Part shown: one piece after another, positions 1-64,000 of the stretch
Layout: each line of letters begins with the position of its first letter
Position numbering within the stretch: the first letter of the stretch is position 1
Made by a program: the position numbers and the translations under genes
Notes under the pieces: model-generated
Databases searched by the model: none
Seen by the model: the letters and a program-made list of their open reading frames with translations, nothing else
What the model was told of the DNA's origin: nothing
Source of the DNA: a virus
Length of the DNA stretch: 64,000 nucleotides
Direction: 5' to 3' (one strand)
Virus record (IMG/VR): IMGVR_UViG_3300028859_000011
Span: 1-64,000 of that record

Positions 1-2
1 AT

Positions 3-89
3 CTTAACCAAACGGTTGGAAGAATTAAAAACCGATCCAACCAAGACCTCGTAAAAAAGGAGCGAATCAGTAAGATTTTAACCAAATAA
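3..89 (+). CDS. possible C-terminal end of an upstream gene
   Basis: The third frame is open from the window edge to a TAA at 87-89 and reads as a basic tail ending in RISKILTK. The first frame is also open, to a TAA at 52-54, so the true frame is uncertain. Base composition is visibly richer in G+C than the rest of the window. The remaining stretch to 158 contains the repeated string AGTAAGATTTTA and looks like a leader for the next gene. Confidence 0.3.
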   Translation, partial: LNQTVGRIKNRSNQDLVKKERISKILTK

Positions 90-158
90 AAACTTATAAG
101 TAAGTTTGAGTAAGATTTTATAATCGGAACTAATTAAAAATACAGAAAAATTCAATTT

Positions 159-800
159 ATGAAATATATAAAAACTTTTGAAGAAGGAATATCATCAGGA
201 AATGCATCAGGAAAAGCTGGAGTTGGATCAATTCCATTCGGAAGAGGTTATATGCAATCTGGCGGTAATAATGGAGCATCTGGTATTGTTTTTACAGCAG
301 TTGGTGAACCATCTTTTACTACATATAAAAGTATGAAGCATTCAAAAAAAGATTTAAAGGAAAAAAGAAGAAAACTTAAAATGTTTAAAAAATTCAAAGA
401 TAAAGATATAGTAACAGAAACAATAATACCAATTGACCAAATATCATGGAATTATGGAATTATAAATAATGATGAAAATATTGGAAAATATATAATTATG
501 AAAAAATTTGAAACTTATGCATTTAAATCAACTAATGGACACCGAAATGAATTAGATGAATTTATTCAAAATAATATAGCAAAAATAATATTATCAAGAA
601 AATCAGGAGTTGGAATTACTTATATGATAAAATATAAAAATATTCCGGAAAAATTAAAAGATTATTTTATTAATTGTGATTTTTTAAATGATGAAGAAAA
701 AAATTATATGTTAGTCATAAAAAGACATAATACTATTGAATTTATAGGAACAAAAGAAGAATGCGAAATTAAAATATCAGCAAAAAAATACAATTTATAA
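159..800 (+). CDS. tagged protein with capsid-targeting-like N-terminus
   Basis: This 213-residue protein has no recognised enzymatic domain. It begins MKYIKTFEEG and ends KKYNL, so it carries both terminal tags found repeatedly in this window. Residues 10-50 are rich in Gly and Ser with a GSIPFG element, followed by a strongly basic stretch (about 55-80, many Lys/Arg). The next gene repeats this order: tag, GSIP segment, then a Lys-rich segment starting MK-H/R-xKK. By analogy with T4 internal head proteins I infer a head-packaged or scaffold-core protein. The basic segment could bind DNA. It lies one base before the next gene and is probably co-transcribed with it. Confidence 0.8.
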   Translation: MKYIKTFEEGISSGNASGKAGVGSIPFGRGYMQSGGNNGASGIVFTAVGEPSFTTYKSMKHSKKDLKEKRRKLKMFKKFKDKDIVTETIIPIDQISWNYGIINNDENIGKYIIMKKFETYAFKSTNGHRNELDEFIQNNIAKIILSRKSGVGITYMIKYKNIPEKLKDYFINCDFLNDEEKNYMLVIKRHNTIEFIGTKEECEIKISAKKYNL

Positions 801-801
801 T

Positions 802-1185
802 ATGAAAAAATTTGAAGAATTTATAAAAGAAGATGCATTTTCAACTATGGGCAATACAGAAGGAATGGGTGCTGTCGTAGCTGCTCAACCTGGAAGTATT
901 CCTGGAACTCAAGGAACAACTGGCTCTGGTGATATTGGGCAACCTCTTGCAACATATTCTAAGCCAGTAGTAAATATGAAAAGACATAAGAAAAATAAAA
1001 AGAAATTAAGAAAAGTAGAATCTTTTGATATGTTTATGATGGAAGAAAATGATATAGATAATTTCACTGCAAGATATTATGATAACTATGACGATGAAGA
1101 AGAACCAAGTTATGAAGTAAATCTTCAAGATATTGATGAAAATAATATTAAAAAAATTCAAATGTATGAAAAAGATAATAAATAA
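802..1185 (+). CDS. tagged protein with T4-like capsid-targeting N-terminus
   Basis: This 127-residue protein starts MKKFEEFIKEDAF, the best match in the window to the T4 internal-protein targeting peptide (MKTYQEFIAEA). An I-K-E triplet at residues 8-10 fits the (I/L)-x-E cleavage rule of the T4 gp21 prohead protease. A low-complexity Gly/Thr/Pro region with GSIPG follows, then a Lys-rich block near 55-68, then a second F-D-M-F-M-x-E-E motif that looks like a repeat of the tag. The C-terminus is acidic. Its layout matches the preceding gene. I infer a head-packaged protein; a small core scaffold protein is the alternative. Confidence 0.8.
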   Translation: MKKFEEFIKEDAFSTMGNTEGMGAVVAAQPGSIPGTQGTTGSGDIGQPLATYSKPVVNMKRHKKNKKKLRKVESFDMFMMEENDIDNFTARYYDNYDDEEEPSYEVNLQDIDENNIKKIQMYEKDNK

Positions 1186-1215
1186 ACTTTAATAAATTAA
1201 AGAATTAAAATTAAT

Positions 1216-1761
1216 ATGGATAGCATAAGATCGAAATATCAGAAATATGGAGTTAAAAATTTTTACGAATGGAATTTTGATCAATACAATAATCCTCATG
1301 AACCTATAATACAAAAATCTATAAAATTTGTAAATGATAATTGGAAAGTAAATTTTAATAAATCTTTAGATTTGGCTGCTGGTAACGGAGAAGTTACAAA
1401 AACACTAATCAATCTTGGTTATAATAATATTGATGCATGTGATGCATATTCATGTGAATATTATGAAAAAGAGAATAATAGAAAATGTCAAAAAATATCA
1501 TTTGATGATATTATAAAAGGAGCATTAGATAACAAAAAATATGATATTATAATTTGTAGTTTTGCCCTACATTTATTAGAAGATTCAAAATTACCAATAT
1601 TTTTATATAAATTAACACAAATCAGTAATCAATTATTAATATTATCTCCTCACAAAAGACCAGAAATAAAAGAAGAATGGGGTTGGAAACTTCAAAATGA
1701 AATAGTTATAGAAAAAGTTAGAACTAGGCTTTTTAATAATATTTTTTCTAAACAATTTTAA
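1216..1761 (+). CDS. class I SAM-dependent methyltransferase
   Basis: A 181-residue protein with the glycine-rich SAM-binding motif I LDLAAGNGE near residues 52-60 and a post-motif YDIIICSFALHLL near 112-124. This is the usual arrangement of small Rossmann-fold methyltransferases. The substrate cannot be read from the sequence. No DPPY/NPPY motif typical of N6-adenine DNA methylases is visible, so a small-molecule, RNA or protein substrate is more likely. The gene stands between the tagged-protein pair and dnaJ on the same strand. Confidence 0.75.
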   Translation: MDSIRSKYQKYGVKNFYEWNFDQYNNPHEPIIQKSIKFVNDNWKVNFNKSLDLAAGNGEVTKTLINLGYNNIDACDAYSCEYYEKENNRKCQKISFDDIIKGALDNKKYDIIICSFALHLLEDSKLPIFLYKLTQISNQLLILSPHKRPEIKEEWGWKLQNEIVIEKVRTRLFNNIFSKQF

Positions 1762-1801
1762 TAATAATTTATATAACATTATAAAATAAAATTATACGAT
1801 A

Positions 1802-2803
1802 ATGGACTATAACAAGGATTATTATAAAGAATTAGGATTAAATAAAGATTCATCAGAAGAAGAAATAAAAAAGAAATATAGAAAACTAGCTATAAAATAT
1901 CATCCAGATAAAAATCAAGGAAATAAAGAAAGCGAAGAAAAATTTAAATCTATATCGGAAGCTTATGAAATTTTATCTGACATTACCAAAAAACAAGAAT
2001 TTGATACACGTAGTCCAAATGGAAAGTCGTATTCACCATTTGGAGGATTTGAATCTAGTTTTTTTGGAGGAGGTTCAGATATTTTTAATCAATTTTTTGG
2101 AGGTAATAGTCCATTCGGTAATTTTTACAAAAGAGAAGAATTTTCTGAAAATTTAGATATAAACATTAATGTCAACATAGATTTTAAACAAATATATCAA
2201 AATGATAAAATAGCAATAAAATATAACAAATTTATTAATTGTGATGATTGTAATGGTACAGGATTCGATAAATCTGGACAATCATATGATTGTGATGTTT
2301 GTGATGGAACAGGATTAAATAACGGAAGAACTTGTGAATATTGTCAAGGTACTGGTAAAATTCACAGTGAAAAATGTAAAAAATGTAATGGTGAAAAAGT
2401 AATTTTAAAAGAAACTGAAGTTATTTTACAAAATATATCCGAAATAAGAGGAAATTCTAGAAATGTTCAATATGGCTATGGTAGTCAATCAAAATATTAC
2501 AGAGAAAAAGTAGGAAGTTTAATATTAAATATTAATAGCATAAATAATAGCAAATGTAGTATAATAAATAATTATGATTTAATTTTGACATTAGATATAC
2601 ATTATCAAGATGCAATAGATGGTAATAAAATAGATTATATACATGTTGATGATTCAAAATTAGAAATACAACTACCAAATAAAACTAAAAATGATGATAT
2701 AATTAAAATAAAAGATAAGGGTTTATTAAAGAATGATGGAAAAAGAGCAGATTTATATTTAAAAATAAATATAATAATTGACTATACTAAATTAAATATA
2801 TAA
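1802..2803 (+). CDS. dnaJ: DnaJ (Hsp40) co-chaperone
   Basis: A 333-residue type I DnaJ. The J domain (about 1-68) carries the HPD motif in YHPDKN, which stimulates DnaK ATPase. A Gly/Phe-rich linker (about 70-115) follows. The zinc-binding region has four Cys pairs: [24 protein letters not shown] and CKKCNG, the last lacking the usual final Gly-x-Gly. A C-terminal substrate-binding region completes it. It is slightly shorter than cellular DnaJ (about 375). No DnaK or GrpE gene is in the window, so it presumably works with the host DnaK, perhaps for capsid or tail folding or for replication-complex remodelling. Confidence 0.95.
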
Positions 2804-2823
2804 TTAAAAATAAATTAAATAAG

Positions 2824-3126
2824 ATGAAAAGAGAAGATTTTGATGTAGCAGCAGGATTAGTATATAGAATCGATAAAATTGAAAAAACAATTTTTGGATT
2901 ACAACAGTTAACCAAATGTGATAAATATAAAATAATAGGTTATCAATCACAAAGAATGATTAATATAGATGAAGTTGAACTAAATAAAGGAGATATATCA
3001 ACTGAGGTTTTCACTCAAGATATACTTGAATATTTTATAAATACATTAAACTTAGAATTAAATGAATTGAGGGAAAATTTTGATAAATTATTCAATAAAA
3101 ATGATGTTGAAGATATAAATATATAA
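2824..3126 (+). CDS. unknown small protein
   Basis: A 100-residue protein I do not recognise. It is mainly helical in appearance, with an acidic C-terminus ending DINI. It follows dnaJ by 20 bases and precedes bS21 by 23 bases on the same strand, so all three are probably one transcript. Confidence 0.65.
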   Translation: MKREDFDVAAGLVYRIDKIEKTIFGLQQLTKCDKYKIIGYQSQRMINIDEVELNKGDISTEVFTQDILEYFINTLNLELNELRENFDKLFNKNDVEDINI

Positions 3127-3149
3127 TTAAAAAATAATATAAATATAAA

Positions 3150-3344
3150 ATGTTAATAGTAAAATTAAATAATGGTGATAGCATAGAAAAAGCGTTGAAA
3201 ATATTCAAGAATAAATTTAGAAAAACTAAAGTTACTGAGCAATTAAGAGAAAATCAATATTACAGTAAGCCATCAGAAGAAAAAAGGTTAAATATAAAGA
3301 AAGCTATATATAAACAAGAAAAAGAAAATCAATCAGAAGATTGA
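3150..3344 (+). CDS. rpsU: ribosomal protein bS21
   Basis: This 64-residue protein has the whole bS21 pattern: an N-terminal strand MLIVKLNNGDSIEKAL, then KIFKNKFRKTKV, then LRxNQYYxKPSExKR and a basic C-terminal helix. Bacteroidota bS21 proteins share this KPSxxKR and AxYxQ signature. In cells bS21 sits on the 30S platform next to the 3' end of 16S rRNA. In Bacteroidota, bS21 with bS6 and bS18 is known to hide the anti-Shine-Dalgarno sequence. A phage copy could replace host bS21 and bias initiation toward phage mRNAs (inference). Its last seven residues are encoded by one arm of the terminator at 3317-3356. Confidence 0.9.
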   Translation: MLIVKLNNGDSIEKALKIFKNKFRKTKVTEQLRENQYYSKPSEEKRLNIKKAIYKQEKENQSED

Positions 3345-3356
3345 TTTTCTTTTTCT
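3317..3356. terminator. bidirectional terminator shared by two convergent genes
   Basis: A perfect inverted repeat with 18-base arms (3317-3334 and 3339-3356) around a 4-base loop. A-rich and T-rich edges serve both strands. It lies inside the ends of both convergent genes, so each protein ends EKENQS-x-D. Confidence 0.85.
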
Positions 3357-3847
3357 ATATCAAATATTTTTTGCAATTTAAGTTTACGTACCAATTTTTT
3401 AGAATCTGATAAAATCTCATCTTTTGATTTATAACAAATAATATTATTTAAATCAACATATAATCTATCACTACATATTGATCCTCTTCTATAAAAAGAA
3501 TTATCTAAAGGAATATAATCATCATTAAATATTGGTCTTTTTATAAGATAATTAAGATCGGATTCTAGTAAATATTTATAATTTTTTTTAATTTTTTTTA
3601 ATATTTCAGAATAAACATCATTCCAATCTTCACCGATTTTAGATTTTATGAATTCTGATAAAGGTCTATCATCGTAGTTATTATAATTATAATAACTATT
3701 CTTAATTTTTTTCATTGATTGATGAATAGGCAATTCTGAAAATAAATCAATATTATGATTTCTTAGTGTTTTTTTACATGTATATTTATTTCTTGATTTT
3801 CTATACTTTCTATATAAATTTTTATCTTTAAGCATAAGAATAATCAT
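3329..3847 (-). CDS. unknown basic protein
   Basis: A 172-residue, Lys/Arg/Tyr-rich protein with no recognised domain. The N-terminal third is highly basic (RKYRKSRNKYTCKKT near residues 13-27). Near its C-terminus it has LVRKLKLQKIFDIE, resembling the LRKxKLxKLNEI tag of many small genes here. It converges on bS21 and overlaps it by 16 bases through the shared terminator. It is the last gene of a minus-strand group running from about 5113 to 3329. Confidence 0.65.
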   Translation of the reverse strand: MIILMLKDKNLYRKYRKSRNKYTCKKTLRNHNIDLFSELPIHQSMKKIKNSYYNYNNYDDRPLSEFIKSKIGEDWNDVYSEILKKIKKNYKYLLESDLNYLIKRPIFNDDYIPLDNSFYRRGSICSDRLYVDLNNIICYKSKDEILSDSKKLVRKLKLQKIFDIEKENQSSD

Positions 3848-3853
3848 TAAATT

Positions 3854-4300
3854 TTAAGATTCATTAATCAGATCTCTATATTTTGCAGCAGTTTCATAAT
3901 CTTCTACTTTAACGCAATCTAACATTTTATCAGTAAGAATTTCATGCTGTATTTCACGTATTTTAGGATTATCATATTTATAGTTTTCTATAAAATCTTG
4001 AAATATATCAAAATATTTTTTAGTTTCACTAATAACTTCATCTTTCTTAATATTAGCAACATTAAACATATCTAGCATATCAATATGTTCATTAACTTTT
4101 TCCATTTTAACATACACCTCATAAGCATCAATCATCAAATCATCTATATGAAAAACATCTGTATCTACTGAATCATTAGTCATAGATAGTGCTTTATCAA
4201 ATAATTTTTGATGTTTAAATTCTCTATGATCAAATATATAAAATGTTTGTATCCAAAAAATAAGAGTCATGATGTCTTTTACATTAATTTTTGTTTTCAT
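3854..4300 (-). CDS. small protein with C-terminal UVR motif
   Basis: A 148-residue helical protein. Residues about 118-146 (EILTDKMLDCVKVEDYETAA then KYRDLI) fit the UVR motif seen in UvrB, UvrC, McsA and ClpC, which mediates protein-protein contact through a helical hairpin. The N-terminal 115 residues are not recognised. The phage also encodes a ClpC-type unfoldase with a UVR-like middle domain (32607-35141), so a role as a ClpC adaptor is possible. A repair role with host UvrB is the alternative. Confidence 0.65.
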   Translation of the reverse strand: MKTKINVKDIMTLIFWIQTFYIFDHREFKHQKLFDKALSMTNDSVDTDVFHIDDLMIDAYEVYVKMEKVNEHIDMLDMFNVANIKKDEVISETKKYFDIFQDFIENYKYDNPKIREIQHEILTDKMLDCVKVEDYETAAKYRDLINES

Positions 4301-4321
4301 ATTTTTTTGTTTTATTAATTA

Positions 4322-4732
4322 TTATTTAGAATTTATTTTTTTAATCTCATCATTTAATATAATTAATTGATTAATAGTTAAACTATTAAAAATATTTTTA
4401 ATATTTTCAGTATTTAATATCTTTATTTTTTCTGTTATTTCATTAACAACATTATTTTTTTCTAATTTTTCTAATTTTTCTAATCTTTGTTTTTTTATAT
4501 CTGGACCTGGTATCAATTTACCTACCCTATATAAATCAATAATATTTTTACTTTCTTTTAAAGTAAGATTAGAATATTCTTTCATCATTCTAATTGACGT
4601 TATATATCCTGTACCTGAAAGGTATGCATCAAATCCTGTACCTGAAAGGTATGCATCAAATTCAGATTGATGTTCATATAATATTTTTGCTGCTAATATT
4701 AACGTATCGTTATTTAGTATCACATCTATCAT
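4322..4732 (-). CDS. L7/L12 C-terminal-domain-like small protein with internal duplication
   Basis: A 136-residue protein. Residues about 43-72 (ITSIRMMKEYSNLTLKESKN then IIDLYRVGK) resemble the C-terminal domain of ribosomal protein L7/L12 (typically IKxVREIT-x-LGLKEAKxLV). Just before this, FDAYLSGTG occurs twice in direct succession, encoded by an exact 27-base tandem duplication. The C-terminal half is Lys/Asn-rich and helical. The function is unknown. The L7/L12 likeness is a short motif match and could reflect the related ClpS-type fold. Confidence 0.6.
   Translation of the reverse strand: MIDVILNNDTLILAAKILYEHQSEFDAYLSGTGFDAYLSGTGYITSIRMMKEYSNLTLKESKNIIDLYRVGKLIPGPDIKKQRLEKLEKLEKNNVVNEITEKIKILNTENIKNIFNSLTINQLIILNDEIKKINSK
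4607..4660 (-). repeat. 27-base exact tandem duplication inside a gene
   Basis: Two adjacent identical copies (4607-4633, 4634-4660) add nine residues, FDAYLSGTG, in frame to the 136-residue protein. Exact identity suggests a recent event. Confidence 0.95.
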
Positions 4733-4801
4733 TTTATCATCTTTAAAGTAGTATATTTATTTTATTCTACAAAGATACTACTTTATTATTGAACAACAAA
4801 A

Positions 4802-5113
4802 TTAATTGAATAATTTTTTCAATTTCTTTTTTCTGAGCATTTTTATACCACCAATTATCTCAACATTATCAAATTTAAATTCTTCATATTCTCTTTTCTT
4901 AGAAACATATAATGTACTATACATAACTAGTAAAAAATATTGTTCTTTGAAAAGTGGATGATCTTTTTTTATTTTATTTTTCAATTGAAATATTTTCAAT
5001 TTAAATAAATAAGTAATAAAAGCTTCACTTTTAGATGTTAGCTCGATAGGAATTTTATTTTTTATATGAAAATTAATATCCTTAACAAAATCATATAATT
5101 GATAATTAGACAT
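4802..5113 (-). CDS. unknown small protein with basic C-terminal tag
   Basis: A 103-residue protein with no recognised domain. It ends MLRKKKLKKLFN, a version of the LRKxKLxKLNEI peptide that ends many small genes in the 54-61 kb region. It lies 11 bases after the WxxG-repeat gene on the minus strand. Confidence 0.6.
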   Translation of the reverse strand: MSNYQLYDFVKDINFHIKNKIPIELTSKSEAFITYLFKLKIFQLKNKIKKDHPLFKEQYFLLVMYSTLYVSKKREYEEFKFDNVEIIGGIKMLRKKKLKKLFN

Positions 5114-5124
5114 TGCTTCATTTT

Positions 5125-6339
5125 TTATTCTGAATAAATCTTAGGAGGTGAAGTTAAATAATATAAATTTGATGATTGATTAATTAATATAGAATCTAAT
5201 GGCTGATAACCCAATTGACCATCATTAAATATAACATTATTAAATAATCCGCATAAAAATAATCCATTATTTATTGTACCACCAGACCAAAATCCATTCC
5301 ACCAAGATCCATTATTAAATATTCCATCTATCCATATACCTTCGAGCCAATTTCCATTATCAAAAGTTCCATTTAAATGTGTGCCACCATACCAAACTCC
5401 ATTATTCCAAGTACCACCCAACCAAATAGTTCTATTATGATTATCCGATACCGAAGTTAATCCAGACTGTATATTTAATCCAGAATGAAATTCTCCATTA
5501 TTAAATATTCCATCATGCCAAATAACTGATGAAAATGCTAATTCTGTTGTTCCTGAAACAACCCAAGATCCAAATCTGCTTCTAATATTAGGATCAGTTT
5601 GATTGAATTCTCCACTCCACCAATGACAAGCAGATGTATCTGTTAATGTACTCAAAAATTGAACTACATATGGATTTCCTACAAAATCTCCACCATTAAA
5701 TTTTCCATTCCACCATTCGCATCCTTGAAATGTACCATTCATAAATGTACCATTGAGCCATTCACTATTATAAAAAATTCCATTTTTAAATATACTATCA
5801 GTATCATAATAACTCAACCAAACAGCATTTCTAAAAACTCCATCATGAAACACTCCTGATTCCCATCTAGTTTCATAATAAATAATTTCGCTATTTAGCA
5901 TTTCTAACCAAGAATCAACATCTTTATCAGTTCCTTGTCCAATACCAGGACCAAAATAACCATTAAAAAAGTCTCCTCTTCTCCAAATACCATGTCTAAA
6001 TTGAGAATATATTGGATTATTTTTTTCTATAATTCTTATATTTCTTTGTAATAATTGGGTAGTATCAAAGCGATATGAATAAAATTTTCCATTTTTCCAT
6101 TCACCATCTTCCCATATTCCAGAATACCATGTTCCATCTTTCCATTCACCTGCTTTCCAAGTACCAGAATACCAAACTAATCCATAGTTATCCTGTCCTA
6201 TTATTGCATTTTCAATAATAGCATTTAATAACCAAATATACTTTCTTTTAATGATATCTGGTGTTAATCCATCAATCATGACACAATTCAATAATGCATC
6301 AGAATAATTCGTTATATTATAAATATTTGTTGCTGCCAT
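5125..6339 (-). CDS. virion protein with WxxG/NGxF repeat solenoid
   Basis: A 404-residue protein. After about 50 N-terminal residues it consists almost wholly of short repeats of the type (F/W)-x-N/D-G-x-W/F-x-x-G, for example GTWKAGEWKDGTWYSGIW and NNGSWWNGFWSGG. The spacing suggests a beta-helix or MORN-like solenoid with aromatic ladders, which suits a fibre, spike or carbohydrate-binding surface. It is the first of a set of virion genes and has a late-type promoter element directly upstream. Receptor binding is inference. Confidence 0.75.
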   Translation of the reverse strand: MAATNIYNITNYSDALLNCVMIDGLTPDIIKRKYIWLLNAIIENAIIGQDNYGLVWYSGTWKAGEWKDGTWYSGIWEDGEWKNGKFYSYRFDTTQLLQRNIRIIEKNNPIYSQFRHGIWRRGDFFNGYFGPGIGQGTDKDVDSWLEMLNSEIIYYETRWESGVFHDGVFRNAVWLSYYDTDSIFKNGIFYNSEWLNGTFMNGTFQGCEWWNGKFNGGDFVGNPYVVQFLSTLTDTSACHWWSGEFNQTDPNIRSRFGSWVVSGTTELAFSSVIWHDGIFNNGEFHSGLNIQSGLTSVSDNHNRTIWLGGTWNNGVWYGGTHLNGTFDNGNWLEGIWIDGIFNNGSWWNGFWSGGTINNGLFLCGLFNNVIFNDGQLGYQPLDSILINQSSNLYYLTSPPKIYSE

Positions 6340-6346
6340 ATAAATC

Positions 6347-6361
6347 TATATATAAAAAAAG
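6347..6361 (-). promoter_or_regulatory. late-type promoter element TTTATATATAG
   Basis: On the minus strand a T-run leads into TATATATAG, eight bases before the start of the repeat-solenoid gene. The same element precedes many structural genes on both strands. The very short distance suggests an almost leaderless transcript. Confidence 0.5.
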
Positions 6362-6422
6362 TTCATTTAAAATAAAACAAATACTAAAACAAATACTAAA
6401 AATAAAAAATGATTTTATTATA

Positions 6423-6773
6423 ATGAAAAAAACATTATTTATTGATATTGATGGTATATTATTTAAACATAAAGTAAATTTATCAAATATTCTTTTTGAA
6501 GAATCTGAAATTTTACCAGGAGTTATTGAAAAAATAAATAAATGGAATGCTGATGGACATAAAATAATATTAACAACTGGTAGAACAGAATCAATGAGGA
6601 AAAAAACAGATGAGCAATTACAAAAAAATGGAATATTCTATGATCAGCTAATAATGGGATTAACTAGAGGTGAAAGAATATTAATTAATGATATAAAACC
6701 TAATGTTAATATGATTACAGCTTCTGCAATTCAAGTAAATAGAAACGAAGGATTAATAAATATTGAAATATAA
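6423..6773 (+). CDS. HAD-family phosphatase
   Basis: A 116-residue HAD hydrolase, counted from the ATG at 6423 because the upstream in-frame stretch is low-complexity leader. Motif I is FIDIDGILF (nucleophile Asp and acid/base Asp near residues 6 and 8). Motif II is ILTTGR near residue 46. Motif IV is LINDIKP near residue 91. This matches small phosphatases related to polynucleotide-kinase phosphatase and capsule-type phosphatases. The substrate is unknown; nucleotide or sugar phosphate is typical. Confidence 0.8.
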   Translation: MKKTLFIDIDGILFKHKVNLSNILFEESEILPGVIEKINKWNADGHKIILTTGRTESMRKKTDEQLQKNGIFYDQLIMGLTRGERILINDIKPNVNMITASAIQVNRNEGLINIEI

Positions 6774-6797
6774 TTTTATTATTCAAATAAATTATAC

Positions 6798-6805
6798 TAT
6801 CTTTG
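6798..6805 (+). promoter_or_regulatory. host-type promoter -7 element TATCTTTG
   Basis: TATCTTTG fits the Bacteroidota -7 consensus TAnnTTTG. It ends seven bases before the ATG at 6812, so transcription would begin at or beside the start codon. No good TTG -33 element is visible. Confidence 0.45.
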
Positions 6806-6811
6806 ATAAAA

Positions 6812-7120
6812 ATGAAAATATTAGGTTTATTCAAAAAGAAAAAAAAAGAAACAATATTAAAATTAGAATTAACATATGATGAAATATTCAATGTTCAAAA
6901 TTTTAATTATTGGTTCTGTAAAGAATATGATGGATATGATGGTCACAAAGGTTCAAGTGGTATATTTAAGCGTTTAGATAAATTATCTCCTAATATGATT
7001 GAAGATTGGTTCAAGCATATAAATGTTAATTACAATTTAGACGATACTGTGCATATGAACGAATTAATACGTAAAAATTGGCTAATATTAATAGATATGA
7101 AAGAAAAAAGAAAATATTAA
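6812..7120 (+). CDS. unknown small protein, possibly leaderless
   Basis: A 102-residue protein starting MKILGLFKKKKKE. I place the start at the ATG at 6812 rather than the TTG at 6803, which lies inside a promoter-like TATCTTTG. It has aromatic residues (YWFCKEYDGYDGHKG near 32-46) but no recognised domain. It converges with the fibre-like gene at 7123. Confidence 0.6.
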   Translation: MKILGLFKKKKKETILKLELTYDEIFNVQNFNYWFCKEYDGYDGHKGSSGIFKRLDKLSPNMIEDWFKHINVNYNLDDTVHMNELIRKNWLILIDMKEKRKY

Positions 7121-7122
7121 TT

Positions 7123-7704
7123 TTAAATACTAAACCACAATCCAACACCAAAATCAACAATATTAAGTTTATCAAATTCATGAAGAACAAAAACAGAATG
7201 TGATCCATCTAATGTATCAGAATTAGAAAAATTAACATTAACATCAGAGCCTATACATATAATTTTTATATTTTTATTCGTTCCAGTTGCTAATGGTAAA
7301 TAATAATTTATTGTACTTGTTCCAGAAAAAAACATAATATTATTATCCGTAGTAGTTCCTGTGTGATCTGCATAATAAGTTTGAAATCCAATCTGAATAT
7401 TTTTAGTATATAAAGTATCATTAGATGGATCAAAATATAAAGTATCATCTGTCAAATAATCGTTCGTTACTCCTGAATCTTCTACAAAATATACTTGCTT
7501 TATAGTATTTTCTCCAACTCTCATCCATACATTTTCATCTGTGGTATTAACAAAAAATTCACCTACATAAATATCTGTAGTTCTCCATGCCGGCAATAAA
7601 GTATGATCATTATAAGATGGTCCTGTTAATGGAATTGTTGGTGCATCTCCTGTACCAGAATTTCTTTTTATTACAATTCTACTGAATTTTTCAACTTTAG
7701 ACAT
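7123..7704 (-). CDS. tail fibre or head decoration-like virion protein
   Basis: A 193-residue protein rich in Thr, Asn and Gly. Its N-terminus (IVIKRNSGTGDAPTIP) and a following segment (TTDIYVGEFFVNTTDENVWM) resemble the N-terminal attachment regions of phage fibre proteins. The C-terminal 90 residues look like a beta-rich tip. It sits in the run of minus-strand virion genes and has a TTTATATATAA element at 7726-7735. The exact role is not determined. Confidence 0.6.
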   Translation of the reverse strand: MSKVEKFSRIVIKRNSGTGDAPTIPLTGPSYNDHTLLPAWRTTDIYVGEFFVNTTDENVWMRVGENTIKQVYFVEDSGVTNDYLTDDTLYFDPSNDTLYTKNIQIGFQTYYADHTGTTTDNNIMFFSGTSTINYYLPLATGTNKNIKIICIGSDVNVNFSNSDTLDGSHSVFVLHEFDKLNIVDFGVGLWFSI

Positions 7705-7725
7705 TAATAATTAATTATTTTTTAT

Positions 7726-7735
7726 TATATATAAA
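7726..7735 (-). promoter_or_regulatory. late-type promoter element
   Basis: TTTATATATAA on the minus strand, about 21 bases before the start of the fibre-like gene. Confidence 0.4.
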
Positions 7736-7757
7736 TTTTTTATTAAATAAAAATATA

Positions 7758-9899
7758 TTAGTATTCTGAGATAGAAGAATCTAGTCCTCCATCAATCAAT
7801 GTATATAACAACGGAGTTATATTTGGACCAGGTACATTTACATTCATTCCAGCATCCACTACATCTCCTAATATATCATTAATTCCATTCAAAGAATCAT
7901 CAGAACCACCATCTAATAAATTCCAATATATCTCAATTGTATTACCCGATAATATAGTCAAAGGTACAGGCAATCTTGATTTTCTATCAGCGCCAATATA
8001 CACCAACTCAATAGTAGAAAAATATAATAATGGATCTGCATTTGAATCTATATTTGTTCCTAAATTAAATAATTTTAGAATAAATTCATTATTATCATTT
8101 TCATATAAAATACCTGTTGCATAATTTCTAAAAAATACATCTGATACTAATATATCTGCATATGATTTACATATATACTTTCTTTCATTATCATTTTTTT
8201 GAATATACCAATCATATGATTCATTTATATAAATTTGATATAAAATATCTGAAATATTTGATAATCCATCTATATTTTGAATTGCAATTATATTAGTAGA
8301 AGGAAAAAAAGGAAATGACGACGGTTTTTCTATTATCATTTCATTATCATAAACATTATAAATTAATGATTTTCCAGTTAATGTAGTACCAAACACATTA
8401 ACGTATGTATATGAATTAAAAATAGTTAATAATCCACCTTGATTATATATAATTCTTATTCTATTATTATCAGTATATTCAAATGTAAATCCAGTTAATA
8501 AACAATCATTATAAAATGAATATCCAGATGTAAATTCACTAGGCTCTAATCTATTTAAATTGTCAAATAATTTATAACTAATATACTGATTATATGTATT
8601 AAAATTATAACTTGACCAAGTATTATTATCATTTAATGATAATGTTAAATCATCATAATCAAAATATTTATCATAATCACAATTTTTTGCTGTAAATCTT
8701 ATATCTAAATAATTTATATCATAATTCCTAATTATTATATCATAATAATCTGAATAAGGAGTATATGAGGACAATTTATTTAAAACATCATTCCAATCTA
8801 TTGCAATATTTAAATTTTCAATAGAAAAATTATAATTTTTTAAATCAGTTAAAATTCTATTAGGTATAGTATCTTCTAATACTATATTACCATCTTTAAT
8901 ATTTTTTATAAAAGTATTCAATGTTAAAATACTTGTAATTCCACTATAAATATTCAATTCAATATAATCTCCTATAATACAATCAAAATATATCGAATAT
9001 GGTATCGCAGTAAATCCTTTATAAATATTATTAGTAATTTGATTAGTAATACCAGTAAATTCAGAACTCAATGTAGTACCTGATCTAATAATATATGAAT
9101 TGTGATGATAATCTATTCTAGCAAGTTCAGATGAAAAATATAAACTATTAATATCAAAATCAATTTCATTATAATTTTCTGCATTAGTACTCAATTGTTT
9201 TCTTGCAATATCATAATCAGTAAAAAATATTTTAGCTGTATTGCCAGATACTGAATATGAACTATATAAATCATACGTAATTAAATTTTTAAGTATAAAA
9301 GAATTACCTTCAATAAAATATTTAGCTTCACCAGTTATTGGAAAATTAGAGCCAACATTTAATAAAAAAAATTGTTTATCCGCATTATTTCCTAATTTTA
9401 CACTACAACTAAATTTATCAGATTTTTCTCTATTACTTAAAATATTATAATTTATTAAAAAATTGTTATTTGATACTATATAAATATCATTTTCTATTTC
9501 ACTACCTGCATTTTGTGATTTTAGCAAAACTAAATGTCCTGGTTTAAGATTAACTCCATTAATTTGTAACCATTGTTTAGAAATATCTATATGAGTATCT
9601 GATGCAACATCAACAAATATTATATTTTTAAGTACTCTATCAATAACATCATATTCATTATACATATTAACAATAGAATATCCATCTCCTGTTAATAAAT
9701 TTTGACTGTTATAAATATCATCTAAATTATTAATATATGTGTAAGTAACTCCTGTTAAATATTTATTAAATTTAAAATAAATATCATCAACAGCAATAAA
9801 TTTATTTTCATCATATTGAACTGAACGAGTTTGTTGAATAAATGATCCATCGTTTTGCTTAACCCAATCAAATTTTCTAGATTTTCTATTTTTTTGCAT
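7758..9899 (-). CDS. large beta-rich virion protein (fibre or baseplate associated)
   Basis: A 713-residue protein of Asn, Tyr, Ser and Ile with few charged clusters, typical of the fibrous virion proteins of this phage type. A segment near 105-130 (VNLKPGHLVLLKSQNAG) resembles a conserved module of phage tail fibre proteins. The C-terminus has two similar Gly/Asp segments (GGSDDSLNG, DGGLDSSISEY). No enzymatic domain is recognised. It lies between other virion genes and shares a divergent control region (9900-9950) with the gene at 9951. Confidence 0.7.
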   Translation of the reverse strand: MQKNRKSRKFDWVKQNDGSFIQQTRSVQYDENKFIAVDDIYFKFNKYLTGVTYTYINNLDDIYNSQNLLTGDGYSIVNMYNEYDVIDRVLKNIIFVDVASDTHIDISKQWLQINGVNLKPGHLVLLKSQNAGSEIENDIYIVSNNNFLINYNILSNREKSDKFSCSVKLGNNADKQFFLLNVGSNFPITGEAKYFIEGNSFILKNLITYDLYSSYSVSGNTAKIFFTDYDIARKQLSTNAENYNEIDFDINSLYFSSELARIDYHHNSYIIRSGTTLSSEFTGITNQITNNIYKGFTAIPYSIYFDCIIGDYIELNIYSGITSILTLNTFIKNIKDGNIVLEDTIPNRILTDLKNYNFSIENLNIAIDWNDVLNKLSSYTPYSDYYDIIIRNYDINYLDIRFTAKNCDYDKYFDYDDLTLSLNDNNTWSSYNFNTYNQYISYKLFDNLNRLEPSEFTSGYSFYNDCLLTGFTFEYTDNNRIRIIYNQGGLLTIFNSYTYVNVFGTTLTGKSLIYNVYDNEMIIEKPSSFPFFPSTNIIAIQNIDGLSNISDILYQIYINESYDWYIQKNDNERKYICKSYADILVSDVFFRNYATGILYENDNNEFILKLFNLGTNIDSNADPLLYFSTIELVYIGADRKSRLPVPLTILSGNTIEIYWNLLDGGSDDSLNGINDILGDVVDAGMNVNVPGPNITPLLYTLIDGGLDSSISEY

Positions 9900-9917
9900 C
9901 TATAAACTTTTTTTCTT

Positions 9918-9933
9918 TATTTGTATATATTAA
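9918..9933. promoter_or_regulatory. 16-base element shared with the 51.6 kb palindrome
   Basis: TATTTGTATATATTAA lies between the divergent genes at 9899 (minus) and 9951 (plus). The same 16 bases form part of each arm of the large palindrome at 51630-51671. It could serve as promoter or operator for either direction. Confidence 0.45.
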
Positions 9934-9950
9934 AAATAAATAAGGTAATT

Positions 9951-10193
9951 ATGAACGATATAAAAAATGGAGATATTGTAACACAAAATGAAAATTTTTA
10001 TCATTATTGGAAATGTGAAAAATTTAATTCAAAAGTAATTAGAATAAAAGGCAAAGTTGTATATCTTAATGATTCAATATCAATAATAAACAGAAATGGA
10101 ACAATACAAATAACCAATACATTTAATTTCGATTATTTAAAAATAAATATAACAGAAACAAGAAAAGAAAAATTATTAAAAATAAATGAGTGA
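9951..10193 (+). CDS. small SH3-like-barrel-type protein with basic C-terminal tag
   Basis: An 80-residue protein from the ATG at 9951; the TTG at 9921 lies inside the upstream regulatory element. The N-terminal IKNGDIVT resembles the xVGDxV openings of the small paralogues at 21-22 kb and 54-61 kb. It ends TRKEKLLKINE, a clear member of the LRKxKLxKLNEI tag family. It overlaps the next gene by 8 bases. The function is unknown. Confidence 0.6.
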   Translation: MNDIKNGDIVTQNENFYHYWKCEKFNSKVIRIKGKVVYLNDSISIINRNGTIQITNTFNFDYLKINITETRKEKLLKINE

Positions 10194-10518
10194 ATTTGAT
10201 GAAATAAATTCCTTAAAAGAAGGAACAGAAAAAAGAGATAAATTAATAAATTTTTATAAAAATTCAGTAAAAATTAACGAATGGCTAAATATTGAAAATA
10301 AAAATTCAATTATACATTTTAAAGATAGAATAGAATATAAAAAAAATAATCAATATCATAGACTTAATGGACCTGCAATTGATTATGAAAATATAGATAA
10401 AGATAAATATTACTATAAAGGAAAACTATATGATTCTAAAAATGAATGGTTAAAAATAACACAAAAAGAAGTAAGAAAAATAAAATTGAAAAGACTAAAA
10501 AAAGAAAGTTCAGAATAA
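10186..10518 (+). CDS. unknown small protein with tag-like C-terminus
   Basis: A 110-residue charged protein. A segment YHRLNGPAIDYE with a later YYYKGKLYDSKNEW resembles the 'RLNGPA' repeat proteins common in large phages. The C-terminus VRKIKLKRLKKESSE fits the basic terminal tag, and its last codons form one arm of the terminator at 10499-10535. The function is unknown. Confidence 0.6.
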   Translation: MSEFDEINSLKEGTEKRDKLINFYKNSVKINEWLNIENKNSIIHFKDRIEYKKNNQYHRLNGPAIDYENIDKDKYYYKGKLYDSKNEWLKITQKEVRKIKLKRLKKESSE

Positions 10519-10535
10519 TCTGAACTTTCTTTTTA
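10499..10535. terminator. bidirectional terminator between convergent genes
   Basis: Inverted repeat AAAGAAAGTTCAGA / TCTGAACTTTCTTT with a 4-base loop, A-run before and T-run after. It separates the convergent genes ending at 10518 and 10533. Confidence 0.8.
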
Positions 10536-10805
10536 TTTTTTGTAAATTATACAATATGGAGTATTATCACATATTTCTAAAAAACTTTGATATTTTTTTC
10601 TAACCAAATCTGGATCTGGATTAGGATTTGAATCTGATAATGGAATTATTTTCTTTAATAGCTTATAATTTATATCATTAGGCTCTCCTTTATATAATAC
10701 TTTATCGATTTTATCTGATAATATAAAATCAACTATATCTTCATTCAATTTTACTCTTTTATCATAAGTTTTAAAATAAATATTTTCTTTTATATTAATT
10801 TCCAC
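10533..10805 (-). CDS. unknown small protein
   Basis: A 90-residue protein with no recognised domain, containing DSNPNPDPDLVRKKYQSFLE near residues 57-76. It is preceded on the minus strand by an A/T-rich stretch with TTATATATTAAG that may be a late-type promoter. Confidence 0.55.
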   Translation of the reverse strand: MEINIKENIYFKTYDKRVKLNEDIVDFILSDKIDKVLYKGEPNDINYKLLKKIIPLSDSNPNPDPDLVRKKYQSFLEICDNTPYCIIYKK

Positions 10806-10859
10806 TATATTTTATTTTTCTTAATATATAAGGTTTAATTAAAAAAGTTTGTATTTATA

Positions 10860-12317
10860 TTATTTACTTTCAAGTGCTGTTAATCTTTCTTCAAATCCAA
10901 CTCCAATAAATAATAATAATTCAGTATATCTAAAAGAATATAAATCACCTGCAGGTATAGTTTCAATCCACGCTTCTTTATCTTTTGTTGCTAAATGAGT
11001 TACTATTTCTTCTGGCCATACATCATGACAAATAAAACTATAACTTAACGGATCTAAACCATTATTTGTCATTATTGTCATAGCATTTTGAACTGTCATT
11101 CCTATATGTATTCTTGCATCATTTTCACCTTTTTCTCGAATAGCTGCTAAAAATTTATAAGTACCTATTTCTTTTGAAAGGGCAGTTGCAGCATTTATTT
11201 CATTTTGAGTAAATCCTGTTATTGCTGTTTTTATTCTTTCATCTGATGAAACTACTGGATTATTAACTAAATATAAATTATTCCATTGATTACTACCAGA
11301 ACCTAAATTAAAACTACTTGGAGAATAAGGAGTAACATGTCCTTGTAAAGTAGTACCTGTTACTGAAGAATCTCCTATAATAACTGTATTATTTCCTCTT
11401 CCAACGATATTATTTCCAATTATTATTTCATTTGAATTATTATTTGAATAAGGATAAGATCCTATTCCAATAATAATAGAGTTATCTAATAATGTAGAAT
11501 TAACATTTCCATTACCTATTAATATATTAGAGTCCCCAAATGTTAACGGGTCAGAAACAGAATTTGAATAATTACCTATAGCTATATTATTATCTCCATT
11601 TTTAAAATTTATTCCTCTGTGATTACCTATAAATAAATTAGACGTATTTTTTTGATTTCTAAGTTCAAATATATTATCATTACTTACAGCATCAATTATT
11701 GTAAATAATGATTTATCATTAGTATTTATTATACTAATATTTACAATTTGTAAAAGATTACAACTAACGCCTGAACTTGAAATTGAAATTATACCAGATG
11801 CACCATTTGTATAATAAGTGCCAGTAAAATAATCACCAGAATAATTATATCCAATAAGTGTATTTCCTATATATATAACTATAGATTGATGTTCTCCAAA
11901 TGTAGTTCCACTATATAATATACTTATTGACATATTGTCACTAGATAAAACACTAAAATTAGAATTTATATTGAAACTAGGATCATCACCAGAAATAGTC
12001 CATCCATGTATATAATCATTGGTAGTTCCAGTTGAACTCCAATCAGAATCTGAATATGATGGTACAATAATATTATTTTCTATATTTTCATTAAACACCA
12101 CATTACCATTTAATAATGTATTACCAGTTACTGATAATCCGCCATTAACACTAGTAGTTCCTGTAAAATATGGATTTATACCAACACTCAATCCTAAATT
12201 ATTAGGAGATATTATATTATTTGTTAATGTTTCTCCTGATCCTGTTATAACACAAACTCTAGTTGTATTATCAATATTAAATATTTGTTCTTGTTGAGAC
12301 CATTTTTCATCTGTCAT
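10860..12317 (-). CDS. tailspike/fibre with C-terminal S74 intramolecular chaperone
   Basis: A 485-residue protein. Residues 1-355 are Asn/Gly/Ser/Thr-rich and beta-repetitive, typical of a trimeric fibre shaft. From about 362 (VVSSDERIKTAITGFTQ) to about 480 it matches the endosialidase-type intramolecular chaperone domain (peptidase S74). The Ser-Asp pair in SSDERIK is the usual self-cleavage site, and the later RIHIGMTVQNAM helix is typical. Such domains trimerise the fibre and then release themselves. The protein is probably a host-binding fibre. A late-type promoter lies at 12351-12366. Confidence 0.85.
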   Translation of the reverse strand: MTDEKWSQQEQIFNIDNTTRVCVITGSGETLTNNIISPNNLGLSVGINPYFTGTTSVNGGLSVTGNTLLNGNVVFNENIENNIIVPSYSDSDWSSTGTTNDYIHGWTISGDDPSFNINSNFSVLSSDNMSISILYSGTTFGEHQSIVIYIGNTLIGYNYSGDYFTGTYYTNGASGIISISSSGVSCNLLQIVNISIINTNDKSLFTIIDAVSNDNIFELRNQKNTSNLFIGNHRGINFKNGDNNIAIGNYSNSVSDPLTFGDSNILIGNGNVNSTLLDNSIIIGIGSYPYSNNNSNEIIIGNNIVGRGNNTVIIGDSSVTGTTLQGHVTPYSPSSFNLGSGSNQWNNLYLVNNPVVSSDERIKTAITGFTQNEINAATALSKEIGTYKFLAAIREKGENDARIHIGMTVQNAMTIMTNNGLDPLSYSFICHDVWPEEIVTHLATKDKEAWIETIPAGDLYSFRYTELLLFIGVGFEERLTALESK

Positions 12318-12350
12318 AATTATAAATTATTTTTATTTTTAAAATATAAA

Positions 12351-12366
12351 CTATATATAAAATAAA
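12351..12366 (-). promoter_or_regulatory. late-type promoter element
   Basis: TTTATTTTATATATAG on the minus strand, about 34 bases before the start of the S74 tailspike gene. Confidence 0.5.
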
Positions 12367-12433
12367 TTTATTGCCAATTAAATTTATTTTTAATCATAGT
12401 AACTTATATATTATTTTTACATATAAGAAATTG

Positions 12434-12450
12434 TTTTTTTTATATATAAG
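12434..12450 (+). promoter_or_regulatory. late-type promoter element
   Basis: A T-run leading into TATATATAAG, about 18 bases before the GTG start at 12468. It forms a divergent pair with the element at 12351-12366. Confidence 0.5.
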
Positions 12451-12467
12451 AAAAAACAACAATTTTT

Positions 12468-15400
12468 GTGGACAATTCAAAATATTTTTTTTTCAATAAG
12501 GACGGATATCCTCACAATTTCACATACAATCAAGACTCAGAAAGTTGGAACGGTAAAATAATATTTGATGAAAATTCTGATCAAACATTTAAAACTCAAA
12601 GTTTATATATGTTTGAAAGTGTTGATCCAATAGATTTTACTATTAGCGCAAATTTAGTATCAATGAACTATAATAACAATAGTGGAATGACTATTTCAGG
12701 ATTATCTAAATCTGGTGACACAAGTTATCAAAATGAGATAATTACAAATATTTTAGAAGTAAATAGTTCTAATGAATTCTATTCTAAATGGATATATGGT
12801 ATAGATTTTCATAAAAAATTTCCTGTTGGAACTGTAGTATCTTTTTCTGGAGTAACTGGAACAACAAATTCATCAGATTTTAGTGATGATAAATATTTCA
12901 ATGTATTATCAGTTAAAAAGAACGCTTTTTTAATTATAACAAACACTAGTAATGATATATTCAATTATATATTTTTATCTGGTACTACAAGTGCATTAAA
13001 TATGATATCTATAAATGATTATAATAGAAATTTATTAAGTAATACTTCATTAATTCAAAATTTATATACAGGAAAAATATTTTCATTAATAAATACAACT
13101 TATAATGACGGAATTGTAAGCGTCATGAAATCTGGTATAACAACTTCTTATTTAAATGAAATAAAATTAGATAATGAAATAGATAAAATATTTACATTAT
13201 CAATTGAATTATTTACAGAAAGACCTACAATTTTACAAAATAATATCACTTTAAATTCATTATCATATGATACAGGTACTCTTAATGTGGGTAAATATGC
13301 ATATTTATTACAACCTACAACAATATATACAGAATCTGGTATAGAACAATCAAAAATGAACGTAATATTTGAAGATACTTTAGGTAATCAACTATTTAGC
13401 GGATATACATTTACTATAGATTCATTAGTAACAGAAAATATTTTAGGTACTAAAAAATTAACATTCAAAATATATTCTGATATATCTAACGTTAAATATA
13501 GATCTTATAGTGTAATTAGTAACACAACACAATGGAATACAATACAATTTGATGAAACATTAAATATAAAAATAGGTGATATAATACATCTAAGTGGTAT
13601 AACATCTGATACTGGAACTACATGCTTAATGAACAATAGAGAATTTAGTGTGATAGATGTAATTTATAACACAAATTCAAATACTACTATGTTATTTGTA
13701 TCTGGATATATAATTAACGAAGATAATTCAACTTATATAATAACACAAAAATTACAATCTAATCAAATAAAAAATGTTAATTTTACATCATCTGGTGATA
13801 TTACAACTTTTAATAATATCACACTTAATAATGCATATTGTTATTCTACATCAAATATTTTAAATTTATCACAAAATTATATTAGTGGAAATACTAATAA
13901 TATATCATATGATACAATCAATAGTTTTATAAATAAATATAAAACTATATTAAATAGATATGGAATAGATACTTATTATTCAACAAGAAATAATAATGAT
14001 TATTTATCTATTGAAAGTTTATATGGCGCAAGTAGTAATTATTTTTCTGCATCTGGATATTCAAATGATATTAAAATAGACGATAACTTTGACTTAACTA
14101 ATAATGGAACAACTATAAAATATGATATAGTTACAAATGAAACGTTAATATACGAAAAAACAAATAAATCAGATTTAAATTTATATAAACCAGACGCACA
14201 TTCTGAAATAGTATTAAGATTACAAAGTGATAATGATAGATTTGGTTTCAATTTAAATTTGAATGGAAATGAATATAGTATAGGGTTTTCTATAGATTCT
14301 CAAACTACTATTAATAATTTTATAAGTACATATTATAATACTATGTATAGTAATGGCTATACAATATATAGTGGATATAGTATTAATTATACAGGATATA
14401 CATTAAATATACAATCAGATAATGATATTTGGGATTTAGGAATAATAATAAATATTCTATCTACATATGAAATAATAGAAAATCAAAGAAATAACGCAAT
14501 TTTATTATCAGGAAATGAATTAATAACAACAACTAATTTATTTGATTTAAATTTAGCTACAGGTATGTTATTGAAAATTACAGGTAGTACATATGATGTA
14601 AATAACAAAGAATATAATATATTATATTTATCAGAATCAGCAATAACTTTATCATATCAAGGAGTATTTACTACTGAGTATAACGCAATAATTGGTGGAA
14701 CAACAAGAGAATTTATTAGAAAACCAAGAGGTGAATATGATAATATAGATGTATATTTAAAAGCATATTGGGAAATTCCATATCAAGATAAAATAGATGA
14801 AACAATATTTTTTTATGATATATCAGGTGATCAATTAGTTCCATTTAATAATATTGAAAATTTAAAATATACAGGACAAAAACCACTAATTGATTTAACA
14901 AATAACGTAGTATTTCTTAATAATACACCAAATACTAATATATCGTATGTTAACAATCCTAAATATCAACAAACAGTATTTACTGGACTTACATATAAAT
15001 TAGAACAATTAGATTCTTCTCTTGCATCTAATTATATACCAGAGCCATTAGAAATTTTCATAGGATATAATTCACCAGAAGAAGGTGTAAATACAAGAAC
15101 ATTAAAAATTGATAAAATTATAACATCACTAAATAGTACTGATTATTTTTCATTAAGTGGATATACAAATTCTGGATATTCACATTCATTAAATAATTTT
15201 ATATTAAGTGGAAACGTTATAAATTTTGCAACAACATTTGATTTTAATTTCAAAAATTATTTTGAGGTAGATCAACTTATTACAATAGATTTTCAAGACC
15301 AAAATAATCAAAATCAAACAATCAATGAAAATATAAACATATATAAAATATCAGACTTAACAAGAAATAAAATATTTATTGATACTGGTTATACATATGC

Positions 15401-16727
15401 AAACGATTCTAGCGGCTATACATATGATGATTCTGGATTTACGTATTTTAATACAACTGGTTCTACATTTTATTATAAAATTCAAATTCAACCTAAAGAA
15501 TTATTATCTTGTATATTATATGCTCAAACTGAAATAGAAGACACTAGATTTAAAGTAAATCTTAATAATGTAGGGGTACAACTAGAAGATGATGCATATG
15601 AAATATTATATCTATCAGATATTGAAGATAATGCAATAGACTATACATTATTCAATAAGAAAAGAAAAGAAATGTTAATAAATTATAGAGAAGTTTATGA
15701 TTATATAGGCTCATATAAAGCATTAATAAATGCTATCAATTTCTTTGGATATAATGATTTATATCTATCAGAATATTATAGAAATATAGATAAATCATCT
15801 ACTCTTTACGGTAGTTTACATAAAATATTAATACCTGATATTTTCGATAATAGCGTACCTGGATGGACAGAAACAGATTTTATTAGTAGTAAATATCAAA
15901 ATAATATATCATGGAAAAAAACTAATTTATTCAATTTATCATACTCAATAACTGATATTGATGGTAATAACGTTTTAATATATTCATTAGACGAAGTTCA
16001 AACAAAATTAACAAAGTTAAAAACTTGGTTGAGAAGATATATCGTACCATTATCTACAAATTTAGTTGATATTACAGGTGTATCTGATACAAATCAAACT
16101 CTATATCAAAACTATGATGAATCAAATCAAGTAAAAAAATCAGTAGTAAATAGAAATTCATCAGTAGTAAATTTCAATTATACAGCAACTTTAAATTTTG
16201 GATCTGATTATTTAATTACTGTTAATTTTTATACTTTATTGGGATCAACTGGAACCACAATAAATAATAATGAAATACCAAATGAATTTTCTGCTAAAAT
16301 AAAAACATTTTATTTATCTGGTACAACATTTATTAATCCGACAGAAACTTTGATTCCTGTACAATATTTCAAATTACATAAAAATGATTTATCTTCTTTT
16401 AGTTTTAGTTTAAATGAAAATGTAGATCCATATATTTATATTGAAACTACAACATATGATAATAATGGTAGCGGAATAGGATATGTAAATAATAAATTAT
16501 TCTATTATGACGAACCAAGAAATTATTGGATAGTTAATAATAATTTTGATTTAACAAAAATGAAATATTGGCAAACTACAGATTATATCACAAATACTGA
16601 AGAGTATTGGGATAATTCAACATCAACATTTAATGATAGCAGTACAACTGTTTCATCACCAGTTGAAACTATTGTACAAGTCAATTCATTAAATCAAACA
16701 TATATATCTAAAATAACACCAAATTAA
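12468..16727 (+). CDS. giant baseplate-like structural protein
   Basis: A 1419-residue protein starting at GTG 12468; the reading frame fits the domain start and no ATG lies close by. The N-terminus (FFFNKDGYPHNFTY, then DQTFKTQSLYMFE) looks like a conserved opening of baseplate proteins in this phage type. A very long Asn/Ser/Thr-rich beta region follows. Near residues 1062-1105 the segment KRKEMLINYREVYDYIGSYK then AINFFGYNDLYLSEYYRNID resembles the 'GTKKAI-FFRxLGY' type motif of tail proteins of the P2 gpI class. I infer a baseplate wedge or fibre-attachment protein. It is the longest gene in the window. Confidence 0.75.
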   Translation: MDNSKYFFFNKDGYPHNFTYNQDSESWNGKIIFDENSDQTFKTQSLYMFESVDPIDFTISANLVSMNYNNNSGMTISGLSKSGDTSYQNEIITNILEVNSSNEFYSKWIYGIDFHKKFPVGTVVSFSGVTGTTNSSDFSDDKYFNVLSVKKNAFLIITNTSNDIFNYIFLSGTTSALNMISINDYNRNLLSNTSLIQNLYTGKIFSLINTTYNDGIVSVMKSGITTSYLNEIKLDNEIDKIFTLSIELFTERPTILQNNITLNSLSYDTGTLNVGKYAYLLQPTTIYTESGIEQSKMNVIFEDTLGNQLFSGYTFTIDSLVTENILGTKKLTFKIYSDISNVKYRSYSVISNTTQWNTIQFDETLNIKIGDIIHLSGITSDTGTTCLMNNREFSVIDVIYNTNSNTTMLFVSGYIINEDNSTYIITQKLQSNQIKNVNFTSSGDITTFNNITLNNAYCYSTSNILNLSQNYISGNTNNISYDTINSFINKYKTILNRYGIDTYYSTRNNNDYLSIESLYGASSNYFSASGYSNDIKIDDNFDLTNNGTTIKYDIVTNETLIYEKTNKSDLNLYKPDAHSEIVLRLQSDNDRFGFNLNLNGNEYSIGFSIDSQTTINNFISTYYNTMYSNGYTIYSGYSINYTGYTLNIQSDNDIWDLGIIINILSTYEIIENQRNNAILLSGNELITTTNLFDLNLATGMLLKITGSTYDVNNKEYNILYLSESAITLSYQGVFTTEYNAIIGGTTREFIRKPRGEYDNIDVYLKAYWEIPYQDKIDETIFFYDISGDQLVPFNNIENLKYTGQKPLIDLTNNVVFLNNTPNTNISYVNNPKYQQTVFTGLTYKLEQLDSSLASNYIPEPLEIFIGYNSPEEGVNTRTLKIDKIITSLNSTDYFSLSGYTNSGYSHSLNNFILSGNVINFATTFDFNFKNYFEVDQLITIDFQDQNNQNQTINENINIYKISDLTRNKIFIDTGYTYANDSSGYTYDDSGFTYFNTTGSTFYYKIQIQPKELLSCILYAQTEIEDTRFKVNLNNVGVQLEDDAYEILYLSDIEDNAIDYTLFNKKRKEMLINYREVYDYIGSYKALINAINFFGYNDLYLSEYYRNIDKSSTLYGSLHKILIPDIFDNSVPGWTETDFISSKYQNNISWKKTNLFNLSYSITDIDGNNVLIYSLDEVQTKLTKLKTWLRRYIVPLSTNLVDITGVSDTNQTLYQNYDESNQVKKSVVNRNSSVVNFNYTATLNFGSDYLITVNFYTLLGSTGTTINNNEIPNEFSAKIKTFYLSGTTFINPTETLIPVQYFKLHKNDLSSFSFSLNENVDPYIYIETTTYDNNGSGIGYVNNKLFYYDEPRNYWIVNNNFDLTKMKYWQTTDYITNTEEYWDNSTSTFNDSSTTVSSPVETIVQVNSLNQTYISKITPN

Positions 16728-16729
16728 TT

Positions 16730-17032
16730 ATGACAGATTATGATACTCTTTATATAAGAAGTTTTACAGGCATGACTGGATCCACACTAAATAGTGGAAT
16801 AACAAGTGGAATAACTAATATTTATCAATTTATTGATGATAGTGGTAACGTAAATCAAATTCCAAAAATCATAAAGCAAAGATATAAATATTATATAGAT
16901 CCTGATACACCTGCTTTAATAATAGCAGAACCATGTGTAATAGGAGTAGATGATGAAGAATCAGGACCATGTAGCTTTGGTGTAGCATTAGGATTAGGAG
17001 ATGATACCATGGGTATGGCTAAATATGTTTAA
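16730..17032 (+). CDS. small virion-associated protein
   Basis: A 100-residue protein beginning two bases after the 1419-residue protein. The N-terminal half is Thr/Gly/Ser-rich (SFTGMTGSTLNSGITSG); the C-terminal half is acidic then Gly-rich (ALGLGDDTMGMAKYV). I infer a small structural partner of the upstream protein. Its last 14 bases overlap the convergent gene at 17019. Confidence 0.6.
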   Translation: MTDYDTLYIRSFTGMTGSTLNSGITSGITNIYQFIDDSGNVNQIPKIIKQRYKYYIDPDTPALIIAEPCVIGVDDEESGPCSFGVALGLGDDTMGMAKYV

Positions 17033-17324
17033 CTATATATTCCATATATAAATTATTCATAAACCTTTCAATATTAATACATATTGAAAATTTACCGTAA
17101 ATATCAGACTTTTCATTGTAACACCTAAATCCAACATTCTCAATAAAAAACAACCGTATAAGTTTGTTATCAACAATCAATCCTTGATTTTTTGATAACA
17201 TCCTTAATTGGTCCTCATCAAATTTTATAATTAAATTATCAATAGTCTGATTAATATTCACATCATAATTCTTATTCCTAAGCTTACCTAAGCTTTCTTT
17301 AAGTGAAAATGTATTATCTATCAT
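17019..17324 (-). CDS. unknown small protein (minus-strand trio, third)
   Basis: A 101-residue protein with no recognised domain. It is the last of three minus-strand genes joined by 4-base ATGA overlaps, which indicates translational coupling. Confidence 0.6.
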   Translation of the reverse strand: MIDNTFSLKESLGKLRNKNYDVNINQTIDNLIIKFDEDQLRMLSKNQGLIVDNKLIRLFFIENVGFRCYNEKSDIYGKFSICINIERFMNNLYMEYIVKHI

Positions 17325-17686
17325 TTTTCAATTTCAATTGTTTTAGAATCATCTATTATAGTTTTTCCTATAATATTTAACTCGCCATTTATAATTAAAT
17401 CTGATAAATTTGGTATAGTATACGTAACAACATCACTAATTAAAATAAATGTATCATATTGACCATATTTATCTCCATGTATAAATTCATCCAAATCAAT
17501 TTTATCAATTTCAGTAGTTCCATCCTTAAAAATAGAATTGACAACTACAATTTGATTACTTTTTAACTTTTTATAACACTCATGATCAGATATATTTACT
17601 CCATCTGTCAAATTATTTGTATCTGGATTAAGAACAAATAAAAATAAATTATCTTCTATCCTTAATACTACACCATCATATTTCAT
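17321..17686 (-). CDS. unknown small protein (minus-strand trio, second)
   Basis: A 121-residue acidic, beta-rich protein, start MKYDGVVLRIEDNLFLFVL. No domain recognised. Coupled by 4-base overlaps to both neighbours. Confidence 0.6.
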   Translation of the reverse strand: MKYDGVVLRIEDNLFLFVLNPDTNNLTDGVNISDHECYKKLKSNQIVVVNSIFKDGTTEIDKIDLDEFIHGDKYGQYDTFILISDVVTYTIPNLSDLIINGELNIIGKTIIDDSKTIEIEK

Positions 17687-17928
17687 AATATCTTCATTAA
17701 TTTTAAATATCTACTTAATGTTATATTACTATTAATTAATTTATTTATATCTATAATAACATCATTTATAGACAAAAAAACAATATCATTTAAGTTATAA
17801 ACAAAAAATTCAACCAATTCTATCCTTTCTGTAAAAAATTTATTCTGCGGACTTCCACATTTTTTAGCATAAACTATATGATATACATCTAAATTATCAA
17901 GCTTATCATCAATTATTCCTTTAACCAT
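17683..17928 (-). CDS. unknown small protein (minus-strand trio, first)
   Basis: An 81-residue protein, first of the coupled trio. No domain recognised. It contains VYAKKCGSPQNKFFTERIE near residues 19-37. It is divergent from the RuvC-like gene. Confidence 0.6.
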   Translation of the reverse strand: MVKGIIDDKLDNLDVYHIVYAKKCGSPQNKFFTERIELVEFFVYNLNDIVFLSINDVIIDINKLINSNITLSRYLKLMKIL

Positions 17929-17950
17929 TTATTTTAAGAACTTATTTTTA

Positions 17951-17961
17951 TTTATATATAA
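17951..17961 (+). promoter_or_regulatory. late-type promoter element
   Basis: TTTATATATAA about 20 bases before the ATG of the RuvC-like resolvase gene. A resolvase is needed late, for packaging. Confidence 0.5.
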
Positions 17962-17980
17962 AAAAAAAACAAAACAGTTT

Positions 17981-18694
17981 ATGATATTTATCGGATTAGA
18001 CGTATCAAAAATCTCAACAGCACTTTGTATAGAGAAAAATGGAATTACTAAACTATATAGCTACTCAACACAAAAAGATAATAATACATGGGTTAAAGAT
18101 ACTAACTCTTTTATTAATTATAGACATATTAAATATTCATACCTTGACGAAATAGATTATAGTAAATCAGAAATACTAAAACTTCAAAATTTTGACGAAG
18201 TTACTAACCTAATTATAAACGATATATTCGATAACGTAGGAATATTAGATAGCCTAAGAATTGGTATAGAAGGCTTCTCTTATAACTCAAAAGGACCTAT
18301 ATTCGATCTAATTGAATTTACTACACTACTGAAATATAAATTGCTACATAGAATAAATAAATACGGTGAAATTCAACTATTCTCACCCATAACACTTAAA
18401 ATAGAAGCTTGTAAAATGGCTTATAATCCAAGAATAGAAACTAAAGGTAAAAAAATAATTAAAGAAATTATTCATAACGAAAATAACGAAGGAAAAAATG
18501 CTAAAGACTTCGATAAATGGGATATGCTATACGCACTAATTAATAGCGACGCTAAACTAGAACTCAAAAATTGGTGCATAGAAAATATGGATAAAATAAC
18601 TAAAATAAAAAAAGTACCAAAACCAATAGACGACGAAATAGACGCTATATTCCTTACCAAAATTCTTAAAAATATATATAATCAAAAGAAATAA
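17981..18694 (+). CDS. RuvC-like Holliday-junction resolvase (RNase H fold)
   Basis: A 237-residue protein. The first strand IFIGLDVSKISTALCIE carries the catalytic Asp of RNase H-fold resolvases at residue 6. RIGIEGFSYNSKG (about 92-104) supplies the conserved Glu, and PIDDEIDAIFL (about 216-226) supplies the closing Asp/Glu residues. This order (D, E, DD/DE) fits RuvC and related phage and poxvirus resolvases. The likely role is to cut branched replication intermediates before packaging. Codon choice is slightly unlike its neighbours, with more CTA and ACGAC-type runs. The late-type promoter at 17951 supports late expression. Confidence 0.75.
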   Translation: MIFIGLDVSKISTALCIEKNGITKLYSYSTQKDNNTWVKDTNSFINYRHIKYSYLDEIDYSKSEILKLQNFDEVTNLIINDIFDNVGILDSLRIGIEGFSYNSKGPIFDLIEFTTLLKYKLLHRINKYGEIQLFSPITLKIEACKMAYNPRIETKGKKIIKEIIHNENNEGKNAKDFDKWDMLYALINSDAKLELKNWCIENMDKITKIKKVPKPIDDEIDAIFLTKILKNIYNQKK

Positions 18695-18817
18695 TTAATA
18701 TATAATCAAGGGTTTAAAACGGGAAATATATATTATATATAGTATATATATCATGATCTTGCATGTTTTTCGTAATTAAATGATAATCAAAGATTTAAAA
18801 TATGACAATAAACGATA

Positions 18818-19885
18818 ATGAATGAAGAAAATAAAATTGAAAATTATTATGAAAATATTATAACAGAGTATGTTACAATGAAATTATCAACAAAATATGT
18901 AATAAAACTTAAAGAATTAAAATATGATGTTAAATTAGGAGATATATTTGACGTACCTATAAAACTATTATCATTAGGTTGTGGTAAAAAAGTTTTAATA
19001 AAATGTCCTAAATGTGAAAACCAAAGAGAAATTATGTTATATAATTATACTACAGTTATGAAAAAAGGACATAACTATACTTGTACTAAATGTAATACAT
19101 TTAAAAGTAATATGTTAAGAATATACAATGTTGAAAATTCTATGAATATTGATAAATTTGTAAATAAAATATTAGAAACTAAATTAGAAAAATATGGTGA
19201 TGAAAATTATAATAATAGAGAAAAATGTAAAGAAACATGCTTAGAAAAATATGGGGTAGAAAATTATAATAATTTAGAAAAATATAAAGAAACATGTTTA
19301 GAAAAATATGGAGTAGATAATGTATCTAAAATTGATGAAATTAAAAAGAAAAAGAAAGCTACATTAAAATCTAACTATAATGTTGATTCAATGTTATCAT
19401 TAAAAAGAGTTCAAGACAAAAAACATGAAACTGTACTTAAAAAATATGGAGTAGATAATGTATTTCAATTAGATTGGGTAAAAGAAAAATCTAAAAAAAC
19501 ATTTATTGAAAAATATGGAGTAGATTATTTAGTGACAATACCTAATAAAAGATATCAAATAAAATATGATGATAGATTTAATTTATATTATCAAGGTACA
19601 TACGAAAAAGATTTTTTAGATTTTTGTTTAATTAATAATTTAAAAATAAGTAAACCAAAATTTATTAATTACGAATTCAACGACAAAACATATAAATATT
19701 TTCCTGATTTTTATTATGAACCTTTGAATTTATTAATTGAAATTAAATCTGATTATATATTTGAATTACAAAAAGAAAAAAATATCGCAAAACATAATTA
19801 TAGTATATTTAATAATTATAATCATATTTTTATAATTAATAAAAATTATGATGAATTTATAAAAAAAATTAAACTAAATGTTTGA
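18818..19885 (+). CDS. putative homing-type endonuclease with KYGV repeats and PD-(D/E)XK-like end
   Basis: A 355-residue protein. Residues about 62-100 contain a Cys-pair zinc-ribbon-like element (KCPKCENQ ... CTKCNTF). Residues about 115-245 hold six copies of a roughly 20-30 residue unit centred on LEKYGVxN, typical of DNA-recognition repeats in phage homing endonuclease relatives. The C-terminal domain (YFPDFYYEPLNLLIEIKSDY near 292-311) has the D-x(n)-E-x-K arrangement of VSR/PD-(D/E)XK nucleases. I infer a free-standing mobile endonuclease. It overlaps the next gene by 8 bases. Confidence 0.7.
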   Translation: MNEENKIENYYENIITEYVTMKLSTKYVIKLKELKYDVKLGDIFDVPIKLLSLGCGKKVLIKCPKCENQREIMLYNYTTVMKKGHNYTCTKCNTFKSNMLRIYNVENSMNIDKFVNKILETKLEKYGDENYNNREKCKETCLEKYGVENYNNLEKYKETCLEKYGVDNVSKIDEIKKKKKATLKSNYNVDSMLSLKRVQDKKHETVLKKYGVDNVFQLDWVKEKSKKTFIEKYGVDYLVTIPNKRYQIKYDDRFNLYYQGTYEKDFLDFCLINNLKISKPKFINYEFNDKTYKYFPDFYYEPLNLLIEIKSDYIFELQKEKNIAKHNYSIFNNYNHIFIINKNYDEFIKKIKLNV

Positions 19886-20780
19886 AGAAGGTAAAGAATA
19901 TAAATTTAATAGTAAAGATATAAAAATATTTGGTCCTAAAGTTAACGAGGCTCAACAAATTGATCCTAATATAATACCAAAATTTCCTATCAATAAACCT
20001 GTTAAATTTGATGTTGAATTGATGAAAAAAGCTATAAAATATGGTTTAGTTATTTTAATATCATATCGTGGTGACCAAGATCGGTGGAAAGGTGGTAGAG
20101 AAAGAACTATTCAGCCTATGGTACTTGGTGTTAATAGAAATACGAAGAATATGTTGATTCGGGGATTTCACCTCGAGGGCTGGTCAGTTTCACAAAAGGC
20201 AGAAACAAAGAAAGTTTGGAGATTATTTAAAACTGATAATATAGTTTCAATGACATTTACTGGTAATTTTTTTAGGCTTCCACCAAAAAATTATATGCAA
20301 AATGATAGAATAATGACCGAACGAATTTTAGCAAAGGCTGATTTCAATGAAATAAGAAGGAATCAGAACACTTTACTTAAAGGTGGACAGATACAGTCAG
20401 AAGATGAAACGACTATTGCAAATCAAACGGGAGGAGTTGTGAGCATAGAAATTTCCAACTCTAATAGTCAGATAGATTTAAAGGAGCCTTATAAGAATTT
20501 ACTTGTCAATAAGAACAATTATGATGCTAACAGATTTTTAAGAAATTCAAGTACAAAATCTATGAAATTTTCTGTCATGAAGAGTATGTTTGGAAATAAT
20601 TATCTTGTATTAGTTGGTGCTATTGGAACAATCAACAGACAAATTAAGGTATATGATGGTAAAAAATTGATAGGTAATTATAGATGTATTAAAACATTTT
20701 TAGGATCTGATTTAATTAACAATAAAATCGTTGATGGTAAAAACATCTTTGATTTATATGTATTTAATAGAAAAATTTAA
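19878..20780 (+). CDS. WYL-domain-like protein of atypical base composition
   Basis: A 300-residue protein. Residues about 50-135 (ILISYRGDQDRWKGGRERTI, then LIRGFHLEGWSVSQ, then WRLFKTDNIVSM) resemble a WYL/SH3-like sensing domain, in which a substrate strand is followed by an Arg-rich 'R-I-I-P' strand and a 'W-R-x-F-x-x-D-R-I' strand. The C-terminal part (210-300) is not recognised. Bases 20040-20640 are clearly richer in G+C and use codons (CGG, GGG, CTC, GAG) rare elsewhere here, which suggests strong codon selection or recent transfer. It is followed by the tagged gene cluster. Confidence 0.55.
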   Translation: MFEEGKEYKFNSKDIKIFGPKVNEAQQIDPNIIPKFPINKPVKFDVELMKKAIKYGLVILISYRGDQDRWKGGRERTIQPMVLGVNRNTKNMLIRGFHLEGWSVSQKAETKKVWRLFKTDNIVSMTFTGNFFRLPPKNYMQNDRIMTERILAKADFNEIRRNQNTLLKGGQIQSEDETTIANQTGGVVSIEISNSNSQIDLKEPYKNLLVNKNNYDANRFLRNSSTKSMKFSVMKSMFGNNYLVLVGAIGTINRQIKVYDGKKLIGNYRCIKTFLGSDLINNKIVDGKNIFDLYVFNRKI

Positions 20781-20786
20781 AAACTT

Positions 20787-21095
20787 ATGAAATATTTAAA
20801 AGAATTTGAAAATGTTGTACCTGGTATAGATGATGAAAATGATTATTATTATGCTATACATATGGAAAAATCTATTGAAAAATTTAACTTAGCGTTAAAA
20901 AAAATTAATTTCTACGATGAATTTTATGAGTTTCTTGATGAAAAAGATATACCTATAAATAACGTAGTTTATATAATTTTTGAAAAAGATGATTTTTTTG
21001 TAGATGATAATATAGAGCCTTATATATCATATAAAAAATTAGCAGATGTTTATGTTTCTGATATCGAATGTGCTGCTGAAAAATTTAATTTATAA
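20787..21095 (+). CDS. doubly tagged small protein (cluster member 1)
   Basis: A 102-residue acidic protein with N-terminus MKYLKEFENV and C-terminus AEKFNL. The interior (many Asp, Glu, Tyr) is not recognised and differs from its neighbours, so only the ends are shared. It is first in a run of six tagged genes. An internal KFNL string also occurs near residue 30. I infer a head-packaged effector on the tag argument. Confidence 0.7.
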   Translation: MKYLKEFENVVPGIDDENDYYYAIHMEKSIEKFNLALKKINFYDEFYEFLDEKDIPINNVVYIIFEKDDFFVDDNIEPYISYKKLADVYVSDIECAAEKFNL

Positions 21096-21098
21096 TTT

Positions 21099-21428
21099 AT
21101 GAAATATTTAAGATTATTTGAAAATATAGCAGAAGAGCCGAATATAGATGAATTTTTAATTTTTGAGGTTAAAAATATTAATTCACCAATAAATTTAATT
21201 AAAATTACATCAATGCCAATTGATAGTAACGTACATCCAAATACTATTTTTATGGAAACAAGAGAATTAATGGGAGATTATGAAAGTGATATTTATTATA
21301 ATTATAAAGATAAATATTTTTTCTATGCAAGTGGAGTAAAATGTGATGTATTATTTAGAACATTTAATATCGATGAAGCATTTGATAGATTGAATTTAAT
21401 AAAAAATTCAAATAAATTTAACATATGA
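21099..21428 (+). CDS. doubly tagged small protein (cluster member 2)
   Basis: A 109-residue protein with N-terminus MKYLRLFENI, giving an L-F-E triplet that fits prohead-protease cleavage, and C-terminus SNKFNI. The interior is unknown. Its stop overlaps the start of the next gene within AACATATGAAATATTTAAAA, so the same bases encode part of the C-terminal tag and the next start. Confidence 0.7.
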   Translation: MKYLRLFENIAEEPNIDEFLIFEVKNINSPINLIKITSMPIDSNVHPNTIFMETRELMGDYESDIYYNYKDKYFFYASGVKCDVLFRTFNIDEAFDRLNLIKNSNKFNI

Positions 21429-21787
21429 AATATTTAAAAGAATTCGAAAATAGTAATTTAAAATATGAAGTAGGTGATTACGTATTAATTAAAAGTACGA
21501 TATATGGTAAAAGTACGTATGGTAATAAATTACATGCTAAATCAGAAGAATATGTACATACTCACATTGGTAAAATTGTACATATAATAACTGTAAATAC
21601 GTCTGCTTATTTAAATGATATGGGTAATCTTAAAATAGAATATGTAGATGTACCAAAAAAAATTCAATGTTTTTTTGAGAACGGAATATATCAAACGCGT
21701 GAATATGAAGATATAGAAAGATTTGCGACTCCAGAAGAAATTAAAGAATATGAATTCAAAGTATTAGTAAATAAATTTAACATATGA
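21425..21787 (+). CDS. doubly tagged SH3-like protein (cluster member 3)
   Basis: A 120-residue protein: MKYLKEFEN, then YEVGDYVLIKSTIYGKS, then NKFNI at the end. The V-G-D-Y-V opening followed by alternating strands and I-G-K-I-V suggests a small SH3-like barrel (KOW or CarD type). The next three genes share this interior, so they are paralogues. It overlaps both neighbours by 4 bases. Confidence 0.7.
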   Translation: MKYLKEFENSNLKYEVGDYVLIKSTIYGKSTYGNKLHAKSEEYVHTHIGKIVHIITVNTSAYLNDMGNLKIEYVDVPKKIQCFFENGIYQTREYEDIERFATPEEIKEYEFKVLVNKFNI

Positions 21788-22125
21788 AATATTTAAAAAA
21801 ATTTGAAAATATAAATCATTATAACGTAGGTGATTACGTATTAGTTAATTATGTTACTAAATCTACAACATTATCTAAGTTGGCTAATTTTGTAAATTCA
21901 TCGATAGGAAAAATAATGTTTATTGATGATAAAAGTTTAATTGTTCAATATAATAATATTCCAGATAAAATAAAACATTTTTTTAGTGATAAAACAGTTG
22001 GTAATAATAATATAAAAAATTCTGTATTTTTTTGGGATAAAATTAATGCTATAAAAAGATTAGCAACTGAAGAAGAGATTGAAAAATATAAATTAGATAC
22101 TATTGCAAGTAAATTTAACATATGA
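21784..22125 (+). CDS. doubly tagged SH3-like protein (cluster member 4)
   Basis: A 113-residue paralogue of the previous gene: MKYLKKFEN, then YNVGDYVLVNY, then IGKIMFIDDKSLIVQYNNIP, then SKFNI. The interior is most like the following gene (both have a L-x-x-F/L-V-N/D-x-x-I-G segment and a Y-N/D-N-I/V-P strand). Confidence 0.7.
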   Translation: MKYLKKFENINHYNVGDYVLVNYVTKSTTLSKLANFVNSSIGKIMFIDDKSLIVQYNNIPDKIKHFFSDKTVGNNNIKNSVFFWDKINAIKRLATEEEIEKYKLDTIASKFNI

Positions 22126-22439
22126 AACATATAAAAACATTTGAAAACTCTAAAAACACGCCTGAAGTTGGAGATTATATTTTAGCTAATTATGATTCTA
22201 TTTTTGATTCATTAAAAGATTTAGTAGATTTTATGAATAATACAATAGGAGTAGTTGCTAATATAACATCTTTTAATCCATATGTTAAATATGATAATGT
22301 TCCTATTAATTTAAAAAAATATTTCAATAGAAATGGCAGTAAAGGTATAGTGGATGTATCACTTGATCATATTCTTTATTTTTCAAAATCAAAAGAAGAA
22401 ATAGAAATGAAATTAAATAAAAATAAATTTAACATATGA
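22122..22439 (+). CDS. doubly tagged SH3-like protein (cluster member 5)
   Basis: A 105-residue paralogue: MKHIKTFEN, then PEVGDYILANYDS, then TIGVVANITSFNPYVKYDNV and KNKFNI at the end. It overlaps neighbours by 4 bases. Confidence 0.7.
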   Translation: MKHIKTFENSKNTPEVGDYILANYDSIFDSLKDLVDFMNNTIGVVANITSFNPYVKYDNVPINLKKYFNRNGSKGIVDVSLDHILYFSKSKEEIEMKLNKNKFNI

Positions 22440-22780
22440 AGTACTTAAAATTATACGAAACAAAATTAATACCTAAATATAAAGTAGGTGATTATATTCA
22501 TTTAGATATGGAACCAGATTTTAGTTATGATGATTGTTTAGGTAAGATAGTTAAAATAGATAAAAATGGATTTTTAGTAGAACCTGATGAAAAAGAAAGA
22601 GATAATACTAATTTAGCGTTTTATATTAATCATTTTAATCCGTTTCCATACTCAGTAAAATTTTACAATAAAGGATATAATATAGAAGAACGTTTAATAG
22701 ATAGATATCTAAATAAAGAAGAAATAGAATATTTTAAATATTTATTAAAAAATAAAGACTTTAGAAAATTTAATATATGA
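22436..22780 (+). CDS. doubly tagged SH3-like protein (cluster member 6)
   Basis: A 114-residue paralogue: MKYLKLYETK (an L-Y-E triplet that fits prohead-protease cleavage), then YKVGDYIHLDME, then LGKIVKIDKNGFLVEP and RKFNI at the end. It is the last tandem member on the plus strand. Confidence 0.7.
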   Translation: MKYLKLYETKLIPKYKVGDYIHLDMEPDFSYDDCLGKIVKIDKNGFLVEPDEKERDNTNLAFYINHFNPFPYSVKFYNKGYNIEERLIDRYLNKEEIEYFKYLLKNKDFRKFNI

Positions 22781-23034
22781 GTAAATTAATTAATGATATA
22801 CATAAAATGTTAGGTTATATTAGAATAATTCAACAATATAATTTTTTCTCTCAATTAGGAAACGAAGAAGATATTGATTTTTTAAAAAATAAAGTTGATA
22901 ATCTTTGTTATATAGATGATACTGATATACTTATAAAAGATTTTGAATGGTGTGCAGATATGGTAAATTCATTATATAATGAGGTCGATCCTGAATTTAA
23001 AAAGAAATTATTGAAAGAAGAGCAACAAGACTAA
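22777..23034 (+). CDS. unknown small acidic protein
   Basis: An 85-residue helical protein with no tag at either end, coupled by a 4-base overlap to the tagged cluster. It contains LCYIDDTDILIKDFEWCADM near 47-66. A terminator follows at 23033-23059. Confidence 0.6.
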   Translation: MSKLINDIHKMLGYIRIIQQYNFFSQLGNEEDIDFLKNKVDNLCYIDDTDILIKDFEWCADMVNSLYNEVDPEFKKKLLKEEQQD

Positions 23035-23059
23035 AAAAGTCAGAATAAATCTGACTTTA
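23033..23059. terminator. terminator between convergent genes
   Basis: Inverted repeat AAAGTCAGA / TCTGACTTT with a 5-base loop. The T-run is best on the minus strand, for the gene at 23062. Confidence 0.7.
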
Positions 23060-23061
23060 AG

Positions 23062-23535
23062 TTATCTACCATATCTTTCACCAGGATATTTTTTATCAAT
23101 TTCTTTCCACATTTCAAAAGAACGTTTAAATAAATCAAATTTATTTTCAATAAAATCTTTAATTCCTTCATCAGATGTAATATCAATATTAAAATGATTA
23201 ATAATATTAGATGATAAATTTTCAAGAGTATTTTTTATACTCATAAAATAATAATTTTCAAGTCCGTTTAAATAATAATTTATAGTTTCAATTAATCTTT
23301 TAATATGTTCTGATTCACCATATCCATTTAATGTTTCACCCATAAGATTAATTTTTCTTTCATCATTTTTCTCTTTTTCTATATTATATGCTGGCTGTGT
23401 AATATTAGTTTTTTTTGATAATTTATCAAAATCATCATCTTTAATATTTTTTTTATGTTCACCTCCAATATTACCGCCGTATGGAAATTTAATATATTCT
23501 TTTATATATTCTCCATAGTCTACTAATTTTTTCAT
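23062..23535 (-). CDS. unknown protein, last of minus-strand tagged group
   Basis: A 157-residue charged protein starting MKKLVDYGEYIKEYIKFPYG. The start is only loosely like the targeting tag (aromatic and I-K-E at the right distance). The rest is helical (LIETINYYLNGLENYYFMSI near 80-99). It follows three tagged genes on the same strand. The function is unknown. Confidence 0.6.
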   Translation of the reverse strand: MKKLVDYGEYIKEYIKFPYGGNIGGEHKKNIKDDDFDKLSKKTNITQPAYNIEKEKNDERKINLMGETLNGYGESEHIKRLIETINYYLNGLENYYFMSIKNTLENLSSNIINHFNIDITSDEGIKDFIENKFDLFKRSFEMWKEIDKKYPGERYGR

Positions 23536-23550
23536 ATTTTTATTTTATTT

Positions 23551-23883
23551 TTATATATTAAATTTATTTGTTGATAATAATAACTTTAAATCATCAAATG
23601 TCATTATTGACCAATTATCTTTATTTCTCCATTCAGGGTTATTATATTTATCAAGTATTTCATCTAATCTACTATCTGCTTGCTCAATTGTAAAAAAGAA
23701 CGAAATATTATTAAGATTATTAATATCAAAATCATTAATATCAACTGACATCAAATGATCAGTATTGTTATATGAAATATTCATTAATATTGAATAATCT
23801 CCTTCAATTGGTTTATGTAAAACTAAGAAATATTTTTGTTTTTCTTCTTTCTTTTTAAATATATTAAATCTTTCTACTATCAT
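23551..23883 (-). CDS. tagged small protein (minus-strand cluster)
   Basis: A 110-residue protein starting MIVERFNIFKKKEE and ending STNKFNI. The C-terminal tag is exact; the N-terminal one is the MITxFKIFE variant in weaker form. The interior is unrecognised. Confidence 0.65.
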   Translation of the reverse strand: MIVERFNIFKKKEEKQKYFLVLHKPIEGDYSILMNISYNNTDHLMSVDINDFDINNLNNISFFFTIEQADSRLDEILDKYNNPEWRNKDNWSIMTFDDLKLLLSTNKFNI

Positions 23884-23885
23884 AA

Positions 23886-24317
23886 TTATAAATTAAATTT
23901 TTCTGCTGCTGTTATTAATGGTGGTTTATTATTTTCTATATTTAAAAATAAATACATTGCATATTGTATTGGTCCAGTATCTTGATATATTTTATGTTTT
24001 TTAATAAATTTTACTACTGTATCATATAATGATAAATCATCTTCTATTTTTTTCCATGCAGAAGCTAATGCATATTTTTTTATTTCTCTTTGCGTTTTTT
24101 TATTAATTCTATTATCATCAGTTTTCCATAAAAAAGGATATTGGTACATAAAAAATAGCATACTAAATTCATCTATAAAAGAATCTGGTACTTTAATCTC
24201 CTTAGATATTTCAATGCATAAATCATGACGTATTTTATTGTATGGTTGATTATAATCATATAAAAATTTATCAGTAACAGAATTAATTTTTTCAAATATT
24301 TTAAAATTAGTTATCAT
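23886..24317 (-). CDS. doubly tagged small protein (minus-strand cluster)
   Basis: A 143-residue protein with N-terminus MITNFKIFEK (I-F-E triplet) and C-terminus AAEKFNL. The interior is helical with Tyr and Trp; no domain recognised. It overlaps the preceding gene by 4 bases at an ATATGA junction of the same type as the plus-strand cluster. Confidence 0.7.
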   Translation of the reverse strand: MITNFKIFEKINSVTDKFLYDYNQPYNKIRHDLCIEISKEIKVPDSFIDEFSMLFFMYQYPFLWKTDDNRINKKTQREIKKYALASAWKKIEDDLSLYDTVVKFIKKHKIYQDTGPIQYAMYLFLNIENNKPPLITAAEKFNL

Positions 24318-24754
24318 ATGTTAAATTTGTTTGCTTCTCTTCTTAAATTTAGTTCTTTAATAATATCTTTTTGTTTTTCAGAAATATCACCATAAATAGT
24401 AAATGAAGAATTTCCATCAATTCTATATTCTATTTCAATATTGTTTTTTAATATTAGTGATAATACCACAAATTGATCTCTTTTATGCTGTAATGTACCC
24501 GTATATCCAATAGTACATTCATAAACTTGATCAATCACTCCTTTTATATAATCTTTATCAATTGGTAAAAATTTAGATTTACTATTATCATAACCATACC
24601 TAATATTGAATTTAACTAACGTATAAGGTTTTAATAAATTCATAATAAATTTTCTAATTTTAGTAAGACTATTATTATAATAAATCATTAAATCATTTAA
24701 TACTAATGTTGTTTCATCATCAACACTTTCAAATATTTTAAATTCTGTTATCAT
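24314..24754 (-). CDS. doubly tagged small protein (minus-strand cluster)
   Basis: A 146-residue protein with N-terminus MITEFKIFESVDDE (I-F-E triplet) and C-terminus EANKFNI. The interior is unrecognised. A TTATATATAACTG element sits just upstream on the minus strand, so this is probably the first gene of a late minus-strand unit ending at 23062. Confidence 0.7.
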   Translation of the reverse strand: MITEFKIFESVDDETTLVLNDLMIYYNNSLTKIRKFIMNLLKPYTLVKFNIRYGYDNSKSKFLPIDKDYIKGVIDQVYECTIGYTGTLQHKRDQFVVLSLILKNNIEIEYRIDGNSSFTIYGDISEKQKDIIKELNLRREANKFNI

Positions 24755-24795
24755 AACAGTTATATATAATTATTTAAAAATAAAAATAATAATAC

Positions 24796-24868
24796 TAAAA
24801 GATTAATTTTTATAGTATTATACCTGTTATATAATATAAATTTAGTATATTTGTAATATATAATATTT
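24796..24868 (+). repeat. promoter-region repeat, copy 1
   Basis: About 73 bases that are similar to 26641-26716. Both begin TAAAAGATTAATTTTT, share GTTATATAA and the TAnnTTTG box, and lead into a plus-strand gene. This copy has CTG in place of the -33 TTG (24824-24826), 19 bases before TATATTTG. Confidence 0.75.
24846..24853 (+). promoter_or_regulatory. host-type promoter -7 element TATATTTG
   Basis: Fits TAnnTTTG, 31 bases before the ATG at 24885. The -33 position carries CTG rather than TTG at the ideal 19-base spacing. Confidence 0.6.
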
Positions 24869-24884
24869 TAAATAAATAACTAAG

Positions 24885-25433
24885 ATGAAAGCAAAAGAAA
24901 CAATTGAAGAAAAAGTCAATAAAGCGAAAGAAAAAGAGAAATTAAAAAAGGAAATAAATAAAATAAAAGATAAAAGTAAAAAATCTAAAAAAGAAATATT
25001 AACATCAGTATCAATTTCTGATTTTACTGAAATAAAAGATAATACTACCAATATAAATGAGCAAGATTTATTACTATTAAAAATAAAAGAAAAAGAAGAT
25101 AATTTTTTATTAACATATTTTAATGAAAATATTAAACCAACAAAAGTATTCACTTATAATTATGATAAATCATTTATTGAATATAAAATTGAAGATATAA
25201 TAATTATTTCAAAAGAAAAACCAATCACTAGAAATAATATCACACCAGCACAAAATATAAAATTAGAAAAATATTTAGATAATTCTATTCTAACTATTGA
25301 AAATATATATGTTATACTAAACTATAATAAAAATATAAAATTGAAATATAGATTTATTGATATTAATAATAATATGTTTATGTCATTCGAAAAAATGAAA
25401 AAATCAGATTTTAAATTTAAAACTAAAAATTAA
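24885..25433 (+). CDS. unknown Lys/Glu-rich protein
   Basis: A 182-residue protein. Residues 1-40 are a charged helical or coiled-coil stretch (Lys/Glu repeats); the rest is Ile/Lys/Asn-rich with predicted strands. No domain recognised. It has its own host-type promoter. Its end overlaps the convergent GIY-YIG gene by 11 bases. Confidence 0.65.
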   Translation: MKAKETIEEKVNKAKEKEKLKKEINKIKDKSKKSKKEILTSVSISDFTEIKDNTTNINEQDLLLLKIKEKEDNFLLTYFNENIKPTKVFTYNYDKSFIEYKIEDIIIISKEKPITRNNITPAQNIKLEKYLDNSILTIENIYVILNYNKNIKLKYRFIDINNNMFMSFEKMKKSDFKFKTKN

Positions 25434-26601
25434 GATTTATTATTTTTTGATATTGAGATCTAACAGAGTTATAAGATTTTTTTAATTCTTTTGAACAAAA
25501 TTTAAATCCTTTATCATGATTAGTTATTAAAAAAAGTTTTTCTTCATCTGTCCAAGTATTTTTTCTTTTTTTAGGAATCATATGAGAACAAATATCTGAA
25601 TACCATCCATTTTTTATAGCAGATCCAGCAGCACTATGATTGTTTTTTAGAAAATCATCTTTATGAATATATTTTAATGCTTCTTCTTTACATCTATCAT
25701 AAGTCCAAAATATAGTAGATCCTCCTAATGTACTTTTTTTGTTTGTATTTAATAATATCCAATTATTGTTTTCGTATTCTGTCATATAATATTCTTCTTT
25801 TATCTGTGCATCTTTTTTATTAATATAATCAGTTAATTGTATTAATTTATATTTATTATTTGTTTTTTCAATGTGTTTATTAATTGGTCCTTTTCGAAGA
25901 TGATCCTGCTCTCTGTTTTTTATATTATATGTCAATCCAACGTATGCATAATTATCATCAAATTCAAAAACGTATATACATCGATATTCTCTGTTTCCAA
26001 TTTTAATCATATGTGAACATATATCTTTTAAATAATTATGTCTAGAAGCGTGAGCATATGCACTACCAGAATTTATTTGAAATTCACTTCTATTATTATA
26101 TTTTAAAGCTTCAACTTGGCACAAATCATATGTCCAATATATATGAGTATATTCCATATGAGAGCAAATTTCATCTAACCATTTATTTGATATAGAAGTT
26201 CTATATACACTAGCATCATATTCTCTAAAATCTGATCTTGTCAAATATTTTAACGCTATTTCTTGACATTTTTCTTTTGTCCAATAATTATTAGGCTTAT
26301 GTTTTAAAATCATATGAGAGCAAATGTCATATAAACAATTATTTTTTAAACATTTATTATATGCAGTTGAGTTATTTTTTTCAAAATCGGATAAAGAATT
26401 ATATTTTAATGCTACGTTTTTACATTTTTCATATGTCCAGTATCCAGATTTTTTGGTTTTATATTTCATATGTGAACAAACTACAGTTAAATATTTATTT
26501 TTAACACAAGCGTCATAAGCTAATTTATCTAATTTTTTAAAATCACTTCTATATTTATATTTTAATGCTATTTCTTGACATATTTCTAATGTCCATTTCA
26601 T
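25423..26601 (-). CDS. GIY-YIG homing endonuclease with five CSHM repeats
   Basis: A 392-residue protein. Four tandem units (about 45-50 residues, pattern W-T-x-E-x-C-Q-E-x-A-L-K-Y, ending I-C-S-H-M) precede a GIY-YIG-like nuclease core (YRCIYVFEFDDNYAYVGLT, then NREQDHL, near 208-235). A fifth unit follows the core and a Myb/SANT-like helix bundle (TWTDEEKLFLITNHDKG) ends the protein. The repeats are probably DNA-binding. It runs against its neighbours and lies between the two copies of the promoter repeat, as expected for a mobile gene. Confidence 0.8.
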   Translation of the reverse strand: MKWTLEICQEIALKYKYRSDFKKLDKLAYDACVKNKYLTVVCSHMKYKTKKSGYWTYEKCKNVALKYNSLSDFEKNNSTAYNKCLKNNCLYDICSHMILKHKPNNYWTKEKCQEIALKYLTRSDFREYDASVYRTSISNKWLDEICSHMEYTHIYWTYDLCQVEALKYNNRSEFQINSGSAYAHASRHNYLKDICSHMIKIGNREYRCIYVFEFDDNYAYVGLTYNIKNREQDHLRKGPINKHIEKTNNKYKLIQLTDYINKKDAQIKEEYYMTEYENNNWILLNTNKKSTLGGSTIFWTYDRCKEEALKYIHKDDFLKNNHSAAGSAIKNGWYSDICSHMIPKKRKNTWTDEEKLFLITNHDKGFKFCSKELKKSYNSVRSQYQKIINLNF

Positions 26602-26640
26602 ATTAATTATTTACTTTTATTATTATAGTTAATTTAAAGT

Positions 26641-26716
26641 TAAAAGATTAATTTTTTATTGCGTTATTACTTGTTATATAAAATAATTTTAGTATTTTTG
26701 TAAAATGTAATATTTT
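26641..26716 (+). repeat. promoter-region repeat, copy 2
   Basis: Partner of 24796-24868, carrying the complete promoter for the SbcCD-like gene. The homing endonuclease gene sits between the two copies. Confidence 0.75.
26671..26700 (+). promoter_or_regulatory. host-type promoter TTG-N19-TATTTTTG
   Basis: A full match to the Bacteroidota vegetative promoter: TTG at 26671-26673, 19-base spacer, TATTTTTG at 26693-26700. It lies about 70 bases before the start codon of the nuclease-ATPase fusion and suggests early expression by host polymerase. Confidence 0.75.
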
Positions 26717-26772
26717 TATTAAACAATCAAATAAAAATTTTATAGTAATAATAAAATAAATAAAATATAAAT

Positions 26773-29700
26773 ATGATCGTAGCGCACTTAGGTGATAACC
26801 ACATTTTTAACGAAGAAGATAGACATCAAGAATATAGAGAAGTCTTTAGTAAAATTTACAAAGAATTAAAAAAAATAAAACCAGATAGAATTGCTCTATG
26901 TGGCGATCTGTTTGAAAGCAAATTAACGATCAGTAATGAATGTGATATATTAGCTGGAGAATTTTTAAATAATTTAGCTAATATTGCACCAGTTAAAATA
27001 GTTGTTGGAAATCATGATCTTAACGTTAAAAACCTTTCCAGAGTTGATAGTGTAGATACAATAGTTAAACTTATTAATAATCCAAATATTGAATATTTTA
27101 ATAAAAGTGGAATTTATAAAGATGGTGAAATATCATGGGTTGTTTATAATCATCCAGAAAAAAATGTAGATCCTTGGTTAAATCAAATTAAAGATGATAA
27201 TCAAATTTATATTGGACTTTATCATGATCCTATACAAAATTGTACAAATGATGAAGGTAGAGTTTTTAATGATAAAAAATTAAAATATATTAATTATTTT
27301 AAAAATAATGATTATCTTCTGCTTGCAGATATTCACAAACGTCAATTTTTCAGAAAAAATAAATCTGCTGCATATTGTGGATCAACTTTGCAAAAAAATT
27401 TCGGTGAAACAATAGAAAACCATGGTTTTTTAGTCTGGAATATTGAATCTGCAACTGAATTTACTGTAGATGAATATGACATACCAAATGATCACGCATT
27501 TATAAATTTTTATATAGATGAACCACTTGATTATGATACTCTTAATTTAGATACTCCTATCTTTAAAGATATGGAAATTAAAATTCAATGGAAAGATTAT
27601 AGTTCAAAAATGACTACAGTCAATGAAAAAAAGATAAGAGATTATATTAAGGATAAATTTAATATCACAAAAATCAAATTTGAAAAAATTTACTTATATA
27701 ATGATGTTATTTCATCTAAAATGTTAAGTGAAACTTTAGATTTAAGTGATTTACAAGTTCAAACTAATATTTTTAAAGAATATTTGGAAGAACAAAAATA
27801 TAAATCTGAAGATATTAAAGAAATATTAAAAATCGATGATATTATTAATAGTCGTTTACAATTAAGTGATACTATTAAAAATATTGTATGGAGTGTTGAT
27901 AAATTTTGGTTTAGTAATTTTAAATCATATGGTGAAGATAATGTTATAGATTGGAAAGATACAGACGGAATATATCAAATTTCGGGATTAAATAAATTCG
28001 GTAAAACTAGTATTCTTGATGCGCTAACATATATTCTTTATGGTAAAACTACTACTACAGTATCATCAATGAAATTTGGAGATAGTCGTTATATTAATAA
28101 CAAAAAATTCTTAGATTATTGTTTAGGAGGAGCGGTTATTGATGTTAATGGTAAAAAATTTGTAATTCAACGTAGAACAGAAAGGATATGGAATAAAGCC
28201 CATACAGCTTTAACAAGTTGTCCAACATCATTAGATTTTTATTCATCAGAAGAAATAACAGAAGAAAATAAATTAACAGGTGAAGTTAAAGATAAAACTC
28301 AAAAAATTTTAGATTCTATTTTATCTGAATTTTTGGACTTTATTAGAATGTCATATACAAACGCAGATAATCTTAATAATATATTATCTGAAACCAGAGC
28401 AATATTTATAGATAATGTTATACGGGATGCTGGTATGGATATTTTTGAAACTAAATTGAATGAATTTAAGGAATATAAGAAAGAATTGACTGATGAAAAA
28501 TTGGTAGTAGATATTCAAAAATCAGAATCTGATGTAGCAGTTTTAAGAAATGAAATCATTGATATAAATACTGAAATTGATGAGAATAAAGTTGAAATAT
28601 CTAAATTAGAATTAGAATTAGATAAGAAGAATATTGATAGAGATGATTTAAATAAAAAATTAAATAATATTGATGCTTCAATGCTTACATTTGATGAAGA
28701 TTTATATTTAAATTCTATTGAGAATTATGAAAATAAGATTAATGAATCAAAAGATAAAAATAAAATTTTAGAAATAGAGATTGAAAAATTACCTATTGAT
28801 TTTGATTCAACTAAACTTAATGATTATAAGAATGAGTTGAAGCAAACAAATATTAAAATTTCAGAAAAAAAGGATGAAATTTCAAAATTAAAAAATTCTT
28901 TAACAGAATCTGACAATAAGATTGATAAAGTAAATGTTAAGATTGATGAATTAAAGCAATCTGAGATAAGAAAAATTTCGGCAAAAATAAGTGATAATGA
29001 TTTACAAATTGAAATAATCAAAAATAAAAAATCAAATATTATAAATGATGAAATAAAAAAGTTAACATCAGAAATTCAAGTTTTTGAGTTAAAGGTTAGA
29101 GAAATAGATTCTGACATAAAAATTTTACAAAAAGATGGAGGTAATGCTAAAAAGGCTAATCAAGAATTGGATATAGAAATAGAAACATTTAAAAATTCTA
29201 AATCTTGTCCAAGTTGTGGTAGAGATTATGATAAAGCTGATCCAAAATATTCAGAACACTTAGCTCATTTGGAAGATAAGATTAAGAGTCTTGAAAGTAA
29301 AAAAGAGCCTAATATTTTAATAATGAATGAATTATTATTAAAGTATAAAGACTTAAAAAATGAATCTATTGATTGTAATATAAGTATTAATAACTTGAAT
29401 GATATGAAAAAGCTATTAATTCAAGGAGAATACAATAAAAATATTTTAACTAAATTACAAGAAGTTGGTAGTAGTAAAAAATTAAAGCAAGATAATATTG
29501 AATTAAATGCTTTAATAAAGGAAATAGAAAATAATAATTTTGATAATTCTGAAATATTAAATGAAAATATTGAAAAAGGTAAAAAATTAATAATTAATAT
29601 TGAGCAAGGTAAAGAAGATACATTATTAGTAATAAAAGATATTGAATCTGAGTTGAAAAATTTTAATATTGATGAAATAGAAAATAATATATCAATTGAA

Positions 29701-30504
29701 GAAATTACGAGAGAAAAATTTGAATTAAGAAAGCAAAAAATATCAAGTAAAGATAATATTAAATTAACAATTGAAAATTTTAATTTTAAAATAAAAGAAT
29801 TGAAATCTGATATTGAAAAATATCAAGCATATAAAATAAAAATTGAAGAAAATAAATTAATTCAATGTTCTATTGATGATATTGATAAAAAAATTAAGAA
29901 TTATAATGATAATATAAAAATTTTATATCAAGAAAATATTAATTTTGAAAAGAAAATACTCATTAAAGAAACTGAAATAGTTTCAATTTTAAATAAAATT
30001 AAAAAATACTTAGCTCAGAAGAAAAAGGAAGAATTATTAAAAGAATATTCAAAATGTATTGGTCGTGATGGAATTCCAAGTTTTCTTTTAAAAAAATCTA
30101 TACATTTAATAAATAGAGAATTATCAGAATTATTATCTAATGTAGATTTCACTTTATTTTTTGATGAAGAATTAGAATTGAAATTGAGTATGGATGATAG
30201 AATGGATGTAAATCAGCCTGCAATAACCAGCAGTGGTGCTGAAAGAACATTTTCTGCTCTTGCTTTAAAGATGGCATTAAGACAAATAAATGTTAAGTCA
30301 AAATCATCAATAATTTTTCTTGATGAAATTACTGGTAAATTGATAGGTGATTCTATTCAGCAGTTTATGGATTTTCTTGATGTATTAAAAACAAAAGTTG
30401 AAAAAATTGTTATTATTGAGCATGTTCATCAAATAAATTTTGATGCTTTAATTGAAGTTAAAAAAGATGAAAACTTAATTTCACATTTGGAATTACAAAA
30501 ATAA
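26773..30504 (+). CDS. fused SbcD-SbcC (Mre11-Rad50, gp47-gp46-like) nuclease-ATPase
   Basis: A 1243-residue single protein joining both subunits. The N-terminal metallophosphatase (1 to about 225) has all motifs: LGDNH (7-10), CGDLFE, VGNHDLN, YHDP and LADIH. From about 375 the Rad50/SbcC half begins, with Walker A GLNKFGKTS near 405-413. Then come a long coiled coil, a zinc hook CPSCGRDY (about 811-818), a second coiled coil, the signature SSGAERTFS (about 1155), and Walker B IIFLDEI (about 1178). In T4, gp46 and gp47 are separate and act in recombination-dependent replication and host DNA breakdown. Fusion fixes them 1:1 in one chain. Confidence 0.93.
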   Translation: MIVAHLGDNHIFNEEDRHQEYREVFSKIYKELKKIKPDRIALCGDLFESKLTISNECDILAGEFLNNLANIAPVKIVVGNHDLNVKNLSRVDSVDTIVKLINNPNIEYFNKSGIYKDGEISWVVYNHPEKNVDPWLNQIKDDNQIYIGLYHDPIQNCTNDEGRVFNDKKLKYINYFKNNDYLLLADIHKRQFFRKNKSAAYCGSTLQKNFGETIENHGFLVWNIESATEFTVDEYDIPNDHAFINFYIDEPLDYDTLNLDTPIFKDMEIKIQWKDYSSKMTTVNEKKIRDYIKDKFNITKIKFEKIYLYNDVISSKMLSETLDLSDLQVQTNIFKEYLEEQKYKSEDIKEILKIDDIINSRLQLSDTIKNIVWSVDKFWFSNFKSYGEDNVIDWKDTDGIYQISGLNKFGKTSILDALTYILYGKTTTTVSSMKFGDSRYINNKKFLDYCLGGAVIDVNGKKFVIQRRTERIWNKAHTALTSCPTSLDFYSSEEITEENKLTGEVKDKTQKILDSILSEFLDFIRMSYTNADNLNNILSETRAIFIDNVIRDAGMDIFETKLNEFKEYKKELTDEKLVVDIQKSESDVAVLRNEIIDINTEIDENKVEISKLELELDKKNIDRDDLNKKLNNIDASMLTFDEDLYLNSIENYENKINESKDKNKILEIEIEKLPIDFDSTKLNDYKNELKQTNIKISEKKDEISKLKNSLTESDNKIDKVNVKIDELKQSEIRKISAKISDNDLQIEIIKNKKSNIINDEIKKLTSEIQVFELKVREIDSDIKILQKDGGNAKKANQELDIEIETFKNSKSCPSCGRDYDKADPKYSEHLAHLEDKIKSLESKKEPNILIMNELLLKYKDLKNESIDCNISINNLNDMKKLLIQGEYNKNILTKLQEVGSSKKLKQDNIELNALIKEIENNNFDNSEILNENIEKGKKLIINIEQGKEDTLLVIKDIESELKNFNIDEIENNISIEEITREKFELRKQKISSKDNIKLTIENFNFKIKELKSDIEKYQAYKIKIEENKLIQCSIDDIDKKIKNYNDNIKILYQENINFEKKILIKETEIVSILNKIKKYLAQKKKEELLKEYSKCIGRDGIPSFLLKKSIHLINRELSELLSNVDFTLFFDEELELKLSMDDRMDVNQPAITSSGAERTFSALALKMALRQINVKSKSSIIFLDEITGKLIGDSIQQFMDFLDVLKTKVEKIVIIEHVHQINFDALIEVKKDENLISHLELQK

Positions 30505-30550
30505 TTTATCTAATGCAATATTAATATCTTCATCATATCTAATTCTTATT

Positions 30551-30586
30551 AAACGAATATTGTTATTTTTACAATATTCGTTTTTT
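30551..30586 (+). terminator. intrinsic terminator after the nuclease-ATPase gene
   Basis: 13-base perfect arms (AAACGAATATTGT / ACAATATTCGTTT) with a 7-base loop followed by a T-run. Confidence 0.85.
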
Positions 30587-30656
30587 ATATTATCATTTTT
30601 AATAAACTATTATTAAAATAATCATTATAATTATTTATAAAATAAATAGTATATAA

Positions 30657-30878
30657 ATGGGTGTTGTAAGAACTATTAAAGGTGATGATGGTAAGCCATA
30701 TATTTCATTGGAAGATTTAATTAATGAAGTTGAAGAAGCCAGAAATTTTAATTTTGAATATAAAAAAGAAGGTAAAAAATTAGATTTCTCTGATATAATA
30801 CTATCCACGTTACATAATATGGAAATAAATTATTATGAGAGATATATTTTTAGAAGAAAGGATGAGGATAAATTATGA
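30657..30878 (+). CDS. unknown small protein
   Basis: A 73-residue charged protein, MGVVRTIKGDDGKPYISLEDLINEV. No domain recognised. It overlaps the next gene by 4 bases. Confidence 0.6.
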   Translation: MGVVRTIKGDDGKPYISLEDLINEVEEARNFNFEYKKEGKKLDFSDIILSTLHNMEINYYERYIFRRKDEDKL

Positions 30879-31228
30879 CGACAGGACAAACATTTAATTT
30901 AGGATTAGTATCTACTTCATATTCTAATTTTGATATATTAAATATAAAACAGAAAAATGGAAATGAAATATTAACTATAACACAGGACGGAGAAATTTAT
31001 TATAATTTTAAAGATGAAATGGTTAAAGTGGAATGTCCAAAAGATATAGTAGATGCGTTTGAATTTTCAATATTAAATTATACTGGTAAATCAATAGATG
31101 ATGTACTTATGAAAAAATGTTTTAACTATATTTCAAGTGATGAAATTTCCAATGAGCATTTATTAAAGTTTGAATCTGCTATTAGAAAAGCAAAATTAAA
31201 AAAATTAAATGATGATAAAAATAGATAG
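30875..31228 (+). CDS. unknown small protein with tag-like C-terminus
   Basis: A 117-residue protein. The C-terminus IRKAKLKKLNDDKNR resembles the LRKxKLxKLNEI tag. The interior (SIDDVLMKKCFNYISSDEIS near 73-92) is unrecognised. It overlaps both neighbours. Confidence 0.6.
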   Translation: MTTGQTFNLGLVSTSYSNFDILNIKQKNGNEILTITQDGEIYYNFKDEMVKVECPKDIVDAFEFSILNYTGKSIDDVLMKKCFNYISSDEISNEHLLKFESAIRKAKLKKLNDDKNR

Positions 31229-31796
31229 AAGTTTTATAAATCATGCTATTTTAAAATGGACACCTGTTATTAATTCATTAAATATTGGTACTCATTTAAT
31301 AGAACCAATTTCAATTTTTGCTGAAGTTCATTCATATAAAAATAATAATAATTTATATAGTTCAAATTATAATATTTTTACTGATTATATTTTACCTATG
31401 TCAATTAAAATATTATCTAAATTGAATTTATCAAACGTTAAATTAATTATAGATACAGAAAATAATTATACATTTGATGATTATTATATAAAATTTAATT
31501 TAACAACAGAGCAAGAGCAAGAACTTAATATGCAAGTGCAAGTAGTAATAAATCCTATAGATATGGCATTTTCAGCATTATCTAATGAAATTATAATTAA
31601 TATAAATGATAAAATTAAAAACGAAAAATTTAATATACTTATAATCAATGATAAAATTAAAAACGAAAAATTTAATATACTTATAATCAATGATAATTTT
31701 ATTAATAAAATTGAAAGATTTCCGACATATATATTATTAACTTATAATTTTATATTAACTGGCATAAAACAAGAGAGATTAAATAAATTAAAATAA
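31209..31796 (+). CDS. unknown protein with 14-residue internal duplication
   Basis: A 195-residue Asn/Ile-rich protein of unknown function. KIKNEKFNILIIND occurs twice in a row near residues 134-161, from an exact 42-base tandem duplication. The C-terminus GIKQERLNKLK is a short form of the basic tag. The start could be either of two adjacent ATG codons. Confidence 0.6.
   Translation: MMIKIDRSFINHAILKWTPVINSLNIGTHLIEPISIFAEVHSYKNNNNLYSSNYNIFTDYILPMSIKILSKLNLSNVKLIIDTENNYTFDDYYIKFNLTTEQEQELNMQVQVVINPIDMAFSALSNEIIININDKIKNEKFNILIINDKIKNEKFNILIINDNFINKIERFPTYILLTYNFILTGIKQERLNKLK
31605..31688 (+). repeat. 42-base exact tandem duplication inside a gene
   Basis: Copies at 31605-31646 and 31647-31688 are identical and keep the frame, adding 14 residues. 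Confidence 0.95.
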
Positions 31797-31917
31797 ATAA
31801 ATAGTAATATATAAAATAATTTAATTAATATATAGTCATATAAAATATTACCTACCTATATATTATTCTTATATTCAATAATTTAAAAATATTATTGAAA
31901 TAATATCATAAAAAGCT

Positions 31918-31947
31918 TTGTGATTAGAAAAAAATGTTGTACTTTTG
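31918..31947 (+). promoter_or_regulatory. host-type promoter TTG-N19-TACTTTTG upstream of clpS
   Basis: TTG at 31918-31920, 19-base spacer, TACTTTTG at 31940-31947, about 65 bases before the clpS start. An excellent Bacteroidota promoter match that would drive clpS, the membrane protein gene and clpC together. The 215-base gap holding it has no other gene. Confidence 0.75.
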
Positions 31948-32011
31948 TATTATCAATTACAACAATCAATTAAACTTTATAATAAAATTGATATATTAAT
32001 ATAAATAATTT

Positions 32012-32305
32012 ATGGAAAAGACAAAAACAAAGACATTAGAAGAAATTTTAGAAGAAAATGATATATCTACAAATACTGAAGAAGAAAGTAAATTAATTTT
32101 ATGGAATGATGATGTTAATTCTTTTGAATGGGTAGAAAGTTGTTTAATGCTTTATTTAAAATTTACATTTGAAAAAGCTCAAGCATCAGCATACAATGTA
32201 CATCTTAAAGGAAAAGATATTATTAAGACAGGATCGAAAGATGAGTTGGAGCCATATAAAAAATTATTAGAAGAACGAGGATTAAGCCTTACAATAGAAA
32301 AATAA
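32012..32305 (+). CDS. clpS: ClpS-type N-degron adaptor
   Basis: A 97-residue protein. After an acidic 22-residue extension it reads LILWNDDVNSFEWVESCLML, matching the ClpS core (VILxNDDVNTFxxV), where the N-D-D residues bind the alpha-amino group of N-degron substrates. Later elements AQASAYNVHLKGKDIIKTGS and the ending ERGLSLTIEK match the ClpS pattern (A-x-x-I-x-x-x-V-H-x-x-G, then G-L-x-x-x-I-E). ClpS hands substrates with bulky N-terminal residues to ClpA/ClpC. The neighbouring ClpC-type ATPase makes this a matched pair. Confidence 0.92.
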   Translation: MEKTKTKTLEEILEENDISTNTEEESKLILWNDDVNSFEWVESCLMLYLKFTFEKAQASAYNVHLKGKDIIKTGSKDELEPYKKLLEERGLSLTIEK

Positions 32306-32328
32306 TAGAAAAAATAATAGAAAGTGAT

Positions 32329-32598
32329 ATGAAAAAATTAGCAATAAATTATATTTTATATATTTATAAAAATTTCATATATAATAATAAGGATAATGAT
32401 ATTTATAAAAAATGGGCAACTTCATTTATGATTATATTAGAATATACATATGATTTATATATTTGGATATTATCAATTATATTTTTACCTTTTTTATTAA
32501 TTTTAATGATAAATGATAAAAAAATAAAATCTAAAAAATTTCAATTAATGAAAATGTTTATTAACTATACTAAAAATAACAACAATAATAAAAATTAA
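32329..32598 (+). CDS. small single-span membrane protein
   Basis: An 89-residue protein with one clear membrane helix (YIWILSIIFLPFLLILMI near 44-61) flanked by Lys-rich and Tyr/Asn-rich ends. It lies between clpS and clpC, so it may help recruit or localise that system, or merely be carried along. Confidence 0.6.
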   Translation: MKKLAINYILYIYKNFIYNNKDNDIYKKWATSFMIILEYTYDLYIWILSIIFLPFLLILMINDKKIKSKKFQLMKMFINYTKNNNNNKN

Positions 32599-32606
32599 AA
32601 AAGCCT

Positions 32607-35141
32607 ATGAATTACTCAAAAGAAGTAGAAGAAGTTATCAAATTAAGCAAGGAAATTGCTATTAATATTCGTTCTAAGTCTATTAAACCTGAACATTTAT
32701 TTTTGGCAATGATTGATGACGATCATTCTGAAACATCTGAAATATTGAGGGATTTAAATCTCAATATTGGCGCAATTAAGCAAACAATTCGTGAGTTGTC
32801 TACATCTGAACAACCTGGAATAAATACACTTAGAAAGAATGCATCAATTCCAATTGACTCATCAACTGAAAAAATTCTTACAGATTCTGCTATTTTAGCT
32901 AAAAAAATGGGAACAGATGAAGTTAGTGTAGAACATGTTTTATGTGCTATATTAGAAAATAAAAATAATTTAGTATCAGAATTATTTAGTAAATCTCCTG
33001 ATATTTTAAGGAGTCTAATGATGATTTTGAAAAATGAGGATCATCTTGATGAATACAATAATGAAATTAATGAACGAGATATAGAAGATTATCAAGATGA
33101 GTCTAACATTAAAGATGATACTAAAAATAAATCAAAAACTAAATTGATTGATCAGTTTGGTACTAATCTTACCAATCTTGCAAAAGAAGGTAAATTAGAT
33201 CCAGTAGTTGGACGTGCAGATGAAATTAAAAGAATTTCGCAGATATTATCCAGACGTAAGAAAAATAATCCTGTATTAGTAGGTGAACCAGGTGTAGGTA
33301 AATCTGCGATTGTTGAAGGATTAGCTCAATTAATTGTAGATGGACTTGTTCCTGAAAATTTACAAAATAAAAAGGTTATAACTCTTGATATGGGGTCTTT
33401 GGTAGCAGGAACTAAATATCGTGGTGAATTTGAACAAAGATTAAGAGGTATTGTCAAAGAAATGGAAGAAAATACTGATATTATTTTATTCATTGATGAA
33501 ATTCATACTATTATTGGAGCAGGTTCTGCAGCAGGATCACTTGATGCTTCTAATATGTTGAAACCAGGATTAGCCAGAGGAACATTTAGATGTATTGGCG
33601 CTACTACTCTTGAAGAATATAGAAAGTATATTGAAAAAGATGCAGCATTAGAACGTAGATTTCAAAAAGTTGTAATTGATGCAACTAGTAAATCTGAAAC
33701 ATTAGAAATTCTTAAGAATATCAAAAAACAATATGAAAATCATCATAAAGTTACATATACTGATGATGCATTAGAAGCATGTGTTAATTTATCTGATAAA
33801 TATATATCAGATAAATTCTTTCCAGACAAAGCAATTGATGTTCTTGATGAAGCTGGAGCTATGGTTCATGTTAATGGAACAAGTGCAATTCCAGATAAAA
33901 TTGTAGAACTCAGTAAAAAAATAAAAATTTCTATTTCTGAAAAACTTGAAAGTATTGCAGCACAGAAATTTGAGAAAGCTGCTGTTCATAGAGACAATGA
34001 AAAACAATGGAAATCTGAACTTGAATCAGAAAGAGAAATATGGAGTCAGGAACATACTGATCATAGAGATGTAGTAACTCAAAAAGAAATAGCTGAAGTT
34101 GTTGCCCTAATGACAAAAATACCTGTAGATAATGTATCCGTTGATGAAAATAACAAGTTAAAATTTATGGCGGATAAAGTAAAAACTGTTGTTATTGGAC
34201 AAGATGATGCTGTTGATAAAATAGTTCAATCAGTTAAAAGGGCAAGAGTTGGTATTACTAATCATAGTAAGCCTGTTGGGTCTTTTGTTTTCTCTGGACC
34301 TACTGGAGTAGGTAAAACATATCTTGCAAAAATTATGGCAAAGGAGTTATTTGGATCAGAAGATGCAATGATTAGAATTGATATGAGTGAATTTATGGAA
34401 AAATTCTCTGTATCTAGATTAGTAGGAGCACCTCCAGGCTATGTTGGATATGAAGAAGGTGGTAAATTAACAGAAGCAGTAAGACGTAAACCATATTCTA
34501 TTATTCTTCTTGATGAAATGGAAAAAGCTCATCCAGATGTTCAAAATATACTTCTTCAAGTATTAGATGATGGTGTATTAACTGATAGTAATGGTCGTAA
34601 AGTAGATTTTAAAAATACTATTATAGTTATGACAACAAATGCAGGTTCAAGAAAATTGAAAGATTTTGGTGCTGGAATTGGATTTGGACTTAATAAAAAC
34701 AGTCAGCAATCTAAAAATGATGTTCTTAAAAAAGAATTAGAAAAAGTATTTAGTCCTGAATTTTTAAATCGTATTGATGAAATTATAAATTTCAATTCTT
34801 TAAGTAAAGAAAATATTTGTGGCATTATTGATGTTGAATGTAAATCTTTGATATCTAATCTTAAAGAAAAAGGATATGATATAATTATATCTCAATCACT
34901 TAAAGATTACTTATTTGAAAATGGTTATGATGAAAATTATGGAGCAAGGCCATTAAAACGAGCAATTCAAAGTAATATCGAAGATAAACTCGCTGATGCT
35001 ATTATTGATCAAGAAATCTCAGTTGGTGATAAAATATCATTAATATATGATAAAGAAAGTTCATCTGTTAAAATTTCAAAATTGTCAACTAAAGAGATTA
35101 AGGCTAGTAATATCTTAACAGAAAATACTACAGTTTCTTAA
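32607..35141 (+). CDS. clpC: ClpC/ClpA-type AAA+ unfoldase
   Basis: An 844-residue Hsp100 protein. It has an N-domain double repeat (1-150), first AAA with Walker A GEPGVGKS (about 227) and Walker B ILFIDEIH, then a short UVR-like middle segment ([19 protein letters not shown] near 445-463). The second AAA has Walker A GPTGVGKT (about 570) and Walker [20 protein letters not shown] near 690 contains an I-G-F loop of the kind that docks on ClpP. This loop and the short middle domain mark it as a ClpC/ClpA partner of a protease, not the disaggregase ClpB. No clpP is in the window, so a host ClpP may be used. Confidence 0.93.
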
Positions 35142-35446
35142 TGATTAAATGGAAAGATTTAAATCTCACTGATAAAATATTCTATGTTATCTTAAATAAA
35201 GATAACATAGATGTTTTACTTAATAATGAGATGAAAATAGAAGAGATTAAAATAATTAGTATTATTAATGATAATAAAAATATATTATTTAATACTGATA
35301 TATTTGGAAACATTGAAATGACATATGATGAATATAATGAAGAAAGTTATGTCACCTCATATTTAAATGATTCTCTTATAATATTTTCAGTCGATCATAA
35401 TGGAATTATAACTGAATTGAAAAAATTATTAAATGATTTAAATTAA
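35141..35446 (+). CDS. unknown small protein coupled to clpC
   Basis: A 101-residue Ile/Asn/Asp-rich protein whose ATG shares one base with the clpC stop (TAATGA). A 13-base-arm hairpin lies within its first 25 codons. No domain recognised. Confidence 0.6.
   Translation: MIKWKDLNLTDKIFYVILNKDNIDVLLNNEMKIEEIKIISIINDNKNILFNTDIFGNIEMTYDEYNEESYVTSYLNDSLIIFSVDHNGIITELKKLLNDLN
35181..35211. repeat. perfect intragenic inverted repeat
   Basis: Arms TCTATGTTATCTT / AAGATAACATAGA, 5-base loop, no following T-run on the plus strand. It lies inside the gene just after clpC. Confidence 0.8.
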
Positions 35447-35460
35447 CAATTTAAATATTA

Positions 35461-35488
35461 AAACCCTCTGATTTTCAGAGGGTTTTTT
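35461..35488 (+). terminator. intrinsic terminator of the clpS-clpC unit
   Basis: AAACCCTCTGA / TCAGAGGGTTT with a 3-base loop and a T-run. Confidence 0.9.
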
Positions 35489-35510
35489 ATTTGTAAAATT
35501 GATTACTGTT

Positions 35511-35523
35511 TTTTTATATATAA
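35511..35523 (+). promoter_or_regulatory. late-type promoter element
   Basis: TTTTTATATATAA, 27 bases before the GH15-like gene. Confidence 0.5.
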
Positions 35524-35550
35524 TATTGTTAAAAAATAAAATTATAAATT

Positions 35551-36657
35551 ATGCCAGAGCAACAATATAAAATACATTTTCAAAGAAAATTTAAAACATA
35601 TGAAAAACATAATGACTTTTATAATAAATTATTAGACTTAGATATACAACATTTATTTGAGGTTTTACACAAATTAAGATTACCAAATGGTTTTTATAAA
35701 GCATCAGTTTCTACTGATTATAGGTACAGTTGGTTAAGAGATAATTTCTTTTGTTCATTTCCAGAATTATGGAACGATACAGAAAAATATATTCAAACAT
35801 ATCAAACATGGTTAGATTATTATAAAAATATAGAAACAAAATATGGAAAATTTTCATCTTTAATTAAAAAGAAAAAAATAGATTTTGATTGGGAATTTCC
35901 TAATCCAAGAATAAATACAGATTTGACAGAAATTCATTCTGGATGGAATCATATTCAAATTGATCAAATAGGATATTTTTTATATGGAATATCAACTGGT
36001 GAAAATAATGGATTGAATATAATTCGTGATAAATCTGATATTGATATTATATCAACAGTAATTAATTTACTAGATGCTATTAATTATCACACAGTACCTG
36101 AATCTGGAGCTTGGGAAGAGGGTAAAGAAGCTCCAAGGGCATCTACAATTGGTGTAATAGTGGCTGGCTTAAAATCAATTAAAATGTGTAATAACATTAA
36201 TATAGAAATTCCTGTTCATCTGATCGAAAATGGTATTAAAACTTTAAATAGTATTTTACCAAATGAAACCCCCACCAGAAAATATGATTTAGCACAATTA
36301 TTTCTTATTTATCCATTTAATTTATTAACTATTGAAATGTCTAAAACAATATTAAAAAATATTGAAGATAATTTATTAGATGATAATGGAGTCTATAGAT
36401 ATCTAGATGATAAATATTATAATCACAATGGAGAAGCAACTTGGTTATTTGGATTAAGTTATTTAGGATTAATATATTGTCAATTAGGAGATAAAGAAAA
36501 AGCAAAATATTTTTATGAAAAAATAGTTGATGAATCCATAGATTATGAAATACCTGAATTGTATTATCACGGTACAAAAACTCCAAATGATAATAATCCA
36601 TTAAGTTGGAGCATAGCAATGACTATTGAATTAGCACATATGCTTAAAACTAATTAG
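35551..36657 (+). CDS. GH15-like glucoamylase/glucodextranase family protein
   Basis: A 368-residue alpha/alpha-barrel-type protein. SVSTDYRYSWLRDNFF (about 49-64) matches the family's substrate-pocket motif (Y-x-Y-x-W-x-R-D), and PESGAWEEGKEAPRAS (about 184-199) matches the W-E-E general-acid motif. NPLSWSIAMTIELA near the end resembles the L-x-W-S segment. The related kinase-alpha subunits share the fold, but the Glu is kept here. It is shorter than fungal glucoamylases. I infer cleavage of a host or environmental alpha-glucan, or of capsule. The late-type promoter suggests expression with virion genes, but no secretion signal is seen. Confidence 0.8.
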   Translation: MPEQQYKIHFQRKFKTYEKHNDFYNKLLDLDIQHLFEVLHKLRLPNGFYKASVSTDYRYSWLRDNFFCSFPELWNDTEKYIQTYQTWLDYYKNIETKYGKFSSLIKKKKIDFDWEFPNPRINTDLTEIHSGWNHIQIDQIGYFLYGISTGENNGLNIIRDKSDIDIISTVINLLDAINYHTVPESGAWEEGKEAPRASTIGVIVAGLKSIKMCNNINIEIPVHLIENGIKTLNSILPNETPTRKYDLAQLFLIYPFNLLTIEMSKTILKNIEDNLLDDNGVYRYLDDKYYNHNGEATWLFGLSYLGLIYCQLGDKEKAKYFYEKIVDESIDYEIPELYYHGTKTPNDNNPLSWSIAMTIELAHMLKTN

Positions 36658-36695
36658 AGTATAATTATTTTATATTTAGCTATTATCATAAAAAA

Positions 36696-36728
36696 TGCAC
36701 CATTATCATTGATAATGATAATGGTGCA
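36696..36728. terminator. bidirectional terminator
   Basis: 14-base perfect arms starting TGCACCATTATCAT, 5-base loop, A-run before and A/T after, between convergent genes. Confidence 0.85.
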
Positions 36729-36761
36729 AAAATATTAATATTTAATTGTGATATATAATTA

Positions 36762-37403
36762 TCAAACAACATTATCCTTATATCTTTCAGGATTTGAGCA
36801 TTCTGGTATGACTCTAATTTTAGGACTTACAGGCATTTTTAATTCTTTTTCTTCAGATTCTTTAATCTTAATTAATCCAAAAATCGCATAATTAATCATA
36901 TCAAAATAATTTGCATCAATTCCTTCTGATATTATAGTTTTACCGTCATTATCTTCAATTTGTTTAGTTCTATATATTTTCATTAAAATTAAATCAGTAT
37001 ATGATTCTATTCTCATTGATCTCCAAGCTTCGCCATAATCATGATTTTTATTTAACATTAATTCTTTAGCTTTCTGGATATATTTATTATATAATTTTAT
37101 TCCTTTATCATAAGATAAATCATCTGAATCAGAGTAGCCAAGTTCTAATTGAATTAATCCAATTATTCCATAATTTACAATCGCTATCAATTCTGAATTA
37201 ATTCCTTCGTCAATTTTTTTCTCTAATTTAATTTCTATACTTCTAATTCTATTAGCTTTTATAAATATCTGATCTGTAACAGATTTTGGCCTTAAAATTC
37301 TCCAAGAAGAACCATAATCTTTCATTTTTTTAGTGTAAATATTTAAGCAATCATTTATTATTTGATCAAATTCCTCAATAGTTTTATTTATTTTATTCGT
37401 CAT
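36762..37403 (-). CDS. tandem DUF1599 (nucleotide-modification-associated) protein
   Basis: A 213-residue protein made of two homologous halves. Each half has K-x-x-D-Y-G-x-x-W-R (KKMKDYGSSWRILRP near 25-39, KNHDYGEAWRSMRI near 119-132), then a D-x-I-x-x-K-x-x-R segment, and an E-G-I-N/D ... Y-x-I-x-G-L-I ending. This is the DUF1599 domain, linked in domain surveys to nucleotide modification and common in Bacteroidota and their phages. A MazG-like helical nucleotide-binding role is plausible but unproven. It overlaps its upstream neighbour by 11 bases. Confidence 0.75.
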   Translation of the reverse strand: MTNKINKTIEEFDQIINDCLNIYTKKMKDYGSSWRILRPKSVTDQIFIKANRIRSIEIKLEKKIDEGINSELIAIVNYGIIGLIQLELGYSDSDDLSYDKGIKLYNKYIQKAKELMLNKNHDYGEAWRSMRIESYTDLILMKIYRTKQIEDNDGKTIISEGIDANYFDMINYAIFGLIKIKESEEKELKMPVSPKIRVIPECSNPERYKDNVV

Positions 37404-37974
37404 TTTTCAATATATTTTTTAATTTATCTGATCTTTTTTCTTTTACTGATAATTTATTATTTTCATATAATATTTTTTCGAATTTAAAATTGACATTTAA
37501 TTTGCTTAAATTACAATATCCATTTTTAAATTTAAAATTATTCTCAATATTTGTAAATTGAAATTTTGTATAACATATTGTCATCAATTTTGAAATTTTT
37601 ATTTTAACTGACATTTTTATTTCATCTTCTATTAATTCCATTAATTTTTCATATGGTTGTATTCTATTGCCAGATAATTCACAATTAAATATAAAAGTTT
37701 TATCATTAATTTCACATAAAGAATCAGATAATTTAGAATCGTTATCAAATTCAAAAATGACAGAATAATTTAAACATTCTAAGAAATTTAATGATTCTTT
37801 ATTTTCTACTCCATAAAAATAATTTGGATTAATACAACTACCATATAATTCATTTATAGTAGTATTATTATAATTTCCAGTAGTAATATTTGATGATATA
37901 GATGTTGCTAATGTTGATGTTGATGCTAAAGTGTTAGATAAATTTAAATTTGCTAAGTTATTAAATATAGACAT
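37393..37974 (-). CDS. tail-tube/baseplate-type small structural protein
   Basis: A 193-residue protein. Its N-terminus is Ser/Thr/Asn-rich; the rest alternates beta strands with an Q-P-Y-E-K-L-M segment and a closing LNVNFKFEKI strand. The same plan (QPFNIINDM, then NLHVKFKYDKM) is seen in the gene at 50747, so they are paralogues. The plan is reminiscent of T4 gp19-type tail tube folds, but this is low-level similarity. The C-terminus has a basic tag-like KEKRSDKLKNIL. Confidence 0.5.
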   Translation of the reverse strand: MSIFNNLANLNLSNTLASTSTLATSISSNITTGNYNNTTINELYGSCINPNYFYGVENKESLNFLECLNYSVIFEFDNDSKLSDSLCEINDKTFIFNCELSGNRIQPYEKLMELIEDEIKMSVKIKISKLMTICYTKFQFTNIENNFKFKNGYCNLSKLNVNFKFEKILYENNKLSVKEKRSDKLKNILKNDE

Positions 37975-38018
37975 ATGATTTTTATTATTTTTATTATTTT
38001 TATATTACAAAGTTTGTT

Positions 38019-38031
38019 TTTTTATATATAG
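38019..38031 (+). promoter_or_regulatory. late-type promoter element
   Basis: A T-run leading into TTTATATATAG, 23 bases before the ATG at 38054, which starts a run of virion genes. Confidence 0.5.
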
Positions 38032-38053
38032 AAAAAACTATAAAACTACAAAT

Positions 38054-39943
38054 ATGCCAAGCTCTAGTAAAATGATGATGATTAATACAAATGTCTTAAT
38101 GGAATGGACATTTGATAGTGAAAATAATATAACTGAAAATTACAAAGTTATAACTAATTTGAATGAAAATAAAAAAAGAAGTTTTCTTTCTACTACAAAT
38201 AATAATTCCATAAATAATAATTTAGTTTTATTGGATACTGTTCTAAAAAAATATACTCCTATTGATGTAGTAAAATATAATTTTTTACAATATCAAGATT
38301 ATAATACAGCACCAATACCATATGATACTGTAAAATTATATTTACCAACGAATTATAATTTCGTAATGAATGAATATGTTGGATTATATGTTAAAATTTA
38401 TACATATGATTATTATAATGAAAATGTATATGAATTATCTAATATATTTTTTGATTCTACAGTTAATACAACATCAGGATTAACTCAATTATCTATACCA
38501 TTTTTATATAATGAACAAGAATGGGGTAAATATTATGAATTTCAAATTCCATCTATTGATTATATATCTAATCAAAGAATAATATCATTAACAGAAAATG
38601 TAGTATTAAATAATACAATCAATGATAATTTTACGATAGGAGTAGGATTAAGTCAAACATCTCCAATATTTGTTGAATTTCAATATTTAACTTCAAAAGA
38701 AATTATACTTGGTACAACATATTATTATTCATCAGAGTCTTACCGTACATCATTATCTAAAAGTGCTGATTATAATACATTAGCAGTCAATATATCAGAA
38801 TCAACAGAAGGAGATTTCTTTGAAATAAACGGTACATATGGAAATTCAACTCAAAATTTGGATAATTTCATAAGAGAAATGGAGAATAAAGGACGTAGAA
38901 TGAGAATTGAGTACGATATTTATCTACTTGAAGAGAATATACAGACAAATATGCAAACCGTTGTTGTAACAGGAAATGGCGCAAATGATGATTTTACAAA
39001 AACTATATTATATAGACCTATTTTAACATTTTCAAACACAACAGCAGCAATAAACGTTGTAATGAGAGTTATTGATTTAGTGGATATGAGTACAATAGAA
39101 AGAACATCAACTCTTGGGTTAACTACTAATATACAAAAATATGGTAAAAAATTAATTAGTTTAAATATACAAAATTTAAATAAACTTAAAATTTATAATG
39201 CGAAACCAGATGAAATTATTTTGGGCTCAGATTATTTATCAGGAAATATAACTACAGAAATTGTAAAAGTAAATTCTCCTCAATTGATAGAAGTTGGTAA
39301 ATTAATAGTAAATAGTTCATCTAATAGTTCATCTACCGCATTAACTAATAATGATTATAAAACTATGGGATTATTAAATATTGTAATTACTCCATTTGAT
39401 AATATCATACAATTTAGATTGGCATCTCTTCAATCAACAAATTCTACTACTAATCAATTGGTTATATATGATTTATCTACAATATTGAATAATGCAGAAT
39501 TAGTATTAGTATTTAAATCTGATTCAGAAACAATAGAAAAATCTATATATCAAGAAGCTACAAATGATTATATAAACGGAATTGTTAATTTTAAAATTTT
39601 AGAAAATGATTTACCTGTATTAAACTCAATTTACAATAAAGGATTCACTAATTTTTATTTAACATTAGTGTCAAATAATCAGTCATCAAATAGTACAACT
39701 CAAGTTATTGGACTTGATAAAGTACGAACATTATTATATTCTGGTACATTTACATTATTTGAAAATGTCACATTTGTTGATGATAGTACAACATATATTT
39801 CAGACTCAAGTAGTTCTGTTCCTATATCATCAGGTAGTGCATCTACTAATACAACAACTACAACAGCATCAATATGGCCAATGGCAGGAAGAACAGTTAT
39901 TATTTATACCAAATATAAAAATACATCATCAACATCAAATTAA
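38054..39943 (+). CDS. virion structural protein
   Basis: A 629-residue Asn/Ser/Thr/Ile-rich protein without recognised enzymatic motifs. The low charge, long beta stretches and Ser/Thr-rich C-terminus (GSASTNTTTTTASIWPM near 602-618) are typical of tail or neck proteins. It heads a plus-strand block with the Ig-like protein and a tube-like protein, behind a late-type promoter. Confidence 0.65.
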   Translation: MPSSSKMMMINTNVLMEWTFDSENNITENYKVITNLNENKKRSFLSTTNNNSINNNLVLLDTVLKKYTPIDVVKYNFLQYQDYNTAPIPYDTVKLYLPTNYNFVMNEYVGLYVKIYTYDYYNENVYELSNIFFDSTVNTTSGLTQLSIPFLYNEQEWGKYYEFQIPSIDYISNQRIISLTENVVLNNTINDNFTIGVGLSQTSPIFVEFQYLTSKEIILGTTYYYSSESYRTSLSKSADYNTLAVNISESTEGDFFEINGTYGNSTQNLDNFIREMENKGRRMRIEYDIYLLEENIQTNMQTVVVTGNGANDDFTKTILYRPILTFSNTTAAINVVMRVIDLVDMSTIERTSTLGLTTNIQKYGKKLISLNIQNLNKLKIYNAKPDEIILGSDYLSGNITTEIVKVNSPQLIEVGKLIVNSSSNSSSTALTNNDYKTMGLLNIVITPFDNIIQFRLASLQSTNSTTNQLVIYDLSTILNNAELVLVFKSDSETIEKSIYQEATNDYINGIVNFKILENDLPVLNSIYNKGFTNFYLTLVSNNQSSNSTTQVIGLDKVRTLLYSGTFTLFENVTFVDDSTTYISDSSSSVPISSGSASTNTTTTTASIWPMAGRTVIIYTKYKNTSSTSN

Positions 39944-39953
39944 AATAATTAAA

Positions 39954-41192
39954 ATGACTACTACAACTACTACAATATCAAATACTAAAAATGATTTACT
40001 TAACGCATTAAATATATCATCAGGTGAAACTTTAAGTTATAATTCATCAATTGAGAATATTATAAATACTCAAGGCGGAACTGTTTTATATTCGTACGAT
40101 AATATAATTATAGCATCTGAAATTACAGATTCATTTTATAATGAATTGATTAAAAATCCAAACATAGAGTATATAGATTCACTACCTTTAAAAAAATATG
40201 GTGATGTTAATTATAATTTAATTAACCAAGTAGTGATTAATAATAGTAATACATCGAATTTAAGTTCAACTTCAGGTTCAAATTCAGGAACAACTGTTGC
40301 TTTCGTAACAGGAATAAATGTGACAGGATATACAAATGATATTACAAATTCTATAAATTTGTTAAATACTCTTACTACGACACTTCAAGATGGAATATCA
40401 GGTAAAACTAGTTTATCATCAAATATAAATATATCACCTACCATAACAAATGATATTTTTGCATTAAGTGCAGAAACCAATAATACATTCAATTATCTTA
40501 TTAATGCAACTGGTACTGTACCAATTAAATATGAGATTATAACGCCAAGTAACTATATTGGAACAATAGGACTCAATTTAAATAATATAAGTGGAATCAC
40601 ATCAAAAACTGGAACATATAATTTTACATATAGTGCAATAAATTATTACGGTTCTGCATCAAAAGATTTAGTTTTGACTGTTATTGAATATGTTAAAATA
40701 ACCAATACAAATCTTATTATTAATAGTAATTTTGGTACAAATATTACATATCAAATATTATCAACTGGAAATCCAAATTCATATTATTCAACATCTTTAC
40801 CATCTGGATTAACTATGAACAATTCAACTGGAGTAATTAGTGGAATTTGTGTTATAACTGGAAGTACTAATGTTAATATAACTGCTTCTGGAATAACAGG
40901 AATGGATTCTAAAATATTAACAATTAATGTAGGATATTATCCAATCATTACTAGTATTGGTACTATTTCAGGTAAGACATATTCAGCGTTTAATTATACT
41001 ATAACATCAACTGATAGTGGTGCTACATATAAAATTGTAGGTAACTTACCTAGTGGATTAAATTTTAATAATAATATAATAAGTGGATTACCAAATAATC
41101 CTGGAATAGTAAACGTATCAATAACAGCAAGTAATGCGTTTGGATATTCCACTAAAAATTTATCAATTATTATATCAAATATGAATATATAA
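39954..41192 (+). CDS. Ig-like (He_PIG type) repeat virion protein
   Basis: A 412-residue protein from the ATG at 39954; the longer open frame upstream lies inside the previous gene. An N-terminal domain (about 10-80) ending IDSLPLKKYGD is also present as a separate small gene at 41207. From about 155 three Ig-like units follow, with the putative-Ig signature LPSGLTMNNSTGVISG and LPSGLNFNNNIISGLP. Such domains decorate capsids and tails and bind carbohydrate or mucus weakly. It is probably a displayed virion protein. Confidence 0.75.
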   Translation: MTTTTTTISNTKNDLLNALNISSGETLSYNSSIENIINTQGGTVLYSYDNIIIASEITDSFYNELIKNPNIEYIDSLPLKKYGDVNYNLINQVVINNSNTSNLSSTSGSNSGTTVAFVTGINVTGYTNDITNSINLLNTLTTTLQDGISGKTSLSSNINISPTITNDIFALSAETNNTFNYLINATGTVPIKYEIITPSNYIGTIGLNLNNISGITSKTGTYNFTYSAINYYGSASKDLVLTVIEYVKITNTNLIINSNFGTNITYQILSTGNPNSYYSTSLPSGLTMNNSTGVISGICVITGSTNVNITASGITGMDSKILTINVGYYPIITSIGTISGKTYSAFNYTITSTDSGATYKIVGNLPSGLNFNNNIISGLPNNPGIVNVSITASNAFGYSTKNLSIIISNMNI

Positions 41193-41206
41193 AAATAAAA
41201 TAAAAA

Positions 41207-41455
41207 ATGGCTACATCAACTCAAAATTCATTATTTCAAGGATTAACATATAATGATGATATAACAAATGAAATTATATCAAGTGGAGGAACTATAGTTT
41301 TTACTAGAGATAACGTAATAATGGCATCAGAAATATCAGAAGCTGAATATAGATCATTATTAAATAATCAATATATATCTAAAATAGAAGTATTACCATT
41401 AAAAAGATATGGAAATCAAGGTATTACGACTACATCTATAACAACAACTCAATAA
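41207..41455 (+). CDS. stand-alone copy of the N-terminal domain of the Ig-like protein
   Basis: An 82-residue protein whose sequence parallels residues 20-80 of the preceding protein: both have a G-G-T-x-x-x-x-x-D-N-x-I-x-A-S-E-I segment and end in LPLK(K/R)YG. It ends Thr-rich. I infer a shared attachment domain for the same virion site, or competition with the larger protein for it. Confidence 0.7.
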   Translation: MATSTQNSLFQGLTYNDDITNEIISSGGTIVFTRDNVIMASEISEAEYRSLLNNQYISKIEVLPLKRYGNQGITTTSITTTQ

Positions 41456-41471
41456 AAAAATAATTATTTAA

Positions 41472-41654
41472 ATTAACTATTTAAAAACATTTGAAAAATA
41501 TGATAATTCTTATATTTATGATATATTAACTGAAAGATTTGCAAATTATATTAAAAATGTTTTAAAATTTGAAGAAGAAACTCCAAACTATAGTAATAAT
41601 TTTTATAAAATAAAAAGTAATAAATTAAAATATGAGAATAAGTTCACAAAATAA
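41472..41654 (+). pseudogene. remnant (or ATT-start) gene with capsid-targeting-like tag
   Basis: The frame is open from 41472 to a TAA at 41652-41654 and would encode 60 residues starting (I)NYLKTFEKYDNS and ending ENKFTK. This is the MKYLKTFE tag with ATG AAA replaced by ATT AAC, directly after an in-frame TAA. Either the start codon was lost or ATT is used as a start. It overlaps the next gene by 23 bases. Confidence 0.6.
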
Positions 41655-42279
41655 TCAATTTTTATTCCAGCTTCCAACCGACTTTATATCAGATGAAGTT
41701 AATGAAAGAATGAAAAATTATTTATATAAAAATTGGATACCTTATCTTACCCCAATGGATTATTTAAATAGTTCTATAAAAGAATGTGTATTTCCAAGTA
41801 TTACGTATGAAGGATCAGAGCAAATAATTAAATATGGTAAAAAAATTGAATATAAGCCAGCTACAAATATTTATGATACATATAATAATACATTAGATAT
41901 AACATTTAGGAGTGTAGATTCTCATTCTAATTATTTTATGATGCAGCAAATTTTCAATGAATATTATAATAATACAAGAAAATATTCATTAACTAATATT
42001 AATTTATTTATTTTAGATAAAGATGGAGATTTTTTATATTCAATTGTATTTAGAACAGCATTACTTAAGTCATTATCAGAAGTTAGACTTATGTATCAAT
42101 CAATTGATGTATCAGAACAAACTTTTACTGTAACGTTTAAATTTAATTTTATGGATGTATATTGGAAATTAACAGATAATCCAGATTATAAAGAAGATAA
42201 TATATTTTATTCTAAAACTTGGGATCATACTAATGAAATTTTACCCATGAAAAGATCACAAAATAATTATAATTTATAA
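41632..42279 (+). CDS. tail tube/baseplate-type structural protein
   Basis: A 215-residue protein. Central motifs LDITFRSVDSHSNYFMMQQI and LFILDKDGDFLYSIVFR, with the closing TFTVTFKFNFMDVYW, resemble phage tail-tube and tube-initiator proteins (T4 gp19/gp54 class), in which a final beta strand ends F-x-x-x-x-x-Y-W. I infer a tube, tube initiator or tail terminator role. Confidence 0.55.
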   Translation: MRISSQNNQFLFQLPTDFISDEVNERMKNYLYKNWIPYLTPMDYLNSSIKECVFPSITYEGSEQIIKYGKKIEYKPATNIYDTYNNTLDITFRSVDSHSNYFMMQQIFNEYYNNTRKYSLTNINLFILDKDGDFLYSIVFRTALLKSLSEVRLMYQSIDVSEQTFTVTFKFNFMDVYWKLTDNPDYKEDNIFYSKTWDHTNEILPMKRSQNNYNL

Positions 42280-42310
42280 AACTTTTTATTTTTAATATTA
42301 TATAAATTAC

Positions 42311-42556
42311 ATGAAATATGAAAAACATAAATATGGAATATGGAATTTAAATTATCCAACAGAAATAGATAATTTTGCGTATAATATATATCTATTGGAA
42401 TTTAATAAAAAATATTTAAAAGGTTCTCCTTATTTAGATCAAATAACATTTAAATCATATTATCATAAGAATAATGATAATGAATATTATAAAAAAGCAA
42501 AGCAATTAATTAGAATAAATAAATTAGAAAAAATAAATAAATTAGAAAATAAATAA
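42311..42556 (+). CDS. small protein with basic repeat C-terminus
   Basis: An 81-residue protein: MKYEKHKYGIWNLNYPTEID resembles the gene at 55553 (WGYWNLKNSTIFDDIAYYLF), so they are paralogues. The C-terminus RINKLEKINKLENK repeats the basic tag and runs into a tandem DNA repeat. Confidence 0.6.
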   Translation: MKYEKHKYGIWNLNYPTEIDNFAYNIYLLEFNKKYLKGSPYLDQITFKSYYHKNNDNEYYKKAKQLIRINKLEKINKLENK

Positions 42557-42585
42557 ATTAGAAAATAAATAAATTAGAAAAAAAT
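42515..42585 (+). repeat. tandem repeat of AAATAAATTAGAA units
   Basis: Four imperfect copies of a 13-17 base unit, starting in the end of the previous gene and continuing past its stop. The gene's own length may vary through it. Confidence 0.7.
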
Positions 42586-42659
42586 AAACTTTCTAATATT
42601 TATGATATACAATCAAAACAATCAAAATAAATAAATTAATTATTAACATAAAAAATAAA

Positions 42660-43817
42660 ATGAACACAGAATTAGTAGTAGGAGTAAATATCGGTAGTTT
42701 ACCAGATCCATTTCCAGAATTGAGTAACAATAGAATCAGAAAAATAAAGAGTTCTGGTGATTTGAATTCAGAATATAGAGATATGTATGAAAAGATGGAA
42801 AAATCATTATCTGGTAAAAAAGAGATTAAAGAAAATCAAGTAGTTACAGGTACAATATCTTCAATCAATCAGAAAGAAATTTTAATTGATTTTGGATTTA
42901 AAGATTTTATTTATGTAGAAAAACCTAAATTGAATACAGTTGTAACAGAATTGCTAGTAGGTGATTCAATTGATGTATTAATAACATCAGTATCAGAAAA
43001 ACCATATTTAATTAAGGGTTCTATTACAGAACTAATTAAACAAAATGTTCACAGTAAAATGAAAGAATATTTTGAACAACGATTGCCTCTTATATCTGAA
43101 GTTAAATCAATGATACCAGCAGGTTATATGATGGATATTATTATGGATAATGTTAGAGTTGAGGCATTTATGCCAAATACATTAGCAGATGTAAATAAAT
43201 TAACAGACTCAGAATCTATATTAGGTTTGACTTTTGAAGTAATGCTAGAAACATTACAGCAAGAAAAGGGTGTTTATGTAGTATCAAGAAAAAAATATTT
43301 ACAATCATTAATACCAGACGAAGTAAGAAAATTAAAATATGATATTACATATACTGGAGATATTACAGGTACAACTCCATTTGGTGTTTTTGTACAATTT
43401 AAAGCTACTGAAGATGGTCCTAATTGCTTAACTGGTATGGTTCATAAAGCTAATATTGGTGAAAAATGGCAAAATAAATGGAATGAAATAGTACCTGGTA
43501 TGACTATTGATTTTTATGTTAAAGAAGTTATAAAAAATAATAAAATTATTCTTACTCAAATTTTAAAAGAATCTATGTGGGATAGTATTAAAGTTGGTAA
43601 AATATTAACTGGTAAAATAAGAGATATTAAAAATTTCGGTGCTCTTATCACACTTGATGATGAAACAACTGGATTAATTCAAACTACATATCTTAATAGA
43701 AGTGATAAAAAATATAAAGTTGGTGAAGAAGTTACTGTAAAAGTTATATCATTAATAAGGGATGATAGAAAAATTTATTTAAATTTTGCTGATGCTAAAC
43801 CAAAAAGGGATGAATAA
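42660..43817 (+). CDS. S1-domain RNA-binding protein (bS1-like)
   Basis: A 385-residue protein with several S1 OB-fold repeats: VVTGTISSINQKEILIDFGF (about 60-80), YTGDITGTTPFGVFVQF with LTGMVHKANIG (about 230-275), and ILTGKIRDIKNFGALITLDD with IYLNFAD (about 320-380). A further degenerate domain lies at 145-215. Cellular bS1 has four to six such domains, binds mRNA and brings it to the 30S subunit. A phage copy could favour phage mRNAs. A role as an RNA chaperone or RNase partner is the alternative. A strong terminator follows. Confidence 0.85.
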   Translation: MNTELVVGVNIGSLPDPFPELSNNRIRKIKSSGDLNSEYRDMYEKMEKSLSGKKEIKENQVVTGTISSINQKEILIDFGFKDFIYVEKPKLNTVVTELLVGDSIDVLITSVSEKPYLIKGSITELIKQNVHSKMKEYFEQRLPLISEVKSMIPAGYMMDIIMDNVRVEAFMPNTLADVNKLTDSESILGLTFEVMLETLQQEKGVYVVSRKKYLQSLIPDEVRKLKYDITYTGDITGTTPFGVFVQFKATEDGPNCLTGMVHKANIGEKWQNKWNEIVPGMTIDFYVKEVIKNNKIILTQILKESMWDSIKVGKILTGKIRDIKNFGALITLDDETTGLIQTTYLNRSDKKYKVGEEVTVKVISLIRDDRKIYLNFADAKPKRDE

Positions 43818-43820
43818 AAT

Positions 43821-43866
43821 AAAAATAGAGAATGATTCGTTATAACGAACCATTCTCTATTTTTTT
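43821..43866. terminator. strong bidirectional terminator
   Basis: 14-base perfect outer arms (AAAAATAGAGAATG) with an inner hairpin TTCGTTATAACGAA and T-run. It follows the S1-like gene. Confidence 0.85.
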
Positions 43867-43936
43867 ACTTTACAGTAGATTAAATATTCGACAAATATTG
43901 ATATAATATATTATTTAAATTATCATATTTTTTATA

Positions 43937-43977
43937 TAACTAAAAAAGCATCACCATTGGTGATGCTTTTTTAGTTA
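43937..43977. terminator. second bidirectional terminator
   Basis: 19-base perfect arms (TAACTAAAAAAGCATCACC) with a 3-base loop, directly at the end of the nusG-like gene on the minus strand. Confidence 0.9.
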
Positions 43978-43980
43978 TTA

Positions 43981-44496
43981 TTAATTTTCATCTTTTATAA
44001 ATTGTGTATAATTTAAATCTAGCATAACTTCTCTATCAAAAACATTAACTGCAATTTTAGATTTTTTCTTAACATCATCAAGAGTTTTAATGACTCCTTT
44101 GAAATTATTAAATGGTCCATCTATTATTTTAACTCGTTCTTTAATATAATAAGTATTATCATTAACATAAACAATTAAATCATCAGTTTTTTTGTCTAAT
44201 AATCTATCAACTTCAGATTGCCTTAATGGTTTTTTTAATACACTTTGTACTCCTCCAATATATTTAACAAAACCTTCAACAGTATCTATAGATTCACATT
44301 CAATAAATATATAACCTGGTATTGTTATTTTTTCAACATTTATCTTTTTTCCATTTCTTAATTGCTGAGTTTTATTACTAGGTACTAATATATTTGATAT
44401 GAGATTTTCAATAGGATGCATTTTTAATTCGTGTTCTATTGATTCTTTTACTTTTTTTTCTTTGCCATTGGCAACTTTTATAACATAGTATTTCAT
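43981..44496 (-). CDS. nusG: NusG-family transcription factor
   Basis: A 171-residue protein. The NGN domain (1 to about 100) has the usual opening YYVIKVANGKEKKVKESIE, then ITIPGYIFIECE and FVKYIGGVQSVL. A KOW motif follows (VKIIDGPFNNFKGVI near 124-138). NusG couples RNA polymerase to ribosomes or Rho and raises processivity; specialised paralogues (RfaH, UpxY of Bacteroides) act on chosen operons. A phage copy may modify host polymerase for late or long transcripts. It is separated from the converging S1-like gene by two strong terminators. Confidence 0.92.
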   Translation of the reverse strand: MKYYVIKVANGKEKKVKESIEHELKMHPIENLISNILVPSNKTQQLRNGKKINVEKITIPGYIFIECESIDTVEGFVKYIGGVQSVLKKPLRQSEVDRLLDKKTDDLIVYVNDNTYYIKERVKIIDGPFNNFKGVIKTLDDVKKKSKIAVNVFDREVMLDLNYTQFIKDEN

Positions 44497-44550
44497 TTTT
44501 TATAATTATTTTTATAATTATTATATAAACTTTTAAATAAAAAGTTCAAA

Positions 44551-44582
44551 AAAATCCTTATATTTTTACATATAAGGATTTT
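44551..44582 (-). terminator. intrinsic terminator (minus strand)
   Basis: 12-base arms AAAATCCTTATA / TATAAGGATTTT, T-run on the minus strand. It ends the gene at 44584. Confidence 0.8.
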
Positions 44583-44583
44583 G

Positions 44584-45054
44584 TTAATATCTTCTAATAA
44601 TTGTCTTTTTTTTTGGTTCTTCCATTACAGGAGGATAATAAGGAGTAAATGATTTATCATCGCTATATTCATCTGTAAATATTTTATCAGTATCTACATT
44701 AGTATTATATTTTTTAGGCTCAAATATTGAATCATTACTATCACCTTTTTCTTCATCTCTTTTTAGTCTTTGATTTATAAATTCTCTAACATAATTATGA
44801 GCAGATTTTAAATCATCTTTCTTTTTATTTCTTAATCTCACACTTTTTCCATCTTTAGTTTTTTTGAAAATTTTACAAATGAAAAATATTCCCTTTTTCT
44901 GTATTCTAGCAAAATAATATGGTTCTACATTTCCTGATTTATATTTTATAATTCCTCCAAATACAGTAGGATTATATTTTGCTTTGCCACTAGTAAATAA
45001 TTTATCATCTATAATATTATCTTTCCAGTTTTCAAATGTTTTAATTTTTTTCAT
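44584..45054 (-). CDS. tagged protein with capsid-targeting-like N-terminus
   Basis: A 156-residue protein starting MKKIKTFENWKDN, a clear member of the tag family although it stands alone, away from the clusters. The C-terminus lacks KFNI. The interior (PYYFARIQKKGIFFICKIFK near 46-65, then a Lys/Arg-rich stretch) is not recognised; the C-terminal third is acidic, then proline-rich. A TTTTATATATATATG element lies just upstream. I infer packaging in the head. Confidence 0.7.
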   Translation of the reverse strand: MKKIKTFENWKDNIIDDKLFTSGKAKYNPTVFGGIIKYKSGNVEPYYFARIQKKGIFFICKIFKKTKDGKSVRLRNKKKDDLKSAHNYVREFINQRLKRDEEKGDSNDSIFEPKKYNTNVDTDKIFTDEYSDDKSFTPYYPPVMEEPKKKTIIRRY

Positions 45055-45122
45055 ATTACATATATATATAAAACTTTTATTATTATTTTTTCTATATTAA
45101 TTATAAAATAATAAATGAAATA

Positions 45123-45398
45123 ATGAAAAACTCTTTATTGAAAATTAGAATTGATGATGAAGAATATAAAAAATTTCAAGACGTCTGTGAAAAAAAAGAT
45201 AAATCTATGAGTGAGGTTATAAGATCATTTATCAGTTCATATAATAATGGAAAAAATATCATATTATTAGATATCGATAACGAAACATTTGATAAAAGTT
45301 TAGAAATGTGTAAATCTAAAAAAATAAAACTTAATGATGTAGTTAAATATCTATTAAATAAAGCAATTAAAAATAAAGATAAACTAACGTTTAAATAA
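45123..45398 (+). CDS. tandem ribbon-helix-helix DNA-binding protein
   Basis: A 91-residue protein with two RHH-like units: LKIRIDDEEYKKFQDVCEKK then MSEVIRSFI (5-40), and LLDIDNETFDKSLEMC then LNDVVKYLLNKAI (48-86). In each, a short strand is followed by two helices. A single-chain RHH dimer is likely a transcriptional regulator. Its target is unknown; divergent control of the gene at 45054 is possible. Confidence 0.7.
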   Translation: MKNSLLKIRIDDEEYKKFQDVCEKKDKSMSEVIRSFISSYNNGKNIILLDIDNETFDKSLEMCKSKKIKLNDVVKYLLNKAIKNKDKLTFK

Positions 45399-45428
45399 AA
45401 AGTGCTGTTTTATAAAACAGCACTTTTT
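45397..45428. terminator. bidirectional terminator
   Basis: 15-base perfect arms AAAAAGTGCTGTTTT with a 2-base loop, between the RHH gene and the interrupted gene on the other strand. Confidence 0.9.
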
Positions 45429-45430
45429 AT

Positions 45431-45637
45431 TTAAACCCATTCCTCTTCTTCAAGAAGTATTGGATCATATTTTAATCCAAGTTCATATATTTTATCATAA
45501 ATTTCATTTTTGTTTTTTGTTTCGAAAAATTCATTAACTGTTTCAAATTCACCTTCAATTTGCTTTAACAACAAAACATCTTTTGTTTCAGCATCCCAAA
45601 CCAATTTTCATACATCTTTTTTTTCATTTTTTTTCAT
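45431..45637 (-). pseudogene. small gene interrupted by an in-frame TGA
   Basis: On the minus strand ATG at 45637 opens a frame that reads MKKNEKKDV, then TGA (45610-45608), then KLVWDAETKDVLLLKQIEGE and on to a TAA at 45431-45433. Without the TGA it would be 68 residues, acidic and coding-like to the end. TGG to TGA is one change. Readthrough, or restart at the TTG two codons later, are alternatives. The rest of the 45429-45859 gap holds only A/T-rich sequence. Confidence 0.6.
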
Positions 45638-45825
45638 AGAGAATTTATTATTTTTTTATTGTAAATTAAGTTGAATATAATTCAACTTTTTTAAAAATTT
45701 TGCTATATACTTATAGTATTTCTCACTCAAGTATATATTAATTAATACGCATCAGATATTTCTATTTTATTTAATTATTTGATATTTAGATTATTATAAG
45801 TTATTGATTAATAGAAATAAATAAA

Positions 45826-45859
45826 ATAATTAAAAATAATTAAAAATAATTAAAAATAA
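45826..45859 (+). repeat. 10-base tandem repeat before the thymidine kinase gene
   Basis: Three consecutive copies of TAAAAATAAT-type units end directly at the ATG of the thymidine kinase gene. This is the leader of that gene; it may tune initiation. Confidence 0.6.
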
Positions 45860-46438
45860 ATGGCTAAATTATATTTTAGATACTCTACAATGAATGCAGG
45901 TAAAAGCATAGATTTAATTAGAACTAATTTTAATTATCTTGAAAATGGTAAAAAGACCATGTGTTTTACATCAAGTAAAGATAATAGATATGGAGTAGGT
46001 AAAATAACATCAAGAATTGGATTATCAATTGATGCTATACCAGTAAATGAGGATACTAATATATATGATATAGTTAAAAAAGAAGTAGATATATCTTGTG
46101 TATTTGTAGATGAAGTACAGTTTTTAACATCTGATAATATATTTCAATTGTCAGATATCGTAGATGAATTAAATATACCAGTAATTTGTTATGGACTTAG
46201 ATCGGATTATAAAATGATAGGATTTATTGGATCATCTCAATTAATTTCAATATGTGATTCTATTGAAGAAATTAAAACTATATGTAATCATTGTAAAACT
46301 AAAAAAGCTATATTAAACGCTAGATTTTTAAATGATAAAATAATAATTGAAGGACCACAAATTATAATAGGTGGTAATGATAGCTATAAACCTTTATGTA
46401 GAAAATGTTATAAAACAATATTAAAAGAACAAAAATGA
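45860..46438 (+). CDS. tdk: thymidine kinase
   Basis: A 192-residue type II thymidine kinase. P-loop YSTMNAGKS (about 8-16), Walker B-like FVDEVQFL (about 80-87), the lasso region with zinc pairs CNHC (about 140-143) and CRKC (about 180-183), and the substrate-binding NARF segment are all present. It phosphorylates thymidine to dTMP for phage DNA synthesis, fitting a very AT-rich genome. The length is normal for the family (about 190). It overlaps the next gene by 4 bases. Confidence 0.93.
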   Translation: MAKLYFRYSTMNAGKSIDLIRTNFNYLENGKKTMCFTSSKDNRYGVGKITSRIGLSIDAIPVNEDTNIYDIVKKEVDISCVFVDEVQFLTSDNIFQLSDIVDELNIPVICYGLRSDYKMIGFIGSSQLISICDSIEEIKTICNHCKTKKAILNARFLNDKIIIEGPQIIIGGNDSYKPLCRKCYKTILKEQK

Positions 46439-46638
46439 AAGATAATTTAAATGAGAAATTAGAACAAGGATATAAAAGACTTTGTTTAGTAAATGTGGTT
46501 TGGTCATTATTATTAATGCCATTAGCATTTGTATTTAATCAAAATGATTTATCTATGTTTGTACTTATATGGATGATTTGGATTATTATCGGATTATTTT
46601 TATCACCTAAAATAACAATGAAAATATGGCGAAAGTAG
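46435..46638 (+). CDS. small two-span membrane protein
   Basis: A 67-residue protein with two hydrophobic helices (VNVVWSLLLMPLAFVF near 19-34; LSMFVLIWMIWIIIGLFL near 40-57) and basic ends. A holin-like or membrane-modifying role is possible, but nothing specific supports it. Overlaps both neighbours. Confidence 0.65.
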   Translation: MKDNLNEKLEQGYKRLCLVNVVWSLLLMPLAFVFNQNDLSMFVLIWMIWIIIGLFLSPKITMKIWRK

Positions 46639-47039
46639 ATTTTATAACACTTGCAAATATTATATTTAAAGATAAAGATAAATATAAATTTATAACAGAT
46701 GAAGAAAAAGAAGATTCTTTTTTTATGCTTAATAGAAAATTCGCATATAAATATTTGAGAAAAGCACAATTTTTTAATAATAAAAATATTAATAAATCAT
46801 CATCATTAGATATTTGGTATCAAATTTTTTATAAAACTACTAATGGAACACCTGATTGGTGGTGGAAAACAAAGCAGCCTTCAAAAAATAAGATAAAATC
46901 TGAATTTAATAATAATGATCTGAATTTAATAATAGATTATTATGAAATAAAAAAAAGTGATATTGAATTTTTAATTAAATATTATAGTCAAGATTTAAAG
47001 GATGATATTAAAAGACTTAAGAAATTTAAAAATGAATAA
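46626..47039 (+). CDS. possible clamp-loader small subunit (gp62-like)
   Basis: A 137-residue protein. The segment FFMLNRKFAYKYLRKAQFFN (about 35-54), then SSSLDIWYQIFYK and PDWWWKTKQ, resembles small clamp-loader subunits of T4-like phages, which have a F-M-x-N-R-x-x-S ... L-F-x-N-E-M pattern. The match is by motif memory only. If right, it pairs with a gp44-type ATPase outside the window. Confidence 0.45.
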   Translation: MAKVDFITLANIIFKDKDKYKFITDEEKEDSFFMLNRKFAYKYLRKAQFFNNKNINKSSSLDIWYQIFYKTTNGTPDWWWKTKQPSKNKIKSEFNNNDLNLIIDYYEIKKSDIEFLIKYYSQDLKDDIKRLKKFKNE

Positions 47040-47040
47040 A

Positions 47041-47069
47041 AAAAAGTAGATAAAAATCTACTCTTTTTT
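47041..47069. terminator. terminator between convergent genes
   Basis: AGTAGAT / ATCTACT stem with flanking A- and T-runs. Confidence 0.75.
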
Positions 47070-47862
47070 ATTCTAAACGAATATTATATATTTCTTCTTT
47101 AATGTAGTTACAATTTGTTTTGTAATAATAACCATCAATTGTTATACAATTTTTATTCCTACCATTTGATATAATTATAATATCGTATGAATAATTATAA
47201 TTAATCTTTTTCTCATTATATAAAACTAAATAGTGTGTATCAAATTTTAATATTCCTGCAGATTCAAATATAACATCATCTAATGTTCTTTTTTGTGATG
47301 AAAATGGCTTTACTTGAACTGTATATTTTTCATTATCAAACATAAATGATCCATCTATTCCACTAACATCTTCTGCTATATTTATTGGAGGATTAAATTT
47401 AATTATTTTTTTAGTTTTATTATTATTATTAATAAAATTTTGAAAATATATATTTGCTAAATTTTCACCACGCTTACCTTTATTAGATGTACATTCGACG
47501 ATATGATAATTACCAATAAAAAATACTCCATTATAATGATATTGATTAAATAAATTATATTTCATATATTTAATAAAAGATTCTTCAGTTCTTATATCAT
47601 TAAATTTTGCTATACTCTCAAATGTTCTTTTATTATTAATAAATTTATTTATAATTTCCATTTCATAACTTTTTTTATTTATTTCAAATTTATCTTTATT
47701 ATTATTTTTTATATAACCAAATTTTGAATATACTCTTTGAATAAAATTTTCAATTTTATCATTTATTTTTGATTTTTCTTTTGATGAAATTTCAACATTA
47801 ACTTCTTCATTATCATCATCATACCATTTCAATATTGTTGGTTTATTATTATTTTCACTCAT
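47068..47862 (-). CDS. PD-(D/E)XK-type nuclease candidate
   Basis: A 264-residue protein. GKRGENLANIYFQNF (about 132-146), then SGIDGSFMFDNEKYTVQVKP (about 167-186) gives the order E, D, (Q)-x-K seen in PD-(D/E)XK restriction-like nucleases. The usual second acid is Gln here, in V-Q-V-K, as in some family members. The N-terminal 60 residues are acidic. A restriction-type, Holliday or host-DNA-degrading role cannot be told apart. Confidence 0.6.
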   Translation of the reverse strand: MSENNNKPTILKWYDDDNEEVNVEISSKEKSKINDKIENFIQRVYSKFGYIKNNNKDKFEINKKSYEMEIINKFINNKRTFESIAKFNDIRTEESFIKYMKYNLFNQYHYNGVFFIGNYHIVECTSNKGKRGENLANIYFQNFINNNNKTKKIIKFNPPINIAEDVSGIDGSFMFDNEKYTVQVKPFSSQKRTLDDVIFESAGILKFDTHYLVLYNEKKINYNYSYDIIIISNGRNKNCITIDGYYYKTNCNYIKEEIYNIRLE

Positions 47863-47925
47863 TTAAATTAAGACTTTATTAATTGTTTTTTATTATCGAT
47901 TATTTTAATTAATAACGAATATAAT

Positions 47926-47957
47926 AAAAAAAAGTGAAACAACCTAATGTTTCACCT
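47926..47957 (-). terminator. intrinsic terminator (minus strand)
   Basis: GTGAAAC / GTTTCAC stem with a long T-run on the minus strand. It ends the small RNA region before the gene that starts at 47862. Confidence 0.75.
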
Positions 47958-47981
47958 CCTTTTTTTGTTAAATTTAAAAAT

Positions 47982-48053
47982 AGAGAGATAGCTTCCACAC
48001 ACCAAATGTAATTTTATTGATTAATTCGTCAGGACCTTAACCCGAATCTCTCT
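47982..48053 (-). ncRNA. 72-nt structured RNA candidate
   Basis: Closed by a perfect 8-base stem AGAGAGAT / ATCTCTCT with an inner hairpin (TCGGG ... CC-TGA-CGA) on the minus strand. It lies in a 341-base gene-free stretch, between a terminator-like hairpin (48071-48106) and a terminator (47926-47957), and has more G+C than its surroundings. It is tRNA-sized but lacks a T-loop motif. A riboswitch or regulatory RNA is possible. Confidence 0.45.
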
Positions 48054-48070
48054 TATATTATAAATACAAA

Positions 48071-48106
48071 AACCTAGCAAACTTTAAAAAAAAGTCTCAC
48101 TAGGTT
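48071..48106 (-). terminator. terminator-like hairpin (minus strand)
   Basis: AACCTAG / CTAGGTT outer stem and ACTTT / AAAGT inner stem, followed on the minus strand by a T-run. The last codons of the short ORF at 48084-48146 form part of it. Confidence 0.65.
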
Positions 48107-48146
48107 GTAAATATTTAATATCTTTTAATATCAGTTTTTTACTCAT
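48084..48146 (-). CDS. possible 20-residue leader peptide
   Basis: ATG at 48146 opens a short frame MSKKLILKDIKYLQPSETFF ending inside the hairpin at 48071-48106. A TTTATATATAAGG element (48156-48170) is 10 bases upstream. The overlap of short ORF and terminator recalls attenuation leaders. Could equally be chance. Confidence 0.3.
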   Translation of the reverse strand: MSKKLILKDIKYLQPSETFF

Positions 48147-48203
48147 AATTATATACCTTATATATAAATATATTTATATCTATTTTATCTAAAACTAAAA
48201 ATT

Positions 48204-48755
48204 TTATTTACATAAACGATCTGAAGCAGAACTTGAAGCAAAACTATATGGTTTTCCCATTACTTTATATTTTTCACCGCATAACCATCCCATAACATCA
48301 TTATAAACTTTATTTGATTTATTGTTTGATAATCTTGCTCCATTTCTTGTATTTTTTTTAACATTTAAATCTACATGAATTTCTACTAGCTTATTTGGTG
48401 TTGAATCATCATAATAGTTTTTATCAAATTTATATTTATAATTATTATTACTTAATGTTTCGTTAATAGATTCAGCAACATCATGAGACAATAATGCTTC
48501 ATTCCATAATTTAGTTACAAGGTCTTTAACTTTAGGCTCAGTATATGTTGCATAAACTACATGAGCACCTTTTCTTTTTTCCTCATTATAAAAAACAACT
48601 GAAACTGCATATTTAGTTCTATGCATATGACTATCTGAATCACAACCAATAATTACTTTTGATCCTTTATCAACATTTTTAACATAATTTAATACGTAAT
48701 CATTTATACTTATAATTTTTTCTCCATTTATTTTTCTCCATGCTAAATTTTCCAT
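48204..48755 (-). CDS. RNase H-like protein of the DUF458/YkuK type
   Basis: A 183-residue protein. KVIIGCDSDSHMHRTKYAVS (about 33-52) supplies the first-strand Asp pair, then VEIHVDLNV (about 127-135), and VYNDVMGWLCGEKYKVMGKP with SFASSSASDRLCK at the very end. This last motif is typical of the YkuK family, an RNase H fold with likely nuclease or nucleic-acid binding role. The late placement of the A-S-x-A-S-D-R signature is as in the family. The function in phages is unknown. Confidence 0.75.
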   Translation of the reverse strand: MENLAWRKINGEKIISINDYVLNYVKNVDKGSKVIIGCDSDSHMHRTKYAVSVVFYNEEKRKGAHVVYATYTEPKVKDLVTKLWNEALLSHDVAESINETLSNNNYKYKFDKNYYDDSTPNKLVEIHVDLNVKKNTRNGARLSNNKSNKVYNDVMGWLCGEKYKVMGKPYSFASSSASDRLCK

Positions 48756-48966
48756 GTCTATTAATTATTTAATTTTTTATTTATTAATGATTATGTATTT
48801 TATATTTTCAAATAAGTTTATTATTTAATTAATATCTTATCTTTATTTTTATCATAAATTAAATTTTATTATATATGTCATTATATTATTTCAATTTATC
48901 ATTTTTATAAGTGTTTTTATAACATTATTTAAGTTCAAAATATAAACTTATCTATCATTTTTTATA

Positions 48967-48974
48967 TACATTTG
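48967..48974 (+). promoter_or_regulatory. host-type promoter -7 element TACATTTG
   Basis: Fits TAnnTTTG, 34 bases before the ATG at 49009. No clear TTG at -33. The rest of the 48756-49008 gap shows nothing else. Confidence 0.5.
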
Positions 48975-49008
48975 TAAATTAATACGTAATAAATAAATCA
49001 AACAAAAA

Positions 49009-49722
49009 ATGTCAAAAATAAAAATTAATAATGAATATGCAGTCAGAATAAATCATCCAGAATTTGGAATTTTTTATTTTTCATATTCTAGTAATAATAT
49101 AAAAGGAGAAACATTTGTATTTACTAAAAATTTATCTAAAGTTCAAACTTGGAAAACAATAAAATTTTCAGATAATCAAATTAATGTAATTATATCAGCA
49201 ATGAAATTTAAGACTCGTAATATATATTTATCACTTGATAAAAATATAGAAAATAAAACACAAGATAATATTATAAAATCAAGAAATAAATATTATTATG
49301 TTATTGATTCATCACAAGATATCAAATCAAAAATGCTTCTATTAACTGCAGATAAAAATATAAAAAAATTAAATGATACATTAATAGAAGATTCAGAAAG
49401 TATATATAATTTATATACTAATATTAAAACTAATGTCATCACAAGTAATTTTAAAAAAATCAATAATTGTGATGTAGATTTTGATAAAATATTAAAAGAT
49501 TCAAATGATACATTATCAGCTATTCAATTACAGAATGATATACAAAATGAATTAGCACTTAAAGTGAATAATTATATTGATGATATTTCACAATATAAGA
49601 AAGATAACAATATTTTAAAAGAATTTGAATGCTATACTGGAATATATTTAGATGTTATTGATGCATCTTATGGTTTTAGAAAATTAAAATTAAAATTACT
49701 TAATAATATTAATAATCACTAA
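49009..49722 (+). CDS. unknown protein
   Basis: A 237-residue Asn/Lys/Ile-rich protein. The N-terminal part reads like a beta domain (YAVRINHPEFGIFYFSYSS), the middle like a helical bundle. The C-terminus FRKLKLKLLNNINNH is a version of the basic tag. It converges with the next gene with no gap. Confidence 0.6.
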   Translation: MSKIKINNEYAVRINHPEFGIFYFSYSSNNIKGETFVFTKNLSKVQTWKTIKFSDNQINVIISAMKFKTRNIYLSLDKNIENKTQDNIIKSRNKYYYVIDSSQDIKSKMLLLTADKNIKKLNDTLIEDSESIYNLYTNIKTNVITSNFKKINNCDVDFDKILKDSNDTLSAIQLQNDIQNELALKVNNYIDDISQYKKDNNILKEFECYTGIYLDVIDASYGFRKLKLKLLNNINNH

Positions 49723-50358
49723 TTAATTTTTTATCAGTTTTTTAATATTATCTAATTTATTTATCGAAAAAATCCATCCAGCTTTTTTACCACCAGTTTT
49801 AGGATCAGTTAAAAATTTATTATATCTACAACCTAATGATAATAATTCATCTTTAATTTTTTTTGTTCCAATACCAAAAAGCGCATATGCTTTATCTGAA
49901 TATTTAACTAACTCTATATCATCATTTTCTTTTTGATCAAATGTAGATATTGATTTTATATGCTTTAATTTTGGATTTTCTTTTTTTGGCTCTTCAACTT
50001 TTGGTTCTTCAATAATATCAGGTTTATATAACATAAATACTTCAGATAATAGCATTTGATTGCCTTCTTCATCTTCCCAATGTCTAGAAAAATTATGCTG
50101 AGATATTTTATATTTTTTCAATAATGAATTTACCAAAACAGTATCTATTTTTGTATTTAAATTTCCAATTTTAATAAACTCTAAATCTTTTTTCCATTCA
50201 CCTTTACCTAATCCAGATTTTGATATAAAACTATTCATTTTAAGATATAAATCATCATTGTTTATATCTAATAATATCTTAGCTTCAACAGAATTATAAT
50301 CGTAATCCCAAGAGTAATAAGATTTATTTTTAGCTAATAATTTAAAATTTTCATTCAT
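49723..50358 (-). CDS. protein with C-terminal 'GWIFS' phage domain
   Basis: A 211-residue protein. Residues 1-110 are unrecognised, then a Pro/Glu/Lys hinge (EEPKVEEPKKENPK), then VKYSDKAYALFGIGTKKIKD ... GCRYNKFLTD ... KKAGWIFSINK. The last domain (pattern K-A-x-A-x-x-G-x-T-K, L-G-x-R-x-N, G-W-I-F-S) is common in large-phage and mobile-element proteins and is probably a nucleic-acid or protein binding module. A TTTTATATATAACG element precedes the gene. Confidence 0.6.
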   Translation of the reverse strand: MNENFKLLAKNKSYYSWDYDYNSVEAKILLDINNDDLYLKMNSFISKSGLGKGEWKKDLEFIKIGNLNTKIDTVLVNSLLKKYKISQHNFSRHWEDEEGNQMLLSEVFMLYKPDIIEEPKVEEPKKENPKLKHIKSISTFDQKENDDIELVKYSDKAYALFGIGTKKIKDELLSLGCRYNKFLTDPKTGGKKAGWIFSINKLDNIKKLIKN

Positions 50359-50430
50359 AATATAAACTATATTTTCGTTATATATAAAATAAACTTTTTA
50401 ATTTATTTATATTATAACAAATAAAAATAT

Positions 50431-50733
50431 ATGTTCAAATTAGAAATAGAAACTTGTATGAGTGAACCTCCAATTATTATTGATATAGAATCTTTTAAAG
50501 CATTTGATAGAAAGAAATCCGAAATTCATAAGATGTTAAATAGTTATATATTTGAAATAAATACAAAACAAATCAGAGATGAAATTAAAGAAAATGTATT
50601 AAAAATTTTAAGTATGGATATAATAAATATTAGAAGAGAAAAACTTAAAATATTGGATGAAATTTCTGGAAATAAAAAAATAAAAAAATATTATCATAAT
50701 GATATGATGATCAAGTACAATATTGAAATATAA
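50431..50733 (+). CDS. unknown small protein
   Basis: A 100-residue charged helical protein, with INIRREKLKILDEISGNKK near 70-88 resembling the basic tag but internal. No domain recognised. Confidence 0.55.
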   Translation: MFKLEIETCMSEPPIIIDIESFKAFDRKKSEIHKMLNSYIFEINTKQIRDEIKENVLKILSMDIINIRREKLKILDEISGNKKIKKYYHNDMMIKYNIEI

Positions 50734-50746
50734 AAACAACTGAATA

Positions 50747-51214
50747 ATGATGACATTACCTCATTTTAATTCTATACAAAACTGTTGTTATAATATAGAT
50801 CCTATTTATCAATCATGTTTTGAAGTTAGATTTAATAATAAATTTTTACTAGATAATTGTATATCTATAGAAAATAATATTATTAATTTTAATCTTTATA
50901 TTTATGAAAATGAGTTACAACCATTTAATATTATAAATGATATGATTAATAATAACGAAATTATAAATTATTTAGAAATTATAAATTATAATAACGAAGG
51001 TACAATAAAATATGCAGTATTTTTAGAAAAATTTAAATTTGTAGAATTTGTAGGATTTCTTGATTTTGATTTGGTTAAATATGATAAAAAATATAATATA
51101 AAAAATTTACATGTTAAATTTAAATATGATAAAATGACTGTAATTATAGAAAAAAAATATAATAACTTTATTAGAAAAATTAAAATTAAGTGTTTAAATG
51201 AAAAAGATTCATAA
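50747..51214 (+). CDS. tail-tube/baseplate-type small structural protein
   Basis: A 155-residue protein paralogous to the gene at 37393-37974: shared QPFNIINDM-type helix, then LEKFKFVEF and LHVKFKYDKM strands. I infer a minor tail component. The last codons form one arm of the terminator at 51199. Confidence 0.5.
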   Translation: MMTLPHFNSIQNCCYNIDPIYQSCFEVRFNNKFLLDNCISIENNIINFNLYIYENELQPFNIINDMINNNEIINYLEIINYNNEGTIKYAVFLEKFKFVEFVGFLDFDLVKYDKKYNIKNLHVKFKYDKMTVIIEKKYNNFIRKIKIKCLNEKDS

Positions 51215-51236
51215 AATATGAATCTTTTTCATTTTT
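51199..51236. terminator. bidirectional terminator
   Basis: GAAAAAGATTCATA / TATGAATCTTTTTC stem with a 3-base loop between convergent genes. Confidence 0.85.
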
Positions 51237-51622
51237 TAATATTCATCTAAAAATTCAATCTCATCTTCATCATCTACATTTATTAACTTTATAACATTTG
51301 TATAACCAGTAAATTCTTTTAGTTCATCTATCATATCATAAAAATCAGATTCATCCAAACTATCTAATAAATCAGCTAATTCATATTTAGCAGGTTGATA
51401 ATCATCTTCATCAATATAATCATCTAAACTTTTTTCTCCTTGAGTGTCTAATATTTCTAATATCTGATCAATTGCATCATGTTTATATTCCCAAAAAGAT
51501 TCATGTTCATCATCAACTCTAACTTCCCATTTATCTTCGTTTTCATTATCGTTTTCATTTTCTTCGTCATTCAGAATATTTTCATTAATATATTCAAACT
51601 CATCAAATTTTTTAAGCCCCAT
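51236..51622 (-). CDS. acidic protein with capsid-targeting-like N-terminus
   Basis: A 128-residue, very acidic protein. I place the start at ATG 51622 (MGLKKFDEFEYINENIL) because the upstream in-frame ATG at 51664 lies inside a perfect palindrome. That N-terminus is aromatic/acidic with I-N-E at the cleavage-site distance, like the T4 targeting peptide. Repeated Asp/Glu/Asn runs fill the middle. It could be a DNA mimic or a core protein, but this is speculative. It is divergent from the small RNA at 51672. Confidence 0.65.
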   Translation of the reverse strand: MGLKKFDEFEYINENILNDEENENDNENEDKWEVRVDDEHESFWEYKHDAIDQILEILDTQGEKSLDDYIDEDDYQPAKYELADLLDSLDESDFYDMIDELKEFTGYTNVIKLINVDDEDEIEFLDEY

Positions 51623-51629
51623 AATATTA

Positions 51630-51671
51630 TTTTTATTTGTATATATTAATTTTAATATATACAAATAAAAA
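51630..51671. promoter_or_regulatory. perfect 20-base-arm palindrome, probable divergent promoter/operator
   Basis: Left arm 51630-51649 and right arm 51652-51671 are exact inverse copies around a TT centre (TATTTGTATATATTAA within each arm). It lies between a minus-strand gene and a plus-strand RNA, each beginning within about 10 bases of it. One half-site recurs at 9918-9933. Confidence 0.7.
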
Positions 51672-51765
51672 ATATGAGAATAGTAAGTATAAAGTATTTT
51701 TTAAGGCCAACTGCCCATTGTTCTAATGGCTGTTAGATATGGGCATCGGGAGATGCCCTTTTATT
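51672..51765 (+). ncRNA. small structured RNA with alternative terminator/antiterminator folds
   Basis: GC-richer than its surroundings. TGCCCAT (51712-51718) can pair with ATGGGCA (51739-51745), enclosing a CTAA/TTAG hairpin. The overlapping GGGCATC (51741-51747) can instead pair with GATGCCC (51752-51758) around a GGGA loop, followed by TTTTATTTT, a strong terminator. The two folds exclude each other. A 20-codon frame starts at 51674 and ends at 51736 within it (MRIVSIKYFLRPTAHCSNGC). It faces the end of the minus-strand gene at 51761. Confidence 0.6.
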
Positions 51766-52138
51766 TTGGTTCGTCAAATATAACATTCCAATTATTTAAT
51801 TTATGCCAACCACTAGGCATTAATATTTCTAATTCATTTGATAATAAATTATCAAATGTAACATATTCTTTTACTTTACCGTTTTTTACTTTGTCAGAAA
51901 TTTTAAATTTATCATTTAATTTGGTTCTTAAAATAACCATTTTAGATTCTCCTCCTTTATATTTAGCATAATATTTAGCATAATTTATATCATTAGTAAA
52001 AGATATTGATGACTTTTCATCACCTGTATTATTAGTTTTCATATATCCATCATTTTGTATATGTAATGACTGCCCTCTACCTGTACCATGATAAATATAA
52101 TTATCATCATTATCAAATTTATTAAAAGTTGTAATCAT
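51761..52138 (-). CDS. ADP-ribosyltransferase-like protein with targeting-like N-terminus
   Basis: A 125-residue protein. It begins MITTFNKFDN, a variant of the N-terminal tag. Then YIYHGTGRGQSLHIQNDGYM (about 13-32) gives the Y-H-G-T-x(n)-I-x-x-x-G motif, SISFTNDINYAKYYAKY (about 44-60) the S-F-T-x-x-x-x-A-x-x-Y-A motif, and SNELEILMPSGW (about 101-112) a late Glu. This H-Y-E-type order is that of small ADP-ribosyltransferase-like domains. It is short but seems complete. In T4 the head-packaged Alt is also an ADP-ribosyltransferase. Catalysis is not shown. Confidence 0.6.
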   Translation of the reverse strand: MITTFNKFDNDDNYIYHGTGRGQSLHIQNDGYMKTNNTGDEKSSISFTNDINYAKYYAKYKGGESKMVILRTKLNDKFKISDKVKNGKVKEYVTFDNLLSNELEILMPSGWHKLNNWNVIFDEPK

Positions 52139-52162
52139 ATTTTAAATTATTTTAAATTATTT

Positions 52163-52468
52163 TTAATCATATTTATCTATCAAAGGTTTAATTAATAAAT
52201 ATGTTAAGTAACATATAAAACTTCCAATAAATCCATATATTGGAATTATTAATAAACTCATAATAGTTAGTTCATGATAATATATCATTAATAAAGTTTT
52301 AATTATAATACCCCAATAGAATCCGCTGCACTGACAGCACTTTAATAACTTACCTAATGATTGATTCATTTCTTGTATTTTATCTCTTATATGCTTAAAT
52401 ATATAAGATTGGGTTGTTATTAATGTTGCTCCAATTGTTGCTAATATAAATAATAAAAAGGTTAACAT
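52163..52468 (-). CDS. membrane protein with CCQCSGFYWG motif
   Basis: A 101-residue protein with membrane helices at about 2-20, 55-75 and 77-96, and a cytosolic or periplasmic loop bearing L-K-C-C-Q-C-S-G-F-Y-W-G. The C-x-x-C-x-G-F-W-x-G motif marks a family of small phage and bacterial membrane proteins (DUF1360-like). The function is unknown. The gene shares one base with its upstream neighbour. Confidence 0.65.
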   Translation of the reverse strand: MLTFLLFILATIGATLITTQSYIFKHIRDKIQEMNQSLGKLLKCCQCSGFYWGIIIKTLLMIYYHELTIMSLLIIPIYGFIGSFICYLTYLLIKPLIDKYD

Positions 52469-53595
52469 TATTCTTTATTTTTTTTATCAAGTTCAGATAT
52501 TATTTCATCTAATGTCATTCCTTTTATATAATAATTATATACATCATATCTTTCATAACCAAATGATGAGTCATAATGTTTATAAAGTTCATTCATTAGT
52601 CTATTATACTTACTAATTTCTTCTAAATTTTTAAACTCACCAACTTCATAATAAATTGATTCAATTACTATTGTTTCTTTTGGATTAAATATCGCATACG
52701 TATTGTGTTTTTTTTCTTTTGCGACATAACCAACAAATCCTAATTTTTCAATTGTATTAGATACAGAATCATTTTCATAATATCTCCAAGTATCATCTAA
52801 TTTTATTTTTTTTGGTTTTTTATTCCATGATTTTTTATATTTAGAAGCATATTCTTTCATCATATTTTCTTTTGCGATGTTATATAATTCTACTCCTTTT
52901 TCATATTGTTCATCTGTTATTTCAATATTTAAATATGTTTTGTGATATTTTTTATCAAGAAATATCCCAGTTAAATGATCAGATATTCTATAAATATCAG
53001 TTCCTTTAAATATACTTTTTATATAATTTCTAAAATCTTCAAAATATTTACGATATTCATATCCAAATTTATTATCTCCGTATGATATTGATTCTGCACC
53101 ATTTAAATAATATGAAAAAGTTTTTTTATCAATTGTATAAACATAATCGTCATCAACATCAACAACTATTAATTTATCATATTTATAATATGGATCATCT
53201 ACGTTATCTCCAATTTTAGCATTTATTATATTATCAACTGGTTCTATAATATCATCTCCTTTTAATAATTCTAAAATATCTTGTTTTTTATAATCCGTAG
53301 GAAAACAAAAATTGCTCATATAACAAGTAATTTTATCTGGTAATGCATCATCTAATTGTTTTAAATGCTCTTCTATATTTGCATCAAATATTTTACCATT
53401 TAATTTACATGTATAAATAACTGGAGATTGATCTAACTCATTATCACTTGATTTTTCACTTGCGTAGTCATATGCAAATTTACTATTATCTGAAAAAAAT
53501 GTTATATTATTTTTAAATTTAGAAAATAAATATGGTGAGCCATGATATAATGTAAAATTTGACATCATTTTTTCAAATGTTTTTAAATATTTCAT
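52468..53595 (-). CDS. ADP-ribosyltransferase-like protein with capsid-targeting-like N-terminus
   Basis: A 375-residue protein. Residues 1-10 MKYLKTFEKM are a clear N-terminal tag. FTLYHGSPYLFSKFKNNITF (about 14-33) followed by FSDNSKFAYDYASE (34-47) has the Y-H-G-S ... F-x-F-S-x-N-x-x-x-A-x-x-Y-A pattern of ADP-ribosyltransferase-like domains. A late E is available in the YAIFNPKETIVIES segment (about 300-313). The central 200 residues are not recognised. The pairing of targeting tag and ART-like domain is the arrangement of T4 Alt, which is injected with the DNA and modifies host RNA polymerase. Confidence 0.6.
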   Translation of the reverse strand: MKYLKTFEKMMSNFTLYHGSPYLFSKFKNNITFFSDNSKFAYDYASEKSSDNELDQSPVIYTCKLNGKIFDANIEEHLKQLDDALPDKITCYMSNFCFPTDYKKQDILELLKGDDIIEPVDNIINAKIGDNVDDPYYKYDKLIVVDVDDDYVYTIDKKTFSYYLNGAESISYGDNKFGYEYRKYFEDFRNYIKSIFKGTDIYRISDHLTGIFLDKKYHKTYLNIEITDEQYEKGVELYNIAKENMMKEYASKYKKSWNKKPKKIKLDDTWRYYENDSVSNTIEKLGFVGYVAKEKKHNTYAIFNPKETIVIESIYYEVGEFKNLEEISKYNRLMNELYKHYDSSFGYERYDVYNYYIKGMTLDEIISELDKKNKE

Positions 53596-53646
53596 AAATT
53601 ATTATTATTTTATTATGTTATATATTAATATATCAAATCTTTTTTA

Positions 53647-53654
53647 TATCTTTG
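53647..53654 (+). promoter_or_regulatory. host-type promoter -7 element TATCTTTG
   Basis: Fits TAnnTTTG, 28 bases before the ATG at 53683, the first of a long run of small plus-strand genes. No TTG at -33. Confidence 0.5.
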
Positions 53655-53682
53655 TAATTAGAATAATTAAATAAAAAATTAT

Positions 53683-54189
53683 ATGAAATCATTTGAAACT
53701 ATATTTAACAATTGGATAAGTAGTAAAGTTGAATTTCAACTTAAAATAATAGATAACATTGCATCTGAAACGGGAGTTGATCCTGAAAAATGGTTTATTG
53801 AAAATTTTTTACGTAGGCATATCGGAGATTATACTGAAGATGATTTTTTAAACGTTCTTCTACAAGAATATATAGGTTATTTATCTAATGAATTTGACAA
53901 AATTGTAGGGGTTTATTTAGAAAGTGATAAACATAATATGTATGGAGAACCAATATATGACATATATATAACATTAGAATATGATTTTGATAATAATAAT
54001 ATTTTTATTAATGAAGAGTACGGAGAAAGAGTTGATATTGAAAAAGTCATACAATCAGTATCTCTTAATAATAGATCTGTGTTGATGAAAAATAAATTAT
54101 TTTCATATATCATTAATAAAACAAATTTAAATATTTTTTCTAAAAAAGATATAAGAGCATTAAAATTGAAACAATTAAATGAAATATAA
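53683..54189 (+). CDS. unknown protein with basic C-terminal tag
   Basis: A 168-residue acidic protein, MKSFETIFNNW at the start (loosely like the N-terminal tag) and IRALKLKQLNEI at the end (an exact basic tag). The AATGAAATATAAA bases at its end encode NEI-stop and also the MKYK start of the next gene. Confidence 0.65.
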   Translation: MKSFETIFNNWISSKVEFQLKIIDNIASETGVDPEKWFIENFLRRHIGDYTEDDFLNVLLQEYIGYLSNEFDKIVGVYLESDKHNMYGEPIYDIYITLEYDFDNNNIFINEEYGERVDIEKVIQSVSLNNRSVLMKNKLFSYIINKTNLNIFSKKDIRALKLKQLNEI

Positions 54190-54391
54190 AATTAATGATA
54201 TTGTATTGCTTAATAATGATATTAAATTAAAAATAATAGAAATTGGTGAAATTTCATTGTATTATGTAGTAGTATATTTAACAGAATCACGTCGCACTTA
54301 TATTGATTCTGAATATTTAGATTATAATTCATATCTAATAGATATTAAATATTTAAGAAAAGAAAAATTAAATAAATTATATGAAATATAA
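54179..54391 (+). CDS. small paralogue with basic C-terminal tag
   Basis: A 70-residue protein: MKYKINDIVLLNND, a small SH3-like opening, and YLRKEKLNKLYEI at the end. Overlaps both neighbours by 11 bases through the shared AATGAAATATAAA-type junction. Confidence 0.65.
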   Translation: MKYKINDIVLLNNDIKLKIIEIGEISLYYVVVYLTESRRTYIDSEYLDYNSYLIDIKYLRKEKLNKLYEI

Positions 54392-54617
54392 AGTAGGAGA
54401 TATTGTAGTTGGAAACATTGTAGTTGGAAACATTTTTAAAATCGAAATTATAAGTATTTTGAATAATGAATATGAATATTGTCTAACATGCAGGTCAAAT
54501 AAAAAAATTACGAAATGGTGCACGATATCAATTGATAATTATACTAAATTAGATGATCAATATCTTAGAAAAGAAAAATTAAAGAAATTATATGATACTT
54601 CAGCAGTGGTTAAATAG
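54381..54617 (+). CDS. small paralogue with basic tag and hexapeptide repeat
   Basis: A 78-residue protein: MKYKVGDIVVGNIVVGNIFK contains a direct repeat of IVVGN. The tag YLRKEKLKKLYDTS is followed by an extra SAVVK read through into the next gene's start. A paralogue of the previous gene. Confidence 0.65.
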   Translation: MKYKVGDIVVGNIVVGNIFKIEIISILNNEYEYCLTCRSNKKITKWCTISIDNYTKLDDQYLRKEKLKKLYDTSAVVK

Positions 54618-55152
54618 TCAAGATTTTTTAGAAAAAGATCAATTTGAAAAAAGAAAAATATTAAAAAGATGCATACTTACAGATAAATTTTGTATAATAG
54701 GTAAAACTGTTATATGCTTTGAAACTGAACGGTATTGTAATGAAAACAATAAAAGATATTATGATCCATCAATTAAAGGATGTAATTTAACTATTGGTAA
54801 ATCATATAATATATTAGATCATAATATTGGTAAAATAAAAGTTTTAAATGATAACAATAAAAAAGTATGGTGCACAATTAAAAGATTTATATATTCAATA
54901 AAATATGAGAGAAGAGATAAATTAAAACAAATTGATAACGAAGAAAATGATATATCAGATAAAAAATTAATTTGTGTTTTATGCGGGCAAGAATGGGGAG
55001 TAGAAAATAAGTTTACAAATACTTGTGAAAATATCGAATGTAATGGTTTCTGTACTTGGGGATATTCTCCTATGAAACCAGAAAGTTTTACAATTGATGA
55101 TAACGGATTTTGGCATTTAAAACCAATTCCGAAAGATTTAAATAATTTATAA
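54592..55152 (+). CDS. paralogue with added C-terminal zinc ribbon
   Basis: A 186-residue protein. Residues about 30-115 match the small SH3-like family (VICFETERYC ... NLTIGKSYNILD) and end YERRDKLKQID, the tag, now internal. From about 135 a zinc-ribbon follows: CVLCGQEWG, then CENIECNGFC. This looks like a fusion of a tagged paralogue with a zinc-binding domain. The start at 54592 overlaps the previous gene by 26 bases. Confidence 0.6.
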   Translation: MILQQWLNSQDFLEKDQFEKRKILKRCILTDKFCIIGKTVICFETERYCNENNKRYYDPSIKGCNLTIGKSYNILDHNIGKIKVLNDNNKKVWCTIKRFIYSIKYERRDKLKQIDNEENDISDKKLICVLCGQEWGVENKFTNTCENIECNGFCTWGYSPMKPESFTIDDNGFWHLKPIPKDLNNL

Positions 55153-55162
55153 ATAATATATT

Positions 55163-55552
55163 ATGCTAGATAAAAAATCAACAAGTCTTATTAAAAATTA
55201 TGCTATTAGTACTGGTAAAAAAATAAACGTAAAAAGTGGTAGATGTAGATATAATTTTAGATGCCAAATGAATGCTGTTAATGATGCATTAAGTAGCAAT
55301 CAATCGACATTAGGAATGTGCATATGTATAAATGATGACTCATGTTTTATTCATTTTATTAATATATCTAAAAATAATACATATATTGATAATACTTTAG
55401 GACAATGGTCAATTAAATATAACTATTATTTAGTAAAAATAATTGATAAAAAAGATTTTTTAAATATAAATGATATATTTACTCAATATAGAAAAGAATT
55501 ACATCAAAAATTACCATTATATTTAAGAATGATAAATACAGTAGAATTTTAA
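55163..55552 (+). CDS. conserved small protein, papain-like Cys-His-Asp arrangement possible
   Basis: A 129-residue protein: GRCRYNFRCQMNAVNDAL (about 26-43), DDSCFIHFINI (about 58-68), NTYIDNTLGQWSIKYNYYLV (about 72-91). A Cys at the head of a helix, a His in a strand and an Asp in the next strand give the order of papain-like folds. I know similar hypothetical proteins from large phages. Activity is conjecture. Confidence 0.5.
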   Translation: MLDKKSTSLIKNYAISTGKKINVKSGRCRYNFRCQMNAVNDALSSNQSTLGMCICINDDSCFIHFINISKNNTYIDNTLGQWSIKYNYYLVKIIDKKDFLNINDIFTQYRKELHQKLPLYLRMINTVEF

Positions 55553-55813
55553 ATGATTATAGATAAAGGATGGGGATATTGGAATTTAAAAAACTCTACA
55601 ATATTTGATGATATAGCATATTATCTATTTGTACAATATTATGTACATGACTACAAAGATTCTCAATTATATATGTCAAATATGGAATATGAGCCACCTA
55701 ATCAAAAATGGTTTTATTTCAGGAAACTTTATTATGAAAAATATTACAATAAAGCAAATATTATATTAAGAAAAGAAAAATTAAATAAAATAAATGAAAC
55801 TATAATAGAATAA
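55553..55813 (+). CDS. small tagged paralogue (WGYWNLKN type)
   Basis: An 86-residue protein, paralogue of 42311-42556 (W-N-L-x-x-x-x-x-x-D-x-x-A-Y). The tag ILRKEKLNKINETIIE is near the C-terminus. Confidence 0.6.
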   Translation: MIIDKGWGYWNLKNSTIFDDIAYYLFVQYYVHDYKDSQLYMSNMEYEPPNQKWFYFRKLYYEKYYNKANIILRKEKLNKINETIIE

Positions 55814-55838
55814 GTTAAACAATAAAAATTATAATATT

Positions 55839-56150
55839 ATGATAGTAGTACATAAAAGTGAAAAATACGGAGATTATTACGGAGAATTAGTTGAGTTTGA
55901 TTACACTACATCCATGAATATTCTTGATTGGAGTAGTAGAGATACCGCAATTTTCTGTACACTACTTGTTAATTTTGGAGTATCAGAAATTCTTTTTGAT
56001 ATGGAGTCAAAAAAAGATTATACTTGTACTGTATATATTGAAACAACAGAAAAAACAGACTATAAAAGTCTAATGATGTTAATTTTTTCAAAACATCCAA
56101 GTGAGTTTTCAGAAGAAACTACTAATCATTTTAGATTGTGGTTTGAATAA
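55839..56150 (+). CDS. unknown small protein
   Basis: A 103-residue protein, acidic and aromatic. No domain and no tag. A short AAAT microsatellite (about 56151-56175) separates it from the next gene. Confidence 0.55.
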   Translation: MIVVHKSEKYGDYYGELVEFDYTTSMNILDWSSRDTAIFCTLLVNFGVSEILFDMESKKDYTCTVYIETTEKTDYKSLMMLIFSKHPSEFSEETTNHFRLWFE

Positions 56151-56182
56151 AAATAAATAAATAAATAAATAAATATAATATT

Positions 56183-56623
56183 ATGTCAAGTGTTACAGAA
56201 AAATTAGAAGAATATTTAGAGTTTTTAAAAACTCCTGAGGGTGAAGAAAGTATTCGTGAGTTCCGAGAAAAATTACAATTAGAAGATGATCAAAATAATA
56301 TTAATATCGAAAGAATTAAAAAAATGTTCAATGATCAAGAAACTTTTGATTCTTTAGTCAATAGAATAATAAGCAAAAATGGAGAAGAATGGAGGGACAA
56401 ATGTTACAAAAATGGTTGTACACCATATCCAACTCAACTATTATACTCATTGTTTGATTTAGCAGAAAAAGAAGGAACTGAAATAACAGAATCTATTGAT
56501 GATTTTACAAGTCATTTTCCGTCTGATATCTGTGAATATAACGGTTGGCAATTTGCTTTGACATATGGTCAAGGTACATGTAGTAGTATATACTACAATA
56601 AAAAATTAATGTATAGAGATTGA
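56183..56623 (+). CDS. unknown acidic protein
   Basis: A 146-residue protein, N-terminal half strongly Glu-rich and helical (SSVTEKLEEYLEFLKTPEG), C-terminal part with YNGWQFALTYGQGTCSSIYY. No domain recognised. Confidence 0.6.
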   Translation: MSSVTEKLEEYLEFLKTPEGEESIREFREKLQLEDDQNNINIERIKKMFNDQETFDSLVNRIISKNGEEWRDKCYKNGCTPYPTQLLYSLFDLAEKEGTEITESIDDFTSHFPSDICEYNGWQFALTYGQGTCSSIYYNKKLMYRD

Positions 56624-56877
56624 ATTCAATTAAAACAGTAAAATCAAGATATAGTATAACTACAATATCATCAAGTTATTATAATACACTTTCATCAAGT
56701 TATAATACAAATGACATTATTTCTGGTTCAACTGGATTATTAGAGCAAGGTTATATATTTGTTCCTTATATAATGTCTACAACAACATCAATTATTACTG
56801 AATCAAGAGAATGGAAGATACAGAGATTAAGAGAAAAACGGATAGAAAAACTTAATAAATTAGGTTGGAATGAATAA
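56620..56877 (+). CDS. small tagged protein, TTG start
   Basis: An 85-residue Ser/Thr-rich protein. The only sensible start is TTG 56620, which overlaps the previous stop (ATTGA). The end RLREKRIEKLNKLGWNE is the basic tag. It overlaps the next gene by 8 bases. Confidence 0.5.
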   Translation: MNSIKTVKSRYSITTISSSYYNTLSSSYNTNDIISGSTGLLEQGYIFVPYIMSTTTSIITESREWKIQRLREKRIEKLNKLGWNE

Positions 56878-57145
56878 TAACGGTTGGAATCAAGGTGATG
56901 AAATAGTATGTATAAATAATAGTAGTTATCCAAATATATTAACTATTGGAAGATCATATAAAATTATTGGAATTCATTGTAATACTAATATTAATAAATA
57001 TCAAGTTATTATTCAATCAAATAGTAATAGTTATACATTAACTGTATTTTGTGATTTGTTTTTATCACTCAATGATTTTAATAAAAAACAAAGACTTGAT
57101 AAGTTAAAAAAACTTAATAAATTATGCAATATAAATATTCAATAG
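56870..57145 (+). CDS. small SH3-like paralogue with basic tag
   Basis: A 91-residue protein: GWNQGDEIVCINNSSYPNIL, then TIGRSYKIIGI, then KKQRLDKLKKLNKL. Paralogue of 57124 and of the 60.6 kb pair. Confidence 0.65.
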   Translation: MNNNGWNQGDEIVCINNSSYPNILTIGRSYKIIGIHCNTNINKYQVIIQSNSNSYTLTVFCDLFLSLNDFNKKQRLDKLKKLNKLCNINIQ

Positions 57146-57381
57146 ATGATAACGTTATCTGCATTTTAAATGATAATGGATATGAAAGATATTTAACAAT
57201 TGGAAAAACATATAAAGTCTTATATGTTTATATTGGAAAAATAACTAAATTAGAACATATATATGTTAACTCTGATATAAAGCATCAAGATATTAAACCA
57301 TTAAGTAGTCAATTTTTAACTATTAATAAATTTAAAAAATTTCAAAGAAAAGAAAAACTAATTAGATTAAATCTATTATAA
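57124..57381 (+). CDS. small SH3-like paralogue with basic tag
   Basis: An 85-residue protein: YSIDDNVICILNDNGYERYL, then TIGKTYKVLYV, then FQRKEKLIRLNLL. Overlaps the previous gene by 22 bases. Confidence 0.65.
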   Translation: MQYKYSIDDNVICILNDNGYERYLTIGKTYKVLYVYIGKITKLEHIYVNSDIKHQDIKPLSSQFLTINKFKKFQRKEKLIRLNLL

Positions 57382-57404
57382 CAATAATAAAAATAAAATA
57401 GTAT

Positions 57405-57626
57405 ATGAAGATATTAAGAAAAAATGACACTTTTAAAAAATTACCTGATGGAAGTATTAATGAAGTTGTTAGTATAAAATCTTATATTGAACAAGGATGG
57501 AAATATTGTTCGAAAAAAGAATATAAAGATTTTTTCAAATCAGGAGTTTCAGAGAAATTAGAAGAAAAGAAAATAGAAAAAGCTGAAAATAAAGAAAAAA
57601 AGAAAGAAAAAAAGAAAAATAAATGA
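57405..57626 (+). CDS. small Lys/Glu-tailed protein
   Basis: A 73-residue protein. SYIEQGWKYCSKKEYKDFFK near 28-47 matches a short module common in large-phage proteins; the tail is alternating Lys and Glu. It overlaps the deformylase gene by 4 bases. Confidence 0.55.
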   Translation: MKILRKNDTFKKLPDGSINEVVSIKSYIEQGWKYCSKKEYKDFFKSGVSEKLEEKKIEKAENKEKKKEKKKNK

Positions 57627-58057
57627 TTTTAGATATAATCAAATATGATGATTCTAACTCAGGTAAATTACGAAAAATAAATGTAGACGTAAAAAAAGAA
57701 AATCCTTTTTTAATTTCTTTGATTAAAGATATGTTTGAAACTATTAATTATCATAATTTTGAATTTGGATTATCTGCGCCACAAGTTGGACACAATTTAA
57801 ATTTATTTGTAATTAATAATCCTGATTTAAAAGAAGTATTTATAAATCCAGAAATAAAACTTGATGGATTTCTTATACAAAATAAAGAAAAATGCTTAAG
57901 CTTTCCTAATTTAGAATTTCCAATTAATAGAAGATCAATAGTTCATATTAAATATTATGATATTAATTGGAATTATAAATTATCTACATTTAAAGATTTA
58001 AATGCCATCGCAATTCAACATCAATTTGATCATATTAACGGTAAATTAATAATATAA
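57623..58057 (+). CDS. def: peptide deformylase homologue with HQxxH in place of HExxH
   Basis: A 144-residue deformylase-fold protein. Motif 1 FGLSAPQVG (about 51-59) matches G-L-A-A-P-Q-V-G. Motif 2 KEKCLSFP (about 92-99) keeps the zinc-ligand Cys, but Gly is replaced by Lys. Motif 3 is AIQHQFDHING (about 131-141): both His ligands are kept, but the catalytic Glu of H-E-x-x-H is Gln (codon CAA). Phage deformylases normally keep the Glu. The protein may therefore bind but not deformylate, or be slow. It lacks the C-terminal extension, as other phage forms do. Confidence 0.88.
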   Translation: MILDIIKYDDSNSGKLRKINVDVKKENPFLISLIKDMFETINYHNFEFGLSAPQVGHNLNLFVINNPDLKEVFINPEIKLDGFLIQNKEKCLSFPNLEFPINRRSIVHIKYYDINWNYKLSTFKDLNAIAIQHQFDHINGKLII

Positions 58058-58063
58058 AATATA

Positions 58064-58435
58064 ATGAAAGCACCAAACGAAATTAGCGTAATTTCAATTA
58101 ACAATAAAGAAGACGTTTTAAAAACAATTGAACTTTTTAACAAAATTGGAATTAATGTATTTAAAGATAAACTATCAAAGAATTGGTTTATTTTGTCCGA
58201 AGAAGAAATAACAAAATGTTTTCTAATATCAGATAATGACGGTAACTGGAGACTACAATCTCATTTTTTAACAGATGGAATATCAGTTAAACAATTAGAA
58301 GAAATTATTAATACAGTATTATCAATAAATGAACAAATTAAAAATGATATTGGAAGTGTGAATAATTTAAAAAATGAACTTAAAAAATTTAAAAAATCAA
58401 TTAAAGAATTTGAAAATAAATTAAATTCATTATAA
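58064..58435 (+). CDS. unknown protein with C-terminal coiled coil
   Basis: A 123-residue protein. The first 80 residues look like a small alpha/beta domain (KNWFILSEEEITKCFLISDN); residues 85-123 are a Lys/Glu/Asn heptad-like coiled coil. The function is unknown. Confidence 0.6.
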   Translation: MKAPNEISVISINNKEDVLKTIELFNKIGINVFKDKLSKNWFILSEEEITKCFLISDNDGNWRLQSHFLTDGISVKQLEEIINTVLSINEQIKNDIGSVNNLKNELKKFKKSIKEFENKLNSL

Positions 58436-58436
58436 T

Positions 58437-58814
58437 ATGTTTAATAGGAAAAAGAAAGAAAGAAAAAGAAAACTAAAATATGAAGAATTAAATAAATTGT
58501 TCAGGATTAAACATGGAATTATTTGTAATTGGCGGAACAGAAAATATTCTTATCCTCCAGATACAATAGAAGGAAAAAATTTTCATAAAAATTTTTATTA
58601 TTTTTTTGTACAGGAATATGGTAATTTTTCACATTCTTTCAATGAATTTGCTTGTGTTAATTATGCTTTTGATCCAAAATTTGATCATTATCCAGTTGAA
58701 AAACTAAAAGAATTATATGATAAGATTGAAATAACTTTTCCTGAACCATTTATTCAAATTAATAGATTAAAAAAACTGAAATATATAAATTCTGTTAAAT
58801 ATGAAGAAAGGTGA
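58437..58814 (+). CDS. unknown basic protein
   Basis: A 125-residue protein with a very basic N-terminus (NRKKKERKRKLKYEELNKL). A mid-region YFFVQEYGNFSHSFNEFACV is aromatic. Near the end INRLKKLKYINSVKYEER is tag-like and is read through the start of the next gene. Confidence 0.55.
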   Translation: MFNRKKKERKRKLKYEELNKLFRIKHGIICNWRNRKYSYPPDTIEGKNFHKNFYYFFVQEYGNFSHSFNEFACVNYAFDPKFDHYPVEKLKELYDKIEITFPEPFIQINRLKKLKYINSVKYEER

Positions 58815-59031
58815 TAAAATTACTTATATGAGTAACGATATTTGTATTTTCGATAAATATAAAACATATACTATTATTAATATACACAAAGATATTATAA
58901 CAAATGTGAGTTATCTTGATAATTATAAAAATTTATGTTATATAGTTTGTAGTTATACTATGAATAAATTCATAACATATAATCAATATAGAAAATTAAA
59001 ATTAAATAAAATTAATGAAAAAATATGTTAG
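58801..59031 (+). CDS. small SH3-like paralogue with basic tag
   Basis: A 76-residue protein: MKKGDKITYMSND, then FDKYKTYTIINIH, then YRKLKLNKINEKIC. Overlaps the genes on each side. Confidence 0.6.
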   Translation: MKKGDKITYMSNDICIFDKYKTYTIINIHKDIITNVSYLDNYKNLCYIVCSYTMNKFITYNQYRKLKLNKINEKIC

Positions 59032-59207
59032 TAAAAGAATTAATAGAAAAAATAGAAGAATTAAGAGTAATATATCCTAATATTGATGATATTGAAATTG
59101 GACCACTTTTTGATGATAGTGCAGTGATGATGATTAGTGATTTGACGATAGAAGAAGGAACAGGATGGGAAACTGACGATGCAATTGGTATAATTTGGAA
59201 TTGTTAA
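59025..59207 (+). CDS. unknown small acidic protein
   Basis: A 60-residue acidic protein, VKELIEKIEELRVIYPNIDD. No tag; the function is unknown. Confidence 0.55.
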   Translation: MLVKELIEKIEELRVIYPNIDDIEIGPLFDDSAVMMISDLTIEEGTGWETDDAIGIIWNC

Positions 59208-59234
59208 GTTTTTATAAAAAAAAATAAATATTAA

Positions 59235-59477
59235 ATGTTAGAGGAAATTATAAATAATTATCCAGATGAAGAAATATTATCTGCTGATGGATTAGATGAT
59301 GCAGTTATTGGACTTGAAATAAACTCAATGAGATTGATATACTCAGTATCAAAATGTATTGAAATATTTATAAATGACGGCATGACAGAAGAAGAAGCAG
59401 AAGAATATTTTGAATATAATACTGCTAACGCTTATGTGGGTGATCATACACCAATATGGTGCTACGATGATTTTTAA
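59235..59477 (+). CDS. conserved small phage protein (DGLDDAVIG family)
   Basis: An 80-residue protein: SADGLDDAVIGLEINSMRLI, then MTEEEAEEYFEYNTANAYVG and TPIW. I know this pattern as a widespread hypothetical protein of phages. The function is unknown. Confidence 0.7.
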   Translation: MLEEIINNYPDEEILSADGLDDAVIGLEINSMRLIYSVSKCIEIFINDGMTEEEAEEYFEYNTANAYVGDHTPIWCYDDF

Positions 59478-59490
59478 AAATAACAATATT

Positions 59491-59714
59491 ATGAAAAAAT
59501 GGACAGATTTATTGGTAGGTGATCCAATATATATTTTAAAATATGTTAAAAAAATATAACTAGTTTTATTGAAACAAAATGTGAAGGATTTGATAACATA
59601 GGTTATGCAATTGTTATTTATTATTATGTTGAGAGATTAGCAAATGATAAAGATTTTGAAGGTAAAGATTCCGTTACAAAAAATTTAAATAAAAATATAA
59701 AAAAGTGTAAATAA
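59491..59714 (+). pseudogene. small gene split by a frameshift at an A7 run
   Basis: ATG 59491 starts MKKWTDLLVGDPIYILKYVK and stops at 59557-59559. A shift of -1 within the seven A's at 59548-59554 continues into a coding-like frame (ITSFIETKCEGFDNIGYAIV ... KKCK) to a TAA at 59712-59714, giving about 73 residues. A decayed gene, polymerase or ribosome slippage at A7, or a sequence error are all possible. Confidence 0.6.
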
Positions 59715-59789
59715 AATAAACTTTTTTAAAATATTATACTATTAAATATAATTAAACAAATAGTTCTTTGATGTCATGATAAAATGGTT

Positions 59790-60104
59790 GTTAGTTAAAA
59801 ACTTAACTAACGTAAAATCATAAAAGTAATAAGTTTGATTAAAAATCAAACTGAAACTTTTAATCTTTATACATATCAATAATATTGATTACAGTAAACA
59901 TAAAACGATTAATACACTTTTAAATACATCTTAACAACGGACTATAATAAGTCTTAAAAATGGTTGTTCGTTATGTAGTTTAAATAATTAAAAGCGACTA
60001 CGATTTCTTTAAACTATAGAGAATAGTGTGTTCGGATAAAGAATTTCATCAAACGAAATTCAAACGTCACAGCAAGTACAAATTTGTATAAGTTTAAGTT
60101 GACG
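59790..60104 (+). ncRNA. structured RNA candidate or degenerate intron
   Basis: A gene-free stretch dense in perfect stems: GTTAGTTAA/TTAACTAAC (59790-59811); TAAAAGT + AGTTTGAT with their partners (59821-59862); ATCAAT/ATTGAT (59875-59889); TAGTTTAAA/TTTAAACTA (59976-60016); GAATTTC/GAAATTC (60041-60061); CGTCA/TGACG (60065-60104) enclosing TACAAATTTGTA. The last stem abuts an open frame without a start codon, as at an intron-exon border. I could not match a group I or II core with confidence. Confidence 0.5.
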
Positions 60105-60295
60105 GTACTGGATTATATTTTCCATTATATAAAGCAGATATAGATAGTTCTAAAACAGAAGATAATAATAACTATTACTTTTGCGATATTGATGCTGTTA
60201 TAGATGAAATGAATGAATATGAAAAAGATTTAAATGATTTAAAATCTAAATTTAATAAATTATTTGATACTATAATTGATATAAAAAATAAATAA
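60098..60295 (+). pseudogene. coding fragment without start (possible 3' exon)
   Basis: Open from 60098 to a TAA at 60293-60295, reading VDGTGLYFPLYKADIDSSKT ... then an acidic helical end ending IDIKNK. Coding-like throughout, but there is no ATG/GTG/TTG at a sensible place and a stop lies just upstream. It may be the 3' exon of an interrupted gene or a remnant. Confidence 0.45.
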
Positions 60296-60415
60296 TTTGA
60301 TTTGATGTATATTTTTTGTTCAATTAAATATGATGTTCATTGTCAATGAAGTTAATATTATTTTGAACAAAATATTTTTTATATCAAGATATTATTGTAT
60401 ATTTGCAAAAAAATT

Positions 60416-60616
60416 ATGAAAGATAAAAAATCAGAAGATATATATTCTAATTGGGTTAAAGATTCAGGAATAAAAGATTTGACTGGTAATCAATCAAATT
60501 TTGTTAAAATGATTATTTTAAATAGAAAATATATTTGTGAAATAGGAAGCTTTAATAAAATATTTATTAGCATTTATAAATATTTGAAGAATAATCGTGA
60601 AAAATTAGAAGATTGA
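60416..60616 (+). CDS. unknown small protein
   Basis: A 66-residue protein, from ATG 60416; the upstream TTG lies beside a promoter-like TATATTTG (60398-60405), which would give a short leader. MKDKKSEDIYSNWVKDSGIKD at the start. No domain. Confidence 0.55.
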   Translation: MKDKKSEDIYSNWVKDSGIKDLTGNQSNFVKMIILNRKYICEIGSFNKIFISIYKYLKNNREKLED

Positions 60617-60619
60617 AAT

Positions 60620-60871
60620 ATGAAATCTAAAAATTATAAAATAGGTGAAAAAATAGTTTGTATAGATAATTTCACATTATATTCACCAGATACAAAATTA
60701 AGTAATATAAAATTATTAGAAATAGGTAAAGTGTATACTGTTAGTAGTGGTTATTACACTAATGAAGAATTGGGACTTAATGAAATATCTCACCATTTAT
60801 TCAATAATAATAGATTTATAAAAATTTCAGAATTAAGAAAATATAAATTAGAAAAATTAAATGAAATATAA
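60620..60871 (+). CDS. small SH3-like paralogue with basic tag
   Basis: An 83-residue protein: YKIGEKIVCIDNFTLYSPDT, then LLEIGKVYTVSSGY, and ELRKYKLEKLNEI at the end. The junction AATGAAATATAAAG encodes NEI-stop here and MKYK in the next gene. Confidence 0.7.
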   Translation: MKSKNYKIGEKIVCIDNFTLYSPDTKLSNIKLLEIGKVYTVSSGYYTNEELGLNEISHHLFNNNRFIKISELRKYKLEKLNEI

Positions 60872-61124
60872 AGACTATAAATATGGTACTAAAATGATTT
60901 GCATTGATAATTATTCACGATATTCTAGTATAGAATTAGGCGGTTCTATCTCATTATTAAAAATGGGAGAAACCTATACTTTTAATTCTATTAATAGTTA
61001 TGGTGAAATTAATTTTAAGGAATTTCCTAATGCACTTTTTAGAAAACAAAGATTTATAGAATATTCAAAATTTAGAAAATATAAATTAGAAAAGTTAAAT
61101 AATATTAAAAATCCATCTGTTTAA
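60861..61124 (+). CDS. small SH3-like paralogue with basic tag
   Basis: An 87-residue paralogue of the previous gene: YKYGTKMICIDNYSRYSSIE, then LLKMGETYTFNSI, then KFRKYKLEKLNNIKNPSV. The last residues are encoded by the terminator arm. Confidence 0.7.
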   Translation: MKYKDYKYGTKMICIDNYSRYSSIELGGSISLLKMGETYTFNSINSYGEINFKEFPNALFRKQRFIEYSKFRKYKLEKLNNIKNPSV

Positions 61125-61135
61125 GATGGATTTTT
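61107..61135 (+). terminator. intrinsic terminator
   Basis: AAAAATCCATCT / AGATGGATTTTT stem, 5-base loop, T-rich end. A TTTTTATATATA late-type element follows directly (about 61137-61147) before the gene at 61173. Confidence 0.8.
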
Positions 61136-61172
61136 ATTTTTATATATACCAATAAATAAAAATTTATTTATA

Positions 61173-61487
61173 ATGAAAATATATAGTTTTGATGAATATT
61201 ATCACATGAAATTACAAGCAGATATTTATTATACTAATATGATGAAAGTTTTTTATGATTATATAACTACTAATGATGAGTTTATAAAAAAACATGGTCC
61301 TATTTCTATAACAAGAGTTGAAGATATATCAAAAAATAATTTTAGATCAGGAGGATATATTATAAATTATAGAGCTAAAGATTATTCCGTTAGAAAAATT
61401 AATATAACTGATGAAGAATATAATGATATGATTAAATATATGAAAGATCCAGAATTATATGACTCAGTAAAAAAATTTAATTTATAA
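61173..61487 (+). CDS. tagged small protein (KFNL end)
   Basis: A 104-residue protein starting MKIYSFDEYYHMK (loosely tag-like) and ending VKKFNL. The interior is unrecognised. It shares one base with the next gene. Confidence 0.6.
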   Translation: MKIYSFDEYYHMKLQADIYYTNMMKVFYDYITTNDEFIKKHGPISITRVEDISKNNFRSGGYIINYRAKDYSVRKINITDEEYNDMIKYMKDPELYDSVKKFNL

Positions 61488-62257
61488 TGAGTAAAAAAGT
61501 TAAAGATTGGAATGCATTTATTTTAGAACAACAAAATATAGAAAATTCAAAATATTCAATATTTGATATTGATGATAATTTACTTATTATGAATACGCCT
61601 TTACATTTTCAACATTTTGAAAATGGTAAATGGACAAATAAAGATGTCTCAATTCAAGATTTTTCTAAAATACGTTCTAAATATCCGACAAACTATATTG
61701 ACAACAATGAATGGAAAGCAGATACTAAATATACATTTTCTGAATTTAGTGATAATGGGACAAGAGTAGATAACGCACTTGTCTATGATATTAAAAAAGC
61801 AATAAATAATAAAAATTTTGGACCATCATGGGAATCATTTTTAACAACTCTAAAAGAAGGTAGATTATTCTCTATTATAACAACAAGAGGACATGAACCT
61901 AATACAATTCGTTCAGCAGTTAAATATATAATAGATAGTGTATTAGATGAGAATTATAAAAATATTATGCTTACAAATATTCAAAAATATAATCAACTAT
62001 TCAAATTTGAATCAACTGATCAAATAGAAAATTATTTAGATTGCTGCTATTTTATTGGATTAATGTCTCAAGCATTTAAAGATGAATTTTATTTTACTCC
62101 AACAATGAAAACAAAAAATCAAGCTATACAAGATTCTACTAACAAATTTTCAAATTACGTTAAAGAAATTTCACCTGGTGCAATAGATAAATTTATGAGT
62201 TTGGAAAAATCATTAGATTTTCCAGAATTTTTTATGATATCTAATTCTAAAAGTTAA
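61487..62257 (+). CDS. HAD-like protein with targeting-like N-terminus
   Basis: A 256-residue protein. SIFDIDDNLLIMNTPL (about 24-39) is HAD motif I (D-x-D-D), and FSIITTRGHEP (about 128-138) is motif II. No clear motif III or IV could be placed. The N-terminus MSKKVKDWNAFILEQQ has W-x-x-F-I-x-E at the distance seen in T4 targeting peptides, with I-L-E as a possible cleavage site. I infer a phosphatase-fold protein that may be head-packaged. Confidence 0.6.
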   Translation: MSKKVKDWNAFILEQQNIENSKYSIFDIDDNLLIMNTPLHFQHFENGKWTNKDVSIQDFSKIRSKYPTNYIDNNEWKADTKYTFSEFSDNGTRVDNALVYDIKKAINNKNFGPSWESFLTTLKEGRLFSIITTRGHEPNTIRSAVKYIIDSVLDENYKNIMLTNIQKYNQLFKFESTDQIENYLDCCYFIGLMSQAFKDEFYFTPTMKTKNQAIQDSTNKFSNYVKEISPGAIDKFMSLEKSLDFPEFFMISNSKS

Positions 62258-62273
62258 AAAATAATATTTTCAT

Positions 62274-62318
62274 AAAAAATATCTTGAATAATTTTTTTAT
62301 TCAAGATATTTTTTTTAT
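62274..62318 (+). terminator. intrinsic terminator
   Basis: 17-base arms AAAAAATATCTTGAATA / TATTCAAGATATTTTTT with T-run. Confidence 0.85.
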
Positions 62319-62323
62319 CTTTG
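62316..62323 (+). promoter_or_regulatory. host-type promoter -7 element TATCTTTG
   Basis: Fits TAnnTTTG, 31 bases before the ligase start; it directly follows the terminator T-run. The -33 TTG is not at a normal distance. Confidence 0.5.
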
Positions 62324-62354
62324 TATTCTATAAACAACATAAAAATATAAAAAT

Positions 62355-64000
62355 ATGACTTTATCAGAAATTTATAAATTGTTAGATAATAACAAATTTA
62401 ACGAAGCTTCAATCGAAGTTAAAAAACTAAATCAGAAATATCGTAATGGAGAACCTGAAATAACTGATCCTGAATATGATAAGTTGATTTTAACATTTCA
62501 AAAATTAAATCCAGATAATGAAATATTTGAATCTGGCGTTATTGAAGATAGTGAAGATGTAAATCCAGATAGAAAAGAATCTTTGAAATATCCAATGTAT
62601 TCATTGGATAAATACCATACAATTGAAGAAATTCATAAATGGTTAAAAAATAAAGGACTACCTTTAGAAACAGAATTAGTCTGTACATCAAAATATGATG
62701 GAATGTCAATCCTTAAAGATGAATATAACCAACTTGCTTGGTCAAGAGGTGACGGTATAACTGGGGAATCAATGCACTTGCATTACACTAAGCTTAGAGA
62801 TAAAGGAGAACGAATTAATTTGTTCACTATTGGAGAAATGATTTTTCCAAAACCAGTTTTTAATAGTCATACCTTTTATAGAGACAACGGAGAACCATTT
62901 AAAAATGCTCGTAATATGATCGCAGGACTTAAAAATTCTGATACACCATCAGAAGATTTAAAATTTGCTAAACATATTCGTTATGGATATGCAAGTGAAG
63001 ATTTCACTCAAGATAAATCTGAACAATTAAAATTTATTAATGAAAATTTTTCTGATGTACCATATAAAATATTTAAAGCAAAAGATTTGGACTTTGATGA
63101 GTTGAATGAAATATTTATTGAATGGGGTAAAGAGTATGATATTGATGGACTTGTTTTTGATATTAATGATAAAGATATCAGAAAGAAACTTGGAAGAGAA
63201 ACTAATAATAATCCTGCATATGCAAGAGCATATAAAAATCCTCAATGGTCTGAAACCGCTGAAACAACAATTCTTGAAATTGTTAAAGAAGTCTCTAAGC
63301 AATCCTATCTGAAACCAGTTGCTCTCATAACTCCTGTGTTATTGGATGGCGCTCTTATATCTAGAGTGACATTAAATAACTATAAGTTTGTAAAAGATAA
63401 TGGCTTGGGTATCAATAGTTTAATAGAAATTACACGCAGCGGGGGTGTCATTCCTAAGTTGATTAGAGTGTTAAAATCAACTGGATTTGAAATGCCAACC
63501 TTTGGATCATCAAAAGTATTTTGGAATGAAACAGGTGTAGAATTAATGGTTGAAGGAACTGAAGAACAAGAGATAAAAAAACTCATTTCATTCTTTGAAA
63601 TTCTTGGTGCTGAAAATGTATCAGAAGGTATAATTAATCAATTATATAATGCTGGGTATAAAACTGTTAAACAAATACTAGAATTATCAAAAGAAGATTT
63701 AGAATCATTAGACCGCTTTGGAGATCGGAAATCATCTATAGTTTTTCAATCCATACATAAAGCAGTTACAAATGTTAAATTATCAAAATTGATGCACGCT
63801 TCAAATTTCTTTAAGAATCTTGGTAGTAAAAAGATTGAATTGCTGATGCATCTTGATTATAAACCATCACTTGATGAAATTTTAGCAATCAAAGGATTCT
63901 CAGATAAATCAGCACATGCATATCTTGATGCTTATGATACTTTTTATGAATGGCTTCAAGACAAACCTCAAATAACAATTGAAACAAAACAATTAAAAAA
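62355..64000 (+). CDS. ligA: NAD+-dependent DNA ligase (cut by window end)
   Basis: At least 548 residues are visible. The adenylation motif SKYDGMS carries the active Lys near residue 115. SRGDGITGES follows, as in LigA. An OB-fold segment (KPVALITPVLLDGALISRVT, then TRSGGVIPKLI) and helix-hairpin-helix repeats (LDRFGDRKS, LGSKKIELL, IKGFSDKSA) come after. Between the OB and HhH parts bacterial LigA has a four-Cys zinc finger. Here that region (about residues 378-400) has no Cys. It seals nicks in phage DNA. Preceded by a terminator and a host-type promoter box. Confidence 0.93.
   Translation, partial: MTLSEIYKLLDNNKFNEASIEVKKLNQKYRNGEPEITDPEYDKLILTFQKLNPDNEIFESGVIEDSEDVNPDRKESLKYPMYSLDKYHTIEEIHKWLKNKGLPLETELVCTSKYDGMSILKDEYNQLAWSRGDGITGESMHLHYTKLRDKGERINLFTIGEMIFPKPVFNSHTFYRDNGEPFKNARNMIAGLKNSDTPSEDLKFAKHIRYGYASEDFTQDKSEQLKFINENFSDVPYKIFKAKDLDFDELNEIFIEWGKEYDIDGLVFDINDKDIRKKLGRETNNNPAYARAYKNPQWSETAETTILEIVKEVSKQSYLKPVALITPVLLDGALISRVTLNNYKFVKDNGLGINSLIEITRSGGVIPKLIRVLKSTGFEMPTFGSSKVFWNETGVELMVEGTEEQEIKKLISFFEILGAENVSEGIINQLYNAGYKTVKQILELSKEDLESLDRFGDRKSSIVFQSIHKAVTNVKLSKLMHASNFFKNLGSKKIELLMHLDYKPSLDEILAIKGFSDKSAHAYLDAYDTFYEWLQDKPQITIETKQLK

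Follow-up and report, generated by a model that had tools for sequence, protein, structure and literature searches.

A ClpS-membrane protein-ClpC gene cluster and an altered ClpP in the record of a large phage probably infecting Bacteroidota

Introduction

The bacterial ClpS-ClpA/ClpC-ClpP N-degron pathway has the same protein families, binding pocket and motifs as the locus described here, which differs from it in being viral, in including an extra membrane protein and a 101-aa protein (o101), and in the altered docking pocket of its ClpP. Among phages, the Agrobacterium phage Atu_ph07, reported in 2018, encodes ClpS (gp708), ClpA (gp292), ClpP (gp676), ClpX (gp2) and ClpB (gp492), for which its authors suggested functions in virion assembly, replication control and aggregate clearance (PMC6102473). 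Like the virus studied here, it is a jumbo phage with an adaptor, a double-ring unfoldase and ClpP, but its clpS and clpP lie ~22 kb apart and its clpA, as numbered, lies far from both, whereas clpS and clpC are clustered here. Its host is alphaproteobacterial, its unfoldase is annotated as ClpA rather than ClpC, and its ClpS was found with an E. coli ClpS query and not with the ClpS of the present virus.

Three huge phages of 634–642 kb (LR745206, LR756504 and LR756502) resemble the present virus in that all encode ClpS and at least two, LR745206 and LR756502, carry ClpC, and each has two or three ClpP-family genes. Their Clp genes are unlinked and their ClpC is devoid of Clp_N, whereas the genes are clustered and Clp_N is kept here; the Clp genes of huge phages are unmentioned in the main text of Al-Shayeb 2020 (PMC7162821). 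A survey of 224 jumbo phages recorded ClpS, ClpP and ClpA genes, with phages carrying ClpP or, instead, ClpS, and proposed that phage ClpS directs targets to host ClpAP, but noted no ClpS-ClpC unit (PMC7824862). Moraphages, large phages that likewise infect Bacteroidota and encode a ClpA/ClpC-type ATPase, have a ClpA-type gene in their core and chaperones discussed as host-takeover tools; unlike here, ClpS and ClpP go unmentioned in the parts of that study consulted (PMC12619734).

An earlier note on this DNA, made from the sequence alone, knew of no described phage ClpS-ClpC pair. The ClpS, ClpA, ClpP and ClpX listed for Atu_ph07 and the ClpS already known from jumbo phages correct that view, and together with the ClpS, ClpC and ClpP of public huge-phage genomes they precede the set reported here, which is not a first. 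Neither a ClpS-ClpC unit nor the altered ClpP clade turned up in a literature search that covered few subscription journals. New here are the clpS-membrane protein-clpC cluster, the altered ClpP clade, and o101 beside clpC or clpP.

Results

A conserved Clp cluster in a tailed-phage record

The analysed window spans positions 1–64,000 of a 125,546-bp IMG/VR virus record (IMGVR_UViG_3300028859_000011, here G000) with a G+C content of 22%. A syntenic 235-kb relative (G004) matches 181 of the 216 ORFs and encodes a tailed-phage set of tail sheath, tail tube, baseplate, RNR, DnaB, UvsX and a sigma factor, and a T4-like large phage is the best explanation of the source; both records are incomplete. 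Four genes lie in tandem on the plus strand at 32012–35446 (clpS, TM89, clpC and o101), separated by gaps of 23 bp and 8 bp and then by a one-base overlap of clpC and o101 (Table 1). The clpS-membrane protein-clpC order is kept in relatives L007–L012 and is retained at ClpC identity as low as 62%. Purifying selection is indicated by dN/dS values of 0.16 for ClpS and ClpC and 0.16–0.17 across ClpS, ClpC and ClpP. The persistence of gene order to this level of divergence, together with the low dN/dS, argues that the cluster is not a chance arrangement. Pfam, fold matching and alignment confirmed the coordinates and the ClpS and ClpC identities given in the earlier note, whose proposal that clpS and clpC share one transcription unit, with a membrane protein between them, is also borne out; the pair retains the N-degron pocket and the IGF loop.

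Table 1 Features of the Clp locus and associated genes. Positions are those of the window unless stated otherwise.
Feature	Position	Strand	Description	Evidence or remark
Promoter	31917..31947	+	TTTG-N19-TAnnTTTG, Bacteroidota-type	Pattern match, 65 bp upstream of clpS
ClpS	32012..32305	+	97 aa, NDDVNSF...VH pocket motif	PF02617, residue alignment, fold model
TM89	32329..32598	+	Small hydrophobic membrane protein, 89 aa	Conservation, hydropathy
ClpC	32607..35141	+	ClpC-type Hsp100, 844 aa	Pfam, alignment to B. subtilis ClpC, tree
o101	35141..35446	+	101 aa	Overlaps clpC stop codon
UVR-motif protein	3854..4300	-	148 aa, candidate ClpC partner	PF02151, 32.3 bits
ClpP	67608-68357 of the record (G000)			Profile match; 3.6 kb past window end

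Several other genes of the record were observed. A 1243-aa ORF (26773–30504), kept in L007–L012, joins an Mre11-like phosphoesterase to a Rad50-like AAA_23 domain (an SbcD-SbcC fusion). Directly after the Clp cluster, a glycoside hydrolase family 15 (glucoamylase-like) gene (35551–36657) is strongly conserved, with 90% identity in relatives and a dN/dS of 0.08. By eye, a lipoprotein-like protein, apparently of the prohibitin/SPFH type, is encoded at record positions 72413–73680, with a small membrane protein after it.

ClpS retains its substrate pocket

The phage ClpS matches PF02617 at 53.9 bits (cut-off 23) in profile searches and has an N-terminal extension of ~22 residues. An AlphaFold model built from 12 phage sequences matches 36 PDB chains of solved ClpS at E ≤ 1e-3, with best rmsd values of 0.6–1.2 Å, a Foldseek E of 1e-5 and a TMt of 0.9. 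In E. coli ClpS, N34, D35 and H66 bind the alpha-amino group. Loss of the pocket residues, which the earlier note had named as grounds for abandoning its reading, was not seen on alignment: N34, D35, D36 and H66 are kept, as are V65 and L99 (E. coli ClpS numbering). The differences T38N, M40F and M62A relative to the E. coli protein are lineage traits and not decay, since N38, F40 and A62 also occur in most of the 30 Bacteroidota ClpS sequences most similar to the phage protein. The phage ClpS would be expected to bind bulky hydrophobic (L/F/W/Y) N-termini and to deliver them to an unfoldase. The Aat transferase makes secondary N-degrons, and primary N-degrons need no Aat; the virus record holds no PF03588 match for this enzyme, which could come from the host or from a part of the genome that the record does not cover.

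ClpS matches were found in 242 of 296 Bacteroidota genomes, the best being 48% identical to the phage protein. The ClpS tree groups the phage sequence with one set of Bacteroidota ClpS at weak support (88/62) and places it apart from the ClpS of LR745206, LR756502 and G017.

ClpC has a complete class I architecture

Pfam searches identified Clp_N twice, AAA, AAA_lid_9, AAA_2 and ClpB_D2-small in the phage ClpC, which thus has the full class I Hsp100 architecture of Clp_N repeats, D1, a UVR-like M-domain, D2, an IGF loop and D2-small. Among solved structures its best match is B. subtilis ClpC, which aligns over residues 3–814, with the Walker A/B motifs and the short UVR-like M-domain in register and AGIGF at the position of the B. 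subtilis VGF loop. An (I/L/V)GF ClpP-docking loop separates ClpC and ClpA from ClpB, and an IGF loop is present in the ClpC of all four phages of the clade.

These four ClpCs form one group (100/100) inside a group of Bacteroidota and other phage ClpCs (100/99) whose internal branch order is unresolved. A single origin of phage ClpC was considered after a quick tree united most of the sequences; it was dropped, as the bootstrapped tree recovered one clade in 6% only and left the backbone open, so that one acquisition and several cannot be told apart. The ClpCs of LR745206, LR756502, G017 and G007 start ~10–50 residues before the first ATPase domain and have no Clp_N, and in these four genomes clpS is unlinked to clpC. 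ClpS binds the Clp_N domain in known systems, and the retention of Clp_N in the present clade, with clpS adjoining, fits what may be a working ClpS-ClpC pair.

A host-type promoter and a probable Bacteroidota host

A -33/-7 consensus is characteristic of Bacteroidota primary sigma factors, and the earlier note had placed a strong promoter of host type before clpS. The pattern itself occurs at the chance rate over the window (5 seen against 4.95 expected), so these counts lend no support; a matching element lies at the equivalent place upstream of clpS in L007 (7904) and L011 (7889), with diverged spacers, and is absent from that place in L012. We accept the host-type promoter on the basis of its conserved position in the two relatives. 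Since G004 encodes its own sigma factor, a host-type promoter upstream of clpS is compatible with early expression. The promoter type, the grouping of the phage ClpC with Bacteroidota ClpC and the ClpS residues N38 and F40 all point to a Bacteroidota origin, and the host is probably a member of this phylum.

Two small proteins accompany the Clp genes

TM89 has a KD19 hydropathy maximum of 2.8, with only 16 of the 216 ORFs exceeding 1.6. Four phages have it conserved at this place between clpS and clpC, at 36–67% identity and with a dN/dS of 0.37, and profile searches returned no family match. The o101 gene also follows clpC in L007–L010, and G006 encodes a homologue (E ~1e-9) directly upstream of clpP; an IMG/VR scan found relatives only in these records. 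Its structure was modelled at a pLDDT of 86, and no fold match was found in PDB or BFVD at E ≤ 1e-3. By association in these two gene arrangements, o101 is a candidate Clp-associated partner.

An altered ClpP is encoded in the same record

The earlier note had assumed that ClpS and ClpC work through a host ClpP. A search of the rest of the record found clpP (E 9e-54, 178 bits), ~32 kb from clpC, which the host-only assumption overlooked. The protein has a Bacteroidota-style N-terminus, an intact S97/H122/D171 triad and R170, and its docking pocket is hydrophobic at L48, V90, L92, L114 and I189; Y62 is replaced by Gln and position 112 is Ser. This altered pocket leaves docking on a host ClpP as an option, and the missing Y62 makes docking of the IGF loop on the phage ClpP doubtful. 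Among the sequences aligned, Y62 is lost (Gln or His) in the ClpP of G000, the G001–G004 group, LR745206, G343 and G022, and is kept in Bacteroidota ClpPs, E. coli ClpP and the other full-length phage ClpPs.

The Y62-less proteins, except that of G022, have in common a C-terminal tail motif, GF(D/N)(D/E)YY, and four of them form one phage-only clade (100/100) in the ClpP tree. The G343 protein, which joined the comparison after that tree, is 53% identical to the G000 protein, as is one LR745206 ClpP. In LR745206 and G343 the altered form is accompanied by a Y62-bearing ClpP of canonical type, a pairing that suggests mixed rings, as in Chlamydia. The ClpP of G006 is canonical, with Y62, and 38% identical to that of G000, and no second full ClpP was found in the incomplete records of G000 and G004. 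ClpC may dock on the phage ClpP, on a mixed ring or on host ClpP. LR756504 (L203), LR756502 (L202) and Lak-C1 (L201) encode an additional ClpP-family protein that is shorter and lacks the usual N-terminus; the profile match in L201 and in L203 runs across one stop codon (TAA, TGA), perhaps reflecting recoding or poor alignment.

Distribution of Clp genes among viruses

A scan with the ClpS alignment recovered 97 viral stretches coding for relatives, and among the best 80 of these the clpS-membrane protein-clpC cluster is confined to the present clade. ClpS, ClpC and ClpP occur together in G000–G004, G006, G017, G343, LR745206 and LR756502. Every longer close relative (G001–G004, 64–235 kb) and the more distant G006 encode ClpP, and the two ClpS-bearing records that lack it are a 41-kb and a 28-kb fragment. 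Across records that are mostly fragments, a ClpP-family match accompanies ClpS in 3 of 13 cases, ClpS accompanies ClpC in 1 of 32, and most viral contigs having either ClpS or ClpC have it alone. One arrangement of clpS adjoining clpA, in 'Acinetobacter phage MD-2021a', was set aside as apparent bacterial contamination.

UVR-motif and tagged proteins

The UVR-motif protein that the earlier note offered as a further adaptor is real and conserved, with a 71% identical homologue at the matching place in G004; the tie to ClpC consists of the UVR motif alone. By eye, a second UVR-motif protein is encoded at record positions 118068–118412 and is followed by a serine resolvase-like ORF and a TnpB-like ORF (record 118613–120386) that resemble an IS607-type element. 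More than 20 small proteins share at their N-termini a motif of the type MKYLKxFE or MKKYxQFINE, similar to the capsid-targeting sequences of T4, and a C-terminal KFN(L/I/M) tag occurs in 19 ORFs, many of which also carry the N-terminal motif (window 159–1185, 20787–22780, 23551–24754 and 61173–61487; record 77670–95145). These proteins are possibly packaged and injected. The suggestion that prohead-type processing exposes N-degrons found no support: in the clearest cases N, S, T or K follows the conserved ...FE, and a few alternative LxE sites would expose Phe.

Discussion

We consider it fairly probable that this phage encodes its own Clp protease, in which ClpS guides degradation, ClpC drives it and a ClpP chamber with a phage-encoded subunit carries it out. 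ClpS would recognise bulky hydrophobic N-termini and hand substrates to the co-transcribed ClpC, which would unfold them and thread them into a chamber formed by the phage ClpP alone or by a mixed ring with a canonical ClpP that either the host or an unsequenced stretch of the genome provides. The purpose would be to remodel the infected-cell proteome, either by removing host proteins or by clearing processed or aggregated phage proteins. The set is real and conserved and probably functional: the sequences show the genes, the kept gene order, intact pocket, ATPase and catalytic residues, and purifying selection, and from these we infer the assembly of its three components, its N-degron substrates and its remodelling purpose. 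Counting against this reading are the missing Y62 of the phage ClpP, the ~32 kb between clpP and clpC, the lack of an Aat match in the record, and the many viral contigs, most of them fragments, with ClpS or ClpC alone.

Readings differ in the chamber that ClpC engages. A mixed ring, in which only the canonical face docks ClpC, is rather unlikely on present data; one of the two Chlamydia ClpPs is the docking subunit (PMC6773864), the paired altered and canonical proteins of LR745206 and G343 would provide such partners, and the conserved C-terminal tail fits a specialised subunit, but a second full ClpP was not found in G000 or G004, both incomplete. Docking of phage ClpS and ClpC on host ClpP, with the phage ClpP doing something else or replacing host rings later, also seems unlikely: the canonical IGF loop, the Y62 that host-type ClpPs keep where the phage has Gln, and the frequency of ClpS alone in phages, which fits the use of host machinery proposed earlier (PMC7824862), are all in its favour, while the presence of ClpP under purifying selection in all longer relatives and the canonical Y62-bearing protein of G006 count against it. 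An insulated N-degron protease, with a membrane-linked ClpS-ClpC, a phage ClpP rewired through the change of Y62 to Q/H and its tail, help from o101 and a bypassed host chamber, is an improbable extension.

Other readings concern function rather than docking. The Clp genes may serve proteostasis or virion assembly and not host attack, an appreciable possibility, if somewhat short of an even chance, that is compatible with the ClpS-ClpC-ClpP mechanism and agrees with the functions suggested for Atu_ph07 (PMC6102473) and, as far as the consulted parts of that study go, with the core ClpA-type gene and the chaperones discussed as host-takeover tools in moraphages (PMC12619734). ClpS beside ClpC points instead to substrate-selective degradation, and the host-type promoter, in a lineage where G004 has its own sigma factor, suggests early over late use, although neither is decisive. 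It is very improbable that ClpS acts as an inhibitor or diverter saturating the N-domains of host ClpC/ClpA while ClpC is a stand-alone chaperone. E. coli ClpS does divert ClpA from other substrates and many phages have ClpS alone, but an inhibitor would not need the conserved pocket, and ClpC keeps its IGF loop. Bacterial contamination or misassembly can be all but dismissed, since although the Clp genes derive from bacteria, they recur in the same order in contigs from several metagenomes and lie in a record that shares most of its ORFs with G004 and its tailed-phage genes.

If the parts of the proposed phage Clp protease work together, the virus would select which proteins vanish from the infected cell, and the set is small enough to be rebuilt in the test tube. 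The altered ClpP clade is a natural experiment in protease recognition by AAA+ motors. Clp-directed degradation is worth seeking elsewhere among giant phages, which have Clp genes in databases that have scarcely been discussed.
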